Of a stretch of 64,000 nucleotides of DNA, positions 1 through 64,000 are shown one piece after another. The stretch spans positions 1,343,896 to 1,407,895 of the forward strand of contig WGMB01000003.1 of NCBI GenBank assembly GCA_016125275.1, written 5' to 3'. The notes under the pieces are model-generated. The model ran no database searches. It was not told where the DNA came from and saw only the letters and a program-made list of their open reading frames with translations. The number at the start of each line of letters is the position of its first letter. Positions within the stretch are counted from its first letter, which is position 1. The DNA is from Acidobacteriota bacterium. GTDB taxonomy: Bacteria; Acidobacteriota; Terriglobia; Bryobacterales; UBA6623. A program made the translations under genes and the position numbers.

Positions 1-2
1 TC

Positions 3-1478
3 GCCTATTTTGGCGTCATGGGGCTGCTGGCCGTTTTCGGCCTGCACCGGCTTTTTCTGGTCCGACTCTATCTGAAACACCGCGACGTGCGCCCGCCGCG
101 TCCGGAGCCCGACGGTCGCTGGCCTCGGGTGACCGTCCAATTGCCGCTGTACAACGAGCGGTTCGTGGCGCAGAACCTGCTGGAAGCCGTGGCCCGACTG
201 GACTATCCCGCCGACAAGCTGGAGATCCAGGCGCTGGACGATTCGACCGACCTGACGACCGAGATCGTCCGCAACCGCGTGGAGGAGCTGGCCGCGCGGG
301 GCGTCCCCATCCGGCTGATCCACCGGCGGGACCGCGTGGGCTACAAAGCGGGCGCGCTGCAAGCGGGGCTGGAGCAGGCGAAGGGCGAGCTGATCGCCAT
401 CTTCGACGCGGACTTTCTGCCGGCGCCGGACTTTCTGCAGCGCCTGGTTCCCTACTTTCAGGACCCCGGCGTGGGGTGCGTGCAGGCGCGCTGGGCGTTT
501 CGCAACCGGGAAGACTCGCTGCTGACCAGCGTCCAGGGCGTGATGCTGGACTCGCACTTCGTGATCGACCAGACGGCGCGGTCAGCATCCGGCCGGTTCT
601 TCAACTTCAACGGGACGGCCGGCATCCTGCGGCGGCGGATGATCGAAGGGGCCGGCGGGTGGGAGTTCGACACGCTCACCGAGGACACCGACCTGAGCTA
701 CCGCGGGCAGCTCGCGGGCTGGAAGATGCTGTACGTCCCGGAGGTCGAGGTCGACTCCGAGTTGCCGCAGGACATGGCCTCGTTCCAGGCGCAGCAGGCG
801 CGCTGGGCCAAGGGTTTGGTGGAAACCGGACTCAAGCTGCGGCGGCCGATCGCCGAATCCGGGCAGCCGTGGCGGGTGAAGCTCGAGGCCTTCTTCCACT
901 TCGCCTCGAACCTGAGCTACCCGCTGATGGCTCTGCTGGCCTTGCTGGTCTTTCCGGTCGGGCTGATTCGCTGGGAATGGCAGGAGCCCTGGCTGCTGCT
1001 GGCGGACGCGCCGCTGTTCGTGGCGACGTTCGGGTCGCTGGCGGCCTACTGCCTGCTGCCGCAGGTCTTGCGGGACGGCCGCCTACGGGCGCGGCACGGG
1101 GTCCTGTTTCTGGGCGTGCTGGCGATGGGCGTCGCGTTGTTGCTGAGCAACTTCGTGGCGACGATGGAGGCCTTGGCCGGGGTGCGGTCGCCGTTCCAAC
1201 GCACGGCCAAGTATTCGCAGGACCCGCGCCGGAATCGTTTGGCGCACGCTTTGTATCGGCCGCAGGGGGGCTGGCTCGCCTGGGCGAACTTGGCCGTAGC
1301 TGGTTATTTCTCACTCGGTTGCGGGTACCTGGCTTGGCTTGGAGCGTGGTCCACGCTACCATTCATGGGATTGTTCGTTGTTGGACACGCGTTGGCCGGG
1401 CTGCTCTCGCTGGGTTGGGAAGGACCGTCGTTCTCGACCCGTCTGGTGGGCAAGCCTGCGGGATCGTCCGTCCGCTAG
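3..1478 (+). CDS. Processive family 2 glycosyltransferase (cellulose-synthase-like), 5' partial
   Basis: Membrane glycosyltransferase that would polymerise a beta-linked polysaccharide from a nucleotide sugar. Counting from the ATG at 18, the family motifs appear in order: LPLYNE (about 42-47), the first acidic pair DDS (about 74), DAD (130-132), TED (about 221-223) and QQARW (about 259-263), the Q-x-x-R-W signature of processive GT2 enzymes. Hydrophobic segments follow the catalytic domain (residues about 290-480). The frame is open to the first bases of the window (AYFGV precedes the ATG), so the true start probably lies upstream and the ATG at 18 is internal. It ends 22 bp before the next small gene. 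The exact polymer (cellulose, mannan or another glycan) cannot be told from the sequence. Confidence 0.88.
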   Translation, partial: AYFGVMGLLAVFGLHRLFLVRLYLKHRDVRPPRPEPDGRWPRVTVQLPLYNERFVAQNLLEAVARLDYPADKLEIQALDDSTDLTTEIVRNRVEELAARGVPIRLIHRRDRVGYKAGALQAGLEQAKGELIAIFDADFLPAPDFLQRLVPYFQDPGVGCVQARWAFRNREDSLLTSVQGVMLDSHFVIDQTARSASGRFFNFNGTAGILRRRMIEGAGGWEFDTLTEDTDLSYRGQLAGWKMLYVPEVEVDSELPQDMASFQAQQARWAKGLVETGLKLRRPIAESGQPWRVKLEAFFHFASNLSYPLMALLALLVFPVGLIRWEWQEPWLLLADAPLFVATFGSLAAYCLLPQVLRDGRLRARHGVLFLGVLAMGVALLLSNFVATMEALAGVRSPFQRTAKYSQDPRRNRLAHALYRPQGGWLAWANLAVAGYFSLGCGYLAWLGAWSTLPFMGLFVVGHALAGLLSLGWEGPSFSTRLVGKPAGSSVR

Positions 1479-1500
1479 CGCCCGCGGATCCTTCACAGCC

Positions 1501-1824
1501 ATGCCGCACTACGAGCTCTACCGTCTGATCGAGGCCCGCCGGGAGACTTACCGCAACGCCGCTCCCGAACCCGGGGCCGCCGCCGCGCGCGCCAAGCACT
1601 ATGAGCCGGCCGGCGAGATCGAGGCGCAGTCGCCCTACCAGGCTTGGCGCCGCCTGCAAGACGCAAAAGCTGAACAAGACGAGGCGGCGGAGCTGGGCGT
1701 GGGCGACGTGCTGCGCAACCGCGAAAGCGGTGAATGGCTCATCTGCAACTATTGGGGGTTCGACCCAGTTCAATGGGATGAGACCACCCCCTTGACGGAC
1801 GAGCAAATGCAAGCGTTAACATGA
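1501..1824 (+). CDS. Small hypothetical protein (107 aa)
   Basis: I do not recognise the family. The product is a soluble, charged 107-residue protein with no signal peptide or membrane segment. It begins MPHYELYRLIEARRETY and carries a C-terminal stretch ELGVGDVLRNRESGEWLICNYWGFDPVQWDE that looks like a compact folded domain rich in Trp. The frame is open upstream to 1339 inside the glycosyltransferase, but the ATG at 1501, 22 bp after that gene's stop, is the sensible start. No clear Shine-Dalgarno sequence is visible. It may be co-transcribed with the glycosyltransferase. Confidence 0.6.
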   Translation: MPHYELYRLIEARRETYRNAAPEPGAAAARAKHYEPAGEIEAQSPYQAWRRLQDAKAEQDEAAELGVGDVLRNRESGEWLICNYWGFDPVQWDETTPLTDEQMQALT

Positions 1825-1912
1825 GGGTGTCTCCATAGGGATATCGCTTCTCTTCATGAGACCGGCGGGAAGGAACCAAGCCGGCCGAGGGAAAGCGGGG
1901 TGAGGAGTGCGG

Positions 1913-2467
1913 ATGGAATCCGAACTTGTCAATCAGTACGCCGTGGTCGCGTATGTCCACGGCCCGCTCGCATTTTTTGTAGACAGTCTGCGCGGCGAGT
2001 TCACGCCGGGCTGTCCGCATAGCGCACACGTCACCGTGCTGCCCCCTCGGGAGCTTCACGGCAGCGAGCAAGAAGCCTACGACCGCTGCAACGCGGTGCT
2101 GGCCGATCGCGAACCTTTTCCTCTGACGCTGGTGCGGGTGAGTCTGTTTCCAGAAACTCACGTCATCAAGCTCGAGCTCTCCGAGCAGGATACGCAGCGG
2201 CTTCGCGATCTCCACGAATCCCTCAACCAAGGTCCGCTCTACCAGAACGAGCGCTTCCCCTACACCCCGCACATCACCCTTTGCATGAACGGCGCTCCCT
2301 CGGAGACCAACGAGAAGCTCGGGCGCGCCCGCCAGCGCTGGGCGGAATTTGGCGGCTCTGGGACGTTCTGGGTGGACTCTCTCACGCTGGTGCGCCAGCG
2401 CAAGGACGAGACCTGGGCCGACATCGCCGAGCTCCCTCTCAGCCACCCCGTCCCCGTCTACTCCTAG
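1913..2467 (+). CDS. 2H phosphoesterase / 2'-5' RNA ligase family protein
   Basis: A 184-residue member of the 2H phosphoesterase superfamily, which acts on 2',3'-cyclic or 2'-5' phosphodiester bonds of RNA or small nucleotides. The two signature H-x-T/S-h motifs are visible: HVTVL about 40 residues from the start and HITLC about 125. The protein is cytosolic, with no signal. The ATG at 1913 is preferred over the in-frame GTG at 1907 because GGAG at 1904-1907 gives a normal 5-nt spacing to the ATG but overlaps the GTG. The true substrate is unknown for most bacterial members. Confidence 0.82.
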   Translation: MESELVNQYAVVAYVHGPLAFFVDSLRGEFTPGCPHSAHVTVLPPRELHGSEQEAYDRCNAVLADREPFPLTLVRVSLFPETHVIKLELSEQDTQRLRDLHESLNQGPLYQNERFPYTPHITLCMNGAPSETNEKLGRARQRWAEFGGSGTFWVDSLTLVRQRKDETWADIAELPLSHPVPVYS

Positions 2468-2487
2468 ACCCGCCTTCGATGTGTGCG

Positions 2488-2512
2488 CGGGCGAGTCGGC
2501 GCGACACGCCCG
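2488..2512. terminator. Hairpin 20 nt after the 2H phosphoesterase stop
   Basis: Symmetric stem: CGGGCG, an unpaired A, GTCG, a GCG loop, CGAC, an unpaired A, CGCCCG. That is ten base pairs with one A-A mismatch. There is no T-tract after it, so termination by this element is an inference from position only. Confidence 0.4.
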
Positions 2513-2903
2513 GCGGTTCCGGATGACACACCGCCGCCACAGCGCTCCTCTCTTCGTCCCCTTGTTTTGAATGACTTCGCCGCCGGCCCGGGCTTGGCCC
2601 CCGCCGTGCTTCTTGCCTCGGCGTTCGACCGAGTCAATCTTGCATAGTCTTCATGACCCTTCCGTCGACCAGCGTAGAGCGCGGTTCTCCCTTGGAGAGC
2701 GTTCGTGATTCTCGCTGGTCGGCGGGAGGCCTTTTTCGGTCGACAGGGTTTCCTTCCCTGACGGAAGGAGTCCCCGGGCGGATGACGAGCTTTCCGGCAA
2801 CAATTCAGACGCGGACGGGGTCGGAAGGTTATTTGCGGGCGCAAGTCGTCGATTCGTATTGGGCATCTCCTCCGTCGAGCCCCTCAGGCGGCTCACTCGG
2901 CTC

Positions 2904-2959
2904 CGGCGCGCGATCCTGACCATCCGCTTTAGCGGAGGTCCCCTCCGGATCGCGCGCCG
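2904..2959. repeat. Long palindromic hairpin upstream of the hydrolase gene
   Basis: The arms CGGCGCGCGATCC (2904-2916) and GGATCGCGCGCCG (2947-2959) are perfectly complementary over 13 bp. They enclose a second stem, GACC/GGTC, and a CCGCT/AGCGG tip. The element ends 33 bp before the ATG at 2993. It could be a REP-like element, an attenuator or a protein-binding palindrome. No second copy was noticed in this window. Confidence 0.6.
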
Positions 2960-2992
2960 CGGCCGGGAGGCTGTTACCCTTTGTCTTTCGCC

Positions 2993-3673
2993 ATGTCCTC
3001 CATCGAGGTGATCGAGTGGGCCCCGGCCTTGCCGGATGAGCCGGCCGTCGTGGGCTCCCTGCACGAACCCGTGGGAGAGACCCTGGGCGCGATCGTGCTG
3101 ACGCACGGCGCCGGCGGCGATCGCAGCTCGGCCTTGCTGGTCTCGCTGTGCGACGCCTTCGCGCGGCTCGGCTGGGCCGCCCTGCGCTGCGATCTCCCCT
3201 ACCGCCAGAAGAGGCCTTCGGGGCCGCCTTCGCCGAGCGGCGCCAAGCGCGACCAAGAGGGGCTGGCCCGAGCGCTGGACTCGCTGCGCGAGAAGTCCGA
3301 ACGAGTGTTCCTGGGCGGCTCCTCCTATGGCGGCCGACAGGCCTCGATGCTGCTCGCCGAGCGGCCGGAGCTGGCGCACGGGCTGCTGCTGCTGTCCTAT
3401 CCGCTGCATCCGCCGGGCAAGCCCGAGCAGTTGCGGACGGCGCACTTCCCCAGCCTGCAGACGCCCACGCTGTTCGCGCATGGCTCCAAGGACGTGTTCG
3501 GCGAGGTGTCGGAGATGCGCGAAGCTCAGCGATTGATTCCCGCGCCGGTCGACCTCCTGGTCTTCGAGGGGGCTTCGCACGGGCTGATCCAGAAGCGCGA
3601 CGGAGCGGCCAAGGCCCGCCGGATGGCCACGCAGATCGCGGAAGAGTTTCAGCGCTTCGTGGCCGAGCGGTAA
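2993..3673 (+). CDS. Alpha/beta hydrolase, KANL3/Tex30-like
   Basis: A 226-residue serine hydrolase-fold protein. The nucleophile elbow is GGSSYGG (about residue 107), the acid lies in HGSKDVFG and the histidine in ASHGL near the C-terminus. The early THGAGGD segment supplies the oxyanion hole. The compact size and absence of a cap domain fit the Tex30/KANL3-type group, whose physiological substrates are unknown. No signal peptide. The frame also has a TTG at 2981 with GGGAGG 10 nt upstream. The ATG at 2993 lies 12 nt after a TACCCT -10-like box (2975-2980), so both starts remain possible. Confidence 0.82.
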   Translation: MSSIEVIEWAPALPDEPAVVGSLHEPVGETLGAIVLTHGAGGDRSSALLVSLCDAFARLGWAALRCDLPYRQKRPSGPPSPSGAKRDQEGLARALDSLREKSERVFLGGSSYGGRQASMLLAERPELAHGLLLLSYPLHPPGKPEQLRTAHFPSLQTPTLFAHGSKDVFGEVSEMREAQRLIPAPVDLLVFEGASHGLIQKRDGAAKARRMATQIAEEFQRFVAER

Positions 3674-3685
3674 CCGGCTTCGGGC

Positions 3686-3691
3686 TACGAT
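3686..3691 (+). promoter_or_regulatory. -10 box TACGAT, leaderless start of the metallophosphoesterase gene
   Basis: TACGAT lies 6 nt before the GTG at 3698, and no Shine-Dalgarno sequence lies between. Transcription would start at or next to the start codon. Confidence 0.5.
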
Positions 3692-3697
3692 TGAAGC

Positions 3698-4642
3698 GTG
3701 CGCAGTCTTGTCCTTGTCCTGCTCGCCCTGGCGGCCTGTTCGCAGCCGAAGACCGAGGAGCCCTTCACGATCGTGATGCTGCCCGACACGCAGCTCTACT
3801 CGGAGAAGAACCCCTCGATCTTCCACGACCAGACCCGCTGGACCGCCGAACACGTCGGCGAGGAGAACATCGTCTTCGTGACGCACGTGGGCGACATCGT
3901 GCAAAACTTCGCCGAGCGGCCCGAGGAGTGGGAGGTGGCCGACGCCGCCATGAAGCGCCTGGACGGCCTCGTGCCGTGGGGCGTCGCGATCGGCAACCAC
4001 GACTACGACCGCAACCCCGACAATCCGCGCCAGGCCGACAAGTTCGTCGAGGTCTTCGGGCCGCAGCGCTTCGCCGGCCGGAGCTGGTTCGGCGGCGCCA
4101 CGGAGAATGGCCTCAACAGCTACCAGCTCTTCACCGGCGGCGGCCGCGAATTTCTGATCTTCCACCTGGAGTCCGACATCCCGGACGACACGATCGCTTG
4201 GGCTGAGTCGATCCTGCGCGAGCATCCCGACACCCCCGCCATCGTCACCACCCACATCTACCTCGATGACCGCACCAACGCGCGGACGGCCGAGCCTTAC
4301 CTGCTGGGCGAGGCGGGCAATTCCGGCGAGGCGATCTACCAGAAGCTCATCCGCCGCAACCCGCAGATCTTTCTGGTGCTGTGCGGGCACTGGGCCACGG
4401 CCGGCGGCGAGTGGTTCCAGGCGTCGCCGCAGGAAGGGGGCAGCGAGGTGTTTGAGGTGCTGGCCGACTACCAGACGCGCGAGAACGGCGGCGACGGCTG
4501 GCTGCGCGTGATCCGCTTCGACCCGGCGGGCGGCAGGATCTGGTTCAAGACCTATTCGCCCACGCTCGACCAGCACGAGAGCGACGAGAACTCAGAGTTC
4601 GTCTTTTTCGTCGATTTCGACCAACGCTTCGGGAAACGCTAA
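3698..4642 (+). CDS. Metallophosphoesterase lipoprotein
   Basis: A calcineurin-like phosphoesterase anchored outside the cytoplasm. The N-terminus is a short lipoprotein signal ending in the lipobox LAAC. Metal-site motifs follow in order: PDTQ (the DxH site with Gln in place of His), GDIV, GNHD (residues 99-102), TTH and CGHW. The length of 314 residues is normal for a single catalytic domain. Related secreted enzymes hydrolyse phosphodiesters or phosphomonoesters; the substrate here is not evident. The GTG start at 3698 is supported by the lipobox position and by a -10-like box 6 nt upstream. It follows the hydrolase gene by 24 bp. Confidence 0.85.
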   Translation: MRSLVLVLLALAACSQPKTEEPFTIVMLPDTQLYSEKNPSIFHDQTRWTAEHVGEENIVFVTHVGDIVQNFAERPEEWEVADAAMKRLDGLVPWGVAIGNHDYDRNPDNPRQADKFVEVFGPQRFAGRSWFGGATENGLNSYQLFTGGGREFLIFHLESDIPDDTIAWAESILREHPDTPAIVTTHIYLDDRTNARTAEPYLLGEAGNSGEAIYQKLIRRNPQIFLVLCGHWATAGGEWFQASPQEGGSEVFEVLADYQTRENGGDGWLRVIRFDPAGGRIWFKTYSPTLDQHESDENSEFVFFVDFDQRFGKR

Positions 4643-4660
4643 TGCGGGCGTCGGCACGGT

Positions 4661-4666
4661 TAGAAT
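4661..4666 (+). promoter_or_regulatory. -10 box TAGAAT, leaderless start of the NHL-repeat gene
   Basis: TAGAAT lies 6 nt before the ATG at 4673, and no ribosome-binding site is present between them. Confidence 0.55.
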
Positions 4667-4672
4667 GAGCGG

Positions 4673-7411
4673 ATGCTATTTCGCGTCCTTCTGCTGGCTG
4701 TAGTCTGCCTTCTCACTCCCATTCTGCCTGCGCAGGAGCCCTGTTCGATTGAACGCATCGCCGGCGGCGGCTCCGTGCTCACGGGCGTGGGCGGACCGGC
4801 CGTGGCGGCGGAGATCCTGGGCGCGATGGACGCGCGGGTCGGCCCGGACGGCTTGCTCTACATCGCCGACCAGGCGCAGGACGTGATCTGGCGGGTGCTG
4901 GGCGACGGCTCGATCGAAGTCTTTGCCGGGACGGGCCTGCGCGGCTCGGCGGGAGACGGAGGGCCGGCCAAGAGCGCGCTGCTCAACGGCCCGACCAAGC
5001 TGACGTTCGGACCTGACGGCAGCCTGTACGTCTTCGTGGCGGGGGACTTCCGCATCCGGCGGATCGCGCCGGACGGAATGATTCACGCTTTTGCCGGCAG
5101 TGGCGCCGGCCTCAGCTCGCAGAGCTACTATCAACCGGGAATGACGGCCGCCGAGTTGCCGCTACCGGCGAATGCGGCCATCGCCGCTGGTCCGGCGGGC
5201 GAGGTGTACGCCACGCTGGCCCTCCAGCATCGGGTGGTTCGCATCGACCTCGACGGCACGGTCACCCCGCTGGCGGGGCGTAGCGAGAGCTTTGGCGACG
5301 ACGGCCCGATCGGAACTCCGGGGCCGGCCGTGGACGCCTATCTCGGCGATCCCAGGGCGGTCGCCGTGGACGCCGCCGGCAACGTCTACATTGCGGATCA
5401 AGGCTACGACGGCATCTTTCGGGTGAACCTCGACGGCTCGCTCGAAACCGTGGCCGGTCCGGACCCGCTGCGTTTGTTCGAGCTTCGCTCGCTCGACGTG
5501 GACGACCAGGCGCGGCTCTACTTCCCGAGCGCGGCGGCGGTGCATCGGCTGACTCCGGGAGCCGGTTCGGCGGAGTACTTCGCGGACTCGAGCGTGCCGT
5601 TCTCAGTGTTTTCCATCGGACCCTCCGGCGAGATCTATTCCGTTCGGCCGCAGACGATCCAGCGCGTCGACCCCGCCGGTCCCACGATCGAGGTTGCCGC
5701 GGGCGTGGGCTCGAGCGGCGGTTTCGGCGAGGGCGGCCCGGCCGCGAATGCGCGGTTTGTCGGGATCGGCGGGCTCGCAGTGGGTCCGCTGGGCGACGTG
5801 TACGTTGTCGACAGGGATTTGCAGCGCGTACGGGTGATCCGGCCCGGCGGCCTCCTGGAGCGCTTCGCCGGCTCCGGGCAGAGCGGCTTCTCCGGCGACG
5901 GCGGCCCGGCGGTGGACGCCGCGCTCAACCGCCCGGAAGACGTTGCGGTGAATGCCGACGGGACCGTCTACATCACCGACTACTTCAACCACCGCGTTCG
6001 GTCGGTCGAGGGAGCCGTGATCCGTACCTTTGCGGGTCAGGGGGCCAGCCTGTGCAACGACGATCCTTTCTCCGGCTGCGGCAATGGCGGGCCCGCCGTC
6101 GACGCAACCGTTCCTCGGCCGGCCCGCATCGCGGCGACGCCGGACGGGGCGATCTACGTGCAGGACACGAACAGTCAGCGGACGCCTCGGACGTGGATGC
6201 GCCGCATCTCCGCCGCGGGCTTGATCGAAGCGGTCGAGCGGGTGTTCCCGTTTGGGGTCGGCAACATGGACACGCCCGCGATCGCCGTCGATCCAGCCGG
6301 ACGGTTGCTGGCGTTCGTTCGCCAAAGCGGCGACCAAGCCTACTACTTCTTCGATCCCCCGGCTGCTCCAGCGCCGGCTGCCGAGCTGAGCGCCTATCTG
6401 CCGTACTCGTCCAGCATGGCGTTCGACAGCGGCGATGTTCTCTACGTCGCCGACGGGTTGACCCTGCGGCGCTCCGTCCCGGGACAGAGCAACATCGTCT
6501 TCACGGCGGACGGCGCCCCCGGCTCGGAGTCGGCGGCGCTGCTGGTGACGGATTCGACGCGCGTGGCCGACCTGGCCATCGGCCCGGACGACGACGTGTA
6601 CTTCACCGACAGCGGCAATCAGGCCGTTTTTCGTCTGCACGATCCACAAGCCTGCGCGTTGCCCGCGCTGCCTGAGGTCGCCATCGGGGGCATTCGCCAC
6701 GGCGCCACCTTCGCGGGTCCCGTATTCAGCTCCGCCCCTGTCGCGGTGGCCCCCGGCGAGATCCTCGCCATCTTCGGGCGCCACTTGGGACCCCAGACCC
6801 TGGCCGGCGCCGCGCTCCAGGACGGCCGTCTGACCACCGAGATCGCCGGGGTCCGGGTGCTGATCGACGGCCGCCCGGCGCCGATGATCTTCGCCTCCGC
6901 GGGGCAGCTCGCCGCCATCGTTCCGTATGACGCCGACTCTATCCCGTTCGGCCCGTCACTCCAGGTGGAAGTCGACGGTGTGCTCGCCGAGCCTCGAGAG
7001 CTTTCCCTGACGGACGCCGCACCCGGGATCTTCACCTTGGATTCCAGCGGCTCCGGTCCCGGTGCCATCTTGAACCAGGACGGCTCACTCAACACGGCGG
7101 ACAATCCGGCCAAGCCCGGCTCCATCGTCGTCCTGTGGGCGACCGGCGAGGGACAGACCAACCCGCCCGGCGTCGACGGCTTGGTCGCGGGCGACGTCCT
7201 GCCGCAACCGCTGGCGGCGGTCTCGGCGCAACTCCAGGGCGTGAACGCCGAAGTGCTCTACGCCGGCGCGGCCCCGGGCCTGACCGCCGGGGTCATGCAG
7301 GTGAACCTGCGCGTCCCGCCGGACTTCTCCGCCAAGGGCCCCATCCCCGTCACAATCCGCGTCGGGAGCCAATACTCTCCGGCTGGCGTGACCGTCTTCG
7401 TAGGCCCCTGA
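4673..7411 (+). CDS. Secreted NHL-repeat protein with C-terminal TIGR03437-like domain
   Basis: A 912-residue exported protein. A Sec signal ends near ILPAQEP. It is followed by about ten NHL/beta-propeller repeats recognisable by recurrent phrases such as GDGGPA, GPDGxLYIAD and VRVIRPGG (residues about 25-660). The last roughly 240 residues (NIRHGATF-like start, then IFGRHLG, FASAGQ, APGIFTL and ATGEGQTNPPG) match the TIGR03437 domain typical of Solibacter-type Acidobacteria. That domain is repetitive and extracellular, and its function is unknown. The propellers suggest protein or glycan binding at the cell surface rather than catalysis. A repeat near residue 460 carries a CNDDPFSGCG insertion that may form a disulphide. 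Confidence 0.88.
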   Translation: MLFRVLLLAVVCLLTPILPAQEPCSIERIAGGGSVLTGVGGPAVAAEILGAMDARVGPDGLLYIADQAQDVIWRVLGDGSIEVFAGTGLRGSAGDGGPAKSALLNGPTKLTFGPDGSLYVFVAGDFRIRRIAPDGMIHAFAGSGAGLSSQSYYQPGMTAAELPLPANAAIAAGPAGEVYATLALQHRVVRIDLDGTVTPLAGRSESFGDDGPIGTPGPAVDAYLGDPRAVAVDAAGNVYIADQGYDGIFRVNLDGSLETVAGPDPLRLFELRSLDVDDQARLYFPSAAAVHRLTPGAGSAEYFADSSVPFSVFSIGPSGEIYSVRPQTIQRVDPAGPTIEVAAGVGSSGGFGEGGPAANARFVGIGGLAVGPLGDVYVVDRDLQRVRVIRPGGLLERFAGSGQSGFSGDGGPAVDAALNRPEDVAVNADGTVYITDYFNHRVRSVEGAVIRTFAGQGASLCNDDPFSGCGNGGPAVDATVPRPARIAATPDGAIYVQDTNSQRTPRTWMRRISAAGLIEAVERVFPFGVGNMDTPAIAVDPAGRLLAFVRQSGDQAYYFFDPPAAPAPAAELSAYLPYSSSMAFDSGDVLYVADGLTLRRSVPGQSNIVFTADGAPGSESAALLVTDSTRVADLAIGPDDDVYFTDSGNQAVFRLHDPQACALPALPEVAIGGIRHGATFAGPVFSSAPVAVAPGEILAIFGRHLGPQTLAGAALQDGRLTTEIAGVRVLIDGRPAPMIFASAGQLAAIVPYDADSIPFGPSLQVEVDGVLAEPRELSLTDAAPGIFTLDSSGSGPGAILNQDGSLNTADNPAKPGSIVVLWATGEGQTNPPGVDGLVAGDVLPQPLAAVSAQLQGVNAEVLYAGAAPGLTAGVMQVNLRVPPDFSAKGPIPVTIRVGSQYSPAGVTVFVGP

Positions 7412-7444
7412 CGCCGGTGTAGACTCGAACCGAAGGAGACGTTC

Positions 7445-7834
7445 ATGGCCGATCGCCGCAAATATCGCCGCAAGGAGCGCACCGTCGTCGCCGCGGTCCA
7501 GCTCGATCTGGAAACCGAGGGCTTCACCTACCAGAAGTGGGGCGGCTCGCAGAAGTGCAAAGCCGGCGATTGGCTGGTGCTCAACGCCGGGGAGACCTAT
7601 ACGGTCGATCAGCAGACCTTCGCCGAAACCTATCGGCCGGTCAGCCTGGGCGTCTACGAAAAGGTCGCCGGGGTTTGGGCCGTCGAGGCTTCCGACGCCG
7701 GCTCGGTTCCGACCAAGGAGGGCTCGACCGACTACGAGGCCGGCGACTTCCTGGTCTCCAACAAGCCCGACGGCGGCGACAGCTATGCCATGAGCGCCGA
7801 AAAGTTCCACTCGCTCTACGAGCCCGCGGACTGA
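7445..7834 (+). CDS. PGDYG-like protein with two tandem modules
   Basis: A 129-residue cytosolic protein built from two copies of one module. The first contains KAGDWLV followed by TYTVDQQTFAETYRPV. The second contains EAGDFLVSN followed by SYAMSAEKFHSLYEPA. This GD-W/F-L-V plus F-x-x-x-Y-x-P pattern resembles the PGDYG domain, often found as an accessory to enzymes or stress proteins and without a known activity. Strong Shine-Dalgarno GAAGGAGA precedes the ATG at 7445, and TAGACT upstream could be its -10. Its last 19 bp overlap the convergent epimerase-like gene. Confidence 0.7.
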   Translation: MADRRKYRRKERTVVAAVQLDLETEGFTYQKWGGSQKCKAGDWLVLNAGETYTVDQQTFAETYRPVSLGVYEKVAGVWAVEASDAGSVPTKEGSTDYEAGDFLVSNKPDGGDSYAMSAEKFHSLYEPAD

Positions 7835-8760
7835 GTCCGCCGCAGCCAGTCCAGAGTGGCCGCAACGCTGTCCTCGTAGGGACGCACGGGCGGGTCGCCG
7901 AGCAGCGCCCGCAGCTTGGCGGCGTCGAACCGCAGGGGCTTCATATAGTCGGGAGCCATCTGCAAAAAGCCCCGCAGGTCGGAGTTGAACAGGCTGACCA
8001 GCCGCAGCATCCACATCCCCGCGCTGCGCAGCTTCACGGGGCGGCGCAGGATGTCGGAGACGATCTGCTGCAGGCGCCGGCCGCTGAGGGGCCCGGCGCC
8101 CGGCACGATCCAGCGGTCGCCGTAGGCTTCGTCGCACAGCGCCAGCCGCGTGACGATCTCCATGGCGTCGGGGATGAAGGCGTACTCTCGCTCGACGTCC
8201 GGCGAGCCGATCCAGTTCATGGTCTTGCCGGCGACGGCCTCCTGCAGCGGCTGCTGAATGGTGCTGGTATGCACATCGGGGCCAAAAAAGTCGGGCAGGT
8301 GAACGATCGCCGCTCCGGCTTCGAGCAGAATGTCCTCGGCGGCGCGCCGGTGGCGCACCCACTCTCCCCCGCCCTCCCGCGGATGCCGCTCGTTCAGCGA
8401 GGCCGTCCGCAGGGGCAAGTAGGCCCAGTAGCTGGAGACTTGCACGCAGCGGGCGCCGGCGCGCCGGGCGGCCTCGGCCAGATGGCGCGCGGTGACGGCG
8501 TGCTGGTCCATCTGGTCCGGCGGCAGGCCGATGCAGTCGAAGGCCACGTCGCAGCCCTCAACGGCCGTAGTGAGCGCCGCCGGGTCGCGCGCGTCGGCCG
8601 CAACGAGCTCGTACTGCTGCTCGGAGAAGCGTTTCTCCAGGCTCCGGCGGCTGCGTGAGCAGACCCGCACGCGAAGGCCTCGGGCGCGCAGGGCGGCGGC
8701 CAGGTGGATTCCGGTGGGACCCGTGGCGCCCACGATCACGGCGCTTCCAGGAGGAGTCAC
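7816..8760 (-). CDS. NAD(P)-binding NmrA/epimerase-like protein
   Basis: A 314-residue atypical short-chain dehydrogenase. The N-terminal Rossmann motif is GATGPTG (residues about 11-17), followed by an Arg-rich segment (CSRSRRSLEKRF) that would favour NADP(H). The segments SSYWAYLP and YGDRWIVPGAGPLSGRRL fit the extended NmrA/epimerase group. The substrate is unclear; related proteins include sugar epimerases, NAD(P)-sensing regulators and complex I assembly-like proteins. The start is a GTG at 8760 with GAGAAGG just upstream. The 3' end overlaps the PGDYG-like gene by 19 bp in convergent orientation. Confidence 0.75.
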   Translation of the reverse strand: MTPPGSAVIVGATGPTGIHLAAALRARGLRVRVCSRSRRSLEKRFSEQQYELVAADARDPAALTTAVEGCDVAFDCIGLPPDQMDQHAVTARHLAEAARRAGARCVQVSSYWAYLPLRTASLNERHPREGGGEWVRHRRAAEDILLEAGAAIVHLPDFFGPDVHTSTIQQPLQEAVAGKTMNWIGSPDVEREYAFIPDAMEIVTRLALCDEAYGDRWIVPGAGPLSGRRLQQIVSDILRRPVKLRSAGMWMLRLVSLFNSDLRGFLQMAPDYMKPLRFDAAKLRALLGDPPVRPYEDSVAATLDWLRRTQSAGS

Positions 8761-8900
8761 GACCTTCTCATCCTAGGGTATGGCCGCCGATGGCTCGGCC
8801 GGCGCCGCTCAGCGATTTTACCCAGAGACGAAACGTCGCACCTGCGATATTGTTCTAACTAAGGCATCCGATTGGAAGCTGTAGGGAAAACCGTTCGCCG

Positions 8901-9158
8901 ATGCCTACACACTGGGAGCCTGAGTCGTGGGAAGAGTTTCGGAGTGAGTTCGAAGCCGGCAGGTGCCGTCTGTTGCTTTCGAAGCGCACCCGGCAATGGG
9001 CCAAGCAGCGTCGTTGGAAGCTGAAGATCTTTCGGTCCTTCGACAGCCAGTTCGTACGGCGGCTGCTCACCGACCAGGACGCTTTCTGGGAAGCCTACCG
9101 CGACAACGCCTTCCACTTGCACCTGCGCGAGCCGAGCATCGTCGTGCCGTCGCGGTGA
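8901..9158 (+). CDS. Small basic hypothetical protein (85 aa)
   Basis: Not recognised. An 85-residue protein rich in Trp, Arg and Phe (MPTHWEPESWEEF at the start, then RTRQWAKQRRWKLKIFRSF), with no signal or membrane segment. The codon choice resembles its neighbours. It stands alone between the divergent epimerase gene and the secreted protein at 9219. The start codon choice is uncertain because no clear Shine-Dalgarno sequence is present. Confidence 0.5.
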   Translation: MPTHWEPESWEEFRSEFEAGRCRLLLSKRTRQWAKQRRWKLKIFRSFDSQFVRRLLTDQDAFWEAYRDNAFHLHLREPSIVVPSR

Positions 9159-9203
9159 GCGCCCGCGCGGCGGCGTCCGCAGACAATCCCCCGCCCGATC
9201 CGT

Positions 9204-9209
9204 TAGCAT
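9204..9209 (+). promoter_or_regulatory. -10 box TAGCAT, leaderless start of the 584-aa secreted protein gene
   Basis: TAGCAT lies 9 nt before the ATG at 9219, and no Shine-Dalgarno sequence is visible. Confidence 0.5.
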
Positions 9210-9218
9210 AGGCGCGCC

Positions 9219-10973
9219 ATGCGCCTCACACCCGCCCTGTCGCTGCGCTTCACCCTCGCCCTCTTGCTGGCTGCGCCGCTGCTGGCGCAGACCCCGACCG
9301 TCCGCCTGGAGAGCCCCGTCCCGCCGCCGGAATGGGCCCTGCTGGAGAGAGCCTTGCTGCGCGCGGCGTCCGACGGAACCGCCGCGTTCGCCGCACACTA
9401 CCTCGACGAGCGGGACTTTCTGAAGTGCGTGGAGCGTTGGGGCGGCAACGACGGCGCCGACGACGCCATGGAGAACTTCCACGGCTGGACGCTGCTGTAC
9501 GCGCTGGGCGGCGACGACCAGGTGCTGGCCGACTATCAGCGGGCCTGGGAAGGCCACCTGACGCAGTTCACCGAGGCCAGGGCGCCGGGCATCGAGATGG
9601 CCGAGAACGGGATGTACTGGCGGGAGTTCGTCACCTCGTTCGACTGGGAGCACACCGGCGAGGCGCTGGCGGCCTTCCACGTGTACTCGCTGACCCGTCC
9701 CGACGACCCGCACTACCGCACGCGGGTGCGGCGCTTCGCGCGCTTCTACACCGGCGACGACCCCTACGCCGACAACTACGACCGCGACAAGAAGATCATC
9801 AAGAGCATCCACAACGGCAGCCGCGGCGCCAAGGTCACGCCGGCCAGCGAGATGGACTGGGGCGGCTTGCCGGTCGAGGGCGACCCCGAGCGGCTGACGC
9901 GCTACGCCACGGCGTCGAACATCAAGGGCGACCACCCGCTGAACCTGGGGACGACGGCGCTGGGCTACAACGCCTACCTGCTCACCGGCGAGCAGCGCTT
10001 CCGCGACTGGACGCTCGAGTACGCCGGCGCCTGGCGCGACCGCATCGTCGACAACGGCGGCAACATCCCCACCAACATCGGCCTCAACGGCGAGATCGGC
10101 GGCGAGTGGGGCGGCAAGTGGTACGGCGGAACCTTCGGCTGGAATTTCTGGCCGCAGTCGGGCGGCCGCAACTACTTCATCCGAGGGCCTCGCATCGCGA
10201 TGGGCCTGGCCACGCTGCTCACGGGCGACAAGAGCTACCTCGAGGCCTTGCGGCTCCAGATCCGCAACCTCTACGCGGCAAAGAAGGTCGAGAACGGCCA
10301 GGTCCTGCTGCCGGGCAAGTACGGCGACGACGGCTGGTACGGCTACTCGCGCAACGAGCGGCTGGACGTGCAGCGCGACCTGTACCTCTACACCTTCGAC
10401 AAGACGCACCTGGAGGGCCTGGACCGAGACCCCTGGCTGCGCTACCTGAACGGGGCGGCCCCGGACTACCCGGTGCGGGCTCTGCGGGGAGAGATCGAGA
10501 GCGTGCGCCGCCGCGTGCAGGGCCTGCAGGCCGACAACATGGCGCGGGACCAGCGCACCTCCGACCACTCCCAGCGCTTCAATCCGGCCGAGGTAGACTC
10601 TCTGACACAGCTCACGCTCGGCGCCAACCCTCCGGGCACGTCCGGCAACATCCTGCACACGCGGCTGCTGTACTACGATCCCGCCCGCCGCCGGGTGGGC
10701 CTGCCCGAGGACGTGGCGGCGCTGGTGGAGTCCATCACGCCCCAAGGCCTGAAGGTCCGGCTGGTCAACCTGAACCCGCTCGAACCGCGCAAAGTGTTGG
10801 TGCAGGCCGGGGCCTACCGCGAGCACCGCTTCGGTTCGATTCGGGGCGATGCGCAGGCCGCCGTCAACGGCAGCCTCTTCCAGGTGGAATTGGCGCCGGG
10901 AGCGGGCGGGGCGCTGGAGATCGGCCTGGAGCTGCTGGCTAACCGGCCCAGCCTGGGCATGCCTTGGGACTGA
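9219..10973 (+). CDS. Secreted protein of unknown function, probably alpha/alpha-toroid-like
   Basis: A 584-residue exported protein with a clear Sec signal ending at LLAQTP. I do not recognise a named family. The central part is a succession of helical segments with Trp-, Tyr- and Asp-rich loops (MENFHGWTLLYALGG, EMAENGMYWREF, FDWEHTGEALAAF, LNGEIGGEWGGKWYGG, FGWNFWPQSGGRNYF). This pattern recalls (alpha/alpha)6-barrel glycoside hydrolases and polysaccharide lyases. A C-terminal beta-rich part from about residue 480 follows. The inference of a carbohydrate-active role is weak. It is monocistronic, with its own -10 box. Confidence 0.7.
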   Translation: MRLTPALSLRFTLALLLAAPLLAQTPTVRLESPVPPPEWALLERALLRAASDGTAAFAAHYLDERDFLKCVERWGGNDGADDAMENFHGWTLLYALGGDDQVLADYQRAWEGHLTQFTEARAPGIEMAENGMYWREFVTSFDWEHTGEALAAFHVYSLTRPDDPHYRTRVRRFARFYTGDDPYADNYDRDKKIIKSIHNGSRGAKVTPASEMDWGGLPVEGDPERLTRYATASNIKGDHPLNLGTTALGYNAYLLTGEQRFRDWTLEYAGAWRDRIVDNGGNIPTNIGLNGEIGGEWGGKWYGGTFGWNFWPQSGGRNYFIRGPRIAMGLATLLTGDKSYLEALRLQIRNLYAAKKVENGQVLLPGKYGDDGWYGYSRNERLDVQRDLYLYTFDKTHLEGLDRDPWLRYLNGAAPDYPVRALRGEIESVRRRVQGLQADNMARDQRTSDHSQRFNPAEVDSLTQLTLGANPPGTSGNILHTRLLYYDPARRRVGLPEDVAALVESITPQGLKVRLVNLNPLEPRKVLVQAGAYREHRFGSIRGDAQAAVNGSLFQVELAPGAGGALEIGLELLANRPSLGMPWD

Positions 10974-11163
10974 GCGCCTTCAGCCTGGGCCGTACGGAAT
11001 AATACCTTCTATTTGCGCCACGGAAAGGCATTTAACGAATCCTTGACGTGCGGACCGCAACTCCTCCCCCTCGGGGCGAGTTGATAGAACCGTGCGTTCC
11101 CAAGCAGGATTGGCCAACCGCGCGGGAACCGTCGATTTCCCCACAAAAGGAGAGTATGGTTCC

Positions 11164-11667
11164 GTGAAGAAAATCATCATTTGCACCGTTTTCGCGCTGG
11201 CTTCCAGCGCCCTGTTGCCGGCGCAGACCCCGGGCGAGCGCCCGGCGCCGAGCTACGACGAGCTGATCGCCCACCTGGGCCTGACCGACAGCCAGATCGC
11301 CTGCCTGGAGGCCAACAAGACCGCGTTCCGCGAGACCGCCGCCCCGACGGTGGAAGAGCTACGGTCGCTGCAGCGGCAGTTGCGCCAGGCGACCCGCGAC
11401 AGCGCGGACACCTCCGCCATCGAGACGGACATCGCCGCCGCCAAGGCCACGCTCGAAGGGGCCAAGACCAGCGCGGTCGCGGCAGCGCAGAGCTGTCTGG
11501 ACGCTTCGCAAGCCTCGGCGCTGGCCGAGTTGGTCGCCGCCGAGACGTTGATGCGCGAAGTGCGGGAGGGGCAGAGCCTGTTGCTGCTGGAGTCGAGCGG
11601 CGAAGGCGCGCTGCCGATCGGAGGCGGGCGCGGCGGACGCCGCGGGCCCGGACCGGGCGCGCGTTAG
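11164..11667 (+). CDS. Spy/CpxP-like periplasmic LTxxQ protein
   Basis: A 167-residue exported, mostly helical protein. The signal peptide VKKIIICTVFALASSALLPAQ starts at a GTG at 11164. The mature part has HLGLTDSQIACLE, the LTxxQ motif of the Spy/CpxP periplasmic chaperone and metal-stress family, then long amphipathic helices. The C-terminus is a Gly/Arg-rich tail (GGGRGGRRGPGPGAR). AAAAGGAG lies about 11 nt before the GTG. A longer frame from 11092 would bury the signal peptide and is not preferred. Two cysteines (IACLE and QSCLD) could form a disulphide. Confidence 0.72.
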   Translation: MKKIIICTVFALASSALLPAQTPGERPAPSYDELIAHLGLTDSQIACLEANKTAFRETAAPTVEELRSLQRQLRQATRDSADTSAIETDIAAAKATLEGAKTSAVAAAQSCLDASQASALAELVAAETLMREVREGQSLLLLESSGEGALPIGGGRGGRRGPGPGAR

Positions 11668-11701
11668 AGCGGGCCGGCGGAAGTCATCCAAGCCTGGAAG
11701 C

Positions 11702-11728
11702 GAGCCCTCGGCCTGCCGCCGAGGGCTC
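11702..11728. terminator. Bidirectional terminator hairpin between convergent genes
   Basis: GAGCCCTCGGC and GCCGAGGGCTC form a perfect 11-bp stem around a CTGCC loop. It sits between the Spy-like gene (ending 11667) and the minus-strand TIGR03437 gene (ending 11749). Confidence 0.65.
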
Positions 11729-11748
11729 CGCTGTTTGGGCGGTAGCCC

Positions 11749-13680
11749 TTAGAATCCGATCGCAAGGTCCACGTAGTCGGTAAAGGCATTGCCGGTCAGG
11801 ATCGCCACCGCGACCGCCGGCCCTGCAAACGTCGTGGTAGGAATGCGGACGTTGAGCTGGTACAACCCCACAAAGCCCGGGGCCGCGCCGGAGAACAACA
11901 CGTCGCCGGCCTCCCCGTCGAACTGAACCTGCAGAGTCTCATCGGTGGTGAAGCTCAAGGGGTTCGACGGACCCGCCTCGCCGTCCGGGAACGACGGGCT
12001 CAGCGGTCCCATCCCCGTCAAGAAAACGATGACCACTTCACCCGGCGAGGCCGGGTTCTGCTCGGTCACGAGGGAGAAATCAGCGTGGGTGATGATGCCC
12101 GGTCCATAGCCGGTCTGCTGCACCGAGAAGATCCCGGGGCTCGAGTTGGCGACGGGCACGGTCACCGCGTTCGAGGCTTGGCCGTTGTTGGTGACCTGCA
12201 CGGTCGCCTGCGATCCCTGCACGGCGAACGGCGTCTGGAGGTTGATCTGCCCCGGGGAGACGAAGAACAGCGGCGCGGGAATGCCGTTGACGGTGACCGA
12301 GACGCCGTCGAGCTGCTTGGGCAGCGGCGTCACCTGGGCTTGAGTCGTCGAATTCGCCAGCCCCTCGCCAAACAGAGAGAGCAAGGCGCCGCCGGAGATG
12401 GGCGCCGTCGGCGGAGCGAACGAGGCGGCGTTGAGCACGCCGATCGGCGACAGGAAGACATCGCCGGCGGCCGGAATCTGCGGCAAGCGGATGCCGAAGC
12501 TCAAGCCGTGCCGGCCGTAGACATCAGCCGTCTGAACGACCTGCGCAGCCACCAGGGCGTTGGGCGCGGCGGCGACCTGCTCCGGAGATTCAGGCGACAG
12601 GGCGATGGTCGCAGGAGCGCCGATGGCGAAATTCGTCACGCCCGGTTGAGGGAAGCCGCGCAGGAAGCCCGTGCCGCCCGGCGTGAGCCCATAGGAGTTC
12701 ACGCCGGTGAAATCGAGGACTCCCTTGTACGTGGCGCCCTGCACCAAGCGCAGCCGTTCAGCGAGCGACACAGTCCCGGCGGCGTTGCTGCGCACAGCGC
12801 CCACGGCGCTCTCGACGCTGGCGGCGTCGGGGTTGATCGTGAGGTCGAGCAGCCAGAAGTTGCCGGCCAGGTCTCCGTCGCCGGCGGCCCCGCTCACGTT
12901 GCGAATCGCCACCAGAACGTCGCGCAGCCCGGCGTCCGGCGAGTGCCCCAGAACGTAGTTGCCGTTGGCGGAGACGTACAGCGTCCGCTGGCCCTGCAAC
13001 AGGCTGGAGCCCTGGCTGACCTGCAACGACCCGGTTCCGTCGGCGTTGATCGAGTAGGAGGCCCCGGAGATCGTCTCGGCGAGCGGCGTCTCGCCCTGGG
13101 CGGCCGAATGGCCGTCGGCGGCGAAGCTGTTGAATCCTCCCACGCCGTTGGGCTGCATGGTGAGCAGAGCGGTGCGCGCGGCGGCGGCCGAACCGTTGGG
13201 CAAAGCGACCATGGCGCCGGTGTAGGCGCCACTGATGGAAGCGTTGTTGCCGCCGGCGTCGGCCAGCTTCACGGCCGCGAAGAAGTCATAGCCGCTCAAG
13301 GCCGCCTCAGTGGAAGCGCCCAGCAGGGCCTCGGCGTTCACGCCGATGCGGCCGTTGAGCGTGAGCGAGCCGTCGGTCGGGTTGGTCAGGGTCACGAAGC
13401 CGTTGGGAGAGACGGTATAGGTCCCGTTGCCCGTGGCCGCCGAGCCGGAACCGGCGCCCGCGGCCAGCGTCCCTTGGAAGGAAAAGGTCCCGGCGCCGTT
13501 GAAGGTGATCACCCCGCCCAGGTTGCGCGCGTTCGAGACCGAACCCGAGGCGTTGACCTCGGTCGACAGGTGAACGAAACCGTAGCGGCCGTTGAGCACG
13601 GTCTGATCGAGCGTCTGCGCCCCGGCGATGGACGCCAACAGGCACAGGGAAACAAAGGATGCAGCAAAGCGAAGCTTCAT
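11749..13680 (-). CDS. Secreted beta-rich protein with C-terminal TIGR03437-like domain
   Basis: A 643-residue exported protein. The signal peptide MKLRFAASFVSLCLLASIAGAQ is followed by a low-complexity Ser/Gly/Thr-rich beta domain (LNGRYGFVHL, GAGTFSFQG, GNGTYTVSPNG) of the type seen in secreted Solibacter proteins. The last roughly 220 residues (NAASFAPP, LFGEGLA, VNGIPAPLFFVSPGQINLQTP, NSSPGIF, LTGMGPLSPS) match TIGR03437. GGAG lies 7 nt before the ATG at 13680, which fixes the start. An extension of the frame upstream to 14481 runs antisense into the next gene and is spurious. Its role is probably structural or adhesive at the surface. Confidence 0.85.
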   Translation of the reverse strand: MKLRFAASFVSLCLLASIAGAQTLDQTVLNGRYGFVHLSTEVNASGSVSNARNLGGVITFNGAGTFSFQGTLAAGAGSGSAATGNGTYTVSPNGFVTLTNPTDGSLTLNGRIGVNAEALLGASTEAALSGYDFFAAVKLADAGGNNASISGAYTGAMVALPNGSAAAARTALLTMQPNGVGGFNSFAADGHSAAQGETPLAETISGASYSINADGTGSLQVSQGSSLLQGQRTLYVSANGNYVLGHSPDAGLRDVLVAIRNVSGAAGDGDLAGNFWLLDLTINPDAASVESAVGAVRSNAAGTVSLAERLRLVQGATYKGVLDFTGVNSYGLTPGGTGFLRGFPQPGVTNFAIGAPATIALSPESPEQVAAAPNALVAAQVVQTADVYGRHGLSFGIRLPQIPAAGDVFLSPIGVLNAASFAPPTAPISGGALLSLFGEGLANSTTQAQVTPLPKQLDGVSVTVNGIPAPLFFVSPGQINLQTPFAVQGSQATVQVTNNGQASNAVTVPVANSSPGIFSVQQTGYGPGIITHADFSLVTEQNPASPGEVVIVFLTGMGPLSPSFPDGEAGPSNPLSFTTDETLQVQFDGEAGDVLFSGAAPGFVGLYQLNVRIPTTTFAGPAVAVAILTGNAFTDYVDLAIGF

Positions 13681-13854
13681 GGGGGACTCCAACCAGCGGA
13701 GGAACCGCGCGGACGACGCAGGGGCTCGGGCGGGCCCCAGCGTTATCCTGACTGATTTCCGCGGCCCTGTGCAACCTTCGGAAATCGTGCAACTTTCCTG
13801 CTCAGACCGGGTTAGAGTGAGGGATCTCCCGTTGCAGGGGGCTTGGCTTCGCCC

Positions 13855-15993
13855 ATGCGCCACCGCTATTTCCTTCTCATTGCCCTGCTGGGAGCGCTCG
13901 TTTGCGGCCTCTGGGAGGTCGCTCGCCTGGGCGCCGAGGAGGCCGAGACGGCGGACGCGGAGTCCGGCGATTGGCTGCCGCACGCCGACTGCAGCTTCTT
14001 CGGGGCGCACCGCGAGGACTATCTGCAAAGCGGCCTCGGGGCGCAGATGCGGCTCTCCGAGGAGCGCTCGGCTCTCACGATCGCCGTGGTCGAACGGCTG
14101 GGGCCCTCCACGGCTCCGTCGCCCAGCCGGCAGCGACGACGGCAGCCGCCGTCCACCACGGGCCCGTTGCAGGGAGACTCGATCGACGATTTCGTGTTGG
14201 GGACGCTGCAGCGCCGAGGGATCGCGGCGGCGCCGCCGACCACCGACGCGGAGTTCCTGCGGCGCGCGTCGATCGACCTGACCGGGCGCATTCCCACCGC
14301 CGACCAGACCCTGGCGTTCCTGCAGGACGCCTCGGCGGACAAACGCTCCCGGCTGGTGGAACAACTGCTCGCCTCGCCGGCCTGGGCCGACCGCTGGGCG
14401 ATGTTCTTGGGCGACCTGTTCCGCAACACGCAGGCCACAGCCCAGGTGAATCGCTTCCCGGGCGGCCGCGACGCCCTGCACCTGTTCTTTCTGGAATCGT
14501 TGCGCGCCAACAAGGCCTACGACCGCCTGGTGCGAGAGCTGCTGGCCGCCGAGGGCTTGCAGGACGGCCGCCCCTGGCCGAACCCGACCGTGGCCCGGTC
14601 GCCCTTCTCCAGCTACACCGAGTACACGAACTTTTTGCGCGACGAGGCCGCCAAGGCGACGCCGGCCAGCTTCATCCTGGGCGGGCTAACCACCGGCGGC
14701 CCGGTGCACGACAGCTACGACCAGATGGCCGTGAACGCGGCCCGAGACCTGCTGGGCGTGACCCACATGGATTGCGTGCTATGCCACGACGGCGCCGGGC
14801 ACCTGGATTCGCTCAACGTGTGGGGCGCCGCCGCCAAACGCTCGCAGGGCTGGGGACTGGCGGCGTTCTTCCAGAAGGTGCGGCTGCAGCGAGCGCCCTA
14901 TCTGGCGCCGGCGCCGGACGGCCAGGACCGCGGGCCGCGTCCGCCGTACTACGTGGTGCAGGAGCTGCCGCAGGACCTGGTGATCCGCAACCGTCGCGGC
15001 GACCTGATCGCCGGCGAGTACTCGTTGGACACGGAGGGCGGCAACCGCCCCGACCGCACGCCTGACGCCTTCGGCGGTAAGGCCCGTGTGGAGCCGGCGT
15101 ACCCCTTCGGCGGCGCCTCTCCGGCGCCGGGCGAGCCCTATCGCGCCGCCCTCGGCCGCATCCTCACCGCCGATCGGCAGTTCGCGCGCGCGACGGTCAA
15201 CTACGTCTGGCGCGAGTTCTTCGGGCGAGGCATCGTCGATCCGCCGGACCAGTTCGACTTGGCGCGCCTAGACCCGTCGGCGCCGCCGGCCGATCCCTGG
15301 ACGGTGCAGCCGTCGCATCCGGAGTTGCTCGAGTTTCTGGCCGGCGGCTTCCAGGAGTACGGCTTCGACCTGCAGTGGCTGATGCGGGAGATCGCGGCGT
15401 CGGAGGCCTACCAGCTCTCGTCGCGCTATGACGGCTCCTGGAGCGCCTCGTACGAGCCGTACCTGGCGCGGCACGCCGTGCGGCGGTTGAGCGCCGAGGC
15501 GCTGTTCGACGCCGTCACGATCGCCACGGCCACGCCGTTCAACCTGCCGCTGCCGGCGCAGACCCAGCGTAGCCTCGGAGCCTTGCCGTTCGCGATGCAG
15601 TTGCCCGACGTGGCGAACCTGCCGACGGTCCCGCGCAACCGGCCCGAAGGCGAGGCTTCGCTCAGCTTTCTGGACTCCTTCTTCCGAGGGGATCGCGAGG
15701 AATCCCTGCGCTCCGACGAGACCAGCATCTTGCAGGCCTTGCAGTTGATGAACAGCCCGATCGTGGTGGACCGCGTCTCGCAGAGCGCCCAGCGAGGCCT
15801 GTTTGCCGGTTGGCTCAGCCGCCCGGACGACGTGCTGGTCAACCTGCTCTACCTGCAGATCCTGGCGCGCCCGGCCACGGCGGAGGAGACCGCCGCGGCG
15901 GTCAGCGCGCTGCGGCAGGGCGACCGGCGCGAACGGGTGGAAGACCTGGCCTGGGCGCTGCTCAACAAGGTGGACTTTGTCTTCAACTACTAG
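13855..15993 (+). CDS. DUF1549/DUF1553 protein with a CxxCH motif
   Basis: A 712-residue membrane-anchored protein. The N-terminal hydrophobic helix (HRYFLLIALLGALVCGLW) is followed by a DUF1549 domain (residues about 105-330, including RRASIDLTGRIPT and LLASPAWADRWA) and a DUF1553 domain (residues about 430-690, including WREFFGRGIVDPPDQF and SHPELLEFLA). Within the first domain the sequence CVLCH (residues about 308-312) is a c-type heme attachment motif. Such proteins are abundant in Planctomycetes and Acidobacteria beside DUF1501 proteins. They are thought to act in envelope redox or polysaccharide breakdown, unproven. The DUF1501 gene starts 18 bp downstream, so the two form an operon. 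A TTG at 13843 is a possible alternative start. Confidence 0.85.
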   Translation: MRHRYFLLIALLGALVCGLWEVARLGAEEAETADAESGDWLPHADCSFFGAHREDYLQSGLGAQMRLSEERSALTIAVVERLGPSTAPSPSRQRRRQPPSTTGPLQGDSIDDFVLGTLQRRGIAAAPPTTDAEFLRRASIDLTGRIPTADQTLAFLQDASADKRSRLVEQLLASPAWADRWAMFLGDLFRNTQATAQVNRFPGGRDALHLFFLESLRANKAYDRLVRELLAAEGLQDGRPWPNPTVARSPFSSYTEYTNFLRDEAAKATPASFILGGLTTGGPVHDSYDQMAVNAARDLLGVTHMDCVLCHDGAGHLDSLNVWGAAAKRSQGWGLAAFFQKVRLQRAPYLAPAPDGQDRGPRPPYYVVQELPQDLVIRNRRGDLIAGEYSLDTEGGNRPDRTPDAFGGKARVEPAYPFGGASPAPGEPYRAALGRILTADRQFARATVNYVWREFFGRGIVDPPDQFDLARLDPSAPPADPWTVQPSHPELLEFLAGGFQEYGFDLQWLMREIAASEAYQLSSRYDGSWSASYEPYLARHAVRRLSAEALFDAVTIATATPFNLPLPAQTQRSLGALPFAMQLPDVANLPTVPRNRPEGEASLSFLDSFFRGDREESLRSDETSILQALQLMNSPIVVDRVSQSAQRGLFAGWLSRPDDVLVNLLYLQILARPATAEETAAAVSALRQGDRRERVEDLAWALLNKVDFVFNY

Positions 15994-16011
15994 CCCCGGG
16001 GGAAGCCTGCG

Positions 16012-17433
16012 ATGACTGAGCGCCAACGCCTGGACCTGCTGCAACGCCGCAAGCCGCACGCCCACGCCGGGTTCTTCAGCCGGCCGCACATGTCCCGGCG
16101 GCAGTTGTTCCGCTCGGCCGCCGGCGGACTCGGCGGCTACTTTCTCGGTCGGGAACTGGCCGGTGGCGAGGTCGTGCGGGCCGCCGGAGCGCCGGTCCGC
16201 AACACCGCCCGGAACGTCATTTTCCTGTTTCTGCAAGGCGCGCCCAGCCATGTGGACACCTTCGACCTCAAGGAGGTGGCGGGCGTCACGCCGACGGACT
16301 TCGCGCCGGAAACCCTCAACGGCGTACGCTTTCCCGTCGGGCTGATGCCACGGACGGCGGCCGTGCTCGACAAGGTCGCCATCGTGCGTTCGGGGCTGAG
16401 CTGGGCGCTGGCTCATCCGCTGGCGCAAACCTGGTTCCAGATCGGCCGCAACCCGACCTCGGCGCTGGGCCGGCTGGCGCCGCACATCGGCAGCGTGGTG
16501 GCGATCGAGAAGGAGCCGGAGCGGCGCCCGGACCAGATCTTTCCGGCCTTCATCGCCTTCAACCCGGCCAACCAGCCCGGCTCGGGCTACCTGCCGCAGC
16601 AGTACGCTCCTTTCAAGACGCGTCCCAACGCCTCCGGGCTGGCCAGCACCGAGCACGGCCCCGGGCGGGACCACTTCGACGCACGCTGGGAGTTGCTCGG
16701 CAGGCTGGACGGCTCGTTGCGGGCCGAGGGCTCGCCCTACGGCGCGGCGGCGGAGTCGTTCGGCAAGCTCTACGAAGGAGCTCGCGACCTGATGTACAAC
16801 CCCTTGGTCAGCCAGGCCTTCAGCTTCAGCGAGGAAGAGAGCCTGCGCTACGGCGGCACGGCCTTTGGCGACGCCTGTCTGCTGGCCAAGAAGGTCGTGG
16901 CCGCCGACCAGGGGACGCGCTTCATTCAGGTGACCTCGAACGGCTGGGACCACCACCAAGGCATCTACGACCGGCAAGAGGTGAACGGGCAGAACGTAGG
17001 CAACAACCTCTACGCACGCTGCGGAGAGCTCGACCCCGCCTTCGGCGCCCTGGTCGAGGACCTGGAGGCCGAAGGGCTGCTGGACGAGACGCTGGTGGTG
17101 ATCGGCGGCGAGTTCGGGCGCACGGTAGGGGCTCTGACCGCGGGGCGCGAAGGGCGGGACCACTACCTGCAGATGTTCTACGCCTTCGCCGGCGGAGGCG
17201 TGCGCGGCGGACGGGCGATCGGGTCGACCGACGCGACCGGCGCATTCACCCAGGACCCCGGCTGGTCGCGCTTTCGCGACGTGCGGCCGGAGGACATCGA
17301 GGCCACCATCTATTCGGCGCTGGGCATCGACTGGACGACCGTCCGCCACGACGATCCGCTGGGCAGGGGCTTCTACTACGTGCCGCTCTCCGACGAAGAC
17401 GTCTATGCGCCGGTGGACGAGCTGTTCGTCTGA
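16012..17433 (+). CDS. DUF1501 (sulfatase-like fold) protein
   Basis: A 473-residue protein, probably Tat-exported: SRRQLFRSAAGG near residue 28 is a twin-arginine-type signal. The DUF1501 core begins at RNVIFLFLQGAPSHVDTFD and includes SNGWDHHQGIYD and the metal-site-like VIGGEFGRT and GRDHY segments. These resemble the alkaline phosphatase/sulfatase superfamily. It is encoded 18 bp after the DUF1549/DUF1553 gene, the usual pairing. The molecular function is unknown; a joint envelope-located role in degrading complex substrates is an inference. Its final 31 bp overlap the convergent membrane-protein gene. Confidence 0.86.
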   Translation: MTERQRLDLLQRRKPHAHAGFFSRPHMSRRQLFRSAAGGLGGYFLGRELAGGEVVRAAGAPVRNTARNVIFLFLQGAPSHVDTFDLKEVAGVTPTDFAPETLNGVRFPVGLMPRTAAVLDKVAIVRSGLSWALAHPLAQTWFQIGRNPTSALGRLAPHIGSVVAIEKEPERRPDQIFPAFIAFNPANQPGSGYLPQQYAPFKTRPNASGLASTEHGPGRDHFDARWELLGRLDGSLRAEGSPYGAAAESFGKLYEGARDLMYNPLVSQAFSFSEEESLRYGGTAFGDACLLAKKVVAADQGTRFIQVTSNGWDHHQGIYDRQEVNGQNVGNNLYARCGELDPAFGALVEDLEAEGLLDETLVVIGGEFGRTVGALTAGREGRDHYLQMFYAFAGGGVRGGRAIGSTDATGAFTQDPGWSRFRDVRPEDIEATIYSALGIDWTTVRHDDPLGRGFYYVPLSDEDVYAPVDELFV

Positions 17434-18080
17434 GCGAGCGGCTGCCGGCGCTCGTCGAACCAACCGGCCCAAACCGGAAAGAGCCAAGCCGCCAGCCCCG
17501 TGGCGACGATCGCGCCACGATCGGGCGGGGGCGGGCCGAACCAGGACCCGACGGCGATCAGCGCGACGAACCCCAAATAGGCCCAGGCGGCCCACCCGCC
17601 GACGGCGCCGGTCGCCCGGGTGCGGCGGAGATACAGCGCCGCGGCCGCCAGGAACAAGCCGGCTTCCAACGCGACGGTGGCCGCTCGGTAGTTCCACAAC
17701 CCCAGGCCGACCAGCGGACCTCTCGGCCAGAGCGGCAAGTCCGGCCGGTGGCTCAGCGCGTCGAGAGCCCAGTGGCTGAAAACGGCGACAGCCAAGCCCA
17801 CGGCGGCCCGCTTGCGCCGCGCGACCAGCCAGCCGGCGCCGGCCGCCAGGGTCGCCCAGACGGCCATCATCAGCAGGCTGTGGGACCAGGGATAGCGCGC
17901 GAAGTCCAACGGCGTGACCGCGGTGGCGCCGGGCTCGACGCGCACCTGCTCGCAGCCCGTGTATAGGAAAACGGCCCAGAGCAGGTCCGGCCACAGGGCC
18001 GCCCCGACCCACCAGCCGAGGGAGAGCTTGGGTTCCATCCGCGACAGCGCCAGGCCGGCGGCGTGGTGGCCGAGAAACAC
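17403..18080 (-). CDS. DUF457/YdjM-like membrane protein
   Basis: A 225-residue integral membrane protein with about six hydrophobic helices. Conserved polar residues sit in loops: HHAAGLALSR at the start, PDLLW, YPWSHSLLM and FSHWALDALSHRPDLP. The His/Asp pattern is that of the LexA-regulated, membrane-bound metal-dependent hydrolase family (DUF457). The start chosen is the GTG at 18080, 8 nt downstream of a TATACT -10 box. A longer frame from 18116 would run through that box. It is divergent from the HpnI-like gene and overlaps the DUF1501 gene at its 3' end. Confidence 0.72.
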   Translation of the reverse strand: MFLGHHAAGLALSRMEPKLSLGWWVGAALWPDLLWAVFLYTGCEQVRVEPGATAVTPLDFARYPWSHSLLMMAVWATLAAGAGWLVARRKRAAVGLAVAVFSHWALDALSHRPDLPLWPRGPLVGLGLWNYRAATVALEAGLFLAAAALYLRRTRATGAVGGWAAWAYLGFVALIAVGSWFGPPPPDRGAIVATGLAAWLFPVWAGWFDERRQPLAQTNSSSTGA

Positions 18081-18088
18081 GTCCCGAT

Positions 18089-18094
18089 AGTATA
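18089..18094 (-). promoter_or_regulatory. -10 box TATACT, leaderless start of the DUF457-like gene
   Basis: On the minus strand TATACT ends 8 nt before the GTG at 18080. The same A/T-rich core lies only about 10 nt upstream of the divergent glycosyltransferase start, so the two promoters must overlap. Confidence 0.5.
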
Positions 18095-18102
18095 GGTTCG
18101 AG

Positions 18103-19260
18103 TTGCTGATTCTCACGGTCTTGGCCGCCCTCCTCGTCGTCGGCGGGTCGGTTTTCTACGGCCTCAACGTGCTGGCTTGCCTGGCGTTGCGGCGCAGGCG
18201 GCCGTTCGGCGGGAAGGCTCCGCGACCCAGGATCTCCGTGCTCAAGCCGCTGGCGGGCCTCGATCTCGGCCTCGAGCGGAATCTGCGTACGTTCTTCGCG
18301 CTGGACTACCCGGACTTCGAGCTGTTGTTTGCCACGCGCGGCCCCGACGACCCGGCCGCCACTGTGGCGCGGGCGCTGATCGCCGAGCATCCGCAATGCA
18401 ACGCCCGCTTTGTGGTGGCCGGCGAGCCGCCGTCGGTCGAGGACTACCCCAACGCCAAGAACTGGTCCCTGCTGCGGCTCGCCGAGCAGGCGTCGGGCGA
18501 GATTTTGGTGATCTCCGACAGCGACATCCGGGCCGCACCCGGCGACCTGGCCGCGCTGGCCGAGGACTTCGCCGACCCGGCCGTGGGAGTCGTCACCTGC
18601 CCCTACCGAGCCGTACCCGGAGGCGGCGTGTGGTCGTTGCTGGAAGCCATCGGCATGAACACGGAGTTCTGGGGCGGCGTGCTGACAGCGCAGTACCTGG
18701 GGCCGATGGACTTTGCCGTGGGGCCGACGATGGCCTTGCGGCGCGCCTGCCTGGAGGAGATGGGCGGCTTTGAAGCCACCCGAGACCACCTGGCCGAGGA
18801 CTTCATCCTGGGCCATGAGGCGCGCCGCCTGGGCTGGCAGGTGCGGCTGTCGCGTCAGGTGGTGGAGCACCACATCGGCGCCCAGGGGTTCTGGGCGAAT
18901 CTGGGGCATCGGCTGCGCTGGTACCGCTCTACGCGGCGGTCACGGCCGGCCGGCTACGTGCTGCAGGTGTTCACGTATCCGCTGCCGTTCGCGCTGGCCT
19001 TGCCGTGGCTGACCGGCGGCGCCGGCTGGAGTTGGGCTCTGCTCGCGGCGTGCGGGCTGGCGCGCACGGCGGCGGCCTGGGCGACGGCGAGCTTGCTGGG
19101 CGACCGCTTGCTGCGGCGCTGGTTCCCGCTGCTGCCGCTGCAGGACCTGTTGAGCTTTGTGGTCTGGGTCCTGGCCTTCCACGGCAATACGGTCACTTGG
19201 CGGGGACGCGTCTTCGAGCTGACGCGGGAAGGCAGGCTGCGGGCTCGCCCTGGGCTATAA
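18103..19260 (+). CDS. HpnI / ceramide-glucosyltransferase-like enzyme (GT21 type)
   Basis: A 385-residue membrane glycosyltransferase. An N-terminal membrane helix leads to ISVLKPLAGLD, then the acidic motifs SDSDIR (about 138) and AEDFILG (about 231), and finally LRWYRSTRR (about 271), the R-W signature of the ceramide glucosyltransferase family. Two C-terminal membrane helices follow. In bacteria this family includes HpnI, which adds N-acetylglucosamine to bacteriohopanetetrol, as well as glycolipid synthases. The hopanoid role cannot be confirmed because no other hpn gene is in the window. The only in-frame start after the upstream stop is TTG at 18103 (or CTG at 18106). Confidence 0.78.
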   Translation: MLILTVLAALLVVGGSVFYGLNVLACLALRRRRPFGGKAPRPRISVLKPLAGLDLGLERNLRTFFALDYPDFELLFATRGPDDPAATVARALIAEHPQCNARFVVAGEPPSVEDYPNAKNWSLLRLAEQASGEILVISDSDIRAAPGDLAALAEDFADPAVGVVTCPYRAVPGGGVWSLLEAIGMNTEFWGGVLTAQYLGPMDFAVGPTMALRRACLEEMGGFEATRDHLAEDFILGHEARRLGWQVRLSRQVVEHHIGAQGFWANLGHRLRWYRSTRRSRPAGYVLQVFTYPLPFALALPWLTGGAGWSWALLAACGLARTAAAWATASLLGDRLLRRWFPLLPLQDLLSFVVWVLAFHGNTVTWRGRVFELTREGRLRARPGL

Positions 19261-19261
19261 T
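19256..19261 (+). promoter_or_regulatory. -10 box TATAAT for the cytochrome gene
   Basis: A perfect TATAAT that includes the TAA stop of the preceding glycosyltransferase. A start about 7 nt downstream would give a short leader carrying the Shine-Dalgarno AAGGAGA. No good -35 is visible. Confidence 0.55.
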
Positions 19262-19292
19262 GTGCGTTCCCACAAGGAGAAGCAACCGCACT

Positions 19293-19706
19293 ATGAAGCA
19301 ACTCGCACTACTGGCCGCTCTGGCCCTGACGGTTTCGGCCGGACTCTTCGCCGCCGATCACGAATACAAGAAGATCGCCACCGTGCACGACATCATGGAA
19401 GCGATCGTGAAGCCCAACATGGATCTGCTGGCCGAGATGAAGAAGTCCGGCGGCCCCTCGGACGAGAAGCAGTGGAAGCAGGCCAACCGCGCCGCCTCGA
19501 TCATCGGCGAAGGCGCCGAGCTGATGCTGCTCGACGGCCGCATCAAGGATCAGGCCTGGGAAGACGGCGCCAAGATGGCGATCGACGGCGCGCAGAAGTC
19601 GATGACCGCGGCGATGCGCAAGGACACCAACGCCTGGATGGAGAGCCTGAACGGCATCGGCGGCGGCTGCCGGACCTGCCACAAGGTCCACAAGCCCAAG
19701 AAGTAG
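19293..19706 (+). CDS. Periplasmic monoheme cytochrome c, c'-like
   Basis: A 137-residue exported cytochrome. The Sec signal ends at GLFAADHEYK. The mature part is helical, and the single heme motif CRTCH (residues 126-130) lies near the C-terminus, as in the four-helix-bundle cytochrome c' / c-556 group. It would carry electrons or bind small gases in the periplasm. Shine-Dalgarno AAGGAGA precedes the ATG at 19293. A bidirectional terminator separates it from the convergent ferredoxin gene. The next-door ferredoxin is cytosolic, so a direct partnership is unlikely. Confidence 0.83.
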   Translation: MKQLALLAALALTVSAGLFAADHEYKKIATVHDIMEAIVKPNMDLLAEMKKSGGPSDEKQWKQANRAASIIGEGAELMLLDGRIKDQAWEDGAKMAIDGAQKSMTAAMRKDTNAWMESLNGIGGGCRTCHKVHKPKK

Positions 19707-19735
19707 TCTCCCCACAGCCTGGGAACGAAACGAGA

Positions 19736-19768
19736 AACGGCCCGCCGAATGCGCTTCGGCGGGCCGTT
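19736..19768. terminator. Strong bidirectional terminator hairpin
   Basis: AACGGCCCGCCGAA and TTCGGCGGGCCGTT form a perfect 14-bp stem with a TGCGC loop, between the convergent cytochrome (ends 19706) and ferredoxin (ends 19793) genes. The A/T flanks of the stem allow termination in either direction. Confidence 0.8.
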
Positions 19769-19792
19769 CCAGTTCCTTGGGTTGCCGCTGCG

Positions 19793-20053
19793 CTACTTCT
19801 GGTAGAAGGCGGAGTTCTTGTCCGTGAACTCGTCCCACTTCTCCGGCAGATCTTCTTGAGCGAAGATCGCCGAAACGGGGCAGACCGGAACACACGCGCC
19901 GCAGTCGATGCACTCGTCCGGGTCGATGTAGAGCATCTCTTCGTTGTCGAAATCGGACTCGTCCGACTTCGGGTGGATGCAATCGACCGGGCAGGCGTCA
20001 ACGCAAGCGGTGTCTTTGGTGCCGATGCAAGGCTCGGCGATCACGTAGGCCAT
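19793..20053 (-). CDS. fdxA: 7Fe (3Fe-4S/4Fe-4S) ferredoxin
   Basis: An 86-residue cytosolic electron carrier. The first cluster site is C-x7-C-x3-CP (Cys9, Cys17, Cys21). Its middle position, occupied by Cys in 8Fe ferredoxins, is Thr here, which is what a 3Fe-4S site needs. A PVDCI cysteine follows. The second site, CIDCGACVPVCP, binds a 4Fe-4S cluster. Length and sequence (MAYVIAEPC, then MLYIDPDEC) match the FdxA type of Mycobacterium and Thermus. The start is ATG 20053 with GGAGG upstream. The upstream TATACT could be its promoter, giving a leader of roughly 50-60 nt. Confidence 0.92.
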   Translation of the reverse strand: MAYVIAEPCIGTKDTACVDACPVDCIHPKSDESDFDNEEMLYIDPDECIDCGACVPVCPVSAIFAQEDLPEKWDEFTDKNSAFYQK

Positions 20054-20160
20054 GTCGGTTCGAATCCTCCGGTGCAATCCGGCCGGCGACCTGTCGTCGC
20101 CGCCGAAGAGTCGGAGTATAGCATGCAGTCCGCCGGATTCGGGCCTGAAGATCCGAGCGG

Positions 20161-20166
20161 TATCAT
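20161..20166 (+). promoter_or_regulatory. -10 box TATCAT before the 103-aa exported protein
   Basis: TATCAT lies 9 nt before the ATG at 20176. AAGG between them could serve as a weak ribosome-binding site if transcription starts early. Confidence 0.45.
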
Positions 20167-20175
20167 AAGGCCGCT

Positions 20176-20487
20176 ATGTGGTCTCAAAGCCGGGTTGTAC
20201 TGCTTCTCTGCTTCCTGCTGCTGGCGCCGCTGGCAGGGTCTCAGCAGGCCTCGACCATTCGAGAGGACACCCTGCCGAACGGCAAGTCGCGGAAGCTGGC
20301 GATCATCCGGGACGACTACAAGCACTCGCTCGAAGACGTGACCGAGATCCTGAAGCTGGCGCACGAGCTCGAAGACCAACTGCTGGCCGACACCGAGCAC
20401 GTCGTCAACCTCGACAGCATGAAGAAGGCGGAGCAGATCGAGGAGTTGGCCAAGAGCCTGCAGAAGCGCATGAAGCGGATCTACTAG
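20176..20487 (+). CDS. Small exported helical protein (103 aa)
   Basis: Not recognised. A Sec signal (VVLLLCFLLLAPLAGSQQ) is followed by about 80 charged residues dominated by heptad-like helix: SLEDVTEILKLAHELEDQLL and then AEQIEELAKSLQKRMKRIY. It is probably a small periplasmic coiled coil. It is convergent with the DUF4384 gene, 20 bp apart. Confidence 0.62.
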   Translation: MWSQSRVVLLLCFLLLAPLAGSQQASTIREDTLPNGKSRKLAIIRDDYKHSLEDVTEILKLAHELEDQLLADTEHVVNLDSMKKAEQIEELAKSLQKRMKRIY

Positions 20488-20507
20488 GCTCTCGGCCGGA
20501 ACTCTCC

Positions 20508-21446
20508 CTAGCGGTGCTTGAGCGTCAGCTCCGCGACCACGCGGCTGTCCGGGCCGCCGGACTTGGTCACCACGTAGGCCGCCTTTTCGGCGCGGGCCTC
20601 GTGCCCGGCCGGGCGGCGGTCGCTGTCGGCGCCGGCGTCGGAGTCATCGACCTTCTCGAAGACCAGATCCCGCGCGCCGGCCATGTGCATCGCCAGCACC
20701 ATGGGCGCATCAGACTTGGGCGCCGCCGGCTGGGGCTGCACGGCCTTGGCCGGAGCCGCTCCGTCGCGGAGCTGCCCGATCAGCGTCTCCAGATCGTTCA
20801 CTTTGCTCCGCGACAGCATCACGAAGACCTTCTCTTCGCCGGCCTGGTCGTCGAAGGCGAACCAGCCCCGCGGCGGAACCATGTATTGCTCATCGGGCCG
20901 CACCTGGTGGGCGCCACCGGCGATCTCCGCCGAGGGGAACAGCACGCGCCAGCGCCCCGAGGAGCCCTTGGCGAGGATGTAGAGGTAGGCCATGTCGCTC
21001 GATTCGAGCTGGATCTTGATGCGGTCGCCGGAGTGGAACACGGTGTCCACGTCCACTTCGTCGGCTTCGTACTTCGACGTCTGCCGCAGCAGGGCGTAGC
21101 GCAGCCCGAGGGGCGCATCGACGACGGGACGGTAGACGGGAGCTTGCTCCTGACGCGGCTCGGTCCGCGGTTTCGACTCCGGTCGGGGCTTCGAGTCGGC
21201 CTGGGGCTTGGGGTCGGGGCGCCGGTCGGTTTCGGGCTTCTTCCGCTGGGGCGTCTCGGGCGTTTTCTCGGGAGCCTTGTCGTCGGCCTTGGCCTCCGGG
21301 TTCTCGTTGTAGAAGCGGTCGCGGGCGGCGCGGAACACGTCGCGGGCGCCGAGCATCGGCTCGCCTTCGGCCGCGGAGCCGACCAGGGCCGCGCCGAGAA
21401 AGGCCGCCAGAACTCCGAAAAGGCTCACTCTGTGGTGGTTACGCAT
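20508..21446 (-). CDS. Exported DUF4384 protein
   Basis: A 312-residue exported protein. After the signal (SLFGVLAAFLGAALVGSAA) comes a Pro/Lys/Glu-rich linker (residues about 45-110, with repeated KPETDRRP-like phrases). A DUF4384 domain follows: GLRYALLRQ, FHSGDRIKIQLESSDMAYLYIL, WRVLFPS and MVPPRGWFAFDDQAGEE. DUF4384 commonly accompanies caspase-like or kinase modules in exported or envelope proteins, and a caspase-like gene lies 10 kb away at 31146. The second ATG (21446) is preferred because GAGGG lies 7 nt upstream of it but only 1 nt from the first (21452). Confidence 0.75.
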   Translation of the reverse strand: MRNHHRVSLFGVLAAFLGAALVGSAAEGEPMLGARDVFRAARDRFYNENPEAKADDKAPEKTPETPQRKKPETDRRPDPKPQADSKPRPESKPRTEPRQEQAPVYRPVVDAPLGLRYALLRQTSKYEADEVDVDTVFHSGDRIKIQLESSDMAYLYILAKGSSGRWRVLFPSAEIAGGAHQVRPDEQYMVPPRGWFAFDDQAGEEKVFVMLSRSKVNDLETLIGQLRDGAAPAKAVQPQPAAPKSDAPMVLAMHMAGARDLVFEKVDDSDAGADSDRRPAGHEARAEKAAYVVTKSGGPDSRVVAELTLKHR

Positions 21447-21536
21447 CGTCATACCCTCGTGCGAAAGGTTTTCGCCGCTCTATCCCTAGTGGCGGCATCG
21501 GCGTCGGAAATCCCTCACGGCTTCGGGCGCGGCGGG

Positions 21537-21565
21537 TTGTCAGCACCGCGGCGTTTGCTTATTCT
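21537..21565 (+). promoter_or_regulatory. Sigma-70-type promoter for the Ig-like repeat gene
   Basis: TTGTCA (21537-21542), a 17-nt spacer and TATTCT (21560-21565). Transcription would start near 21572 and give a leader of about 170 nt before the ATG at 21743. Confidence 0.55.
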
Positions 21566-21571
21566 TGGAGA

Positions 21572-21636
21572 GGCGATCGGGCTTCGCAGGAACCGCCGAA
21601 GGGCGGTTCGCGCCCTCCTGCGGCGATCGGCGAAGC
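21572..21636 (+). promoter_or_regulatory. Structured 5' leader with two mutually exclusive folds
   Basis: CGCAGGA (21585-21591) pairs with TCCTGCG (21616-21622) around an ACCGCC/GGCGGT stem with a GAAG loop (21592-21607). Copies of GGCGATCGG flank this fold (21572-21580 and 21622-21630) and contain the self-complementary CGATCG. An alternative pairing, GCTTCG (21581-21586) with CGAAGC (21631-21636), excludes the first. No known riboswitch class is matched. Confidence 0.4.
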
Positions 21637-21742
21637 TGAGTTTCTTCTTTCCCTTGGGCCTGCGGCCGTCGGCTCCCGGCGGGTCGCCCTCCCCCTACCG
21701 GTCTTGTCGCCCCAAGTCGATCTGCGCACAGAGAAGTCGTTG

Positions 21743-24376
21743 ATGAAAAAGCTGTTCCGAAACACGACCTGGCTGCGGCTGGCCGCCTTGATGGCGCTGT
21801 GGGCCGCGCCCAGCGCCCTCGTCGGGCAGACGCTGACGATCACGCCACAGACGATCGACTTCGGATCGGCCAACGTCGGCGAGAGGATCACGAAATTCGT
21901 CTTCCTGATCTCGCAGTCGTCGGCCATCCAGACGGTCTTCGTCGAGAGCAGCAACCAGACCTTTCTGCCCGACCCGCCGTCGGTGCAGCCGGTCGTCAAC
22001 GAGCCGCTGCAGTACAACATCATCTTTCTGCCGCGCGGCGCCGGCCGGGCCACCGGCACCATCACCTTCTACCACCGCGTCAACGGCCAGCGGGTGGACC
22101 TGGGCACGATGGAAGTGTCGGGCGAGGGGCTGTCGCCGTTCGACGTGAGCCCGTCGGAGCTCAACTTCGGGGCTTTGCCGGTAGGCGCGCGCAGCGCACC
22201 GCAGTTCATCCAGCTCAAAGCCACGCAGAACCTGCCTCCGTTCGACGTCTCGGTGCGGGCGGTCAACCCGGACGCCTTCGAGGTTTCGCCCAAGCAAGTC
22301 ACGGTCCCGACGAACGGATTCGCGACGGTCGCGATCACCTTCACGCCGACCGAATCGGCTTCGGCTACGTCGACGGTCCTGTTCAACACGCCGGGCGTCA
22401 CCCTGCCGGTGGTGGTGCGCGGCTCGGGAGTCAGCTTCACCGTCGATCCGCCCGAGCTGGTCCTGCCGACGACGCTGACCGGCTGCGCCTCGACCGGCGT
22501 CTTCGACATCACGCCCTACTCGGAGCTGGACTTCCTGATCTCGCCGCAGAACCGTAACTTCCAGGTCAACCCGAGCTCGGTGGTCACGAACCGTAAGACC
22601 TCCATCGCCGTCACCATTCCCGCGGCGGCGGCCGGCTCGACGAGCGACACGATCGTGATCAACGGGCGCGAGGGCGGCCAGATCACACAGCAGCAGTTGA
22701 TCCCGGCCTCGGTCACGGCGGTCGAGATCCAGCCGACGCCCGGCGCGATCGACTTCGGCGCCGTGCGGCCCGGAGACCCCGCCTCCGAGCGCAGTCTGGC
22801 CATCGTGTCGACCACGCCGGGCACGGAGATCGGGCTCGGCTTGACCGTCAAGTCCAACAACGCGGCCTTCGAGCCGTCGGTGAACGGCTCGGTAGTCACC
22901 ATCCGGTTCTCGCCGGCCACGCAACGCACCTTCAACGGGGTGATCACGGTGGAGGCCACTGCGACGGCTGACGGCGTCTGCGGCCGGACGCTGTCGATTC
23001 CGGTGACCGGCATCGGCGGCAATCCTTCCTTCACCCTGAGCCCATCCACCGTGGCCTTCGGCGAGGTGGGACCGGGGCAGTCGGCGCGGACGCAGGTGAC
23101 GCTCACGAACCGGTCGGCGTCGTCGTTCAGCGGGTCGGTCGCGGTCGACAACGCCGCCTTCTCGATCGGCCGGGTCAACGCGCCGCCCAATGAGACGACC
23201 TCGATCCAGATCGAGCCCGGCGCGGCGCAGCTCTTCGATGTGGCCTTTACGCCGAACCGGACCGGAGCGTTCACGGGCTCGGCGACCTTCCTGCTGACGA
23301 GCGCGGCCGGCGAGACCGCCGTGCTGACCCTGCCGTTGACGGGCGAGAGCCAGGCGATGAGCCTGACCTACGAACTGCTGCAAGGCGGCCAGCCCACCGC
23401 CCTGGCGCCGGGCGCCACCATCACCGCGCCGAAGGTCGCGCTGGGCGCGGACTCCTCCTTCCAGGTGCGGGTGCGCAATGACAGCTCGGAGAGCGCGGTG
23501 ATCTCGGCTATCACCGTCTCCGGAGAAGGCTTCGAGCTCACCGGCTCCTACGCAGGGGTGTCGCTGGCCACCGGGGAGACGCTGAGCTTGCCGCTGCGCT
23601 TTGCGCCGTCCAAGGCCGGCCGCGCCAACTCGACGCTCGCCATCGGCCGTGCGCAGTTCCCCCTCACCGGCGTCGGGCTCCTGCGCAGCGCCCGCATCAC
23701 GGGGCTGCCGGCAGACCTCACGGCGGTCCAGCAATCGGCCCTGGACGTGGAGCTCGAGGACCCGCAGGACGCTCCGCTGGACGGACGACTGGAGCTGGCG
23801 ATCGAGCCTCTGGGCGGCCTGTCCGCCGACCCGGCCGCCCAGTTCGAGGGCGGCGGCGCGACGACCGAGCTCCGCATCCGGCCCGATGAGACCTCGGCCA
23901 GCTTCGACAGCGGGGCAGGGACGATCGGCCTCCAGACGGGTAGCGTGGCCGCCACGCTGAGGGTGACCGCGCGCCTGCTGGCGGACGGCGAGGACGTGAC
24001 GCCGGCCGGCGGGGTGTCCGCAACGGGCCTGCTGGGGACGGCCGCGCCCCGTATCCTCACGGCCGAGGTCGAAGACGTGACGCCCACGGGCTTCACGCTG
24101 CAAGTGGTGGGCGAATCGGTGACCCGGGAAGCGGTTGCGGCGACGGTGGAGCTCGAAGTGCGGCCGGGGGCGCAGGTCAGCGACCCGGTGCGGACGCTGG
24201 AAGGGATCAACGCGGCTTTTGCGGCCTACTTCAGCCAGACCAATGCGTTCGGCGGGCTGTTCCGGCTCACCGCGCCGATCACCTGGACGGGAACGCCCAA
24301 CGGCGTGGCCGCGGTGCGCGTGCGGATCACCAACGCGGCGGGAGAATCGGACGCCGTCGTCGCTCCGCTGCCTTGA
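21743..24376 (+). CDS. Exported Ig-like (ASPM-SPD-2-Hydin / choice-of-anchor) repeat protein
   Basis: An 877-residue exported protein. The signal peptide (MKKLFRNTTWLRLAALMALWAAPSALVGQ in outline) is followed by at least five roughly 100-residue beta-sandwich repeats. They share phrases such as IDFGSANVGE, LNFGALPVGA, IDFGAVRPGD and VAFGEVGPGQ near each repeat start, then ITFTP or VAFTP. This is the pattern of ASPM-SPD-2-Hydin and choice-of-anchor-D domains. The C-terminal 200 residues are a different beta-rich part. Surface adhesion or scaffolding is the likely role, without enzymatic motifs. The ATG at 21743 is chosen for its signal peptide; an in-frame TTG at 21704 is upstream. Confidence 0.83.
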   Translation: MKKLFRNTTWLRLAALMALWAAPSALVGQTLTITPQTIDFGSANVGERITKFVFLISQSSAIQTVFVESSNQTFLPDPPSVQPVVNEPLQYNIIFLPRGAGRATGTITFYHRVNGQRVDLGTMEVSGEGLSPFDVSPSELNFGALPVGARSAPQFIQLKATQNLPPFDVSVRAVNPDAFEVSPKQVTVPTNGFATVAITFTPTESASATSTVLFNTPGVTLPVVVRGSGVSFTVDPPELVLPTTLTGCASTGVFDITPYSELDFLISPQNRNFQVNPSSVVTNRKTSIAVTIPAAAAGSTSDTIVINGREGGQITQQQLIPASVTAVEIQPTPGAIDFGAVRPGDPASERSLAIVSTTPGTEIGLGLTVKSNNAAFEPSVNGSVVTIRFSPATQRTFNGVITVEATATADGVCGRTLSIPVTGIGGNPSFTLSPSTVAFGEVGPGQSARTQVTLTNRSASSFSGSVAVDNAAFSIGRVNAPPNETTSIQIEPGAAQLFDVAFTPNRTGAFTGSATFLLTSAAGETAVLTLPLTGESQAMSLTYELLQGGQPTALAPGATITAPKVALGADSSFQVRVRNDSSESAVISAITVSGEGFELTGSYAGVSLATGETLSLPLRFAPSKAGRANSTLAIGRAQFPLTGVGLLRSARITGLPADLTAVQQSALDVELEDPQDAPLDGRLELAIEPLGGLSADPAAQFEGGGATTELRIRPDETSASFDSGAGTIGLQTGSVAATLRVTARLLADGEDVTPAGGVSATGLLGTAAPRILTAEVEDVTPTGFTLQVVGESVTREAVAATVELEVRPGAQVSDPVRTLEGINAAFAAYFSQTNAFGGLFRLTAPITWTGTPNGVAAVRVRITNAAGESDAVVAPLP

Positions 24377-24394
24377 GCCGGCCTCTCCGGTTGG

Positions 24395-24769
24395 CTAAGG
24401 CTTGAACTCAAACTTCATGCGGCCGACCACAGCGGTCGGATGATCGTTGATCAGCACGGGCTTGAAGCGCCATTGCAGGACGGCCGTCGATGCGGCGTGG
24501 GCCAGCACCGGATTGCCGCTGATGCGCTCCGCCCCGGCGACCGCTCCGGAGGCGTCGACCGAGACGTCGAGAAGCACATCGCCTTCCACACCCATCTTCT
24601 TCGCCATGATGGGATATTCGGGTTCCACGCGCCGGCGGGCGGAGTCCATCAGGACCTCGGCCGCCACGCGCGAGAAGCTCTTCTTTTGGTCCCCCTTGGA
24701 CGCCGGCTCGGCGCCAAACATGGAGGGCACAAGGAATAGGCAGAAGAGCGGCGCGGCGTACGTTCTCAT
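24395..24769 (-). CDS. Stand-alone TonB C-terminal-domain protein, copy 2
   Basis: A 124-residue protein: a signal-like N-terminus (MRTYAAPLFCLFLVPSMFGA) followed directly by a TonB C-terminal domain (RRRVEPEYPIMAKKMGVEG, VLLDVSVDASGAV, AVLQWRFKPVLI). There is no proline-rich spacer, and the N-terminal helix looks cleavable rather than a permanent inner-membrane anchor. The sequence ends FEFKP, as does its neighbour. GGAG is 6 nt before ATG 24769, which decides the start. It is the last gene of the receptor operon, 55 bp after copy 1. Its partner may be an ExbB/D-independent or periplasmic binding function. Confidence 0.82.
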   Translation of the reverse strand: MRTYAAPLFCLFLVPSMFGAEPASKGDQKKSFSRVAAEVLMDSARRRVEPEYPIMAKKMGVEGDVLLDVSVDASGAVAGAERISGNPVLAHAASTAVLQWRFKPVLINDHPTAVVGRMKFEFKP

Positions 24770-24824
24770 GAGAATCTCCATCCACGGCATATCGGCTGCC
24801 GCGGTTGAGTCTCCGGATATTTTT

Positions 24825-25220
24825 TCAGGGCTTGAACTCGAAGGTGAGTCGGGCGATCACGTGCGCGGCTTCGCCGTCGACCTTGATGGGGTCGATCTCC
24901 CACTGCCGCACCGCCTTGAGGACGGCGTTGACCAGCACTGGGTGGCCGTCGACCTTCTCGGCCTCTACCAGCTCGCCTCCGGCGTCGATATCCACGTCGA
25001 TATGAACGACGCCCTGCACGCCCATGCGGCGGGCCATCAGAGGATACTCGGGCTCCACCTTCTTACGGACGGCGCGGAGCACCTTGTCGGCCTCCACTCG
25101 TAGCGCATCCTCAGCGTGCAAAGAACCGCCCCCGACCAGGAAACAGCCCCCGAGCCTAGCCAACAGACGGCGCCGCGTCGAGAGCGACGATTCGAGCCGG
25201 CATTGTGACGTGTGCGTCAT
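24825..25220 (-). CDS. Stand-alone TonB C-terminal-domain protein, copy 1
   Basis: A 131-residue paralogue of the next gene, sharing VEPEYPLMARRMGVQG and the terminal FEFKP. The N-terminus (STRRRLLARLGGCFLVGGGSLHAEDA) has twin arginines and a short hydrophobic stretch, so Tat or Sec export is possible. The domain covers nearly all the mature protein. It starts 15 bp after the receptor's stop, so the genes are co-transcribed. An in-frame GTG at 25226 is an alternative start. The duplication inside one operon suggests two receptors or two binding states. Confidence 0.8.
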   Translation of the reverse strand: MTHTSQCRLESSLSTRRRLLARLGGCFLVGGGSLHAEDALRVEADKVLRAVRKKVEPEYPLMARRMGVQGVVHIDVDIDAGGELVEAEKVDGHPVLVNAVLKAVRQWEIDPIKVDGEAAHVIARLTFEFKP

Positions 25221-25235
25221 GACCACTGCAACCCG

Positions 25236-28200
25236 TCAGAAGGAGAGCCTCAGCAAGAGCTGAATCGAACGAGCCCCGCCGGCGGCGAACAGAGGGTTCT
25301 GGCCCGCGAACAGGCCGCCGCCTCCCAGGCCGCGGGCAAAGGTCGTATTGGAGACCCCAAAGCCCGTCCCGGACAAGTTGCTGGGCGGGCTGGCAAAGCT
25401 CGGCGTATTGAGGACATTGAAGAACTCACCGCCGAAGTGCAGCCGCACGCCCTCGGTGATTCGGAAGGCGCGCCGCACCGCTAGGTCCACTTGGTCCAAA
25501 GGAAAGGCGCGCAAGGCGTTTCGGCCCAGGTTTCCGTGGGCGCCATCCACCGGCTGGAAAGCGTCGGGATTGAGCGCCCGTCCGCCGGGATACTGGTCCC
25601 CCACCAGCCAGACGGCCTGTCCGGGGACGAGGTTGGGGCGGAAACGGACGAATCCGTTGACTTGCGCCTGCGAATAGACATTGATCGGCAAGCCGGTCTG
25701 AAACCGGAAGATGCTCTCGACGCTCCAACCGCGGGTCAAGATGTCGAGCGGCCCGGGAAAGTAGGGGACTTGCCACGAAACCGCCCCAGCCGTGAGGTGG
25801 TGGATGTCGAAATCCGAGGACCCGTAGCTGATGCGGGCGGGGTCGCCCAGCAGGCGCTGCATGTTGATGGAGTCCGACGACGTATCAAACGAATGGGACC
25901 ATGTGTGTGAAGCCGAGAACTGGATGCCGCGGGTGAGTTGGCGCTCGAACTGCACCTGTAGGCTGTTGTAGTTGGAGCGGCCGGTGGAGCGCACCACGTC
26001 GAGCTGACCCACCGTGTCGGACGGCGCCACGGCGCCCTCGCGCTGGAGCAGATCCCGCCCCAGCGACCCGAGATAGCCGATGCGCAGAGACTGGCCGGCC
26101 CCCATGCCGGCGGTCAAGCTCACGTTCCACTGCAGGGAAGTTGGGTTTCGCAAGTTCGGGTCCATGCCGCGGAGAGTGGCGAAGGGCGGGTCGAGCTGAA
26201 TCGGAGGCGGATCAAGCGCTCCGTTATACGGAAACGGGTAGGCGACCGAGCGCCGGTAGGGGCTCCCTCCCTTTGCCGCCTGCACGGCGCCCACCGGCAG
26301 GTCGTGGAACAGACCGAACCCTGCTCGCAGCGTCAGGGCCCTCGGGCTCCCTTCGAGCCAGCGATGGGCGATCGCGACGCGCGGCGCAAACAGGTCCTTT
26401 TCGGCCCGGAAGAGCGGGTCGGAAGCGGAGCCCAGACCCACCTCGGCGGGGTTTGTGACGCCCTTCAAAGGGTAGAGCGGGAGGTTATTGCCACTGGTCG
26501 GCGCCGGGTTGTAGTCCCAGCGCACGCCCAGGGTAAGCATCGTTCGGGGAGCCAACCGCCAGCGATCTTGCACAAAGGCGGACCAGTTGATCTGGTGCAG
26601 GCGGATCGCCTCGTAGGCGTCGATCTGGGTCACTGCAGGCATGCCGCCGAGCAGCCCGACCGGACCCTCCAGGCCGTTGAAGATCGCCAGCGCCGAGTAC
26701 TGCGGGTCCTCATAGAACGGCGTGAGGCGCCGAAAGTCCAGGCCGGCCTTGATCTCGTGGCCGCCGCGCAGCAGCGTCATCGTATCGACCACGTTCCACT
26801 GCCCCTGGCGGACATCGGCGATGCTGCCGGCTCCGAGAGAAGGCAATCCCGACAGATCGATCACCCCGATGCGACCGTGCTCCGGCGTGACGCCGGCAGG
26901 GAAGTACTGCACCAAGTCGGGCGGGACTCCGCCGCCCAGGTCGTCCAAGTAAGCGTCCATTACAACCGAGGCGCGGGAGTAGTTGACCCGCACTTCGTTG
27001 CTCACCGCGGCGCCGAGCATCTGGATCGAGCCGATGGTGGCGGCCGTCGAGCGCGCATTGATGAGGCCGTAGTTGTTGATCAAGCTGGGTGAGGCGCCTT
27101 CCGGGCCGCGCTGGGTCAGCGACGACGGCGAATCGCTGATGCGGCCGAATAGCAGCACCGTGGAGGTCAGCGCTTCGTCCACGCGGACGCTCCAGGCGTC
27201 CATGCTCGAGGGGTTGGAGTAGCCGCCGACGAACTCGGCGAGACCGCCGCCGAGAGCCGGCCGGTTTGGGATGGGAAAGGCGTCCAGGACCGGCCGAACG
27301 TTGGGAGCGGCCCGGGTGCGGGCCTCGAGCGTCGGCACGAGTTGGCTGGCCGTGTGCGGTTCGCGCAGGGTGAAGTGCTCGTAGGCCCCGAAGAAGAACG
27401 TGCGGTTGGGCACGATCGGGCCGCCCAGAACGCCGCCGAAGTCGTTGAGCCGTAGCGCGCTGCGGCCCAGCCCGGAGCGGTTGGAGAACCAGTTGTTGGC
27501 GTCGAGCCGCTCGTTGCGGAAGTACTCGAACAAGGAGCCGTGGAGCTCGTTGGTGCCCGAGCGCGTCGCCATCGAGATCTGGCCGCCCACGCCGCGGCCG
27601 TACTCGGCCTCGTAGGCGGTCGTCTCCACTTTCAGCTCCCGCAGCGCGTCGACGGCGACCAGCCCGTTGGTGCTGCCCAGCGCCGACAGAGACGGCAGGA
27701 CGCCGTCGCTGGCCGGGGTGCTGCCGTCGTAGGAGATCGGCACGCCGAAGTTCGCGCTGACGCCGTCCACGGTGTAGTAGGTCGAGATGTTGCGCTGGCC
27801 GATCAAGCTGAGCTGTCCCCAACTGGTCTCGTTGGCCGGGGTCTGCACGACGCCGGGAGTCATCGCGATCAGGTTCTGAAAGCTCCGTCCGTTGAGCGGC
27901 AGGTCGGCGACGAAACGCTCGTTGACGACCGTCGACCCCAGCGGCGCCGCGCCCTCGCCCGTGGCTTCCACGGTGACCACCGGCGTCGAGCCTCCCTCCG
28001 GCTCCAGAGTCAGAGGCGCTTCCCGCCGGTCGTTGACGTTCAGCGACAACGGCTGGGTCCGAGCGCTCTGGAAACCGTCCTTCGAGGCTTCCACCACGTA
28101 GCTGCCCGGCGGCAGGTTGGCGAAGGAATAGAGTCCGCGCCCGTTGCTGCGGGTCTGCCGCGCCAACGCCGTGCGTTGCTCGACCACGCGGACTTCCGCG

Positions 28201-28355
28201 CCCTCGATGCTGGCGCCCTCCCGGTCGGTCACCGAACCGGCCAGCGACGCCGTCGACTGAGCAAAAGCCGTCGATGCGACCACGAGCGCGAGCGCGGCGC
28301 AGGACAAGGTCCGACCGACGAGAGGCCAACGCGACAGGGAACGAGCAAGCGCCAT
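25236..28355 (-). CDS. Oar-like TonB-dependent outer-membrane receptor
   Basis: A 1039-residue outer-membrane protein. A signal peptide ending at STAFAQ leads to a carboxypeptidase-regulatory-like domain (TASLAGSVTDREGASIEGAEV, residues about 30-115), then a plug (VNERFVADLPLNGRSFQNLIAMTPGV) and a long beta-barrel region ending in Phe (QLLLRLSF), as expected for barrel insertion. This architecture is the OmpA-related/Oar TonB-dependent transporter family expanded in Acidobacteria for uptake of oligosaccharides or other large nutrients. The substrate is not evident. The ATG at 28355 gives a proper signal; an in-frame start at 28460 would add 35 residues without one. It heads an operon with two TonB-C genes. 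Confidence 0.88.
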   Translation of the reverse strand: MALARSLSRWPLVGRTLSCAALALVVASTAFAQSTASLAGSVTDREGASIEGAEVRVVEQRTALARQTRSNGRGLYSFANLPPGSYVVEASKDGFQSARTQPLSLNVNDRREAPLTLEPEGGSTPVVTVEATGEGAAPLGSTVVNERFVADLPLNGRSFQNLIAMTPGVVQTPANETSWGQLSLIGQRNISTYYTVDGVSANFGVPISYDGSTPASDGVLPSLSALGSTNGLVAVDALRELKVETTAYEAEYGRGVGGQISMATRSGTNELHGSLFEYFRNERLDANNWFSNRSGLGRSALRLNDFGGVLGGPIVPNRTFFFGAYEHFTLREPHTASQLVPTLEARTRAAPNVRPVLDAFPIPNRPALGGGLAEFVGGYSNPSSMDAWSVRVDEALTSTVLLFGRISDSPSSLTQRGPEGASPSLINNYGLINARSTAATIGSIQMLGAAVSNEVRVNYSRASVVMDAYLDDLGGGVPPDLVQYFPAGVTPEHGRIGVIDLSGLPSLGAGSIADVRQGQWNVVDTMTLLRGGHEIKAGLDFRRLTPFYEDPQYSALAIFNGLEGPVGLLGGMPAVTQIDAYEAIRLHQINWSAFVQDRWRLAPRTMLTLGVRWDYNPAPTSGNNLPLYPLKGVTNPAEVGLGSASDPLFRAEKDLFAPRVAIAHRWLEGSPRALTLRAGFGLFHDLPVGAVQAAKGGSPYRRSVAYPFPYNGALDPPPIQLDPPFATLRGMDPNLRNPTSLQWNVSLTAGMGAGQSLRIGYLGSLGRDLLQREGAVAPSDTVGQLDVVRSTGRSNYNSLQVQFERQLTRGIQFSASHTWSHSFDTSSDSINMQRLLGDPARISYGSSDFDIHHLTAGAVSWQVPYFPGPLDILTRGWSVESIFRFQTGLPINVYSQAQVNGFVRFRPNLVPGQAVWLVGDQYPGGRALNPDAFQPVDGAHGNLGRNALRAFPLDQVDLAVRRAFRITEGVRLHFGGEFFNVLNTPSFASPPSNLSGTGFGVSNTTFARGLGGGGLFAGQNPLFAAGGARSIQLLLRLSF

Positions 28356-28470
28356 AGGGTCTTCGTGTACCCCATCGGCAGAACACTGCGGATACAGAAC
28401 GGAAGCGCGGCTCTTTTTTGAACGGCCGCACCCCTGGAACAGCTCGAGCCCCAGTCGCATTCCGCCGCGC

Positions 28471-28476
28471 TAGACT
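28471..28476 (+). promoter_or_regulatory. -10 box TAGACT, leaderless start of the metalloprotease gene
   Basis: TAGACT lies 6 nt before the ATG at 28483, with no ribosome-binding site between. Confidence 0.55.
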
Positions 28477-28482
28477 CAGCCC

Positions 28483-31014
28483 ATGAGACTCCTAGCGCCC
28501 TGGCTCCTGCTGACCGGTCTGTGCCTGCCCGCGCTTGCCCAGCAAGCCCCTGCGGACAAGCCCGCCGAGGCCGCCGCCGAGGGCCCGGCGGCGGAGACCA
28601 AACCGAAGAGCGAGAAGAAATCATCGATCAAACCTTATTCCGAGGTGATCCCGGAGGACGCGGTCAGCGACGACGGCGTCTTCCGCGTGCACCGGGTGGG
28701 CGAGGAGTGGTTTTTTGAGATCCCCGTGGCCGAGCTCGGCCGCGAGTTCCTGATGGTCACCACGCTGGCGCGCTCGACCGCGGGCGTCTCCTTCGGCGGC
28801 GAGGCCGTGGCCCACTCGGCGCTGCGCTGGGAGCGGCGCGGCGAGCGGGTCCTGCTGCTCGAGATGGACTACTCGTCGGTGGCCGATCCGAGCCGGCCGA
28901 TCGCCTCCTCGGTCGCGCGTTCGGCCAACGCCTTGATCCTGAAGTCGTTCCCGATCCGGGCGCTGGGCCCCGGCGACGCGCCGGTGATCGAGGTCTCGGA
29001 CCTGTTTGCCGCCGAGATCACCGAGCTGAGCCCGCGGCGGGCGCTGGGAGCGAAAGGGTTCGACCGGGAGCGCTCTTTCATCGAGAGCATCCGCTCCTAT
29101 CCGCTCAACGTCGAGATCGACGCCTCGCAGACCTACACCAAGCCGCCGGCCGACGGCCCGGGCGCCGCGCCCAAGCCGGGTGAGATGCGGCCCGGCAGCG
29201 CCACCGTCGGGATGCGTTTCAGCATGGTGCTCCTGCCGGAGGTCCCCATGCAGCCTCGGCTGGAGGACGAGCGGGTCGGCTACTTCAACATCGAGCAGAC
29301 CGACTACGGAGTGGCCGAGCACAAGGCCGCCAAGCGCAGCTATATCACCCGCTGGCGTCTGGAGAAGAAGGACCCGGCGGCCGAGCGCAGCGAGCCGGTG
29401 CGGCCGATCGTCTACTACATCGACCCGGCCACGCCGCCACAGTGGGTTCCCTATATCCAGAAGGGCGTGGAAGCCTGGCGGCCGGTGTTCGAGGAAGCGG
29501 GCTTCCTCGACGCCATCCAGGCCCGGCCGGCTCCCACGCCGGAGCAAGACCCGGACTGGAGCGCCGAAGACGCCCGCTACAGCGTGATCCGCTGGATCTC
29601 CTCGCCCATCCAGAACGCCTACGGGCCGCACGTCCACGATCCGCGCTCGGGAGAGATTCTGGAGGCCGACATCGGCATGTTCCACAACGTGCTGAGCCTG
29701 GTGCGCAACTGGTACTTCGTGCAGGCGTCGCCGCTGGACCCACGCGCCGGCCGGCTGCCGCTGCCCGACGATCTGATGGGCGACCTGGTGGCCTACGTGG
29801 TGACCCATGAGGTGGGTCACACGTTGGGGCTGCCGCACAACATGAAGTCCAGCTCGCTGTACCCGTTCGAGAAGATCCGCGACCCGGCTTGGGTCCGCGA
29901 GAACGGCCACGTGGCGACGCTGATGGACTACGCGCGCTTCAACTACGTGGCGCAGCCGGAGGACGGCATCGCGGTCGAGGACCTAATCCCCAAGATCGGC
30001 CCCTACGACCGCTTCTCCATCCGTTGGGGCTACACGCCTATCCCGCAGGCCGACAGCGCCGAGGCAGAGAAGGAGACCCTGAACCACTGGATCGTCGAGG
30101 CGCAGGACGCCACGCCCTGGCTGCGCTTTTCCTCCAAGGCCGAGTTCGGCGTGGACCCCGGCGCCCAGACCGAGGCCGTAGGTGATGCGGACGCCGTCCA
30201 GGCGACCACGCTGGGGCTGCGGAACCTGGAGCGCGTGATGCAGTCGCTGCCGGCGGCCGTGGCGCGCGAAGGCGAGCCCTACGACGATCTGCAGGAAATC
30301 TACGACAACGTCGTGGGCCAGTGGGCGCGGGAGATGGGCCACGTGGCGACGCTGCCGGGCGGCTACGAGGCGACCCAGAAGCGCCCCGGCCAGGAGGGCG
30401 CATTGTTCGAGCCGGTGGAGCGAAGCCGGCAAGCCGAGGCGGTCGGGTTTCTGCTGGACAACGCGCTGGTCACGCCGAAACTGTTCCTCGACGCCGAGAT
30501 CCTGCGGCGCATCGAGCCGTCCGGCGCGATCGAGCGCCTGCGGGCGGCGCAGGGCCGCATTTTGGCGGCGCTGCTCGACGCCAAGCGGCTGCAACGGCTT
30601 TTTGAGCAAGAAGCCGTGGACGGCAGCGGCTACACCGCGCTCGAGATGCTGGGTCAGCTCCGCCAGGGGCTCTTCCGCGAGGCCGGCGAAGGGCGTCCGG
30701 CGGACGCCTTCCGCCGCAATCTCCAGCGGCAGTATGTGGAGTCGATGGTCGAGCGGATCTACGCAGACAAGGCCTCGCAGGACGACCAGCGCGCGCTGTT
30801 CCGGGCCGAGCTGCGCTCGGTGGCCGCGCTGGGAAGTTTGCCGAACCGCGACGAGGCCACCCGCACTCACTTCGAGGACCTAGCCGCGCGGGCGGCGCAA
30901 GCGCTGGACCCCGCCTACCGCGCGCCGGCCGGGGGAGGGCCGAGCGCGGGATTCGCGGCGGCCGCCGAACCCGAGCTGTGCTGGCCGGACCTGCGCCTGG
31001 AGACAAGCCGGTGA
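28483..31014 (+). CDS. Exported zinc metalloprotease (DUF5117/DUF4953 type)
   Basis: An 843-residue exported protease. After the signal (LLLTGLCLPALAQQ) and an Ala/Lys/Glu-rich linker comes a beta-rich N-terminal domain (about 50-300; FRVHRVGEEWFFEIP and ELGREFLMVTTLARSTAG). The catalytic domain contains HEVGHTLGLPH (residues 442-452), an extended metzincin-like zinc motif with three His ligands and a catalytic Glu. A helical C-terminal domain follows. This is the large metalloprotease family of Bacteroidetes and Acidobacteria annotated with DUF5117, DUF4953 and DUF5118. It would digest proteins in the periplasm or outside. Confidence 0.88.
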   Translation: MRLLAPWLLLTGLCLPALAQQAPADKPAEAAAEGPAAETKPKSEKKSSIKPYSEVIPEDAVSDDGVFRVHRVGEEWFFEIPVAELGREFLMVTTLARSTAGVSFGGEAVAHSALRWERRGERVLLLEMDYSSVADPSRPIASSVARSANALILKSFPIRALGPGDAPVIEVSDLFAAEITELSPRRALGAKGFDRERSFIESIRSYPLNVEIDASQTYTKPPADGPGAAPKPGEMRPGSATVGMRFSMVLLPEVPMQPRLEDERVGYFNIEQTDYGVAEHKAAKRSYITRWRLEKKDPAAERSEPVRPIVYYIDPATPPQWVPYIQKGVEAWRPVFEEAGFLDAIQARPAPTPEQDPDWSAEDARYSVIRWISSPIQNAYGPHVHDPRSGEILEADIGMFHNVLSLVRNWYFVQASPLDPRAGRLPLPDDLMGDLVAYVVTHEVGHTLGLPHNMKSSSLYPFEKIRDPAWVRENGHVATLMDYARFNYVAQPEDGIAVEDLIPKIGPYDRFSIRWGYTPIPQADSAEAEKETLNHWIVEAQDATPWLRFSSKAEFGVDPGAQTEAVGDADAVQATTLGLRNLERVMQSLPAAVAREGEPYDDLQEIYDNVVGQWAREMGHVATLPGGYEATQKRPGQEGALFEPVERSRQAEAVGFLLDNALVTPKLFLDAEILRRIEPSGAIERLRAAQGRILAALLDAKRLQRLFEQEAVDGSGYTALEMLGQLRQGLFREAGEGRPADAFRRNLQRQYVESMVERIYADKASQDDQRALFRAELRSVAALGSLPNRDEATRTHFEDLAARAAQALDPAYRAPAGGGPSAGFAAAAEPELCWPDLRLETSR

Positions 31015-31076
31015 GGGCGTGAACGGCGCTTCATCGCTAGCTCTCGGTGAAACCAATCGGCACGACGATCCCTGCG

Positions 31077-31118
31077 GGCGGCGGGAGGTCCGATTTGGAA
31101 ATCGGGCTTCCCGTCGCC
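31077..31118. repeat. Hairpin between the metalloprotease and caspase-like genes
   Basis: GGCGGCGGGA pairs with TCCCGTCGCC (10 bp, one G-U). Inside, CCGATT pairs with AATCGG around a TGGA tetraloop. It ends 27 nt before the ATG at 31146. It could be a terminator for the protease gene without a T-tract, or a leader element of the caspase gene. Confidence 0.45.
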
Positions 31119-31145
31119 GAGAATAGCGGCTAGCCGGACTCTTCG

Positions 31146-32762
31146 ATGCGCGCTGTATCCATCACGGTCTGTCTGCTCGCCGGCGCTTTGGCCTTCGTGA
31201 CGGCGCCTTTGCGGGCCCAGCAGCGCGACCTCGCTCTCGAGGTCGACCCGGCCCGCCGGGTGGCGCTGGTGGTGGGCAACAACGACTACCAGTACGCGCC
31301 CAAGCTGCGCAACGCCGCCAACGACGCGCGGGACCTCTCGGCGGCGTTGCGGGACGTGGGCTTCGAGGTGGAGACGCTGATCGACGCCGACCTGCGTTCG
31401 ATCGACGAGGGCATCAACCGCCTGATCTCGCGCCTGCGGCCGGGCGACGTGGCGATGTTCCACTATTCCGGCCACGGCATTCAGGTCGGCGGCGAGAACT
31501 TCCTGATCCCGGTCAACTTCGAGCTGCGCGATGAAGCCAGCGTGCGCTACGACGCCTACTCGGTGTCGAAGCTCCACGACCGGCTGGCTGGAGCGGGCTC
31601 CAAGCTCAACATCGTGACGTTGGACGCCTGCCGCAACAACGGCTTTCAGGCCTCTCGCTCGACATCCGGCGGCTTGGCGCTGATGAATGCGGCCGAAGGC
31701 AGCTTCATCGCCTTCGCCACCGGCCCGGGCATGACGGCCGACGACAACCGCGACGGCCGCAACGGCCTGTTCACCAGCAAGCTGCTGGACGCGCTGCGGG
31801 AGCCGGGCCTGTCGATCGACGCGGTCTTCAACCGGGTGCGCCAGGGCGTCTACGAGGACTCGGCCAAGCAGCAGTTGCCGTGGAGCAGCTCCAGCGTGAT
31901 CGGCGACTTCTACTTCCGCCGGCCCGAGAAGACGACCCAGCCGGAGGCCGTGGCGGCCGGCGCAGCCTCGGCCGTTCCGGCGGATGCGGCCTGGCGGCTG
32001 GAGTTGGCCTTCTGGGAAGGCGTGCGGGACCGCTCGAACCCGGCGCTGTTCGAGTCGTACCTGGCGAAATACCCGAACGGCAACTTCGCTGACTTGGCGA
32101 GGATTCAGCTCGAAGAGTTGCGCTCCAAGCAGGCCGCGCCGGCGACGAAGCCGGAGCCGCAGCCCGAGCCGACGGCCGCCGCTCGGCTCGACCCGCCGGC
32201 GCCGAAGCAGCCCACGTTGAAGCAGCCGACCCAGTCGCAGCCGACCCGGGCCCAGCCGGCCCAGGCGCAGGCTTCCCCGCCCCAGGCCGCCTCGCAGCCC
32301 GCGCCGGCGGTTGATCTCAATGCTCTGCCGGTCAAGCGCGGCGGCTTGTCGGTCCCCACCCGCGTGGCCCGCAACCTCGATGAGTTGCAGGCGATGGCCG
32401 CCACCGAGGATCGCACGTATACCGCCTTCGCCCTGCCGCTGTCGAGCAAGCCCCAGCCGTTGGGTTCGGCCGGCTGGCAGGTGATGCTGACCGGCGTCGA
32501 CGCCGGCAAGCAGCGCTTCACGCTGTGGCTGGTGGAGCCGCCGGTCCGGCGCGGGGCCGGCCCCGGCATGAAGCCTCCCACGCTGCGGGCGGACGTCGCC
32601 GCCGCGGAGAAGAACACGCCGCCGATGGGTCTCGAGTTCAAGAACGCCGAGGCGCTCGACCCGATTCAGTTCAACCGCAAGGGCCCCAACGCCTGCGACG
32701 AGATCGTGGTGCTGCGCGTGGAGCAGAGCCGCGTGGTCGGCTACCTGGCGGAAGGCAAATAG
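31146..32762 (+). CDS. Exported caspase-like (C14) peptidase
   Basis: A 538-residue exported protein. A signal (CLLAGALAFVTAPLRAQQ) precedes a caspase p20-like domain starting RRVALVVGNNDYQYAP. The catalytic His is in HYSGHG (His110) and the Cys in TLDACRNN (Cys162). A short repeat typical of this family (NPALFESYLAKYPNGNFADLARIQLEEL) follows at about 300, then a Pro/Gln-rich linker with KQPTQSQPTRAQPA-like repeats (about 350-395). A C-terminal 140-residue domain I do not recognise ends the protein. Bacterial metacaspase-like enzymes usually cleave after basic residues. Export of the caspase, rather than a cytosolic death switch, suggests envelope proteolysis. Confidence 0.87.
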   Translation: MRAVSITVCLLAGALAFVTAPLRAQQRDLALEVDPARRVALVVGNNDYQYAPKLRNAANDARDLSAALRDVGFEVETLIDADLRSIDEGINRLISRLRPGDVAMFHYSGHGIQVGGENFLIPVNFELRDEASVRYDAYSVSKLHDRLAGAGSKLNIVTLDACRNNGFQASRSTSGGLALMNAAEGSFIAFATGPGMTADDNRDGRNGLFTSKLLDALREPGLSIDAVFNRVRQGVYEDSAKQQLPWSSSSVIGDFYFRRPEKTTQPEAVAAGAASAVPADAAWRLELAFWEGVRDRSNPALFESYLAKYPNGNFADLARIQLEELRSKQAAPATKPEPQPEPTAAARLDPPAPKQPTLKQPTQSQPTRAQPAQAQASPPQAASQPAPAVDLNALPVKRGGLSVPTRVARNLDELQAMAATEDRTYTAFALPLSSKPQPLGSAGWQVMLTGVDAGKQRFTLWLVEPPVRRGAGPGMKPPTLRADVAAAEKNTPPMGLEFKNAEALDPIQFNRKGPNACDEIVVLRVEQSRVVGYLAEGK

Positions 32763-32788
32763 GCGCGCCGCCTCTCCCGCCGGCGCCC

Positions 32789-32794
32789 TAAAAT
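32789..32794 (+). promoter_or_regulatory. -10 box TAAAAT, leaderless start of the FG-GAP lipoprotein gene
   Basis: TAAAAT lies 9 nt before the ATG at 32804. Confidence 0.5.
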
Positions 32795-32803
32795 ACCAGG
32801 GCG

Positions 32804-34039
32804 ATGCGAAACCACTTCTGGAAGCTGGCCTGCGCCGCCCTGGCCGTCAGCCTCGGCTGCACCCTCTATAGCAACGACGACGCCGGCGAGACGTTCCCGC
32901 TCAAGATCGAGTCCTCGCTGGACCCGGCCCCGGTCTTCTGGCAGCACCCCATCGGCTCGGACCACTCCGAGGGCGTGGCCGTGGCCGACCTCAACGGCGA
33001 CGGCAAGCTCGACGTGACCAGCGGCGCCTACTGGTATGAGGCCCCGGACTGGACGCGGCGCAAGTACCGGGAAGCGGGCATCGACGGCGAGTTCGTGGTC
33101 GACTGCGGCGAGTTCATGATCGACGTGGACGAGGACGGCGACCTCGACCTGGTCTCCGCCGGTTGGCAGGAGGACGGCTTCTTCTGGTACGAGAACCCCG
33201 GCTCGATGGCGTCGGAGTGGCAGAAGCATCGCATCGCCGATTCGCTGCATACCGAAGGCATGTGGCGAGCCGACATCGACGGCGACGGCAAGGATGAGGT
33301 GGTGGCCGTGCACTACACCGCCCAGGAGGTCTTCTACGTGACCTTCGCCGGCGGCGAGCCCCGCAAGGTGCACGTGGGCGGCGAGGAAGGCGACGAGCAC
33401 GGCGTGGGCGTGGGCGACGTGGACGGCGACGGCAAGCCGGACATCGTGACGGTGAAGGGCTGGTACCGCCAGGAGACCCCGACCGAGTGGGAGTGGAAGC
33501 CGGAGTTCGAGCTCGGCGACACGGGCTTCGGCATCCAGGTCTACGACGTCAACGCCGACGGCCGCAGCGACCTGATCTTCGGACGCGGCCACAGCTACGG
33601 CCTCTTCTGGATGGAGCAGACCCAGGAAGGCGGAACGCGCGGCTGGAAGCAGCACTTGATCGACGGCTCCACCTCGCAGCTCCACAATGTGGCGCTGGTG
33701 GACCTGACCGGCGACGGCCAGCCGGAGATCCTCACCGGCAAGCGCTACCGCGGCCACAACGGACGAGACCCCGGCGGCTACGACCCCTTGGCGATCTACT
33801 ACTACACGCTCGACCGCCAGACGCAGACCTTCACGCGGCATCCGGTCGCCTACAACTCCGGCGCAGGCGTCGGCACGCAGTTCGTGGTGCGGGACATGGA
33901 CGGCGACGGCGACGTGGACATCGTCACGGCCGGCAAGAGCGGCCAATACTGGTTCGAGAATCTGAAGGTCAACCAAGTACCCGTGGAGCAGCGCGAGAAG
34001 GAAGTGCTGCTCAACAAGGACTGGCCGTTCAGCGAATAA
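32804..34039 (+). CDS. FG-GAP/VCBS-repeat lipoprotein
   Basis: A 411-residue lipoprotein with the signal WKLACAALAVSLGC (lipobox VSLGC). The rest is a beta-propeller of FG-GAP/VCBS repeats, each with a calcium-loop motif: DLNGDGKLD, DVDEDGDLD, DIDGDGKDE, DVDGDGKPD, DVNADGRSD, DLTGDGQPE and DMDGDGDVD, seven in all. These are calcium-binding repeats of cell-surface or extracellular proteins that bind ligands or glycans. No catalytic motif is present. It is monocistronic, with its own -10 box. Confidence 0.86.
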   Translation: MRNHFWKLACAALAVSLGCTLYSNDDAGETFPLKIESSLDPAPVFWQHPIGSDHSEGVAVADLNGDGKLDVTSGAYWYEAPDWTRRKYREAGIDGEFVVDCGEFMIDVDEDGDLDLVSAGWQEDGFFWYENPGSMASEWQKHRIADSLHTEGMWRADIDGDGKDEVVAVHYTAQEVFYVTFAGGEPRKVHVGGEEGDEHGVGVGDVDGDGKPDIVTVKGWYRQETPTEWEWKPEFELGDTGFGIQVYDVNADGRSDLIFGRGHSYGLFWMEQTQEGGTRGWKQHLIDGSTSQLHNVALVDLTGDGQPEILTGKRYRGHNGRDPGGYDPLAIYYYTLDRQTQTFTRHPVAYNSGAGVGTQFVVRDMDGDGDVDIVTAGKSGQYWFENLKVNQVPVEQREKEVLLNKDWPFSE

Positions 34040-34211
34040 CGGCGCCGAGCGGCGGAATTCGTACAGCCGAACGGTGAGAAAACCGCCCCCGCCGTGAGCC
34101 GGAGGGCCCAGAGGGGGATCGCGACGTTCCCTCCGCAACGTGTTTTTCACCGAAAGCCGATACACTGGAGCAAATCGGTTACAAGCCAGAAGGAGCTGGA
34201 AACAAAGGAAT

Positions 34212-36068
34212 ATGCCTGTTACCCCCGAAATGCTGGCCGGTCTGAAAGACAAGGCCACCCAGTTGCGCATCGATTCGGTGCGCTCGACCAGCGCCGCAGG
34301 CAGCGGTCACCCCACGACCTGCGCCTCGGCCGCTGAGCTCATGTCGGCATTGTTCTTCAAGACGATGCGCTACGACCCGCAGAACCCTGCGGATCCGGCC
34401 AACGACATCTTCATCCTCTCGAAGGGACACGCCGCTCCGATCCTGTACGCGGCCTGGGCCGAAGCCGGCTACCTGAAGCGAGAGGATCTGCTGAACCTGC
34501 GCAAGATCGACTCCGACCTGGAGGGCCATCCCCCGGTCACGCTGCCGTTCGTGGACGTGGCGACCGGTTCGCTGGGCCAGGGCCTGCCGGTCGGCGTCGG
34601 CATGGCGGCGGTCGCCAAGCTCGACAAGCGCGACCAGCGCATCTTCGTGCTGATGGGCGACGGCGAGACGGCCGAGGGCTCGGTGTGGGAAGCGGCCTCG
34701 ATGGCCTCCTACGACAAGCTCGACAACCTGATCGCGATCGTCGACGTGAACCGCCTGGGCCAGAGCCGCGCGACGATGCTCGAGCATGACATGGCCGCCC
34801 ACAAGGCCCGCTGGGAAGCCTTTGGCTGGCACGCGATCGTGGTCGACGGTCATGACATGGAAGCCGTCGTGGCGGCCTTCGACGAAGCGATCACGCCGTC
34901 CGGCAAGCCGGCGGTGATCCTGGCCAAGACCTTCAAGGGCCGCGGCATTCCGTTTGCCGAGGACCACGAGGACTGGCACGGCAAGGCCTTCACCGGCGAC
35001 AAGGAGACCGAAGCGCTGGCCGCCCTGGAGTCGCAGTTCGTCGGTTCGGACTGGCAGTGGCAGCCGAACCTGCCGGCCAAGTCGACCTACGCGCCGGCCC
35101 CGCCGCAACCGATGCCGGCGCCGCCGTACGCGCTGGGCGGTAAGGAAGTCGCCACCCGCGAGGCCTTCGGCGCCGCGCTGGCGGCGATCGGCAAGGCCGA
35201 CGAGCGCGTGGTGGTGTTCGACGCCGACGTCGGCAACTCGACCTACACGCTGAAGCTCAAGGACGTGGCGCCGGAGCGCTTCTTCCAGAGCTTCATCGCC
35301 GAGCAGGTGATGGTGGGCGCGGCGATGGGCGCGGGTTGCCGCGGCAAGATTCCCTTCGCCTCCTCGTTCGCCTGCTTCCTCACGCGCGCGGCGGACTTCG
35401 TCCGCATGGGCGCGATCTCGAAGGCCAACCTCAAGTTGGTGGGAACCCACGCGGGCATCTCGATCGGCGAGGACGGCCCGTCGCAGATGGGCCTCGAAGA
35501 CCTGTCGATGACGGCCTGCGAGCCGGGCTACACGGTGCTGTATCCGTCGGACGCCACCAGCGCCTGGCGGGCGATCGAGCTCGTCGCCGGGACCCATGGT
35601 CCGGCGTACGTGCGCACCAGCCGCCCCAAGACGCCAATCGTCTACGGCCCGGATGAGCCGTTCGAGATCGGCAAGGCCAAGGTCGTGCGCCAGAGCGACG
35701 CCGACCAGGCCGTGGTCGTCGGCGCCGGCGTCACGCTGTTCGAGGCGCTCAAGGCGGCCGACGCTTTGGCGGCCGAAGGCGTGGCGGTGCGCGTGGTCGA
35801 CCTGTTCAGCATCCAGCCGGTCGATCAGGAGTTGCTGATCGCTTCGGCCAAGGCCGCCGGCGGCAAGGTCGTCACTGTCGAAGACCACTTCCCGCATGGC
35901 GGCGTGGGCGACGCGGTGCTCGGCGCTCTGGCCGGCGAGACCGGCGTGCAGGTGGTGAAGCTGGCGGTGCGGCAGATCGCCCGCAGCGGGCAGCCCGACG
36001 AGCTGCTCGACAAGTACGGCATCTCGGCGCCGCACATCGTGACCGCCGTAAAGTCGCTGCTCGGCTGA
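34212..36068 (+). CDS. tkt: Transketolase (short, animal-like form)
   Basis: A 618-residue thiamine-diphosphate enzyme that transfers two-carbon ketol units in the pentose phosphate pathway. The N-terminal half has SGHPTTCASAAELMSALFF and the cofactor motif GDGETAEGS through VDVN. The C-terminal half has the catalytic-Glu segment FIAEQVMVGAAMGAG. At 618 residues, without the roughly 40-residue insert of E. coli TktA, it matches the shorter vertebrate-type transketolases common in Acidobacteria. The ATG at 34212 (AAAGGA just upstream) replaces a longer frame from 34140. A minor GAGCC/GGCTC hairpin follows the gene. Confidence 0.92.
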   Translation: MPVTPEMLAGLKDKATQLRIDSVRSTSAAGSGHPTTCASAAELMSALFFKTMRYDPQNPADPANDIFILSKGHAAPILYAAWAEAGYLKREDLLNLRKIDSDLEGHPPVTLPFVDVATGSLGQGLPVGVGMAAVAKLDKRDQRIFVLMGDGETAEGSVWEAASMASYDKLDNLIAIVDVNRLGQSRATMLEHDMAAHKARWEAFGWHAIVVDGHDMEAVVAAFDEAITPSGKPAVILAKTFKGRGIPFAEDHEDWHGKAFTGDKETEALAALESQFVGSDWQWQPNLPAKSTYAPAPPQPMPAPPYALGGKEVATREAFGAALAAIGKADERVVVFDADVGNSTYTLKLKDVAPERFFQSFIAEQVMVGAAMGAGCRGKIPFASSFACFLTRAADFVRMGAISKANLKLVGTHAGISIGEDGPSQMGLEDLSMTACEPGYTVLYPSDATSAWRAIELVAGTHGPAYVRTSRPKTPIVYGPDEPFEIGKAKVVRQSDADQAVVVGAGVTLFEALKAADALAAEGVAVRVVDLFSIQPVDQELLIASAKAAGGKVVTVEDHFPHGGVGDAVLGALAGETGVQVVKLAVRQIARSGQPDELLDKYGISAPHIVTAVKSLLG

Positions 36069-36148
36069 ACAACGCGCGAGCCTGCGGGCTCACGAAAAGC
36101 GAGGTAGACTGGGGTTCGCGCCCGATCTGAAAAGGAGGAGACTCCCTT

Positions 36149-37387
36149 GTGACGGCGCGAATCCCTTTTCTTTTGGTCGCCGCCTTCCTCTCGGCGACGC
36201 CGCTGGCCGCTCAAACGTTCTCGGAAACCTTCGACGGCGGCCACAGCCCCACCGCTCCCGGTCCGCCCCTGCCGTGGAATTCCGCCGACTGGGACGTCCA
36301 GACGCACGTCCGCTCCGCCCAAGAGAAACTCGGGGCGCTCGACCCGCACGACGCCGACCATGGACCGGCCTGCGAGGCGCCGGGCGAGGACGGCTCGGTC
36401 ACCCATCCGGTCGAACGCATTGAGGACGCGGTCTACCAGTGCGCCAACCACGTGATGACGTCGTTCCGGGCCGACGACTACGGCCTGATCGCGCTCACGC
36501 CGCCGGCTCTGGCGGATTTCTCCCAGGGCGAGGCGACCATCGAGTTTGACATCAGCTCGTGGAGCGACAGCGCCCGCGACTGGTTCGGCGTGGTCCTGCA
36601 GCCGTTCGACGACCAGTTGCCGCTGCCCGTGGTGGAGTGGCTGCCGGACCTCAACGGCTTCGGCCGCCGCGCCCTGCACTTCGACTTCGGCGGCGGCGTG
36701 ATCTGTCCGGTGGTCTACCGCGACTTCGAGGCCGCCGAGGGGGGAGACAAGTTCGCCGGGGACTGCCGCTGGTGGGATTCCTGGGACGGCTACTTCGAGC
36801 CCTCGGCGATGGCGCGCCGCACGATCCGCATCACGGTTTCTCGCACCCGCGTGCGGGTGGAGATGCCCGAGGTCGGCTTGGTCTGGGCGGACATGAGCGT
36901 CGCCGACCTGGGTTGGGATCAGGCCGTGGTGAGCTTAGTGCACCACAGCTATACGCCGTTCAAGGACGGCAACGGCGGCCCCAACACCTGGCACTGGGAC
37001 GACGTGTCGATCGAGCCGGCGCGGCCGTTGACGATTCTGCAAGCGCAGCGGCGCTGGGCCAACGCGGACGGCGAGGCGTTCGTGTTTCCGAGCGGGGCCC
37101 CGGCCGGCGCGATGCTGCGCGGCAGCGCCATCGGGACGCGGCTGGAGCTGTCGTTCGACGCCGGCCTGAGCTGGCAGACTGCGGCCCGGCAGCCCTCGCA
37201 GAAAGATTCGCCGGTGTGGCAGTTCCTGCATCCCGTCCCGACGGGCGCCCGCGAGGTGCGGGTTCGCTCCGGCGGCGTCTATCCGGACTGGTGGTCCGGG
37301 GGCTGGATCGCCAAGGACCTGAGTCTGCTGGCCGTGGAACCGCCGCGCGGCATCCGGCCGAGCCGCAGCCGGAGGCGCTCCCGCTAG
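36149..37387 (+). CDS. Exported protein of unknown function (412 aa)
   Basis: Not recognised. A Sec signal (RIPFLLVAAFLSATPLAAQ) is followed by FSETFDGG and a beta-rich region with a lectin-like flavour (ATIEFDISSWSDSARDWFGVVLQPF, NTWHWDDVSIEPA, and later RLELSFDAGLSWQTA). It recalls concanavalin-like jelly-roll folds used to bind sugars. Four cysteines are present. The tail is Arg/Ser-rich. The GTG start at 36149 has one of the best Shine-Dalgarno sequences in the window (AAAAGGAGGAG, 8 nt spacing), and TAGACT at 36105-36110 may be its -10. This suggests high translation. Confidence 0.65.
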   Translation: MTARIPFLLVAAFLSATPLAAQTFSETFDGGHSPTAPGPPLPWNSADWDVQTHVRSAQEKLGALDPHDADHGPACEAPGEDGSVTHPVERIEDAVYQCANHVMTSFRADDYGLIALTPPALADFSQGEATIEFDISSWSDSARDWFGVVLQPFDDQLPLPVVEWLPDLNGFGRRALHFDFGGGVICPVVYRDFEAAEGGDKFAGDCRWWDSWDGYFEPSAMARRTIRITVSRTRVRVEMPEVGLVWADMSVADLGWDQAVVSLVHHSYTPFKDGNGGPNTWHWDDVSIEPARPLTILQAQRRWANADGEAFVFPSGAPAGAMLRGSAIGTRLELSFDAGLSWQTAARQPSQKDSPVWQFLHPVPTGAREVRVRSGGVYPDWWSGGWIAKDLSLLAVEPPRGIRPSRSRRRSR

Positions 37388-37395
37388 GGGACGCG

Positions 37396-37983
37396 CTATC
37401 GCACACAACGGTAGACGAAGGCGGGCGGCAAGTTGCGCCACACGACCGGCGAATAGCGCACCCGCGTAAAGCTGCGATGCAGCCGCTCGCGAAAGCGATG
37501 CGCGCTGGGCAGGCACAAGCCGTGGGCGTACGCGAACGTCACAAAGCGTCCGCCGGGCCGCAACACTGAGCAGGTCGCCTCCAGCAGCCGGGTCTGCTCG
37601 CGCGAGCCGAAGGCCGCCCAGGGCAGCCCGCTCACCACGACGTCCGCCTGCGGCAGCCCCAGCTCGCTGAGCAGCGCGGGCGCCCGCTCCACCGAGCACT
37701 CGTGGAGCTCCAGTTTGGGGTGGGAGCGGCGCAGCCGTTCGGCGAACTCCGGGTTGACCTCCAGGCTCAGCAGCCGGGAACTCTCGCCCTTCTCCTCCAT
37801 CAGCTTGCGGGTGAACGAGCCCGTTCCCGGGCCGTACTCCACGATCAAGCCGGCCTCCCGCAGGTTCAGCCCGTGCGTGATGGCGGCGGCCAAATGCCGG
37901 GAGCTGGGCGCGATGGCGCCGGTGACGGTCGGCTTGCGCAGGAACTCGCGCAGAAAAACGTAGGAGTCGGTGGATGAAGTCAT
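37396..37983 (-). CDS. SAM-dependent methyltransferase, PmtA/KsgA-like
   Basis: A 195-residue class I methyltransferase. The SAM-binding segment is VEYGPGTGSFT (about 48-58), then LLSLEVNPEF and the NPPF-like SGLPWAAF. The order and the N-terminal phrase VTGAIAPSSRHLA match the small group that includes phospholipid N-methyltransferases (PmtA) and rRNA-dimethylase-like proteins. Lipid methylation is the more likely role. The ATG at 37983 is used; a TTG at 38013 is in frame. It lies 65 bp downstream of the TIR gene on the same strand and could be co-transcribed with it. Confidence 0.72.
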   Translation of the reverse strand: MTSSTDSYVFLREFLRKPTVTGAIAPSSRHLAAAITHGLNLREAGLIVEYGPGTGSFTRKLMEEKGESSRLLSLEVNPEFAERLRRSHPKLELHECSVERAPALLSELGLPQADVVVSGLPWAAFGSREQTRLLEATCSVLRPGGRFVTFAYAHGLCLPSAHRFRERLHRSFTRVRYSPVVWRNLPPAFVYRCVR

Positions 37984-38048
37984 GTCGGCCGGCTCTACCA
38001 GTACGAATCGCAAAGACCGAATGTTCCCGGTCTCGCCAGGAGATGCGG

Positions 38049-39959
38049 CTACTGCGACGGTCTCTGGCGCAAAACGTGCAGTTGCCTGCGGGCGCTGTCG
38101 GCTTCCTCCACCAGACGGCGGCTCTCGACGCCGGTGGTCAGGCGGCTGCGGTTGAGCAGATCGTCGCTGAGCCGTTCCAGCACCACCGCGCGGTCCGCCG
38201 TCGGCAGCAGCGGATTGACGGCGGCGGAGCGTTGCGCGTCAATGGCTGCGTCGAGCAGTTGCGGCGCCTCGCTCGGCGCAACGAGCTGCGAACGGGTGGA
38301 TAGGGCCGCGGCCTTGGCGACCTCGGTTTCGGCGCGCTCGGCCTCGCGCCCAAAACGCTCGTATTTCTTGGCCGCCTGGTCATAGCTCCGCGAGGCCTCG
38401 TCGAGCAGCCGGGCCTTGTCCTCCGGCGGGGCCTCCTTCGCCACGGCGGTCACGGCGCCCGCGAAATTGCGCTGGATCTCCGGCGCCTGAGAGACCGACA
38501 GCGCCGCGCCGAAGGAAGCCATGGCGCCCTCGGCGTCACCCTGCGCCTGCAAGGCCTCGCCGCGCCGGTTCTGCAGATCGGCGAAGGCGTACGGACGCTG
38601 CTTCGGGTCGATGGCCGCCAGCGCCTTGTCGTACGCCGCCTGGGCCTTTCCGAGCTCGCCGGCGTTCTTCCAGGCGTCGCCGGCTTCGGTCCAGGCTTTG
38701 ATCGACTCGAACAGCCGCGCGGCTTCGGCGAAGTCGCCGCGGCCGGCCGCCGCCAGGGCCTGTTGCTTGACGTCGGGGCTCTCGGAGGCCAGCTCGAGCG
38801 TGCCGCTGTTGCCGTCGAAGATCCCTTGCAGCCATTGGATCGGCCCAGGCGAGGCGTTGACCTCGGCCGGGGCGGGCGGCGCGATGTCCTGCGGCGTCGC
38901 CGACAGTTGCCGCAGCTTGGTCTGCACCGCTTGGGCGTCCACGCCGCGCTCCAGCGACCAGCGCTCCACGTAGTTCGCAAAGGGCGTCTGCCCGGCGGGC
39001 GCTCCCGGCGGCAGGGCGCGGGATTCCTCCAGCGCGGCGGACACCAGCCCGGACAGCGAGGCGTCGCTCAAGAAGTCCGGCGACCCCTTCGGCCGCAGTT
39101 CCACATCGAAGGCTTCGCGCGCGGGCAACGCGATCTTGCCGTTCATCGGCTGGTAGAGGACATAGTCGTCCAGCAGCACGCCGATGGTGACGCGGTCGCC
39201 CGGCCCCAGCCCCGCAGGCAGGCTGAACGTGGCCGCCCCGAAGGAGTTGGTGTCGCGCTCCTGGTCGGCCTCGAACAGAAACGTCTTCGCGCCGGAGGCC
39301 GGAACGCCGGACTCGGGGGGCTTGCGCAGCACGCGCAGGCTCAGCCGGTCGTCCGGCGGCTCGGGCCACAGCGCCCAGCCGGCGGTCAGCGCGATGGCCA
39401 CCAGGGCCAGAGCGATGATGCGCCGGCTCCACCCGCCGCCGTCGTCCACGTGGATGTGAATCTCCTCGCTGCCGTCGAGCAGCGGACGCAGCATCTCGAG
39501 GGCGCGCTGCACGGAGGGCTCGGACTCCCTCTCGAGCTCGGCGAAGACCTTCTCCTTGCGGGGCGCCTTGGGCTCGGGCGGCTCGATTCCCAGCAGATCA
39601 GCGGCCAGGCGGGCTGCACCGCCGTCGAAATCCTTCTGCAAGGAGATGCCATGCCGCGAGCGCAGTGAAGCGGGCAGCTTGGTCTTATCGAGGAAGCAGG
39701 ACAGCACCGGCCGTCCCAGAGCCAGCGCCGTCGTCCACTCCAGGGTCACGAAGTCGGACTGCTCGGCGCTCCGCGACCACAGCAGCACCACGCCCTCGCG
39801 CCCCTCGATCGCCTCGCCCAAACGCTTGGGCCACAGGTCGCCGGCACGCAAGTCGCCCTCGTCGCGCCAAACGTCCACGCCTTGGGAGGAGAGAGCGGCT
39901 TCCAGGCGTTTGGCGGCGTCGAGATCCTCGTGCGAATAGCTGAGGAAGACGGATTTCAT
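38049..39959 (-). CDS. TIR-domain protein with membrane helix and TPR-like C-terminus
   Basis: A 636-residue protein. The N-terminal TIR domain begins MKSVFLSYSHED and includes the loop RDEGDLRAGD. Glu74, in SDFVTLEWTTAL, aligns with the catalytic glutamate of NAD-cleaving TIR domains. After a charged linker a membrane helix (IIALALVAIALTAGWALW, residues about 181-198) crosses the membrane, followed by a beta-rich extracytoplasmic part. TPR-like helical repeats (about 400-560, for example EAARLFESIKAWTEAGDAW and AQAAYDKALAAI) extend to the C-terminus. A cytosolic TIR controlled by an outside sensor is the inferred design. A TAGAAT box (39975-39980) lies 15 nt before the start. Confidence 0.82.
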   Translation of the reverse strand: MKSVFLSYSHEDLDAAKRLEAALSSQGVDVWRDEGDLRAGDLWPKRLGEAIEGREGVVLLWSRSAEQSDFVTLEWTTALALGRPVLSCFLDKTKLPASLRSRHGISLQKDFDGGAARLAADLLGIEPPEPKAPRKEKVFAELERESEPSVQRALEMLRPLLDGSEEIHIHVDDGGGWSRRIIALALVAIALTAGWALWPEPPDDRLSLRVLRKPPESGVPASGAKTFLFEADQERDTNSFGAATFSLPAGLGPGDRVTIGVLLDDYVLYQPMNGKIALPAREAFDVELRPKGSPDFLSDASLSGLVSAALEESRALPPGAPAGQTPFANYVERWSLERGVDAQAVQTKLRQLSATPQDIAPPAPAEVNASPGPIQWLQGIFDGNSGTLELASESPDVKQQALAAAGRGDFAEAARLFESIKAWTEAGDAWKNAGELGKAQAAYDKALAAIDPKQRPYAFADLQNRRGEALQAQGDAEGAMASFGAALSVSQAPEIQRNFAGAVTAVAKEAPPEDKARLLDEASRSYDQAAKKYERFGREAERAETEVAKAAALSTRSQLVAPSEAPQLLDAAIDAQRSAAVNPLLPTADRAVVLERLSDDLLNRSRLTTGVESRRLVEEADSARRQLHVLRQRPSQ

Positions 39960-40036
39960 GAGCGCGCCAAGAACATTCTATGCGCGAATTCGTCGCGCGG
40001 AGGAAAAATCGTCGCCGCGCCCGCAGCCGGGCGTCC

Positions 40037-41239
40037 TCAGCCGTAGGCTTCCCAGTATTTGCCGTTGAGCTCGTAGCCGATGCCGGGTCGGTCGAGCACT
40101 TCGAGCATGCCGCCCTTGCCGATCGGCTCCTCCGGCGTGACGCATTCGCCGCGCCACGGAACCTCTCCGTAGGCGAACTCCAGGATCTGGAAGTTCGGCA
40201 GAGTGGCGCAGACCTGGGCGGCGGCCATGTTGCCGATCGGAGAGGCCGGGCCGTGCGGCGAGCAGGCCATGCCGGCGGCTTCGGCCATCGCGGCGATCTT
40301 CTTCAGCTCCAGCATGCCGCCGCAGAACTTCATGTCCGGCATTACGATGTCGACGGCCTTTCCGGCGATGTAGGGCAGAAACTCGCCGACGCCGAACAGA
40401 GACTCCCCGCCGGCCGTCGGCATCCGGGCGACGGCGTTGAGCGCCGCCAGGTTGGGGATGCCCGGCGTTGCCTCCTCGAACCAGAACAGCTTCTGCGGCT
40501 CCAGCCGGAGGGCCACTTCGATGGCCTGCTCGCGGCTGAACTTGCTGTGGCCGTCGACGAGCAGGTCGCGGTCCGGCCCGATCGTTTGGCGCACGGCGGC
40601 GATGCAGTCGATGCCGAGCTGCGTGCCGTCGGCGAAGCGTTCGTGGTCCGGGTCGTTGGGCTTCAGGTGGTCGAACGAGGCCATCTTGAAGGCGTCGAAC
40701 CCGGCGTCGAGCCCGCGTTGGGCCATCTGCGAGAAGCCTTCCGGCGTGCGCGCCTCGCCTTTGGTCGCCCGGTTGATGTTGGCGTAGTTGTGAACCTGGG
40801 AGCGCAACCGTCCGCCGAAGAGCTCTGAGCAGGGCAGGCCCAGGACCTTGCCTTGCAGGTCCCACAAGCACTGTTCGAGACCGGCGAAGGCGGCGGCCGC
40901 GGGGCGGTGGTCGCGACCGCCGTTCTGGGCCGCGATCACCGGCAGGGCGACCTGGCGCAGCCCCTCGACCTCGAAGACCGTCCGCCCTTCCATGGCGGCG
41001 AACATCTTGCGGGCCATGGTGACGCAGACCTTCGGCTCGGCGGCGGCGTGGGTGGCGTCGCCCAGGCCGGTCAGGCCGTTGTCCGTCTCCACTTGCAGCG
41101 CCAGCCAGGCGCGCGGGCCGACCATGGCGCGGTAGAAGCGCAGCTTGGCGATTTTGGGCGATTTTCGGGTCTGTCCGGGGAGGACGGAGGCGGCGAAGGC
41201 GGCTCCGGCGGCGGCGCCGAGCCATTGTCTGCGTTGCAT
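40037..41239 (-). CDS. Enolase-superfamily acid-sugar dehydratase, DgoD-like, exported
   Basis: A 400-residue member of the mandelate-racemase/galactonate-dehydratase group. Metal ligands and bases appear in order: VDGHSKFS (Asp plus His, as the D-x-H general acid of galactonate dehydratase), WFEEATP, GGESLFG, MPDMKFCGG and SPHGPASPIG with the His of the His-Asp dyad. The usual K-x-K is FKMAS, with only the first Lys, again as in DgoD. The N-terminus MQRRQWLGAAAGAAFAAS looks like a Tat signal, unusual for a sugar-acid dehydratase. It has its own -10 box and lies 11 bp downstream of the permease gene. Confidence 0.78.
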   Translation of the reverse strand: MQRRQWLGAAAGAAFAASVLPGQTRKSPKIAKLRFYRAMVGPRAWLALQVETDNGLTGLGDATHAAAEPKVCVTMARKMFAAMEGRTVFEVEGLRQVALPVIAAQNGGRDHRPAAAAFAGLEQCLWDLQGKVLGLPCSELFGGRLRSQVHNYANINRATKGEARTPEGFSQMAQRGLDAGFDAFKMASFDHLKPNDPDHERFADGTQLGIDCIAAVRQTIGPDRDLLVDGHSKFSREQAIEVALRLEPQKLFWFEEATPGIPNLAALNAVARMPTAGGESLFGVGEFLPYIAGKAVDIVMPDMKFCGGMLELKKIAAMAEAAGMACSPHGPASPIGNMAAAQVCATLPNFQILEFAYGEVPWRGECVTPEEPIGKGGMLEVLDRPGIGYELNGKYWEAYG

Positions 41240-41250
41240 CGCGGATGATT

Positions 41251-42195
<945 letters not shown>

Positions 42196-42201
42196 ACGGC
42201 C

Positions 42202-42207
42202 ATTCTA
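42202..42207 (-). promoter_or_regulatory. -10 box TAGAAT overlapping the methyltransferase stop codon
   Basis: The TAG stop of the methyltransferase gene (42205-42207) is the first half of TAGAAT. The box ends 6 nt before the TTG start (42195) of the permease gene. Confidence 0.5.
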
Positions 42208-43182
42208 GCCGACCGGCGCCGGCTTGCGGGCCCGCACAGCGACGCGGGGCGCCAACGCGGCGGGCCAATGCAAGCGGTTGGAGAGCTGGAGCAGGCTGCG
42301 CCGCCCGCCCTCCAGATGGGCCGTGAACAGCGGCGCGGGCCGCAACGACTCGACCGTCAGCCCCGCGCACTCGAACAGCCCGCGCAGCTCTGCCCCGCCC
42401 GGCAGACGGACGTTTTGGTAGTCGTGGCCGCGCAGAGCCCTGACGTACGGCCCCTGCCAAGCCCGGGGCAGCCAGCCCACGCCGGGCAGGCGCACATGGG
42501 GCTCGGGCAATATCGAAAAGCGGTTGTTGGAGGCCGCATAGGCCCAGCCGCCGGGCGCCAGCGTCCGCGCCATCTCCGCGACGGCCGCGCGCGGCTCCGC
42601 GACATGTTCGAGCAGGTCGTTGGCGCACAGCGACGGCAGCGAACCGTCGGCGAACGGCAGAGACTCCGCGTTGGCGCAGACCAGCGGGGGGTCCAAGCCC
42701 AGCTCCCGCAGCCTCTCGCGGCCGATCAGCAGCCAGCGGAAGGCCGCATCGAGCCCGATCAGCGTCCGGCCGCTCTGCCCGGCGGCGGCCAGCAGCCCTC
42801 CGGAACCGCAACCGAGATCGAGCGTTGGGGCGGCTCCGAGCTCCGCCAGCAGCTCGCCGCCGACGGCGACCTCGCCCTGCTGCCGCCGGATGTGGCCCGC
42901 CGCGAGCGCGGGTTGCAGCTCCGGCGTCATCGCCCAGTAAGCCTCCAGCGCCCCGGAAAAGCCGCGTCCGCCGGCCTTCTCGAGCGCGGCCAGGCCCTTG
43001 GCGCGGTCGTCCCTTTGGGAGAGAAAGCGGTCCGGCTGCAAGCGCAGGTCGGGGATGCCGGAAACCACCGGGAAGGCCCTACCGCAGCCCGAGCATTCGA
43101 GCGACGCGGCGGACTCCCGCAAGAAGCCCCGGCAGGCGGGGCAGACCAGAGCGGCGCCCGCCGCCTCGAACCGCTCGATCAC
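42205..43182 (-). CDS. Class I methyltransferase with N-terminal zinc ribbon
   Basis: A 325-residue SAM-dependent methyltransferase. The N-terminus is a zinc ribbon (Cys14 and Cys17 in CPAC, Cys30 and Cys33 in CSGC) like Trm112. The SAM-binding motif LDLGCGSGG (about 121) leads into LIGLDAAFRWL and a LCANDLLEHVAEP segment. The architecture is that of small-molecule or glycan methyltransferases encoded in polysaccharide clusters. Its start overlaps the stop of the polysaccharide deacetylase gene by four bases (ATGA), so the two are translationally coupled and probably modify the same polymer or lipid carrier. Confidence 0.8.
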   Translation of the reverse strand: MIERFEAAGAALVCPACRGFLRESAASLECSGCGRAFPVVSGIPDLRLQPDRFLSQRDDRAKGLAALEKAGGRGFSGALEAYWAMTPELQPALAAGHIRRQQGEVAVGGELLAELGAAPTLDLGCGSGGLLAAAGQSGRTLIGLDAAFRWLLIGRERLRELGLDPPLVCANAESLPFADGSLPSLCANDLLEHVAEPRAAVAEMARTLAPGGWAYAASNNRFSILPEPHVRLPGVGWLPRAWQGPYVRALRGHDYQNVRLPGGAELRGLFECAGLTVESLRPAPLFTAHLEGGRRSLLQLSNRLHWPAALAPRVAVRARKPAPVG

Positions 43183-43934
43183 GCCGGACCCAGCAGAGTC
43201 TGCTTGCCGCGGCGCAGCGCGGCGCGCGCCACCAGATACGCGCCGGTCGAGCGACGGAACAGCCGCCGGAACCAGAACAGGTCGCGCAGGTAGCAGACGT
43301 CGACCCGCTCCAGGCTCTCCGGTTTCGGCTCGGCGCTCAGATAGCCGAGGCGCGTCGAGCAGCCGATTTCGAAGTTCTCGGCCACCAGCCGCCGCAGAGG
43401 CTCGTTCTCGGCGCCGTAAGGATAGGCGAAGGTGGTCACGGGTTCGCCGATGCGGTCCTCGAGCGCGCGCTTGGAGCCCAGCACCTCTTCGCGCGCCTTA
43501 TCGAACGGCAGCCGCGTCAGCGAGGGGTGCGTCATCGAGTGCGCGCCGATCTGGACGCCGGCCTTCTGCAGCTCGGCAATCTTCGACCAGGTCAGCAGGT
43601 CTCGTGAGCGGAACTCACCCGGCTGCCCCGGCCAGTCGCTGACGCCGCCGCCGTAGCCGGCCACCAGGAAGACCGTGGCCTTGAGTCGAAAGTCGCTCAG
43701 CGCCGGAAAGGCTTGGGTATAAAAGTTCGCAAAACCGTCGTCGAAGGTGAGCGACAGGGCCGGCTGCCCGGCCTCGAAACCCTGCCCGGCCAGCAGTTGC
43801 TGCGGCGTGACCGAGGGAATGCCCCGCTCGAACAAGCTGCGCATCTGGCTGCGGAAGACGCTGGGCTCGATCGACAAGACCGAGCCGGAGTCATCCAGGG
43901 AGTGATACATCAAGATCGCCCGAAAACGGGACAT
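43179..43934 (-). CDS. Polysaccharide deacetylase (NodB domain)
   Basis: A 251-residue carbohydrate esterase family 4 enzyme. The NodB motifs are TFDDG (catalytic Asp and metal Asp), HSMTHP (metal His pair), a R-x-x-x-xPYG-type FAYPYG, and a late segment. It begins MSRFRAILMYHSL, and no signal peptide is seen, so location is uncertain. It would remove N- or O-acetyl groups from a polysaccharide. It is the first gene of a unit with the methyltransferase at 42205. The ATG at 43934 is used although the frame stays open to 43988. It is divergent from sthA. Confidence 0.85.
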   Translation of the reverse strand: MSRFRAILMYHSLDDSGSVLSIEPSVFRSQMRSLFERGIPSVTPQQLLAGQGFEAGQPALSLTFDDGFANFYTQAFPALSDFRLKATVFLVAGYGGGVSDWPGQPGEFRSRDLLTWSKIAELQKAGVQIGAHSMTHPSLTRLPFDKAREEVLGSKRALEDRIGEPVTTFAYPYGAENEPLRRLVAENFEIGCSTRLGYLSAEPKPESLERVDVCYLRDLFWFRRLFRRSTGAYLVARAALRRGKQTLLGPA

Positions 43935-43982
43935 GACTTCTGTTGCGACCCTGTCTCGACGATAGCCGATTGTGGGGATAAA

Positions 43983-44006
43983 CGTCACGGTGGCCGAGCC
44001 GTGACG
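43983..44006. promoter_or_regulatory. Inverted repeat between divergent deacetylase and sthA genes
   Basis: CGTCACGG and CCGTGACG are perfect 8-bp arms separated by 8 nt, between the two divergent starts (43934 and 44054). It could be an operator for either gene or a hairpin in the deacetylase transcript. Confidence 0.4.
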
Positions 44007-44053
44007 GCGGGGCTTCTACAATAGGGGCGGGCGGGGGTTTCCACAATAAGAAT

Positions 44054-46445
<2,392 letters not shown>

Positions 46446-46470
46446 ATCACGCTGTCGAAGCAGAACAGAT

Positions 46471-46499
46471 TTGCGTCTGCCCGACAGATCTAGTACTGT
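46471..46499 (+). promoter_or_regulatory. Promoter of the small exported OB-like protein
   Basis: TTGCGT (46471-46476), a 17-nt spacer and TACTGT (46494-46499). A start near 46506 leaves a leader of about 46 nt that carries GGGAGG before ATG 46552. Confidence 0.45.
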
Positions 46500-46551
46500 G
46501 AATCAGACCGGTGGGCAGTGTCTGCCGGAGATCAGGGAGGACCTGGAAGAA

Positions 46552-46854
46552 ATGATGAAGAAGATGTTTGCTCTGCTGAGCATGACGCTCCTCACCGCCG
46601 GTCTCAGTTTTGCCGGTGAATGGACGGGCTTCGTGTCCGACGCGAAGTGCGCCAAGAACGCCGCCGGCCACGCCGGCTGCGCCAAGAAGTGCATCGAAGG
46701 CGGCCAGGCCGCCGTGCTGGTCGACGAAGCCGGCAAGGTGTACCAGATCGCCAACCAGGACAAGGTGAAGGCCTTGGCCGGCGAGAAGGTGAAGGTCACG
46801 GGCTCGGAGGCCGACGGCAAGATCACCGTCCAGTCCGCCGAGAAGGTCGGCTAA
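46552..46854 (+). CDS. Small exported Cys-containing OB-like protein (100 aa)
   Basis: A 100-residue exported protein. A signal (FALLSMTLLTAGLSFAGE) is followed by WTGFVSDAKCAKNAAGHAGCAKKCIEGG and a beta-rich end (AAVLVDEAGKVYQIANQDKVKALAGEKVKV). The pattern is a small OB-fold-like secreted domain seen repeatedly in Acidobacteria; the three cysteines (one in DAKC, two in GCAKKC) could bind a metal. The function is unknown. GGGAGG is upstream, and a second ATG follows at 46555. A terminator hairpin follows the gene. Confidence 0.7.
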   Translation: MMKKMFALLSMTLLTAGLSFAGEWTGFVSDAKCAKNAAGHAGCAKKCIEGGQAAVLVDEAGKVYQIANQDKVKALAGEKVKVTGSEADGKITVQSAEKVG

Positions 46855-46879
46855 GCCGCTTCGCAATTTCAAATCGAGT

Positions 46880-46910
46880 AACGCCCGAGTGTTCGCAGCG
46901 CTCGGGCGTT
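46880..46910. terminator. Terminator hairpin between convergent genes
   Basis: AACGCCCGAG and CTCGGGCGTT form a perfect 10-bp stem around an 11-nt loop. It sits between the small exported protein gene (ends 46854) and the U32-like gene (ends 46957). Confidence 0.6.
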
Positions 46911-46956
46911 GCTGCGTCCGGAGCACGGCGCGCGCCCCGGACGCTTCGCGCCGAGC

Positions 46957-47832
46957 CTAGGCGTAGCGCCGCATCAAATCCAGCACGATCTGCGCCCGCC
47001 GCACGCGCTCGCGCGAGAGAGCGATCGCCGTCGACTCGATGTGCGTACCACAGGGGTAGATGTCCGGCGAGTTCTTCAGCCCCAGCTTGATGTAGATCGG
47101 GGCCGCCACCCGCACCAGCTCCGGCGCTTCGTAGTGCCGAATGAAGCCGCCGATGTTGTCCGGCGCCTCCACGTAGAAGTCGATCGGAGCGTCGATCGCC
47201 TGCCGAATCGCAGCCAACTGCGGCAGCGTCAGGTCCGACGGCACGTTGATCGTAGTCGCGCCCAAGTCCTCGAGCACCCGCGCCGAAGCGGCGTTGCACG
47301 GGGCCATCATCACCGAAGTCTTCAGGATCAGCTCCGCCGGCAGGTCGCCGCCCTTCTTGAGGCGATCCAGCGCTGCGATGAGCCCGATGTCGGAGACCAG
47401 CACCGAACGGATTCCCAGGCTGACGGCGCGCTTCACGTCTTCGATGGCGTAGACGATCTGGTCCATGCCCCGCAGGCTCAGCCCCAAGGTCCGGCCGGCC
47501 GGTGCGTAGGCCTGCGCTCCGATGTCGTAGGTCGCACGCGGACCGACGAAGAGGTTGACCTCGATCGAGTGCTCTCGGCCCAGTTGGACCATCTCACGGA
47601 TCTCGTCGTCGGTCAGCAGTTGGATGCCGCTGCCTTGGCTGATCCGGTGGACGGTGACTCCACGTTCGGCGGCCTCCTCCAGCACGGCCCGAAAGGCGCG
47701 CGGCCCTTCGGTGGAAGGAATCTCCAGCTTGTAGGCCGCTCCGTCGGGAAAGCGCTTCTGTGAGGTGGGCGCCTCGGCGGGATCGCGGGGCGGAAAACCG
47801 TGCTTCGTCAAGGAATCGCGGGTTGCTTGCAT
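46957..47832 (-). CDS. U32-peptidase-like TIM-barrel protein
   Basis: A 291-residue protein resembling the U32 family, which includes collagenase-like proteases and RNA- or quinone-modifying enzymes (YegQ, UbiU/UbiV, RlhA). Recognisable phrases are LEIPSTEGPRAFRAVLEEAAERGV, GLSLRGMDQIVYAIEDVKRAVSLGIRSVLVSDIG and DLGATTINVPSDLTL. Cysteines in APCNAAS and YPCGTH could be ligands of an Fe-S cluster as in UbiU/V, but four clear ligands are not obvious. It starts 23 bp after the thrB stop, so it is co-transcribed with homoserine kinase. A real peptidase activity is doubtful. Confidence 0.65.
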   Translation of the reverse strand: MQATRDSLTKHGFPPRDPAEAPTSQKRFPDGAAYKLEIPSTEGPRAFRAVLEEAAERGVTVHRISQGSGIQLLTDDEIREMVQLGREHSIEVNLFVGPRATYDIGAQAYAPAGRTLGLSLRGMDQIVYAIEDVKRAVSLGIRSVLVSDIGLIAALDRLKKGGDLPAELILKTSVMMAPCNAASARVLEDLGATTINVPSDLTLPQLAAIRQAIDAPIDFYVEAPDNIGGFIRHYEAPELVRVAAPIYIKLGLKNSPDIYPCGTHIESTAIALSRERVRRAQIVLDLMRRYA

Positions 47833-47855
47833 CGGAAAGACCCTCCGGGGAGACC

Positions 47856-48755
47856 TCAGCTCAGTTGCAGGCCGGCGCGGTCGATCTCCGGGAACATCGC
47901 TTCGGCTTCTCTGCCCTTCTTGCGGAACTCGTTGGCGACGAGCTCCACCACGTCCTCGCGGCCGCTCTCGAAGAAGACGAGCATCGACGGGCCGGCGCCG
48001 CTCATGGCGCAGCCCAGCAAACCGGGCGCGCGCAGATCGAGGATCTCCTTCATGCCCGGCACATTGCCCATCCGGAACGGCTGGTGCAGACGGTCGAACA
48101 AGGCGTCCGGAAAGACGGTCTTGTTGCCGGTCGCCAGCGCGGCCACCAGCAGCGTGGCCCGCTGCAGGTTGAAGATGGCGTCCTCGCGGCTGTAGCAGTC
48201 GGGCAGAACGCCGCGCATGCCGGAGGTGGCCAACTCGAAGTCCGGGCAGACCACGGCGACCGAGAAGCTGTCCGGGATCTCCAGACGGATCGCCCGCGTC
48301 ACGCCGTCCGCGCCGATCGCGGCGGTGGTGATGGAGCCGAGCACGGCGGCGGCCACGTTGTCCGGGTGGCCCTCGATGCGGGCGGCCTCGTCGAGCACCC
48401 GGTGCTCGTCCCAACCGAGGTTGAGCGCGCCGTCCGCGATCGCCACGCCCGCCGTCAGGGCGGCGGCGCTGGACCCCAGCCCCTTGCCGAGCGGAATGTC
48501 GTTGTGAATCTCCAGCCGCATCGGCGGCAAGGCGCGGCCCTGCTCGCGAGCCACGCGGGCGGCGGTCGCCCAGATCATGTTGGACTCGTCGGTCGGGATG
48601 GAGTGCGTATCACGGCCGGAGAGGCGGATCTCCAGCGTGTCGGCCGGCTCGAAGCGGCATTCCAGATGAATCGCCAGAGCCAAGCCCAGGGTGTCGAACC
48701 CCGGCCCCAGATTGGCGCTCGAGGCCGGCGCCCGCACCGTCTTGAAAGCGAACAT
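47856..48755 (-). CDS. thrB: Homoserine kinase
   Basis: A 299-residue GHMP kinase that phosphorylates homoserine on the way to threonine. The three GHMP motifs are present: APASSANLGPGFDTLGLAL at the start, the ATP loop IPLGKGLGSSAAALTAGV (about 87-104) and the C-terminal CAMSGAGPSMLVFF. The N-terminal signature and the length are typical of ThrB. It is leaderless: TATAAT lies 9 nt before ATG 48755. A U32-like gene follows in the same unit. No other threonine gene is nearby. Confidence 0.92.
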   Translation of the reverse strand: MFAFKTVRAPASSANLGPGFDTLGLALAIHLECRFEPADTLEIRLSGRDTHSIPTDESNMIWATAARVAREQGRALPPMRLEIHNDIPLGKGLGSSAAALTAGVAIADGALNLGWDEHRVLDEAARIEGHPDNVAAAVLGSITTAAIGADGVTRAIRLEIPDSFSVAVVCPDFELATSGMRGVLPDCYSREDAIFNLQRATLLVAALATGNKTVFPDALFDRLHQPFRMGNVPGMKEILDLRAPGLLGCAMSGAGPSMLVFFESGREDVVELVANEFRKKGREAEAMFPEIDRAGLQLS

Positions 48756-48764
48756 GAATCCCCG

Positions 48765-48770
48765 ATTATA
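48765..48770 (-). promoter_or_regulatory. -10 box TATAAT, leaderless start of thrB
   Basis: A perfect TATAAT 9 nt before ATG 48755. A CGGAA-CA-TTCCG inverted repeat (48782-48793) lies where a -35 or an operator would be. Confidence 0.6.
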
Positions 48771-48821
48771 TCGTTCGCGGCCGGAACATTCCGACGCCGC
48801 TCGGCGTAGGGCTTTGGCCAG

Positions 48822-49163
48822 GTGCTCGCCGATTGCCCTCGCTGCGGGTTCCGCTTCGACTGGCGCGCCGTCGCCCGGAGCTGGAGTTGGAGCCATCCCC
48901 AACGGGGACGGTTGCGGTGCCCTTCGTGCGGCGCGGAGTTGGAGCCCACGCGGCGCAGCGCGACGCTCCAGGTCGGCCTGATCGTGGCGGCCTGTGTGGC
49001 GACGATTCCGCTGCTGTGGCAGACGCTGCGAGCCGGCATGCCCCTGGCCGCCGGCGCCGCCGTGGTGGCCGTGCTGGTGGGAGGAACGGCCTTTGCGGCC
49101 TTCCTGATGCTCACGAAGTTCCGGGTGCGCGGATCGCTTTCGATCCGCGACCGGGAACGCTAG
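48822..49163 (+). CDS. Zinc-ribbon membrane protein (113 aa)
   Basis: A small membrane protein. Two CxxC pairs (CPRC at residues 5-8 and CPSC at 33-36) form a zinc ribbon. Two hydrophobic helices follow (LIVAACVATIPLLW and AAGAAVVAVLVGGTAFAAFLM). The C-terminus is basic and soluble. The start is a GTG at 48822, because no ATG precedes the zinc ribbon. It is divergent from thrB. Unknown function; similar small proteins are often membrane-tethered sensors. Confidence 0.65.
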   Translation: MLADCPRCGFRFDWRAVARSWSWSHPQRGRLRCPSCGAELEPTRRSATLQVGLIVAACVATIPLLWQTLRAGMPLAAGAAVVAVLVGGTAFAAFLMLTKFRVRGSLSIRDRER

Positions 49164-49178
49164 GCGGTCAACTCCGGC

Positions 49179-49475
49179 TTAGCGCAGATCGCACACGGCA
49201 AAATCCGCGCCGCAAGCCAAGGCGCGCTGCCGCAAAGCCTCGTCCGGCGTCGGCGAGCAAACCACGAAGCGCGCCGAGGACCCTTCGTTCACCAGATCCC
49301 GCAGCAAGGTGTACCAGTTTCCATCCGGAAGCGAGGCGCGCGTGGCGACCATGCGCACCTTGGCGGAGCGGATCATCCTCCGCGCCGCGTCGCAGCCGTC
49401 GGCCCAGCGAAACTGCGGTTCGGCTTCGCGGGTCCGAGAGTCGTAGCCGTCGAGAATGACGAGCACGTTGTCCAT
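49179..49475 (-). CDS. Small receiver-like protein (98 aa)
   Basis: A 98-residue protein resembling half a response-regulator receiver fold: MDNVLVILDGYDSRTRE looks like beta1 and the acidic pocket, and FVVCSPTPDEALRQRALACGADFAV looks like the beta4-alpha4 to beta5 region. The usual phospho-acceptor Asp and the Thr/Lys switch are not clear, so it may be a degenerate or pseudo-receiver. No output domain. The frame is open further upstream (to 49553), but ATG 49475 with GGAGG upstream fits better. It ends 15 bp after the zinc-ribbon gene, convergent, and is divergent from the Nramp-like gene. Confidence 0.6.
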   Translation of the reverse strand: MDNVLVILDGYDSRTREAEPQFRWADGCDAARRMIRSAKVRMVATRASLPDGNWYTLLRDLVNEGSSARFVVCSPTPDEALRQRALACGADFAVCDLR

Positions 49476-49663
49476 AGAGAGCGGTGTCCTCCAGGCGTAT
49501 TTCTTCCATCGGGGCGCGATCTCCAGTCGTACGCAATTTTGACGCCAAGTCATACGCCATTCGTTGTAAAGAGCTTACGTCTTCGACGGAAAATCCAGGC
49601 CGGGTAATTTCGTCCGAGGCGTGTAAGTCTTACCTAGGCCGACCGTGGGACAATAGGCCGCTG

Positions 49664-50971
49664 ATGAGCCAGACGCCTGCCTCGACGCGGACTCCGCCTC
49701 CCGTTCCCAAGACCTTCCTCGAGTTCCTCGGCGCCTTCGGTCCCAGCATCATCGTCGTCCTCACCTGGCTTGGCGCAGGCGACATCGTGGACATGGGCGT
49801 GGCCGGCAGCAACTACGGCTATTCGCTGCTGTGGGTTCTGGTGGTGGCCGTGTTCATGCGCTTCGTGCTGGTCTCGGTCATCGGCCGCTATCAATTGTGC
49901 AACCAGCACCACGAGAACGTGCTCGACGGCCTGGTCCGGCTGCACCGCTGGTACGCGCCGATCCTGTTCGTCGGCGCGATCGGCATGGGGCACGTCTACG
50001 AGTCCTACATGACGGTGGGGACGGGCGAGACAGTCCGCAACATGACCGGCGTCGGCGAGACCTGGATGTGGGCCCTGGTCTGCAACGGAGCGGCCTTCCT
50101 GCTGGTGTTCCGCGGCTCCTACGGGCCGCTGGAGTGGATGTTCAAGGTCTTCCTCGGGCTGCTCTCGGTCTCGTTCATCGGTTCGGCGCTTTGGGTGGGC
50201 TTCTCCGGCGTGGATGTGGTGCGCGGGCTGACGACGTTTGAGATGCCGGGCAGCAAGGGGCCCTTCGAGGCGATCACCGTAGCGATGGCGATGATCGGAG
50301 CCGTCGGCGGCTCGTTCATGAACCTCGTCTACCCGTACTTCCTCGAGGAGAAAGGGTGGCGCGGCCCGCAGTATCTGAAGGTGCAGTTCTACGATCTGCT
50401 GCTGGGCGTGGTGGTGATGATCCTGCTCAACATCGCCGTGTGGGTGCTGGGCGCGGAGCTGCTCTTCCCCGACCAGCACATCTCGCAGCTCGACGACCTG
50501 CCCAATCTGCTGTCGACGGTGCTCGGCCCGGCCGGCCGCCAGTTGTTCTATCTCGGCGTGTTCGCGGCGATCTTCACCTCGGTGGTGGGGCACGCCGCCG
50601 GCCTGGCGTCGCTGGGCAGCCACGCTTGGATCCGCTGGCGGACCGGCGTCGCGCCGCACGCCGAGCAGTACAAGAGCCATCCCATGTACCGCGGCATCGC
50701 CACTTGGTGTCTGATCTCGCCGCTGATCTGGACTCTGCCCGGCATGCCGGACTTCGTCACGCTGACGCTAGCCGCCAACAGCGCTCAGGTGGTACTGCTG
50801 CCTTTGCTGGCCGGCGGCCTGTGGCGCATCACCGCCAGCGGCCGCTACATCGGCGAGAAGTACAAGAACCGCTGGTGGGAGAACACGACCTTGGCGCTGC
50901 TGTTCCTGCTGGCGATCTACGGCGCCTACAAGTCGGCCGGCTTGATTCTCCGCGGCTTCACGGGGCTCTAG
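49664..50971 (+). CDS. Nramp-family-like transporter lacking the metal-binding residues
   Basis: A 435-residue membrane protein with about eleven helices in the LeuT-like Nramp arrangement. The first helix region reads GPSIIVVLTWLGAGDIVD where true Nramp manganese/iron carriers have the DPGN metal motif. The sixth-helix region reads GAVGGSFMNLVYP where they have MPH. The Asp, Asn and Met ligands are therefore replaced. Elsewhere the sequence is Nramp-like (AGSNYGYSLLW, then VFAAIFTSVVGHAAGLASLG). It probably carries something other than Mn2+/Fe2+; Mg2+ or aluminium-type or unrelated substrates are possible by analogy with divergent members. ATG 49664 is used rather than the open frame from 49484. 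Confidence 0.78.
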   Translation: MSQTPASTRTPPPVPKTFLEFLGAFGPSIIVVLTWLGAGDIVDMGVAGSNYGYSLLWVLVVAVFMRFVLVSVIGRYQLCNQHHENVLDGLVRLHRWYAPILFVGAIGMGHVYESYMTVGTGETVRNMTGVGETWMWALVCNGAAFLLVFRGSYGPLEWMFKVFLGLLSVSFIGSALWVGFSGVDVVRGLTTFEMPGSKGPFEAITVAMAMIGAVGGSFMNLVYPYFLEEKGWRGPQYLKVQFYDLLLGVVVMILLNIAVWVLGAELLFPDQHISQLDDLPNLLSTVLGPAGRQLFYLGVFAAIFTSVVGHAAGLASLGSHAWIRWRTGVAPHAEQYKSHPMYRGIATWCLISPLIWTLPGMPDFVTLTLAANSAQVVLLPLLAGGLWRITASGRYIGEKYKNRWWENTTLALLFLLAIYGAYKSAGLILRGFTGL

Positions 50972-51422
50972 AATCCGCCGGCCCGGCGCTCCTGGGCACG
51001 TCTAAGGCAACAAAGCGAGGGGAGTTTTCCGTTTGCCGCCGAAAGCCAAATACTCGGGCGCGGTCGCGTAGATTCTCAAGCTGGGGCGATAACGGACGAA
51101 AACGTAGGTCTCGTTCCACCAGGAAACCGAGCCGCGTTCGCGTGGCCCCCAGGGCGGCGCAAAAACCACTTCCCGGCCCCTATCTTGCTCCGTTAGTAGC
51201 TGGACCAGGATGCTCAGGGCTTTGAGTCTACGCGTTGAGGACCCAGGAAGCAAGGCGGGCGCCCCGGTCGGCGAGCTGCTATGCTCATTGAGACAGCTGA
51301 ATCGCACGCCTGCCTGAGACCCAAAAGCGGAAGACCCTCCCACTAGGAAGATTCTCCTCTCCAGTTCCTTCGCTTGCATTCGATTTCGATTTCTGTTTCC
51401 GTTTTGAGGAGAAATTTCCCTA
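50972..51422. other. Intergenic stretch upstream of the RRM gene
   Basis: About 450 bp. It holds a T-rich pyrimidine leader (51370-51410) before the RRM gene's AGGAG, and a minus-strand frame (51002-51379) whose C-terminal half looks weakly coding but which has low third-position GC, no Shine-Dalgarno sequence and no recognisable family. I see no other element. Confidence 0.5.
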
Positions 51423-51761
51423 ATGAGTAAGCGAGTTTACGTGGGCAATCTTGCCTTTTCCGCGACCGAGCAGGACGTCCGTGCGGCTTTTGAAGCGCAC
51501 GGCTCCGTGGAGTCGGTTCACCTGGTCTCCGATCGGGACACCGGCCAGATGCGCGGCTTCGGTTTCGTGGAGTTCAACGATGCGGGCGAGGCCCAGCGGG
51601 CCATCGACGCGCTCAACGGCCAGGACATGGACGGTCGCGCCCTGGTGGTGAATGAGGCGCGTCCGCGCCCCGAGCGCACGGGCGGCGGTGGCGGCTATGG
51701 CGGCGGCGGCGGTCGTGGTCGCGGCGGCTACGGCGGCGGTGGCGGCGGCAACCGCTGGTAG
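51423..51761 (+). CDS. RRM-type RNA-binding protein with glycine-rich tail
   Basis: A 112-residue protein. A single RNA recognition motif fills residues 3-82, with RNP2 VYVGNL at the start and RNP1 RGFGFVEF about 42 residues later. A flexible tail of Gly, Arg and Tyr follows (GGYGGGGGRGRGGYGG). This is the bacterial Rbp family, cold-inducible in cyanobacteria, thought to act on RNA structure. AGGAG precedes the ATG by about 12 nt in a T-rich leader. A clean terminator follows. It is monocistronic. Confidence 0.92.
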   Translation: MSKRVYVGNLAFSATEQDVRAAFEAHGSVESVHLVSDRDTGQMRGFGFVEFNDAGEAQRAIDALNGQDMDGRALVVNEARPRPERTGGGGGYGGGGGRGRGGYGGGGGGNRW

Positions 51762-51781
51762 TTTCCACCCCGAACAATCGC

Positions 51782-51810
51782 GAGGGCGCCCTTCCAGGGC
51801 GCCCTCTTTT
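51782..51810 (+). terminator. Rho-independent terminator of the RRM gene
   Basis: GAGGGCGCCC and GGGCGCCCTC form a perfect 10-bp stem with a TTCCA loop, followed by TTTT. Confidence 0.88.
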
Positions 51811-51820
51811 GCGTCCAGCC

Positions 51821-52846
51821 CTAGCCCGCCGGCTGCTGCTGCGTAGAGCAGTGCAAAGTCCCAAAGCCCCACACGTAGTCCACCGAGTGGATGCCGATCA
51901 CTTCCCGGTCCGGGAAGGCCGCCGCCAACTGGTTCAGCGCGATGCGGTCATTGGGGTCGTGGAAGGTGGGAACCAGCACCAGACCGTTGGCGATGTAGAA
52001 GTTCGCGTAGCTGGCCGGCACGCGCACGCCCCGAAAGTACAGAGGCTTCGGCATCGGCAGCTCGACCAGCTCGAGCGGCTTGCCGTCCTGGTCGGTCTCC
52101 TTCTTCAGCCGCTGCCAGTTGCGGCGCAATGGCTCGCAGTTGTCGTCCTTCTTGTTGGTCTCGACGACGGTGGCGACGGTGCGCGGCCCCACGAAGCGCG
52201 CCAGGTCGTCCACATGGCCGTGCGTGTCGTCGCCCGTGATGCCTTGCTCGAGCCAGATGGTGCGCTCCACGCCCAAGAACTCCCGAAAGATCCCCTCGTA
52301 GTCCTGCCGGTTGAAGCCCTGGTTGCGCTGCTGGACGTCGCTGAGCAGGCACTCCTCGGTGGTGAGCAGCGAGCCGGCGCCGTTGGAGTCGATGGCCCCG
52401 CCCTCGAGCACCACGCGCTCACCGCGCCAGGTGGGAGCGGTCGGGCGGGTGCGGGTGATCTCGGCGATCTTGCGCGCCACCAGCACGTCCTTGAGCCAGT
52501 TGGAGTATTTGGCCCAGGCGTTGAAGCGCCAGCAGACGGCCGCCACCTCCTTGCCGTCGGCCACGAAGGTCGGCCCGGAATCCCGCAGCCAGCTCCGGTC
52601 GGTGGAGCAGCGGTGAAAGCGCACCTTTTCCAGATCCACGCCGGCGTCGGCAAGCATCTTGCGGACGCGGCGGTGCAGCCGGTCGTCCTCCACCAGGATC
52701 TCGACGCGTTCGCGGGCGTGCAGGTGCCGCACGATCTCCACGTAGATCCAGTGGATCGGCGGGAACTTGCCGGGCCAGTCCTTGGGGTTGTGGGGCCAGG
52801 CGAGCCAAGTCGCCTCATGCGGCGCCCATTCGGCAGGCATGCGCAT
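51821..52846 (-). CDS. aguA: Agmatine deiminase
   Basis: A 341-residue enzyme converting agmatine to N-carbamoylputrescine for polyamine synthesis. The family signatures appear in order: MRMPAEWAPHEATWLAWP at the start, WLRDSGPTFV, VLEGGAIDSNG, GITGDDTHGHVDD with the catalytic His/Asp, and the nucleophile Cys333 in LHCSTQQQPAG. The chosen ATG at 52846 sits at the usual family start; a TTG five codons upstream (52861) is an alternative. It lies 33 bp downstream of the PHP gene on the same strand. Confidence 0.93.
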   Translation of the reverse strand: MRMPAEWAPHEATWLAWPHNPKDWPGKFPPIHWIYVEIVRHLHARERVEILVEDDRLHRRVRKMLADAGVDLEKVRFHRCSTDRSWLRDSGPTFVADGKEVAAVCWRFNAWAKYSNWLKDVLVARKIAEITRTRPTAPTWRGERVVLEGGAIDSNGAGSLLTTEECLLSDVQQRNQGFNRQDYEGIFREFLGVERTIWLEQGITGDDTHGHVDDLARFVGPRTVATVVETNKKDDNCEPLRRNWQRLKKETDQDGKPLELVELPMPKPLYFRGVRVPASYANFYIANGLVLVPTFHDPNDRIALNQLAAAFPDREVIGIHSVDYVWGFGTLHCSTQQQPAG

Positions 52847-52879
52847 CGGGGATTCGTCCAAGCGTAGCAGGAGCGGATT

Positions 52880-53728
52880 TCAGCCGGCCGCGGCCAGGGC
52901 CTTGCGGCTGTAGGCGCGCAAGTCGTCGAGCAGCTTGTAGGGCAGCCCCAGCCCACCCAATGGCACGCCGTTGGCGGTGGGGCCGTGGAAGTCGCTGCCG
53001 CCGGTGACGCCCAGGCCGGCCCGGCGCGCCGCCCGCGCCAGCTCGTTGCCGAACTCCACGGTGTGGTCGCGATGGTAGGCCTCGATCGCCAGACAGCCGC
53101 ACGCGCCGATCTCCCGAAAAGCCGTCTCGTAGTCGAGCTTGTACTGCTTGAGGAAGCGCCCGGGGTGCGCCCAGGTCGGCACGCCGCCGGAAGCCCGGAT
53201 CCAGCCGAAAACGTCCTCGAGCGAAGGCTCCTTGCGCGGCACGAATCCCGGCGCGCTCTCATCCAGATAACGGTCGAAGGCTTCGCGGTAGCTGCTCACG
53301 TAGCCCTTGCGCACCAGCAGCCGGGCAAAGTGCGGGCGACCGGTCTGGTCCTTGCCCAGAGCCTCGGCTTCCTCGATCGTAATGTCGCAACCCAGCTCCC
53401 GCAGCCGCTCCGCCAAGCGGACATTGCGCTCGCGGCGTGAGGTCTTCAAGGCGTGCAGGCAGCCGCGGAAGGCCTCGTCGGCGGGCTCGTCGAAGAAGTA
53501 GGCCAGGACGTGGATGGTGTCGTCTCGAAAGCGCGCGCTCAGCTCGATGCCGCAGATCAGCTCCACGCCGAGCTCGGCGGCCGGAGCGACGCCGTCGTCG
53601 TAGCCTTCGAGGGTGTCGTGGTCGGTGATGCTCAGCGCCTTGACGCGATTCTTCTTCGCCAGCTCGATCAGCCTCCGGGGACTGAACGTCCCATCCGAGC
53701 GATCGGTGTGCGAGTGGAGATCAATCAT
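52880..53728 (-). CDS. PHP-domain phosphoesterase (RNase AM / TrpH-like)
   Basis: A 282-residue cytosolic metal-dependent phosphoesterase. The trinuclear metal site is outlined by HSHTD (His5, His7), ITDHD (Asp36, His37), the Glu of IELSA, HVLAYF, a HPGR, and the final GSDFHG. This combination is that of PHP proteins such as RNase AM (YciV/TrpH), which removes nucleotides from 5' ends of RNA and handles 3',5'-bisphosphates. It is co-oriented with aguA, 33 bp apart. ATG 53728 begins exactly at the conserved MIDLHSH; the frame extends antisense into the next gene and that part is rejected. Confidence 0.85.
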   Translation of the reverse strand: MIDLHSHTDRSDGTFSPRRLIELAKKNRVKALSITDHDTLEGYDDGVAPAAELGVELICGIELSARFRDDTIHVLAYFFDEPADEAFRGCLHALKTSRRERNVRLAERLRELGCDITIEEAEALGKDQTGRPHFARLLVRKGYVSSYREAFDRYLDESAPGFVPRKEPSLEDVFGWIRASGGVPTWAHPGRFLKQYKLDYETAFREIGACGCLAIEAYHRDHTVEFGNELARAARRAGLGVTGGSDFHGPTANGVPLGGLGLPYKLLDDLRAYSRKALAAAG

Positions 53729-53855
53729 CCTTACAGCCGGGTCATCCCAAGCTCCATAGTGTAGCCCACACTCGGCGAGTCGTCCGCCGTAAGTCCTTTC
53801 CTTGTTTGTCACGGCGAGTTGGCGTTTGAGGTCACGACGCGGGGCTGGTTCGATG

Positions 53856-53861
53856 TAGCCT
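53856..53861 (+). promoter_or_regulatory. -10 box TAGCCT, leaderless start of the M2 peptidase gene
   Basis: TAGCCT lies 6 nt before ATG 53868, with no Shine-Dalgarno sequence. Confidence 0.45.
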
Positions 53862-53867
53862 AGTCCC

Positions 53868-55679
53868 ATGAGCCGCGCCATCTTCGCCGCCCTCGCCTGC
53901 TTCGCCTTGCTTGCCGCCTGCGGCGGCGGCGGCGAGGCCCAACCCACGCCCGAGTCCGCCAAGGCTTTTGTGGAATCCGCCTCGGCCGAGCTCGAGGAGC
54001 TGTACATGGACGCCGAGCGGGCCTCCTGGCTGCAGGCGACCTACATCGTCTACGACAGCCAGGTGCTCTCCTCGAAGCTTCTGGAGAAGGCCTATTCGCG
54101 GCATACGGCGCTGGCGAAAGAGGCCGTCAAGTTCGACGGGCTGGAGTTGCCCGAAGACGTGGCGCGGCAGCTCAAGATCCTCAAGCTCTCCGTGCCGATG
54201 CCGACGCCGGCCGATCCGGCCCTGAGCAAGGAGTTGGCCGACATCGTCACCGGCATGGAAGCCGCCTACGGCAAGGGCGAGTACTGTCCCGACTCCGGCA
54301 AGAACAAGGGCAAGTGCCTGGCGGACACGGACATGATCCGCATTCTGGCCGAGAGCCGCGACCCCGACGAGATGCTCGACGTGTGGCAGGGCTGGCGGCG
54401 CGTCTCGCCGCCTTTCCGCAACGACTACAACCGCTTCGTGGAGCTCTCCAACCAGGGCGCGCGCGAGCTGGGCTTCAAGGACACCGGCGCGCTGTGGCGG
54501 TCCGGCTACGACATGCCGCCCGACGAGTTCGCCGCCGAGCTCGACCGGCTGTGGGAGCAGGTCAAGCCGCTCTACGTCTCCTTGCACGCCTACGTCCGCA
54601 CGCAGTTGCGCAAGAAGTACGGCGACTCGGTCGTGCCCGCCGACGGGCCCATTCCGGCGCACCTGCTGGGCAACATGTGGTCGCAGTCGTGGGAGAACGT
54701 CTACCCGCTGGTGGCGCCCGCCAACGCCGACCCCGGCTACGACCTGACCAAGATTCTGGAGAAGCGCAAGGTCGACGCCCGCGGCATGGTGCGCTACGGC
54801 GAGGCCTTCTTCACCTCGCTCGGCTTCAAGCCACTGCCGGACACCTTCTGGGAGCGGTCTCTGTTCACCCGCCCGCGTGACCGCGACGTCGTCTGCCACG
54901 CCTCGGCCTGGGACATCGACGGCCTGGACGATCTGCGCCTCAAGATGTGCATCGAGGCCAACGCGGAGGACTTCACCACCATCCACCACGAGCTGGGCCA
55001 CAACTTCTACCAGAGGGCCTACAAAGAGCAGCCGTGGCTGTTCAAGGGTTCGGCCAACGACGGCTTCCATGAGGCCGTGGGCGACACGATTGCGCTGTCG
55101 ATCACGCCGGAGTACCTAGTGCGGCTGGGCTTTCTGGACAAGCCGACGGACCCCTCCAAGGACGTCGGCCTGCTGATGCAGCGGGCGCTCGAGAAGGTGG
55201 CGTTCCTGCCGTTCGGCCTGTTGATCGACCAATGGCGCTGGAAGGTCTTTTCGGGCGAGATCTCGCCGGAGCAGCTCAACGCCGCCTGGTGGGAGTTGCG
55301 GGAGAAGTACCAGGGGATCGCCGCGCCGATCGCGCGCTCGGAGGCGGATTTCGACCCCGGCGCCAAGTACCACGTGCCGGCGAACGTGCCCTACACGCGC
55401 TACTTCCTGGCGCACATCCTCCAGTTCCAGTTCCACCGGGGCCTGGCTCAGGCGGCCGGCTGCGACAAGCCTCTGCACCGCTGCTCGATCTACGAGAGCG
55501 AGGCGGCGGGCCAGAAGCTGAACGCGATGCTCGAGATGGGGCAGAGCCGACCTTGGCCCGAGGCGCTGGAAGCCATCGACGGCCGTCGCGAAATGGATGC
55601 GACGGCGATCCTGGACTACTTCGCGCCCTTGCAGTCCTGGCTCGACGAGCAGAACCAGGGCCAGCCGACGGGCTGGTAG
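53868..55679 (+). CDS. M2-family (ACE-like) peptidyl-dipeptidase lipoprotein
   Basis: A 603-residue zinc dipeptidase related to angiotensin-converting enzyme. The lipoprotein signal ends in the lipobox LAAC. The zinc site is HHELGH (residues about 373-378) followed by the downstream Glu of FHEAVGD, about 25 residues later. The conserved QWRWKVFSGEI and YTRYFLAHILQFQ phrases support the M2 family. Conserved substrate-chloride features are not checked. It would remove C-terminal dipeptides from peptides outside the cytoplasm. Own -10 box. A PilZ gene ends 24 bp downstream on the opposite strand. Confidence 0.93.
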   Translation: MSRAIFAALACFALLAACGGGGEAQPTPESAKAFVESASAELEELYMDAERASWLQATYIVYDSQVLSSKLLEKAYSRHTALAKEAVKFDGLELPEDVARQLKILKLSVPMPTPADPALSKELADIVTGMEAAYGKGEYCPDSGKNKGKCLADTDMIRILAESRDPDEMLDVWQGWRRVSPPFRNDYNRFVELSNQGARELGFKDTGALWRSGYDMPPDEFAAELDRLWEQVKPLYVSLHAYVRTQLRKKYGDSVVPADGPIPAHLLGNMWSQSWENVYPLVAPANADPGYDLTKILEKRKVDARGMVRYGEAFFTSLGFKPLPDTFWERSLFTRPRDRDVVCHASAWDIDGLDDLRLKMCIEANAEDFTTIHHELGHNFYQRAYKEQPWLFKGSANDGFHEAVGDTIALSITPEYLVRLGFLDKPTDPSKDVGLLMQRALEKVAFLPFGLLIDQWRWKVFSGEISPEQLNAAWWELREKYQGIAAPIARSEADFDPGAKYHVPANVPYTRYFLAHILQFQFHRGLAQAAGCDKPLHRCSIYESEAAGQKLNAMLEMGQSRPWPEALEAIDGRREMDATAILDYFAPLQSWLDEQNQGQPTGW

Positions 55680-55703
55680 GGCGATTCAGGGAATCGGAGA
55701 AAC

Positions 55704-56021
55704 CTAGGCGGGCCGGTCGAGCGATCCCGCCTCGACCCGATACGGCGGGCTCAGAAACTCGAGCCCGACGCGAAAACGCCCGCCCGCTTCGTGGCAATAA
55801 CGAACCTGGGCAAGGCATTCATATTGCAGGCCTGAGATGAACACGGACGCTCCCGGCGGGATGTGCCAGCGGCCAATCGCCTGCATGCCGTCCGCAGTCA
55901 GATTGCGGACGTGATAGACGCCGGAAGCCCCTCGATCGCCAATCTCCCAACTCAGGGTGGCGGCGCCGGTGACCGGCTCCCGCTGCTCACGGCGTGCGTA
56001 CTCAGAATCTCGAGAGGTCAT
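55704..56021 (-). CDS. PilZ-domain protein (105 aa)
   Basis: A 105-residue single-domain protein. It begins YARREQREPVTGAATLSWE, close to the R-x5-R, D/N-x-S-x-x-G pattern of c-di-GMP-binding PilZ domains: RREQR near the start and NLTADG in the middle, then GLEFLSPP at the end. The middle motif has T-A-D in place of S-x-x, so binding may be weak. It might act as a small c-di-GMP effector. The ATG at 56021 follows a TAGAAT box by 12 nt. Confidence 0.72.
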   Translation of the reverse strand: MTSRDSEYARREQREPVTGAATLSWEIGDRGASGVYHVRNLTADGMQAIGRWHIPPGASVFISGLQYECLAQVRYCHEAGGRFRVGLEFLSPPYRVEAGSLDRPA

Positions 56022-56111
56022 CAAGCTCTCGCTATTCTAGGACGGAACGCGCTAATTCAGAGACGTGTTTTTCGCTCGAACCTCCAACAAAAACGCGGCA
56101 AGGGAAACCTG

Positions 56112-57188
56112 TTACGCCAAGACCGCTTCCGGCCGCCGAGGCGGCGGCGCAGGCTCGAAGCTACACCGCGGCTCAGCCGCCATGTAATCTCCCGTCAACG
56201 CGTACGACCGGGCCCGCGAGCCGCCGCACAGGTTGTGATAGGAGCAGCTCCCGCACTTGCCGCCCAACTGCTCGCTGTCGCGGAGCTGCTGGAACAGCGG
56301 CGCGGTCCGGTACACCTCCAGCAGGTCGTCGGTCCGGACGTTGCCGGCCTCGAGCGGCAGGAACCCGGACGGGAAGATGTCGCCGGTGCGGGAGATGAAG
56401 ACGAAGCCTCGCCCGGAGTTGAGACCGCGCATCCGGGACATCGGCCCGGGCGGCGGCGCCGCGGCCTTGCCCTCCTGCTGCCGCTTGCGCGCCACGAACC
56501 GGCGGTAGTGCATCGCCTCGGTCGTCTTGATGGCGAAGGGGCTGAACTTGGACAGCTCGTAGAGCTGCTCGAAGACCTGCTCGTACTCCTCGGCCGTGAG
56601 CTCGTCCTCGGTCTGGCCGCGGCCGGTGGGTACCAGGAAGAAGACGTCCCACATGGCTGCGCCCATGCGCCGCACCAGATGGGCCATTTCCCCCAACCTG
56701 CGCCAGTTCCAACGGGTCACGGTGGTGTTGATCTGGGTCTCGAGGCCGACCGAGCGGGCCGTCTCGAGCGCCCGCAAGGCCAGCGCGAAGGAGCCCTTGA
56801 CGCCGCGAAAAGCGTCATGGGAGAGCGCATCGGGGCCGTCGACGCTGATCGACATCCGCGCCACACCGACGCGTTTGAAGCGCTCGACCGCCGCCGGTGT
56901 GAGCAGCGGCGTCGGGCTCGGCGAAACCGTCGTGCGCAGGCCGATCTTGACGCTGTGGGCCAACAACTCAAACAGATCCGGCCGCTTCAGCGGGTCCCCG
57001 CCGGTGAGCACCACCAGCGGATCTCCGGCCTGCTTGATCGAATCGAGCAATCGCTTGCCCTCTTCGGTGGTCAGCTCCTCCGGGTTCCTGGCCGCGTCGG
57101 CCGAGGCCCGGCAATGCCGGCAAGCCAAGTCGCAAGCGCGGGTCGTCTCCCAGATCGCCAGCAGCGGAGCGTCGTCGTACTTGCCCAT
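56112..57188 (-). CDS. Radical SAM/SPASM protein (TIGR04053-like)
   Basis: A 358-residue radical SAM enzyme. The catalytic 4Fe-4S site is C-x3-C-x2-C (Cys19, Cys23, Cys26 in RACDLACRHC). The barrel motifs VLTGGDPLKRPD and MSISVDGPDALSHD follow. The C-terminal SPASM segment reads GGKCGSCSYHNLCGGSRARSYA, then PRCSFEP. It resembles heme-modifying AhbC/AhbD/NirJ-like enzymes and the TIGR04053 family. The position that is CGGCRARAY in some relatives is CGGSRARSY, so one auxiliary cysteine is missing. GGGAGGG lies 7 nt before ATG 57188. No peptide precursor gene is seen close by. Confidence 0.85.
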   Translation of the reverse strand: MGKYDDAPLLAIWETTRACDLACRHCRASADAARNPEELTTEEGKRLLDSIKQAGDPLVVLTGGDPLKRPDLFELLAHSVKIGLRTTVSPSPTPLLTPAAVERFKRVGVARMSISVDGPDALSHDAFRGVKGSFALALRALETARSVGLETQINTTVTRWNWRRLGEMAHLVRRMGAAMWDVFFLVPTGRGQTEDELTAEEYEQVFEQLYELSKFSPFAIKTTEAMHYRRFVARKRQQEGKAAAPPPGPMSRMRGLNSGRGFVFISRTGDIFPSGFLPLEAGNVRTDDLLEVYRTAPLFQQLRDSEQLGGKCGSCSYHNLCGGSRARSYALTGDYMAAEPRCSFEPAPPPRRPEAVLA

Positions 57189-57254
57189 TTGCGCCCTCCC
57201 AAGACGGTTCCTTGGGGGCACGCGGCTTGCCAAACCGCCAGGGGCGCGGCGGGA

Positions 57255-57998
57255 TCAGGCGCGCAGAGCGCGAGCCAGCAGGCGCTCGTAATGCGGGCGG
57301 CACTCATCGAGCAGCGGCAGCAGCTTCTCGGGGAACGGCTCCGTTTTCGACTGATACGGCGTGAAGCCGGTGGAGCGATGGACGTTGTGGTACCAATACT
57401 GGGCCCAGCAGCCGTCGAACGGCCGTGGCCCGGCCGGCCAAGCGAGCATCGCCGGGTCCCAGGGGATGCCGACGCGTTCGCAGAGCTGCCGCAAGACCGC
57501 TTCGGGGTGGTTCTGGAGCTCCCGCGAATCGAGCACCGGCGGGTCCTGGCCCAGCGCCAACAGCTCGTCGAGCAGCTCGGTCTGCATCGCCAGCCCTGTG
57601 TCGAGCAGCGTCGGCTCCGGAATCTGGTTCACCAGCGACGGCAACATCTGTTCGGGGTCGCGAATCAGCAACACGTTCCGGAGCGCGGCGAGAAAGCCTC
57701 GATCGATCTCCGTCAGATGGTGCGCCATGCTCTTGATGAACACAGCCGGCCGGTCGCAGGGCCCCAGCAGCGTCTCACGGACGACGCGCTCGCCGTCCTG
57801 CTCCATCTGCGGCAGGATCTCCTCGCGGCCCGGGTGCACGATGCCCGTCACCCGCAGATAGTGGCCGTAGAGAGGCTCATCGAGCGCACGGAAATCCCGC
57901 CTTTCCCCAAACGAGTAGAGCAACGCCGTGGAGACGTTGCGAGGGCCGGACCAGAGGCAGATCCGCGCCGTACCGTCACTGGGGACAGGGTGCGCCAA
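57255..57998 (-). CDS. Sulfotransferase-like protein
   Basis: A 247-residue cytosolic protein with the PAPS-binding 5' loop RICLWSGPRNVSTALLYSF near the start. Later, KSMAHHL and NVLLIRDPEQMLPS resemble the 3' phosphate-binding segment. This is the short sulfotransferase-like group sometimes annotated near branched-chain aminotransferase genes. Whether it transfers sulfate or binds a nucleotide otherwise is unknown. The start is a TTG at 57998, just 5 nt after a TACAAT -10 box (58004-58009). Confidence 0.75.
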   Translation of the reverse strand: MAHPVPSDGTARICLWSGPRNVSTALLYSFGERRDFRALDEPLYGHYLRVTGIVHPGREEILPQMEQDGERVVRETLLGPCDRPAVFIKSMAHHLTEIDRGFLAALRNVLLIRDPEQMLPSLVNQIPEPTLLDTGLAMQTELLDELLALGQDPPVLDSRELQNHPEAVLRQLCERVGIPWDPAMLAWPAGPRPFDGCWAQYWYHNVHRSTGFTPYQSKTEPFPEKLLPLLDECRPHYERLLARALRA

Positions 57999-58003
57999 AC
58001 TCG

Positions 58004-58009
58004 ATTGTA
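58004..58009 (-). promoter_or_regulatory. -10 box TACAAT, leaderless TTG start of the sulfotransferase gene
   Basis: TACAAT on the minus strand ends 5 nt before the TTG at 57998. Confidence 0.45.
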
Positions 58010-58040
58010 GTGGTCGAGGAGGGACGAAAGGGGGGAGGGA

Positions 58041-58241
58041 CTAAGCGGCGATCTCCGAGGCGCTGGCCTCGAAGTGACGCGCCTGCTCCTGCCGCACCAG
58101 ATCCCGCTCCGCCTGCGTCTGCGTCGTGCCGAAGCCCAGTTGGTCGATGCGTTGCTCGCCCCACTCGGACGCCATCGGCACGCGAGCCGCCCACCAGCCC
58201 ATGCGGTAGTAGCTCTTGAAGAAAGTCAGCTTCGTCTGCAT
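58041..58241 (-). CDS. Small hypothetical protein (66 aa)
   Basis: Not recognised. A 66-residue hydrophilic protein, MQTKLTFFKSYYRMGWWAAR at the start, then a helical stretch rich in Gln, Glu and Ala. No membrane segment. The ATG at 58241 is preferred because a TATTCT box lies 9 nt upstream; a longer frame starts at 58325. It lies between the sulfotransferase-like and TIM-barrel genes on the same strand. Confidence 0.55.
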   Translation of the reverse strand: MQTKLTFFKSYYRMGWWAARVPMASEWGEQRIDQLGFGTTQTQAERDLVRQEQARHFEASASEIAA

Positions 58242-58250
58242 ATCAGAAGT

Positions 58251-58256
58251 AGAATA
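58251..58256 (-). promoter_or_regulatory. -10 box TATTCT, leaderless start of the 66-aa gene
   Basis: TATTCT on the minus strand ends 9 nt before ATG 58241. Confidence 0.5.
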
Positions 58257-58325
58257 CACCACGGCTGCGTGGTGACGCATTACAAAAGTGTTTCGATCAG
58301 CGGAGAAAAGTGCGCCCGCGCGCAA

Positions 58326-59210
58326 TTACGCGACCAGCCGTTTGGCATAGGCGAGCTGGGCCTCGAGAAGGTCCCAGGCGCCCGGCCAGCCGGCCATGTC
58401 GAGGGTGATGTAGTCCACGCCGGAAAGCGCGGCCAGCTTCGGCGCCAGCGCCTTGCAGTCGATGCGGCCGACGGTGAACGGCGCGTGGACGCCCGCCCCG
58501 GAGGCGTCGACCTCGCCATCGGCGTCCGCCAGATGGATTCCGCCGATGCGGGGAGAGAGCGCGTCGAGCAGCTCTTCCACGCCGCCCGCCAGGACCTCCG
58601 GCAGCTCGCGGCCGGCGTTGGCCACGCAGCAGCAATAGGCGTGGGTAGTGTCGAACAGGATCTGGAAGCTGGGGTGCTCGACCTTGTCGAACAGCGCCGC
58701 CACTTCCGACGGACGGTTGAACTGCAAGCCCGGCTCGAGCTCCCACAGCAGCCGGACTTCGCCTTGCGAGGCCAGCTCGGCGGCCTGCTGCCACAGCTCC
58801 GCGGCGTACTGCAGGGCCTGGGCGCGGCCGGCGTCGTCGAGGCGCGGGTTCGGCGCCACGCCGGAGTCGATGCGCAGGTTCTTGGTCCCCAGGTCGCGGC
58901 ACATCTCCACGTTGCGCGCCAGTTGCTCCAGGTAGAGCTGCGCCTGCTTGGGGTCGGCCGGGTCCAGCCCGCCTTGGTCGCAAGCGTAGCCGGAGCACTC
59001 CAGGTTCAGCTCCGCCAGCAGCTCGCGCAGGGCGGCGCGGCTCTCCGGCGTCGGAAAGCTCTCCAGGGTGACGTGATGCTTCACGCCCCAGATCTCCACG
59101 GCCTCATAGCCGAGCTCGGCCAGCCTCCTGACCAAGGGTTCGAACGGAACAGGATGGTCCGCGTAGGGGCCGAGTGCGAATGCCCAGCTTCCAAAGGAGA
59201 TCTTTTGCAT
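58326..59210 (-). CDS. Sugar phosphate isomerase/epimerase (xylose-isomerase-like TIM barrel)
   Basis: A 294-residue AP-endonuclease-2/xylose-isomerase-like barrel. Its metal-binding acidic and His residues are in VEIWGVKHH, LWELEPG, FDTTHAYCC, GGIHLADADG and LDMAGW. It lacks a signal. It is the last gene of a run with a DUF1080 hydrolase, an RDD protein and a Gfo/Idh/MocA oxidoreductase, the typical kit of sugar-derivative catabolism. The exact substrate is unknown; isomerisation or 3-epimerisation of a keto-sugar is likely. ATG 59210. Confidence 0.82.
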   Translation of the reverse strand: MQKISFGSWAFALGPYADHPVPFEPLVRRLAELGYEAVEIWGVKHHVTLESFPTPESRAALRELLAELNLECSGYACDQGGLDPADPKQAQLYLEQLARNVEMCRDLGTKNLRIDSGVAPNPRLDDAGRAQALQYAAELWQQAAELASQGEVRLLWELEPGLQFNRPSEVAALFDKVEHPSFQILFDTTHAYCCCVANAGRELPEVLAGGVEELLDALSPRIGGIHLADADGEVDASGAGVHAPFTVGRIDCKALAPKLAALSGVDYITLDMAGWPGAWDLLEAQLAYAKRLVA

Positions 59211-59249
59211 GAACGCTTACTTTCCGGGGCCAGCCGGGCCCCCCTCTGA

Positions 59250-59927
59250 CTAGAGTTTCTTGAGCTTCAGATTGCGGAAGCTGACCTGCATCTTGGGGCC
59301 GCGGTGGACCTGCAGGGCCAGGATTCCGGATGAAGCCATATCATCCTGGATGTCGACGGTCGTCAACCCATTCAGCTTGATCACAATGTGGCTGCCCTGG
59401 CAAATGACTTCGACAGTGTTCCAGCCGTCGGCCTTCACCACGGTCTCGCCCTTGCCCTTCCAGCCGTTCTCGATCACGCCGCGGCCGGTCTTTTCGCCGT
59501 ACAGGCTGCCCCACCAATTGCCTTCGGCGGCGTCGGCCTGGTAGCCCTTGACGACGAAGTTGCCGATGTCCTCGGAGCGGAACTGGATGCCGGTGTTGTG
59601 GTTGCGCAGCTTGATGTCGGCGATCAAGTGAAAGTCGCTGAACTTCTCGCGCCGGTAGATCAGGAAGGTGTTGTCCTGCAGGTCGGACTTCTGGTCGGTG
59701 GACCCGACGATCATCCCGTCCTTGGCGGACCAGATGGCCGGATCGCCTTCCCAGCCGTCCAGACTCTTGCCGTCGAACAGCAGCATCCAGCCGTCGGCCT
59801 TTTCGGCCTTGGTGAGCTTATTGGCCGGCTCGGCGGCGAAGGCCGGAACGGCGAGCAGGGCGACGGCGAAGAGCCCCAGAAACTGACGGGTCAGCACAGC
59901 AGTCTGTTTGTAGCGCACTGCGCTCAT
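59250..59927 (-). CDS. DUF1080 exported protein (3-keto-glycoside hydrolase type)
   Basis: A 225-residue exported protein. After the signal (FLGLFAVALLAVPAFAAE) comes a single DUF1080 jelly roll: GWMLLFDGKSLDGWEG, NTGIQFRSE, WNTVEVICQGSHIVIKLNG and GILALQVHRGPKMQVSFRNLKLKKL at the C-terminal end. Members of this family have been linked to hydrolysis of 3-keto-disaccharides. Next to a Gfo/Idh/MocA oxidoreductase (which can make 3-keto sugars) and a TIM-barrel isomerase, such a role is plausible. The ATG at 59927 is used; TTG 59936 is just upstream. Confidence 0.85.
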   Translation of the reverse strand: MSAVRYKQTAVLTRQFLGLFAVALLAVPAFAAEPANKLTKAEKADGWMLLFDGKSLDGWEGDPAIWSAKDGMIVGSTDQKSDLQDNTFLIYRREKFSDFHLIADIKLRNHNTGIQFRSEDIGNFVVKGYQADAAEGNWWGSLYGEKTGRGVIENGWKGKGETVVKADGWNTVEVICQGSHIVIKLNGLTTVDIQDDMASSGILALQVHRGPKMQVSFRNLKLKKL

Positions 59928-59943
59928 CGCTGGCAAGGAGAGC

Positions 59944-60579
59944 TTAGGCCTTCTTGACCACGAGGGTGCCGGCGATCAGATCGTGCAACGCTTGCTTGCG
60001 CTGCGTGAAGGGCTGGATGAGGTAGCCGATCAGCAGGGTAAAGGCGCTCACCCACTTGGCGAAGTGCCGTCCGGTGGCGTGCGCGAACGAGAGCCGGCCG
60101 CCATGGATGTTGGTGACCTTGAGCCCCATGGCCATCTTGCCCAGGGTGGCTTGCTTGTCCGAGCTGATCAAGATCGCCTCATACAGCCAGTTGCCGAGCA
60201 TGCCCACCAAAAAGCCGATACCTGACGCCACGGCCTGGGCCGCGGACGAGTTCGACGAGACCGCGCCGATGACGAACCCGATCGGGAAAACCACGATGGT
60301 CTGGGCGATGAAGAGCAGGATGCCGTCGATGAGCACGGCCAAGAACCGCACCCAGAAGCCGCCGTAGACCACGGCCGACATGCCGCGAGCGGGCTGCGCC
60401 GACCACGAGGCCGCCGGAGTTACGCCGGCCGAGGAGCCGCTGTGGTACGGGTCCACCAGCGACGCCGGCCGGGAGGGCGCTGCGCCGGCGCCGATCTGCG
60501 CACCCGGCATCGGCGCGCCGCAACGGATGCAGAACAGGCTCTCGCCGGGATTGTCGGAACCGCAACTGGAACAGGTCAT
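59944..60579 (-). CDS. Zinc-ribbon RDD-family membrane protein
   Basis: A 211-residue protein. The N-terminal zinc ribbon has four cysteines (Cys3, Cys6, Cys17, Cys20). A flexible Ala/Ser/Pro linker leads to an RDD domain with RFLAVLIDGILLF, an Arg and Asp that give the family its name, and membrane helices. RDD proteins are thought to be ion or small-molecule transport-related, unproven. It sits 16 bp before the DUF1080 gene in the same unit. GGGGAG upstream of ATG 60579 is about 11 nt away. Confidence 0.8.
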   Translation of the reverse strand: MTCSSCGSDNPGESLFCIRCGAPMPGAQIGAGAAPSRPASLVDPYHSGSSAGVTPAASWSAQPARGMSAVVYGGFWVRFLAVLIDGILLFIAQTIVVFPIGFVIGAVSSNSSAAQAVASGIGFLVGMLGNWLYEAILISSDKQATLGKMAMGLKVTNIHGGRLSFAHATGRHFAKWVSAFTLLIGYLIQPFTQRKQALHDLIAGTLVVKKA

Positions 60580-60686
60580 TGCCGAGGAGCTCCCCCTACC
60601 CCTTACGCCTCCCGATCCTAACCGATTTCCCGCGGCTCCGGGACCGATTTGCGGGCGGCCCGGCGCGGCTTTCCGCCAACGATCGA

Positions 60687-61853
60687 CTAAACCGTGACGC
60701 CGGTCTCCTTCCAGCTCCCTTCGGCCGCCGACGCCAGCACGGCGTCGCAGACCTTTTGGGTCTCCAGCGCGGCCCGGAAGTCGGGCTGGGTGGGCTTGCC
60801 GCTCTCCAGCCCGGCCACGAAGTCGGCCAACGCGTTGAGGAAGGTGTGCTCGTAGCCGATGCAGGTTCCGGGCACCCAGTAGTGGCCCATATAGGGGTGC
60901 TCGGGGTTGGTGACGTGGATCTTGCGCCAGCCGGTGAGGTGGTCCTCCACCTTCTTGCCGGACTGCTTCTGGGTGTACTCGAAGAACTGCAGGTATTCCG
61001 GCTCTTCGAGATCGAAGAACAGGCTGCCGTCGGCGCCGTTCATCTCGAAGGTGTTGTAGTTCTTGCGGCCGCGGGCGTAGCGGGTCGACTCGAAGGTCCC
61101 CATCGAGCCGTTGGCGAACTCGGCCAGGAACATGCAGGCGTCGTCGATGCCGACCTTCTGCACCTGGCCGGTCTCGGCGTGGACGCGTTCCTTGACGAAG
61201 GTCTCGGTCTTGGCGACGACGCGCGTGATGGGCCCGTTGAGCCACATGGCGGTGTCAATGGAGTGCGCCAGCAGGTCGCCGGTGACGCCGGAGCCGGCCA
61301 CGGCGGCGTCGAGCCGCCACAGGGCCGCGCCGCCCTGGGGCACGTTGGGGTTGATGGTCCAGTCCTGCAGATAGGTGGCGCGATAGTGGAAGGCGCGGCC
61401 GATGCGGCCCTCGTCGATCACCTGCTTGGCCAGCGAGATCGACGGTACGCGGCGATAGTTGAACCAGACCATGTTCGGCACGCCGGCCTTTTCGACGGCC
61501 GCCACCATCTCTTCGCCCTCGGCGACGGACATGGCCAGCGGCTTCTCGCACAGGATCATCTTGCCGGCTGCTGCGGCGGCCAGAGCGATCTCCTTGTGGA
61601 CGTGGTTCGGCGCGCCAATGTCGATCAGGTCGATGTCGTCGGCCTCGATCAGGCGGCGCCAATCGGTCTCGATCCGCTCGTAGCCCCAGGTGTCAGCGAA
61701 GGCCCGCGCCTTGTCGGCGTTGCGGGCGCAGACCGCCTTGAGGACGGGCCGGTGCTCGACCTGGAAGAAATCGTTGAGCCGTTTGTAAGCGTTCGAATGC
61801 GTACGGCCCATGAAGCCGTAGCCGATCATGCCGACGCGGAGTTGCTTTGCCAT
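60687..61853 (-). CDS. Gfo/Idh/MocA-family oxidoreductase
   Basis: A 388-residue NAD(P)-dependent sugar oxidoreductase. The Rossmann motif is [17 protein letters not shown], the family's EKP motif is in ILCEKPLAM, and GPNHVH-like [11 protein letters not shown] appears upstream. The C-terminal Gfo/Idh domain follows. No signal peptide, so it acts in the cytosol, in contrast to the exported DUF1080 product. It is the first gene in the run leading to the sugar isomerase. The ATG at 61853 gives the family start; a frame upstream to 62003 is non-conserved. Confidence 0.9.
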
Positions 61854-61997
61854 GGTGTCGATCCGGTTCCTTGTCCGCACCCGCGGCGCCGCGCGCCGTC
61901 CGGAGCGGACCTTGTTGTACACCAGCGCGGCGACGGCGTGCAAGGCCGGCCTGGAGCCGGGCGTGCGTCCGGGAGCGTCCGGGCGGGCAATTGTTTC

Positions 61998-62026
61998 TTG
62001 CATTGCCGGGAGACCCTATGGATAAT
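61998..62026 (+). promoter_or_regulatory. Candidate rpoD promoter P1
   Basis: TTGCAT (61998-62003), a 17-nt spacer and GATAAT (62021-62026). Confidence 0.4.
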
Positions 62027-62164
62027 GAGTCCAGCGTGCGCCATGGAAGAGGGGCGGGCGCTAGATGAGATCCGTTCGGAACGACCGCAGGCGCTATGCC
62101 GGCCCTACGTGGGCCACGAAGTCATGAAAATCGTCGCGGCGGTGCGTTCATTTTCCCGATCCTT

Positions 62165-62193
62165 TTGCCCAGACCGTCTGGTGCACGTATAGA
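62165..62193 (+). promoter_or_regulatory. Candidate rpoD promoter P2
   Basis: TTGCCC (62165-62170), a 17-nt spacer and TATAGA (62188-62193). The leader would be about 76 nt. Confidence 0.5.
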
Positions 62194-62275
62194 CTTGCCT
62201 CGTAACCCAAAGGAAACGGTGGGGTTTTGTGCGGGGCGGTTACGGTTCTAACGAACCGCAGCCGGAGGAGCCTTC

Positions 62276-63856
62276 ATGGACCAATTCGAAGATCAGTTTT
62301 CCAGCGACGATTCCAAGCAAGCAATTTCCGTAGCTCTCGAGAGCGGCTCGCGTAACTTCAGCGAGACCGATGATGACGCCGATGACGCCGAGGTTGCGAC
62401 TCCGGATGGCGAGAGCGAAGACGACGCCGCATCCGCGGTATCCGACGAAGCGCTCTATACCGACGACCCGGTCCGCGTTTACCTGCGCGAGATGGGCGCG
62501 GTGCCGCTGCTGACGCGCGAAGGCGAAGTCAACCTGGCCCGGCGCATGGAGCGCGGCAAGATGCAGACGCGGCGGGCCGTGGCTCGTGCGCTGCAGACGA
62601 TCCGCCGCGTGCTGGCCATCCGCGAGGAGTTGCGGGAGCAGACCGTCGAGCTGGAGAGCCTGATCGAGAGCGGCGACCCGGAGGAGACCGCCGAAGCCAA
62701 GCGCACTCGCCTGAACAGCGTGCGCGTGGAGCTCGACAGCCTGGCCGACAAGTACACGACTTTCGAAGCGGCCCACAAGGAGTTCGAGGCGACGCCGAAG
62801 CGGAACGCCAACGTGCGCCGCAAGCTGGATTGGCAACGCCGCCGCCTGCTGGTCGGCCTGTCTCTGGGCATTCAGCGCATCCCGCTCAAGCAGGAGCACT
62901 GGGAGGTCTTCCAGCGCGCGCTGGCCGATTCGCTCGAAGTGCTCGAAGCGGCGGAAGCCCGCGTCCAGACCCTCGACGCCGACAAGCCCAAGCGCGGCTC
63001 GGCGGCCTTCGTCAGCCTCAAGGAGGCTCGCACGGAGCTGGAGGCCCACGAGGCCCGCATCGGTTCCAACCACGCCGACCTCAAGCTGACCATTCGCCGC
63101 ATCGTGCGGGGAGAGCGGGAAGCCGAGCGCGCCAAGAAGGCCCTGGTCGAAGCGAACCTCCGCTTGGTGGTCTCGGTGGCCAAGAAGTACGTCAACCGCG
63201 GCCTGCACCTGCTGGACCTGATCCAGGAAGGCAACATCGGCCTGATGCGCGCGGCTGAGAAGTTCGAGTACCGCCGCGGCTACAAGTTCTCCACCTACGC
63301 GACTTGGTGGATTCGGCAGGCGATCACGCGCGCCATCGCCGACCAGTCGCGCACCATCCGCATTCCGGTCCACATGAACGAGTCGATGAACAAGTTCCTG
63401 CGGGCCTCGCGCGAGCTCGAAAAGGAGCTGGGGCGCGCGCCGACCAACGAGGAGATCGGCGAGCGGATGGAGATTTCGCCGGAGAAGGTGCAAAAGCTCA
63501 AGACCATCTCGCGCGACCCGGTTTCGCTCGAGACGCCGGTGGGCCGCGACGGCGAGTCCGCCTTGGGCGATCTGCTGGAGGACCGCTGGGTCGGCTCGCC
63601 GGTCGACGCGGTGATCGATTCGAACGTGCGCGAGGAGACCGCGGACGTCCTCAAGACCCTCTCCCCCAAGGAAGAGAAGGTGATCCGCATGCGCTTCGGC
63701 ATCGGCTGCGACCGCGAGCACACGCTCGAGGAGATCGGCCAGGAGTTTGCCGTGACGCGCGAGCGGATTCGCCAGATAGAGGCCAAGGCGCTGCGGGCGC
63801 TGCGCGGTCCGGACCGGGCGCGCCGCCTGCGAGCGCTGATGGCCGCCAAACCCTAG
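62276..63856 (+). CDS. rpoD: RNA polymerase primary sigma factor
   Basis: A 526-residue housekeeping sigma factor. Region 1.2 starts [16 protein letters not shown] (about 65). A roughly 170-residue acidic/helical insert follows. Regions 2.1-2.4 run from [31 protein letters not shown] through [22 protein letters not shown] (about 300-350). Region 3 contains [14 protein letters not shown], and region 4.2 contains [24 protein letters not shown] at the end. The acidic N-terminal 60 residues stand in for region 1.1. Such a region-2/4 pattern supports recognition of TTGACA/TATAAT-like promoters, consistent with those seen in the window. Shine-Dalgarno GGAGGAG precedes ATG 62276. Confidence 0.95.
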
Positions 63857-63882
63857 TCGGGTTTCGCACGCCAAGAACGCCG

Positions 63883-63919
63883 CGGGGCGCCGGAGGAGGA
63901 ATCCTTCGGCGCCCCGTTT
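63883..63919 (+). terminator. Rho-independent terminator of rpoD
   Basis: A 15-bp stem (one G-U pair): CGGGGCGCCGGAGGA with TCCTTCGGCGCCCCG around a GGAA loop, followed by TTTG, 27 nt after the rpoD stop. Confidence 0.85.
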
Positions 63920-63941
63920 GCTTGGGGGTTGCAGCGGCCTC

Positions 63942-63980
63942 CCCGCGAAAAAATCCGATGATAAGATGGGGTTTCGCGGG
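63942..63980. promoter_or_regulatory. Inverted repeat enclosing a -10-like box near the window end
   Basis: CCCGCGAAA (63942-63950) and TTTCGCGGG (63972-63980) are perfect 9-bp arms separated by 21 nt. Inside lies TAAGAT (63962-63967). It may be an operator over a promoter for the gene beyond the window. Confidence 0.35.
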
Positions 63981-64000
63981 AGAGCGTTTGTTGGACAGCA

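What the first reader, a model, noticed from the sequence alone, without database searches (positions are those of the whole stretch)
38049..39959. TIR-TM-TPR protein with a conserved catalytic-type glutamate
The protein joins an N-terminal TIR domain, a single membrane helix at about 181-198 and a TPR-like C-terminal part. The TIR glutamate (Glu74 in SDFVTLEWTTAL) is kept, so NAD cleavage is possible. A membrane-spanning TIR with an outside repeat domain suggests sensing of an envelope event and local NAD depletion or signal production. A PmtA-like methyltransferase gene follows on the same strand, 65 bp away, and could be co-regulated. I do not know a described system of this exact composition.
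Basis: partly seen in the sequence, partly recalled or inferred. Interest (0 to 1): 0.52.

Follow-up and report, generated by a model that had tools for sequence, protein, structure and literature searches.

The report
Fused membrane TIR receptor with sensor
This bacterial protein looks like a one-piece version of a two-gene receptor in which an outside sensor, a membrane anchor and an inside immune-type enzyme domain work together, a pairing found in several bacterial phyla.

Summary
In detail: window 38049-39959 (-) encodes 636 aa with an N-terminal TIR domain, one membrane helix (181-199) and a TPR-like C-terminus; Glu74 aligns with the SARM1 catalytic glutamate. Relatives from six phyla form a two-gene unit: gene 1 = TIR-linker-TM-Ig (about 310 aa), gene 2 = N-terminal hydrophobic (signal-peptide-like) segment, Ig, conserved helical domain, TPRs; the genes overlap by 4 bp in 12 of 22 pairs measured. 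HMMs built without the window match residues 1-162 (gene 1, E 1e-42) and 206-353 (gene 2, E 2.5e-18): the window protein is a natural fusion of both, which supports a periplasmic C-terminus. In 148 Nitrospirota genomes gene 2 occurs in 6, always next to gene 1. In KSB1 the TIR can be replaced by a CHAT protease domain beside the same receptor and gene 2. I find no description of this pair in the papers searched. Most likely: envelope sensing, then TIR clustering and NAD+ cleavage or signal production. Sensing, catalysis and immunity are inferred, not shown. The PmtA-like neighbour is not a partner in the relatives examined.

The parts
38049..39959 (-). 636-aa fused receptor gene (TIR - linker - membrane helix - Ig-like - helical domain - TPR)
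   Evidence: ORF; Pfam; gene-1 and gene-2 HMMs built without the window; AlphaFold model, pLDDT 75
39609..39950 (-). TIR domain, residues 4-117
   Evidence: TIR_2 E 1.8e-19; structure match Z about 17 to TRR-2 and SPARTA TIRs, about 15 to SARM1
39738..39740 (-). Glu74 codon, position of the catalytic glutamate of SARM1-type TIRs
   Evidence: invariant in A3; present in 28 of 28 relatives (25 by motif, 3 by eye); aligned with SARM1 KEI
39444..39608 (-). helical linker, residues 118-172, ending in EEIHIHVDDGG, like the VQGNVYQA.GDIHIHN motif of many relatives
   Evidence: alignment; gene-1 HMM match 1-162, envelope to 172
39363..39419 (-). membrane helix, residues 181-199, N-in by the positive-inside rule
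   Evidence: may derive from the gene-2 signal peptide, with which it aligns
39075..39344 (-). carboxypeptidase-regulatory/transthyretin-like Ig domain, residues 206-295, of gene-2 type
   Evidence: 40.8 bits with the gene-2 Ig HMM against 8.6 bits with the gene-1 Ig HMM; Foldseek hit 5aq0, E 0.024, probability 1.00
38901..39074 (-). conserved helical domain of gene 2, residues 296-353
   Evidence: A4 alignment; gene-2 HMM match 206-353
38487..38789 (-). TPR-like region, residues 391-491
   Evidence: TPR_2/TPR_8 below cut-off; second gene-2 HMM stretch at 391-418
38052..38486 (-). C-terminal alpha-helical tail, residues 492-636, no family assigned
   Evidence: helices in the model
37396..38013 (-). 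PmtA/OlsG-like methyltransferase: neighbour, not shown to be part of the system
   Evidence: NCBIfam OlsG 104 bits (cut-off 350), PmtA 57 bits (cut-off 250)

Best explanation
The protein is a single-chain (fused) form of a two-gene transmembrane receptor. In the usual form gene 1 makes a cytosolic TIR joined by a linker to one inner-membrane helix and a small periplasmic Ig-like domain, and gene 2 makes an exported Ig-helical-TPR sensor. In the window, TIR plus linker of gene 1 is joined directly to the Ig-helical-TPR part of gene 2, whose signal peptide probably became the membrane anchor. Proposed action: the periplasmic TPR part binds a protein ligand or registers an envelope disturbance; this brings receptors together so that cytosolic TIRs pair and cleave NAD+ or make a nucleotide signal, stopping growth or killing the cell. 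Shown by sequence: domain make-up, the fusion, gene pairing, kept Glu, effector exchange TIR/CHAT. Inferred: topology (from the N-terminal hydrophobic segments of gene 2 and positive-inside), ligand sensing, NAD+ cleavage, immune role.
For: HMMs made without the window: gene 1 hits residues 1-162 (E 1e-42), gene 2 hits 206-353 and 391-418 (72 bits, E 2.5e-18, both at Z = 1e6); the window Ig is of gene-2 type. The window TIR lies in a 29-row set at 98/96 support with 22 TIR-TM-Ig rows. Pairing: gene 2 follows gene 1 in 15 of the 22 best loci; in 148 Nitrospirota genomes gene 2 in 6, gene 1 in the same 6 plus one broken fragment (Fisher 5e-10, ignoring phylogeny). All 12 genomes newly found by gene 2 with more than a partial Ig match have a TM-Ig gene before it, one of them by a weak match. 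Of 22 pairs measured, 12 overlap by 4 bp and 5 by 1 bp (counts). 23 of 23 gene-2 proteins checked start with a hydrophobic segment. Glu kept. CHAT replaces TIR in 4 KSB1 loci: 3 over the Pfam cut-off, 1 cut by its contig end and just below it.
Against: No second genome carries the fused form: with the window's C-terminal half alone, 1 of 60 relatives gave only a weak match. The neighbours of the relatives scanned are mostly housekeeping or metabolic genes. L097 has gene 1 but no gene 2 was found in its genome, nor in that of L079, the nearest TIR in the tree, whose gene 1 is cut by a contig end. In Pseudomonadota (249) and Bacteroidota (296) the only clear gene-2 hits are the seed genomes themselves. 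A kept Glu does not prove NAD cleavage. PADLOC matches cover only the TIR or CHAT part; gene 2 has none. Support inside the TIR clade is weak (117 columns, bootstrap not settled).
Confidence: 0.6

Rival explanations
1. Same receptor, but the TIR is a non-catalytic assembly domain: on periplasmic sensing it recruits cytosolic partners, and the output is an ordinary envelope-stress or developmental response rather than NAD loss.
For: Structure matches include signalling TIRs (TRR-2, MyD88) as strongly as SARM1 and SPARTA; related TIRs are fused to Ser/Thr kinases in Acidobacteriota; scanned neighbours are mostly not defence genes.
Against: The SARM1-type Glu is kept in 28 of 28 relatives, and TIR is exchanged for CHAT protease, with His and Cys motifs kept in the 3 checked, which points to an enzymatic output.
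Confidence: 0.2
2. The window protein is a chance fusion left by a deletion, on its way to decay, with no present function.
Against: 636 codons stay open with GC3 0.889, as in five neighbours (0.888-0.940); Glu, linker, hydrophobic anchor and gene-2 domain are all kept.
Confidence: 0.08
3. The gene works with the downstream PmtA-like methyltransferase in membrane-lipid adjustment.
For: Same strand, 65 nt apart.
Against: Of 32 relative loci searched with the PmtA-like protein, one (L086) gave a weak 21% match; the PmtA-like gene has its own 32-41% homologues in 7 of 20 relatives, and none of those 7 genomes gave a full-length receptor match.
Confidence: 0.04

Closest known systems
Animal Toll-like and IL-1 receptors (passages of PMC7075850 read)
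   Same: One membrane helix, cytosolic TIR, outside recognition part; IL-1R family members carry outside Ig-like domains.
   Different: Order is reversed (TIR first), the Ig domain is transthyretin/carboxypeptidase-regulatory type, sensing repeats are TPR, and in the relatives the sensor is a separate exported protein. Analogy only.
Thoeris and other TIR NADase systems (ThsB, TIR-SAVED, SPARTA; SARM1 as eukaryotic NADase)
   Same: TIR fold and SARM1-type glutamate.
   Different: No ThsA, SAVED or Argonaute partner among the proteins scanned; the TIR is tied to a membrane receptor and a periplasmic sensor.
[quoted passage not shown] 2020, PMC7159879, section 33 read)
   Same: Two-gene, membrane-linked, exchangeable effector domains.
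   Different: There the 5' gene is the EACC1 TM domain and the 3' gene often starts with a caspase; here the 5' gene is TIR/CHAT-TM-Ig and the 3' gene is exported Ig-TPR.
Zorya (PMC11890865: search listing and start of abstract only; envelope-sensing role recalled)
   Same: Proposed principle: envelope event outside, effector inside.
   Different: Unrelated proteins (ZorA/ZorB).
Acidobacteriota TIR - Ser/Thr kinase - TM - TPR proteins (L081, L075 here)
   Same: Same TIR plus linker, then TM and TPRs.
   Different: A kinase lies between linker and membrane; no gene 2 was found in the genomes of L080, L081 and L084.

Membership tests
Two-gene TIR-TM-Ig / exported Ig-TPR receptor family (defined here) | gene-1 TIR plus linker | tested here: met
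   HMM without window, residues 1-162, E 1e-42; tree 98/96
Two-gene TIR-TM-Ig / exported Ig-TPR receptor family (defined here) | gene-2 Ig plus helical domain and TPR | tested here: met
   HMM without window, 206-353 and 391-418, 72 bits
Two-gene TIR-TM-Ig / exported Ig-TPR receptor family (defined here) | two adjacent genes | tested here: not met
   In the window both parts are one ORF; it is a fused relative, not a two-gene member
NAD-cleaving TIR (SARM1/AbTir type) | TIR fold | tested here: met
   best SARM1 TIR rows Z 14.9-15.7, rmsd 2.2-2.7, 120-122 residues aligned
NAD-cleaving TIR (SARM1/AbTir type) | catalytic glutamate | tested here: met
   Glu74; profile aligns it with SARM1 KEI
NAD-cleaving TIR (SARM1/AbTir type) | NAD+ cleavage | not testable with these tools
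   needs an enzyme assay
Thoeris | ThsA effector encoded next to the TIR | tested here: not met
   none in the four neighbours scanned, both adjacent genes included; type III ThcB4 model 24.6 bits against a cut-off of 220
Toll/IL-1 receptor | LRR or Ig-superfamily ectodomain - TM - TIR order | tested here: not met
   TIR is N-terminal; ectodomain is carboxypeptidase-regulatory/TTR plus TPR
EACC1 two-gene system | EACC1 gene followed by a caspase gene | tested here: inconclusive
   no caspase second gene and no EACC1 hit in the Pfam scans of relatives; whether Pfam holds an EACC1 model is recalled, not checked
PmtA/OlsG lipid methyltransferase (neighbour) | curated NCBIfam cut-off | tested here: not met
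   57 and 104 bits against 250 and 350

The most novel reading that the evidence does not exclude
A patchily spread family of bacterial transmembrane immune receptors: an exported TPR sensor in the periplasm talks through Ig-like domains to an inner-membrane receptor whose cytosolic effector is exchangeable (TIR or CHAT). It would let a diderm cell detect phage attack or other envelope assault from outside the cytoplasm and trigger NAD loss or proteolysis inside; the window protein is its one-chain fusion, a bacterial counterpart in layout of TLR/IL-1R.
Probability: 0.42. Interest if true: 0.85.

Novelty: new variant of a known kind. Interest (0 to 1): 0.62.

Why it matters
The TIR defence systems I can name sense inside the cell (recalled). 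A receptor that carries TIR or CHAT across the inner membrane, paired with an exported TPR sensor, would give bacteria outside-in immune signalling, and the fusion names the two partners of the pair. It makes a testable prediction: gene-1 and gene-2 proteins bind each other in the periplasm, and together they control NAD+.

Tried and rejected
The first genome-contig scan with the full protein found no relative; the second, with a five-member TIR-linker alignment, gave 77 loci. The single-sequence AlphaFold model was poor (pLDDT 49) and was not used; the model with 13 relatives has alignment support only over residues 1 to about 300. The window's C-terminal half searched alone gave one weak match in 60 relatives. 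The long gene upstream of the TIR-kinase of L075 was compared with the CHAT-TPR-S gene upstream of gene 1 in L090: unrelated. No relative of the window protein in 50,697 phage records; in plasmids two TIR-only hits for gene 1 and none for the N-terminal part of one gene 2. Plain Pfam TPR evidence was too weak to define the C-terminus; the gene-2 HMM settled it.

Rows dropped and limits: in Bacteroidota, 5 of 6 gene-2 hits (G695, G710, G718, G832, G888; E 8e-6 to 8e-8) match at most 64 of 176 positions and were not inspected. Genome first-look caps (for example 12 or 28 candidates scored) mean distant copies can be missed. A4, the gene-2 search profile, contains the window row, so its hit on the window genome is circular; the HMM is the independent test. 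The pairwise gene-2 E-values are for a set of 21 sequences. The Fisher value ignores phylogeny. The tree was built once, on 76 TIR rows; its bootstrap had not settled. The window Ig was aligned to gene-1 Ig domains in A3 before the gene-2 origin was known. VIA-align rows for the Ig and TPR parts were crowded out by TIR hits; that absence is not evidence. Foldseek gave no match at E 0.001 or better. The start codon of gene 2 in L085 is uncertain. No SignalP-type predictor was available: signal peptides rest on hydrophobicity of the first 32 residues, in 23 gene-2 proteins (those of L089, L092, L162 and L187 were not in that check).

Literature: 10 searches; passages read in PMC10907252, PMC7159879 (and its section 33 whole), PMC8195603, PMC7075850; PMC11890865 seen only in the listing. 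None of what I read describes the pair; subscription papers and preprints were not searchable.

Full report
What is there. The ORF at 38049..39959 (-) is 636 aa. Pfam finds TIR_2 at residues 4-117 (E 1.8e-19) and weak TPRs, below cut-off, at 421-491. A single hydrophobic helix lies at 181-199, preceded by Arg-Arg. An AlphaFold model from the window protein and 13 relatives has mean pLDDT 75: in blocks of ten residues the TIR scores 76-96, the beta domain (205-290) 63-84, and the helices at about 400-632 score 70-95. Structure comparison gives Z about 17 to TIRs such as TRR-2 and SPARTA and about 15 to SARM1; the beta domain matches the transthyretin-like domain of carboxypeptidase D (5aq0, Foldseek probability 1.00, E 0.024). 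Glu74 aligns with the SARM1 'KEI' glutamate.

The relatives. A protein search in 100 genomes (own included) found mostly TIR-only matches; one (G044, the same locus as L097) runs through the helix: a 279-aa TIR-linker-TM-Ig protein. A wider scan with a TIR-linker alignment found 77 loci. Of the 22 best (L079-L100), most encode an approximately 310-aa protein TIR - linker, often with a VQGNVYQA.GDIHIHN motif - TM - carboxypeptidase-regulatory Ig, in Nitrospira, Nitrosomonas, KSB1, Syntrophales, Cyclobacterium and Flammeovirgaceae. Others put the same TIR plus linker before a Ser/Thr kinase with TM and TPR (L081; L080 is cut by its contig end and L084 has a run of unknown bases; L075 came) or before NACHT (L091).

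The partner. Clustering the neighbouring ORFs showed that 15 of the 22 loci have a homologous second gene after gene 1. Of the other 7, L079 is cut by its contig end and no gene 2 was found in its genome, L080, L081 and L084 are kinase forms, L091 is the NACHT form, L095 has a shortened gene 1 with a gene 2 elsewhere in its genome, and L097 has no gene 2 in its genome. Gene 2 encodes an N-terminal hydrophobic segment, an Ig domain, a conserved helical domain and TPRs. Of 22 pairs measured, 12 overlap by 4 bp and 5 by 1 bp; the rest range from a 20-bp overlap to a 39-nt gap; two more, L187 and L162, have gaps of 89 and 235 nt. 23 of 23 gene-2 proteins checked begin with a hydrophobic segment. 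Gene-2 TPR arrays can be 150-bp tandem repeats (L087: 13.8 copies, 72% matches; L098: 5.4 copies, 88%), unlike the window gene.

The window protein is a fusion. Window residues 199-469 align with the gene-2 protein of L083 at E 4.9e-13 in a set of 21 sequences. HMMs made from 12 gene-1 and 12 gene-2 proteins without the window hit residues 1-162 (E 1e-42) and 206-353 plus 391-418 (72 bits, E 2.5e-18; Z = 1e6). The window Ig scores 40.8 bits with the gene-2 Ig model and 8.6 bits with the gene-1 Ig model. The best of 2000 shuffles reach 4.7 and 6.3 bits. The window's helix aligns with gene-2 signal peptides, so the simplest history is loss of gene 1's TM-Ig and gene 2's start, leaving the former signal peptide as the anchor; this last step is inference. 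The window TIR falls in a 29-row set (22 TIR-TM-Ig, 4 kinase, 1 NACHT, the window, 1 stray) with 98/96 support, though the forks inside are weak.

Co-occurrence. In 148 Nitrospirota genomes gene 2 is found in 6 and gene 1 in the same 6 plus one broken fragment. Of these six, four were read gene by gene (L186-L189) and two are seed genomes (L092, L093), and all have gene 1 next to gene 2. Across the 22 seed genomes gene 2 is found in 16. Spread in sampled genomes, seeds included: 3 of 347 Acidobacteriota (the window itself, G124, G174), 1 clear of 296 Bacteroidota (the seed; 5 partial hits dropped), 1 of 249 Pseudomonadota (the seed), 8 of 82 in KSB1's phylum, 2 of them seeds. The 12 genomes newly found by gene 2 beyond partial Ig matches (G124, G174, G610, G615, G646, G650, G1246, G1283, G1237, G1259, G1282, G1229) all have a TM-Ig gene upstream: 5 with TIR, 4 with CHAT (3 over the Pfam cut-off; G1237 is cut by the contig end and scores 22.7 against 24), 3 without a recognised effector. 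In G1229 the TM-Ig match is weak (E 4.5e-4) and Pfam finds nothing. By eye, the effectorless protein of G1283 begins like the CHAT protein of G1282, as if CHAT had been deleted. The TIR of G174 lies outside the 29-row clade, so a TIR may have been gained more than once.

How it most likely works. The TIR is cytosolic, the Ig-TPR part periplasmic. TPRs bind proteins or peptides (general knowledge). The exchange of TIR for CHAT, both known death or immune effectors (general knowledge), on one receptor-sensor frame argues that the frame carries a signal inward to an enzyme. I therefore propose ligand- or damage-driven clustering and NAD+ cleavage or signal production. Not shown: ligand, catalysis, benefit. 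Against a defence role: most of the 27 neighbour proteins scanned with Pfam are ordinary or unknown (amidohydrolase, MacB/FtsX permease, gyrase B, ABC ATPase, MlaA and others). Conflict-type neighbours do occur: a CHAT-TPR-S gene in Nitrosomonas L090, PIN in L188, and two more CHAT genes and a TIR-FGE gene in L218.

Comparison with the known. In print I found TIR surveys, Thoeris-type systems, the EACC1 membrane two-gene system and ternary conflict systems, but not this pair (searches listed under Tried and rejected). The layout resembles TLR and IL-1R, but the order and ectodomain type differ, so it is an analogy.

Verdict. New variant of a known kind, of good interest.

Noticed in passing
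L218 7536-8591, L222 2129-3754, L221 831-2498 (L220 1-780 cut by contig end): In KSB1 the TIR of gene 1 is replaced by a CHAT protease domain (His and Cys motifs seen in the first three), followed by the same gene 2.
   Followed up: yes
L162 3410-14883 and 15119-15871; L219 6914-7462; L223 4867-5271: Gene 2 behind a TM-Ig protein with no recognisable effector; in G124 four tandem gene-2 copies follow one TM-Ig-Ig gene.
   Followed up: partly
L163 6023-6949 and 2123-5983: A TIR-TM-Ig plus gene-2 pair in another Acidobacteriota family whose TIR lies outside the main TIR clade, suggesting separate TIR gain.
   Followed up: partly
L090 1438-6945: Gene just upstream of the Nitrosomonas pair carries DUF7379, LCAT/hydrolase, CHAT and TPR-S domains: conflict-type neighbour.
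   Followed up: partly
L218 1-1556 and 12351-13433: Near the CHAT-form pair lie two further CHAT genes and a TIR-FGE-sulfatase gene, a conflict-rich neighbourhood.
   Followed up: partly
L081 2882-5449, L075 6631-10017 (L080 and L084 incomplete); L091 7001-9910: The same TIR plus linker fused to a Ser/Thr kinase-TM-TPR protein (Acidobacteriota) or to NACHT with several TM helices (Nitrospira).
   Followed up: partly
L087 8968-11038; L098 6610-7419: Gene-2 TPR arrays are 150-bp tandem repeats with 72% and 88% matches, suggesting ongoing repeat turnover in the sensor.
   Followed up: partly
L089, L092, L095, L099: Gene 1 is shortened or frame-broken in these four loci; real decay or assembly error cannot be told apart.
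   Followed up: no
window genome G000, 14 places: The window's genome holds 14 TIR_2 matches in varied proteins, several in large open frames.
   Followed up: no
window 36149-37387 (+): About 411-aa protein with a signal-peptide-like N-terminus that matched no Pfam, NCBIfam or PADLOC family at the limits used.
   Followed up: no
window 37396-38013 (-): The PmtA-like protein also matches the methyltransferase part of PADLOC's mad2 model (59 bits, residues 34-189), probably a general methyltransferase likeness.
   Followed up: no
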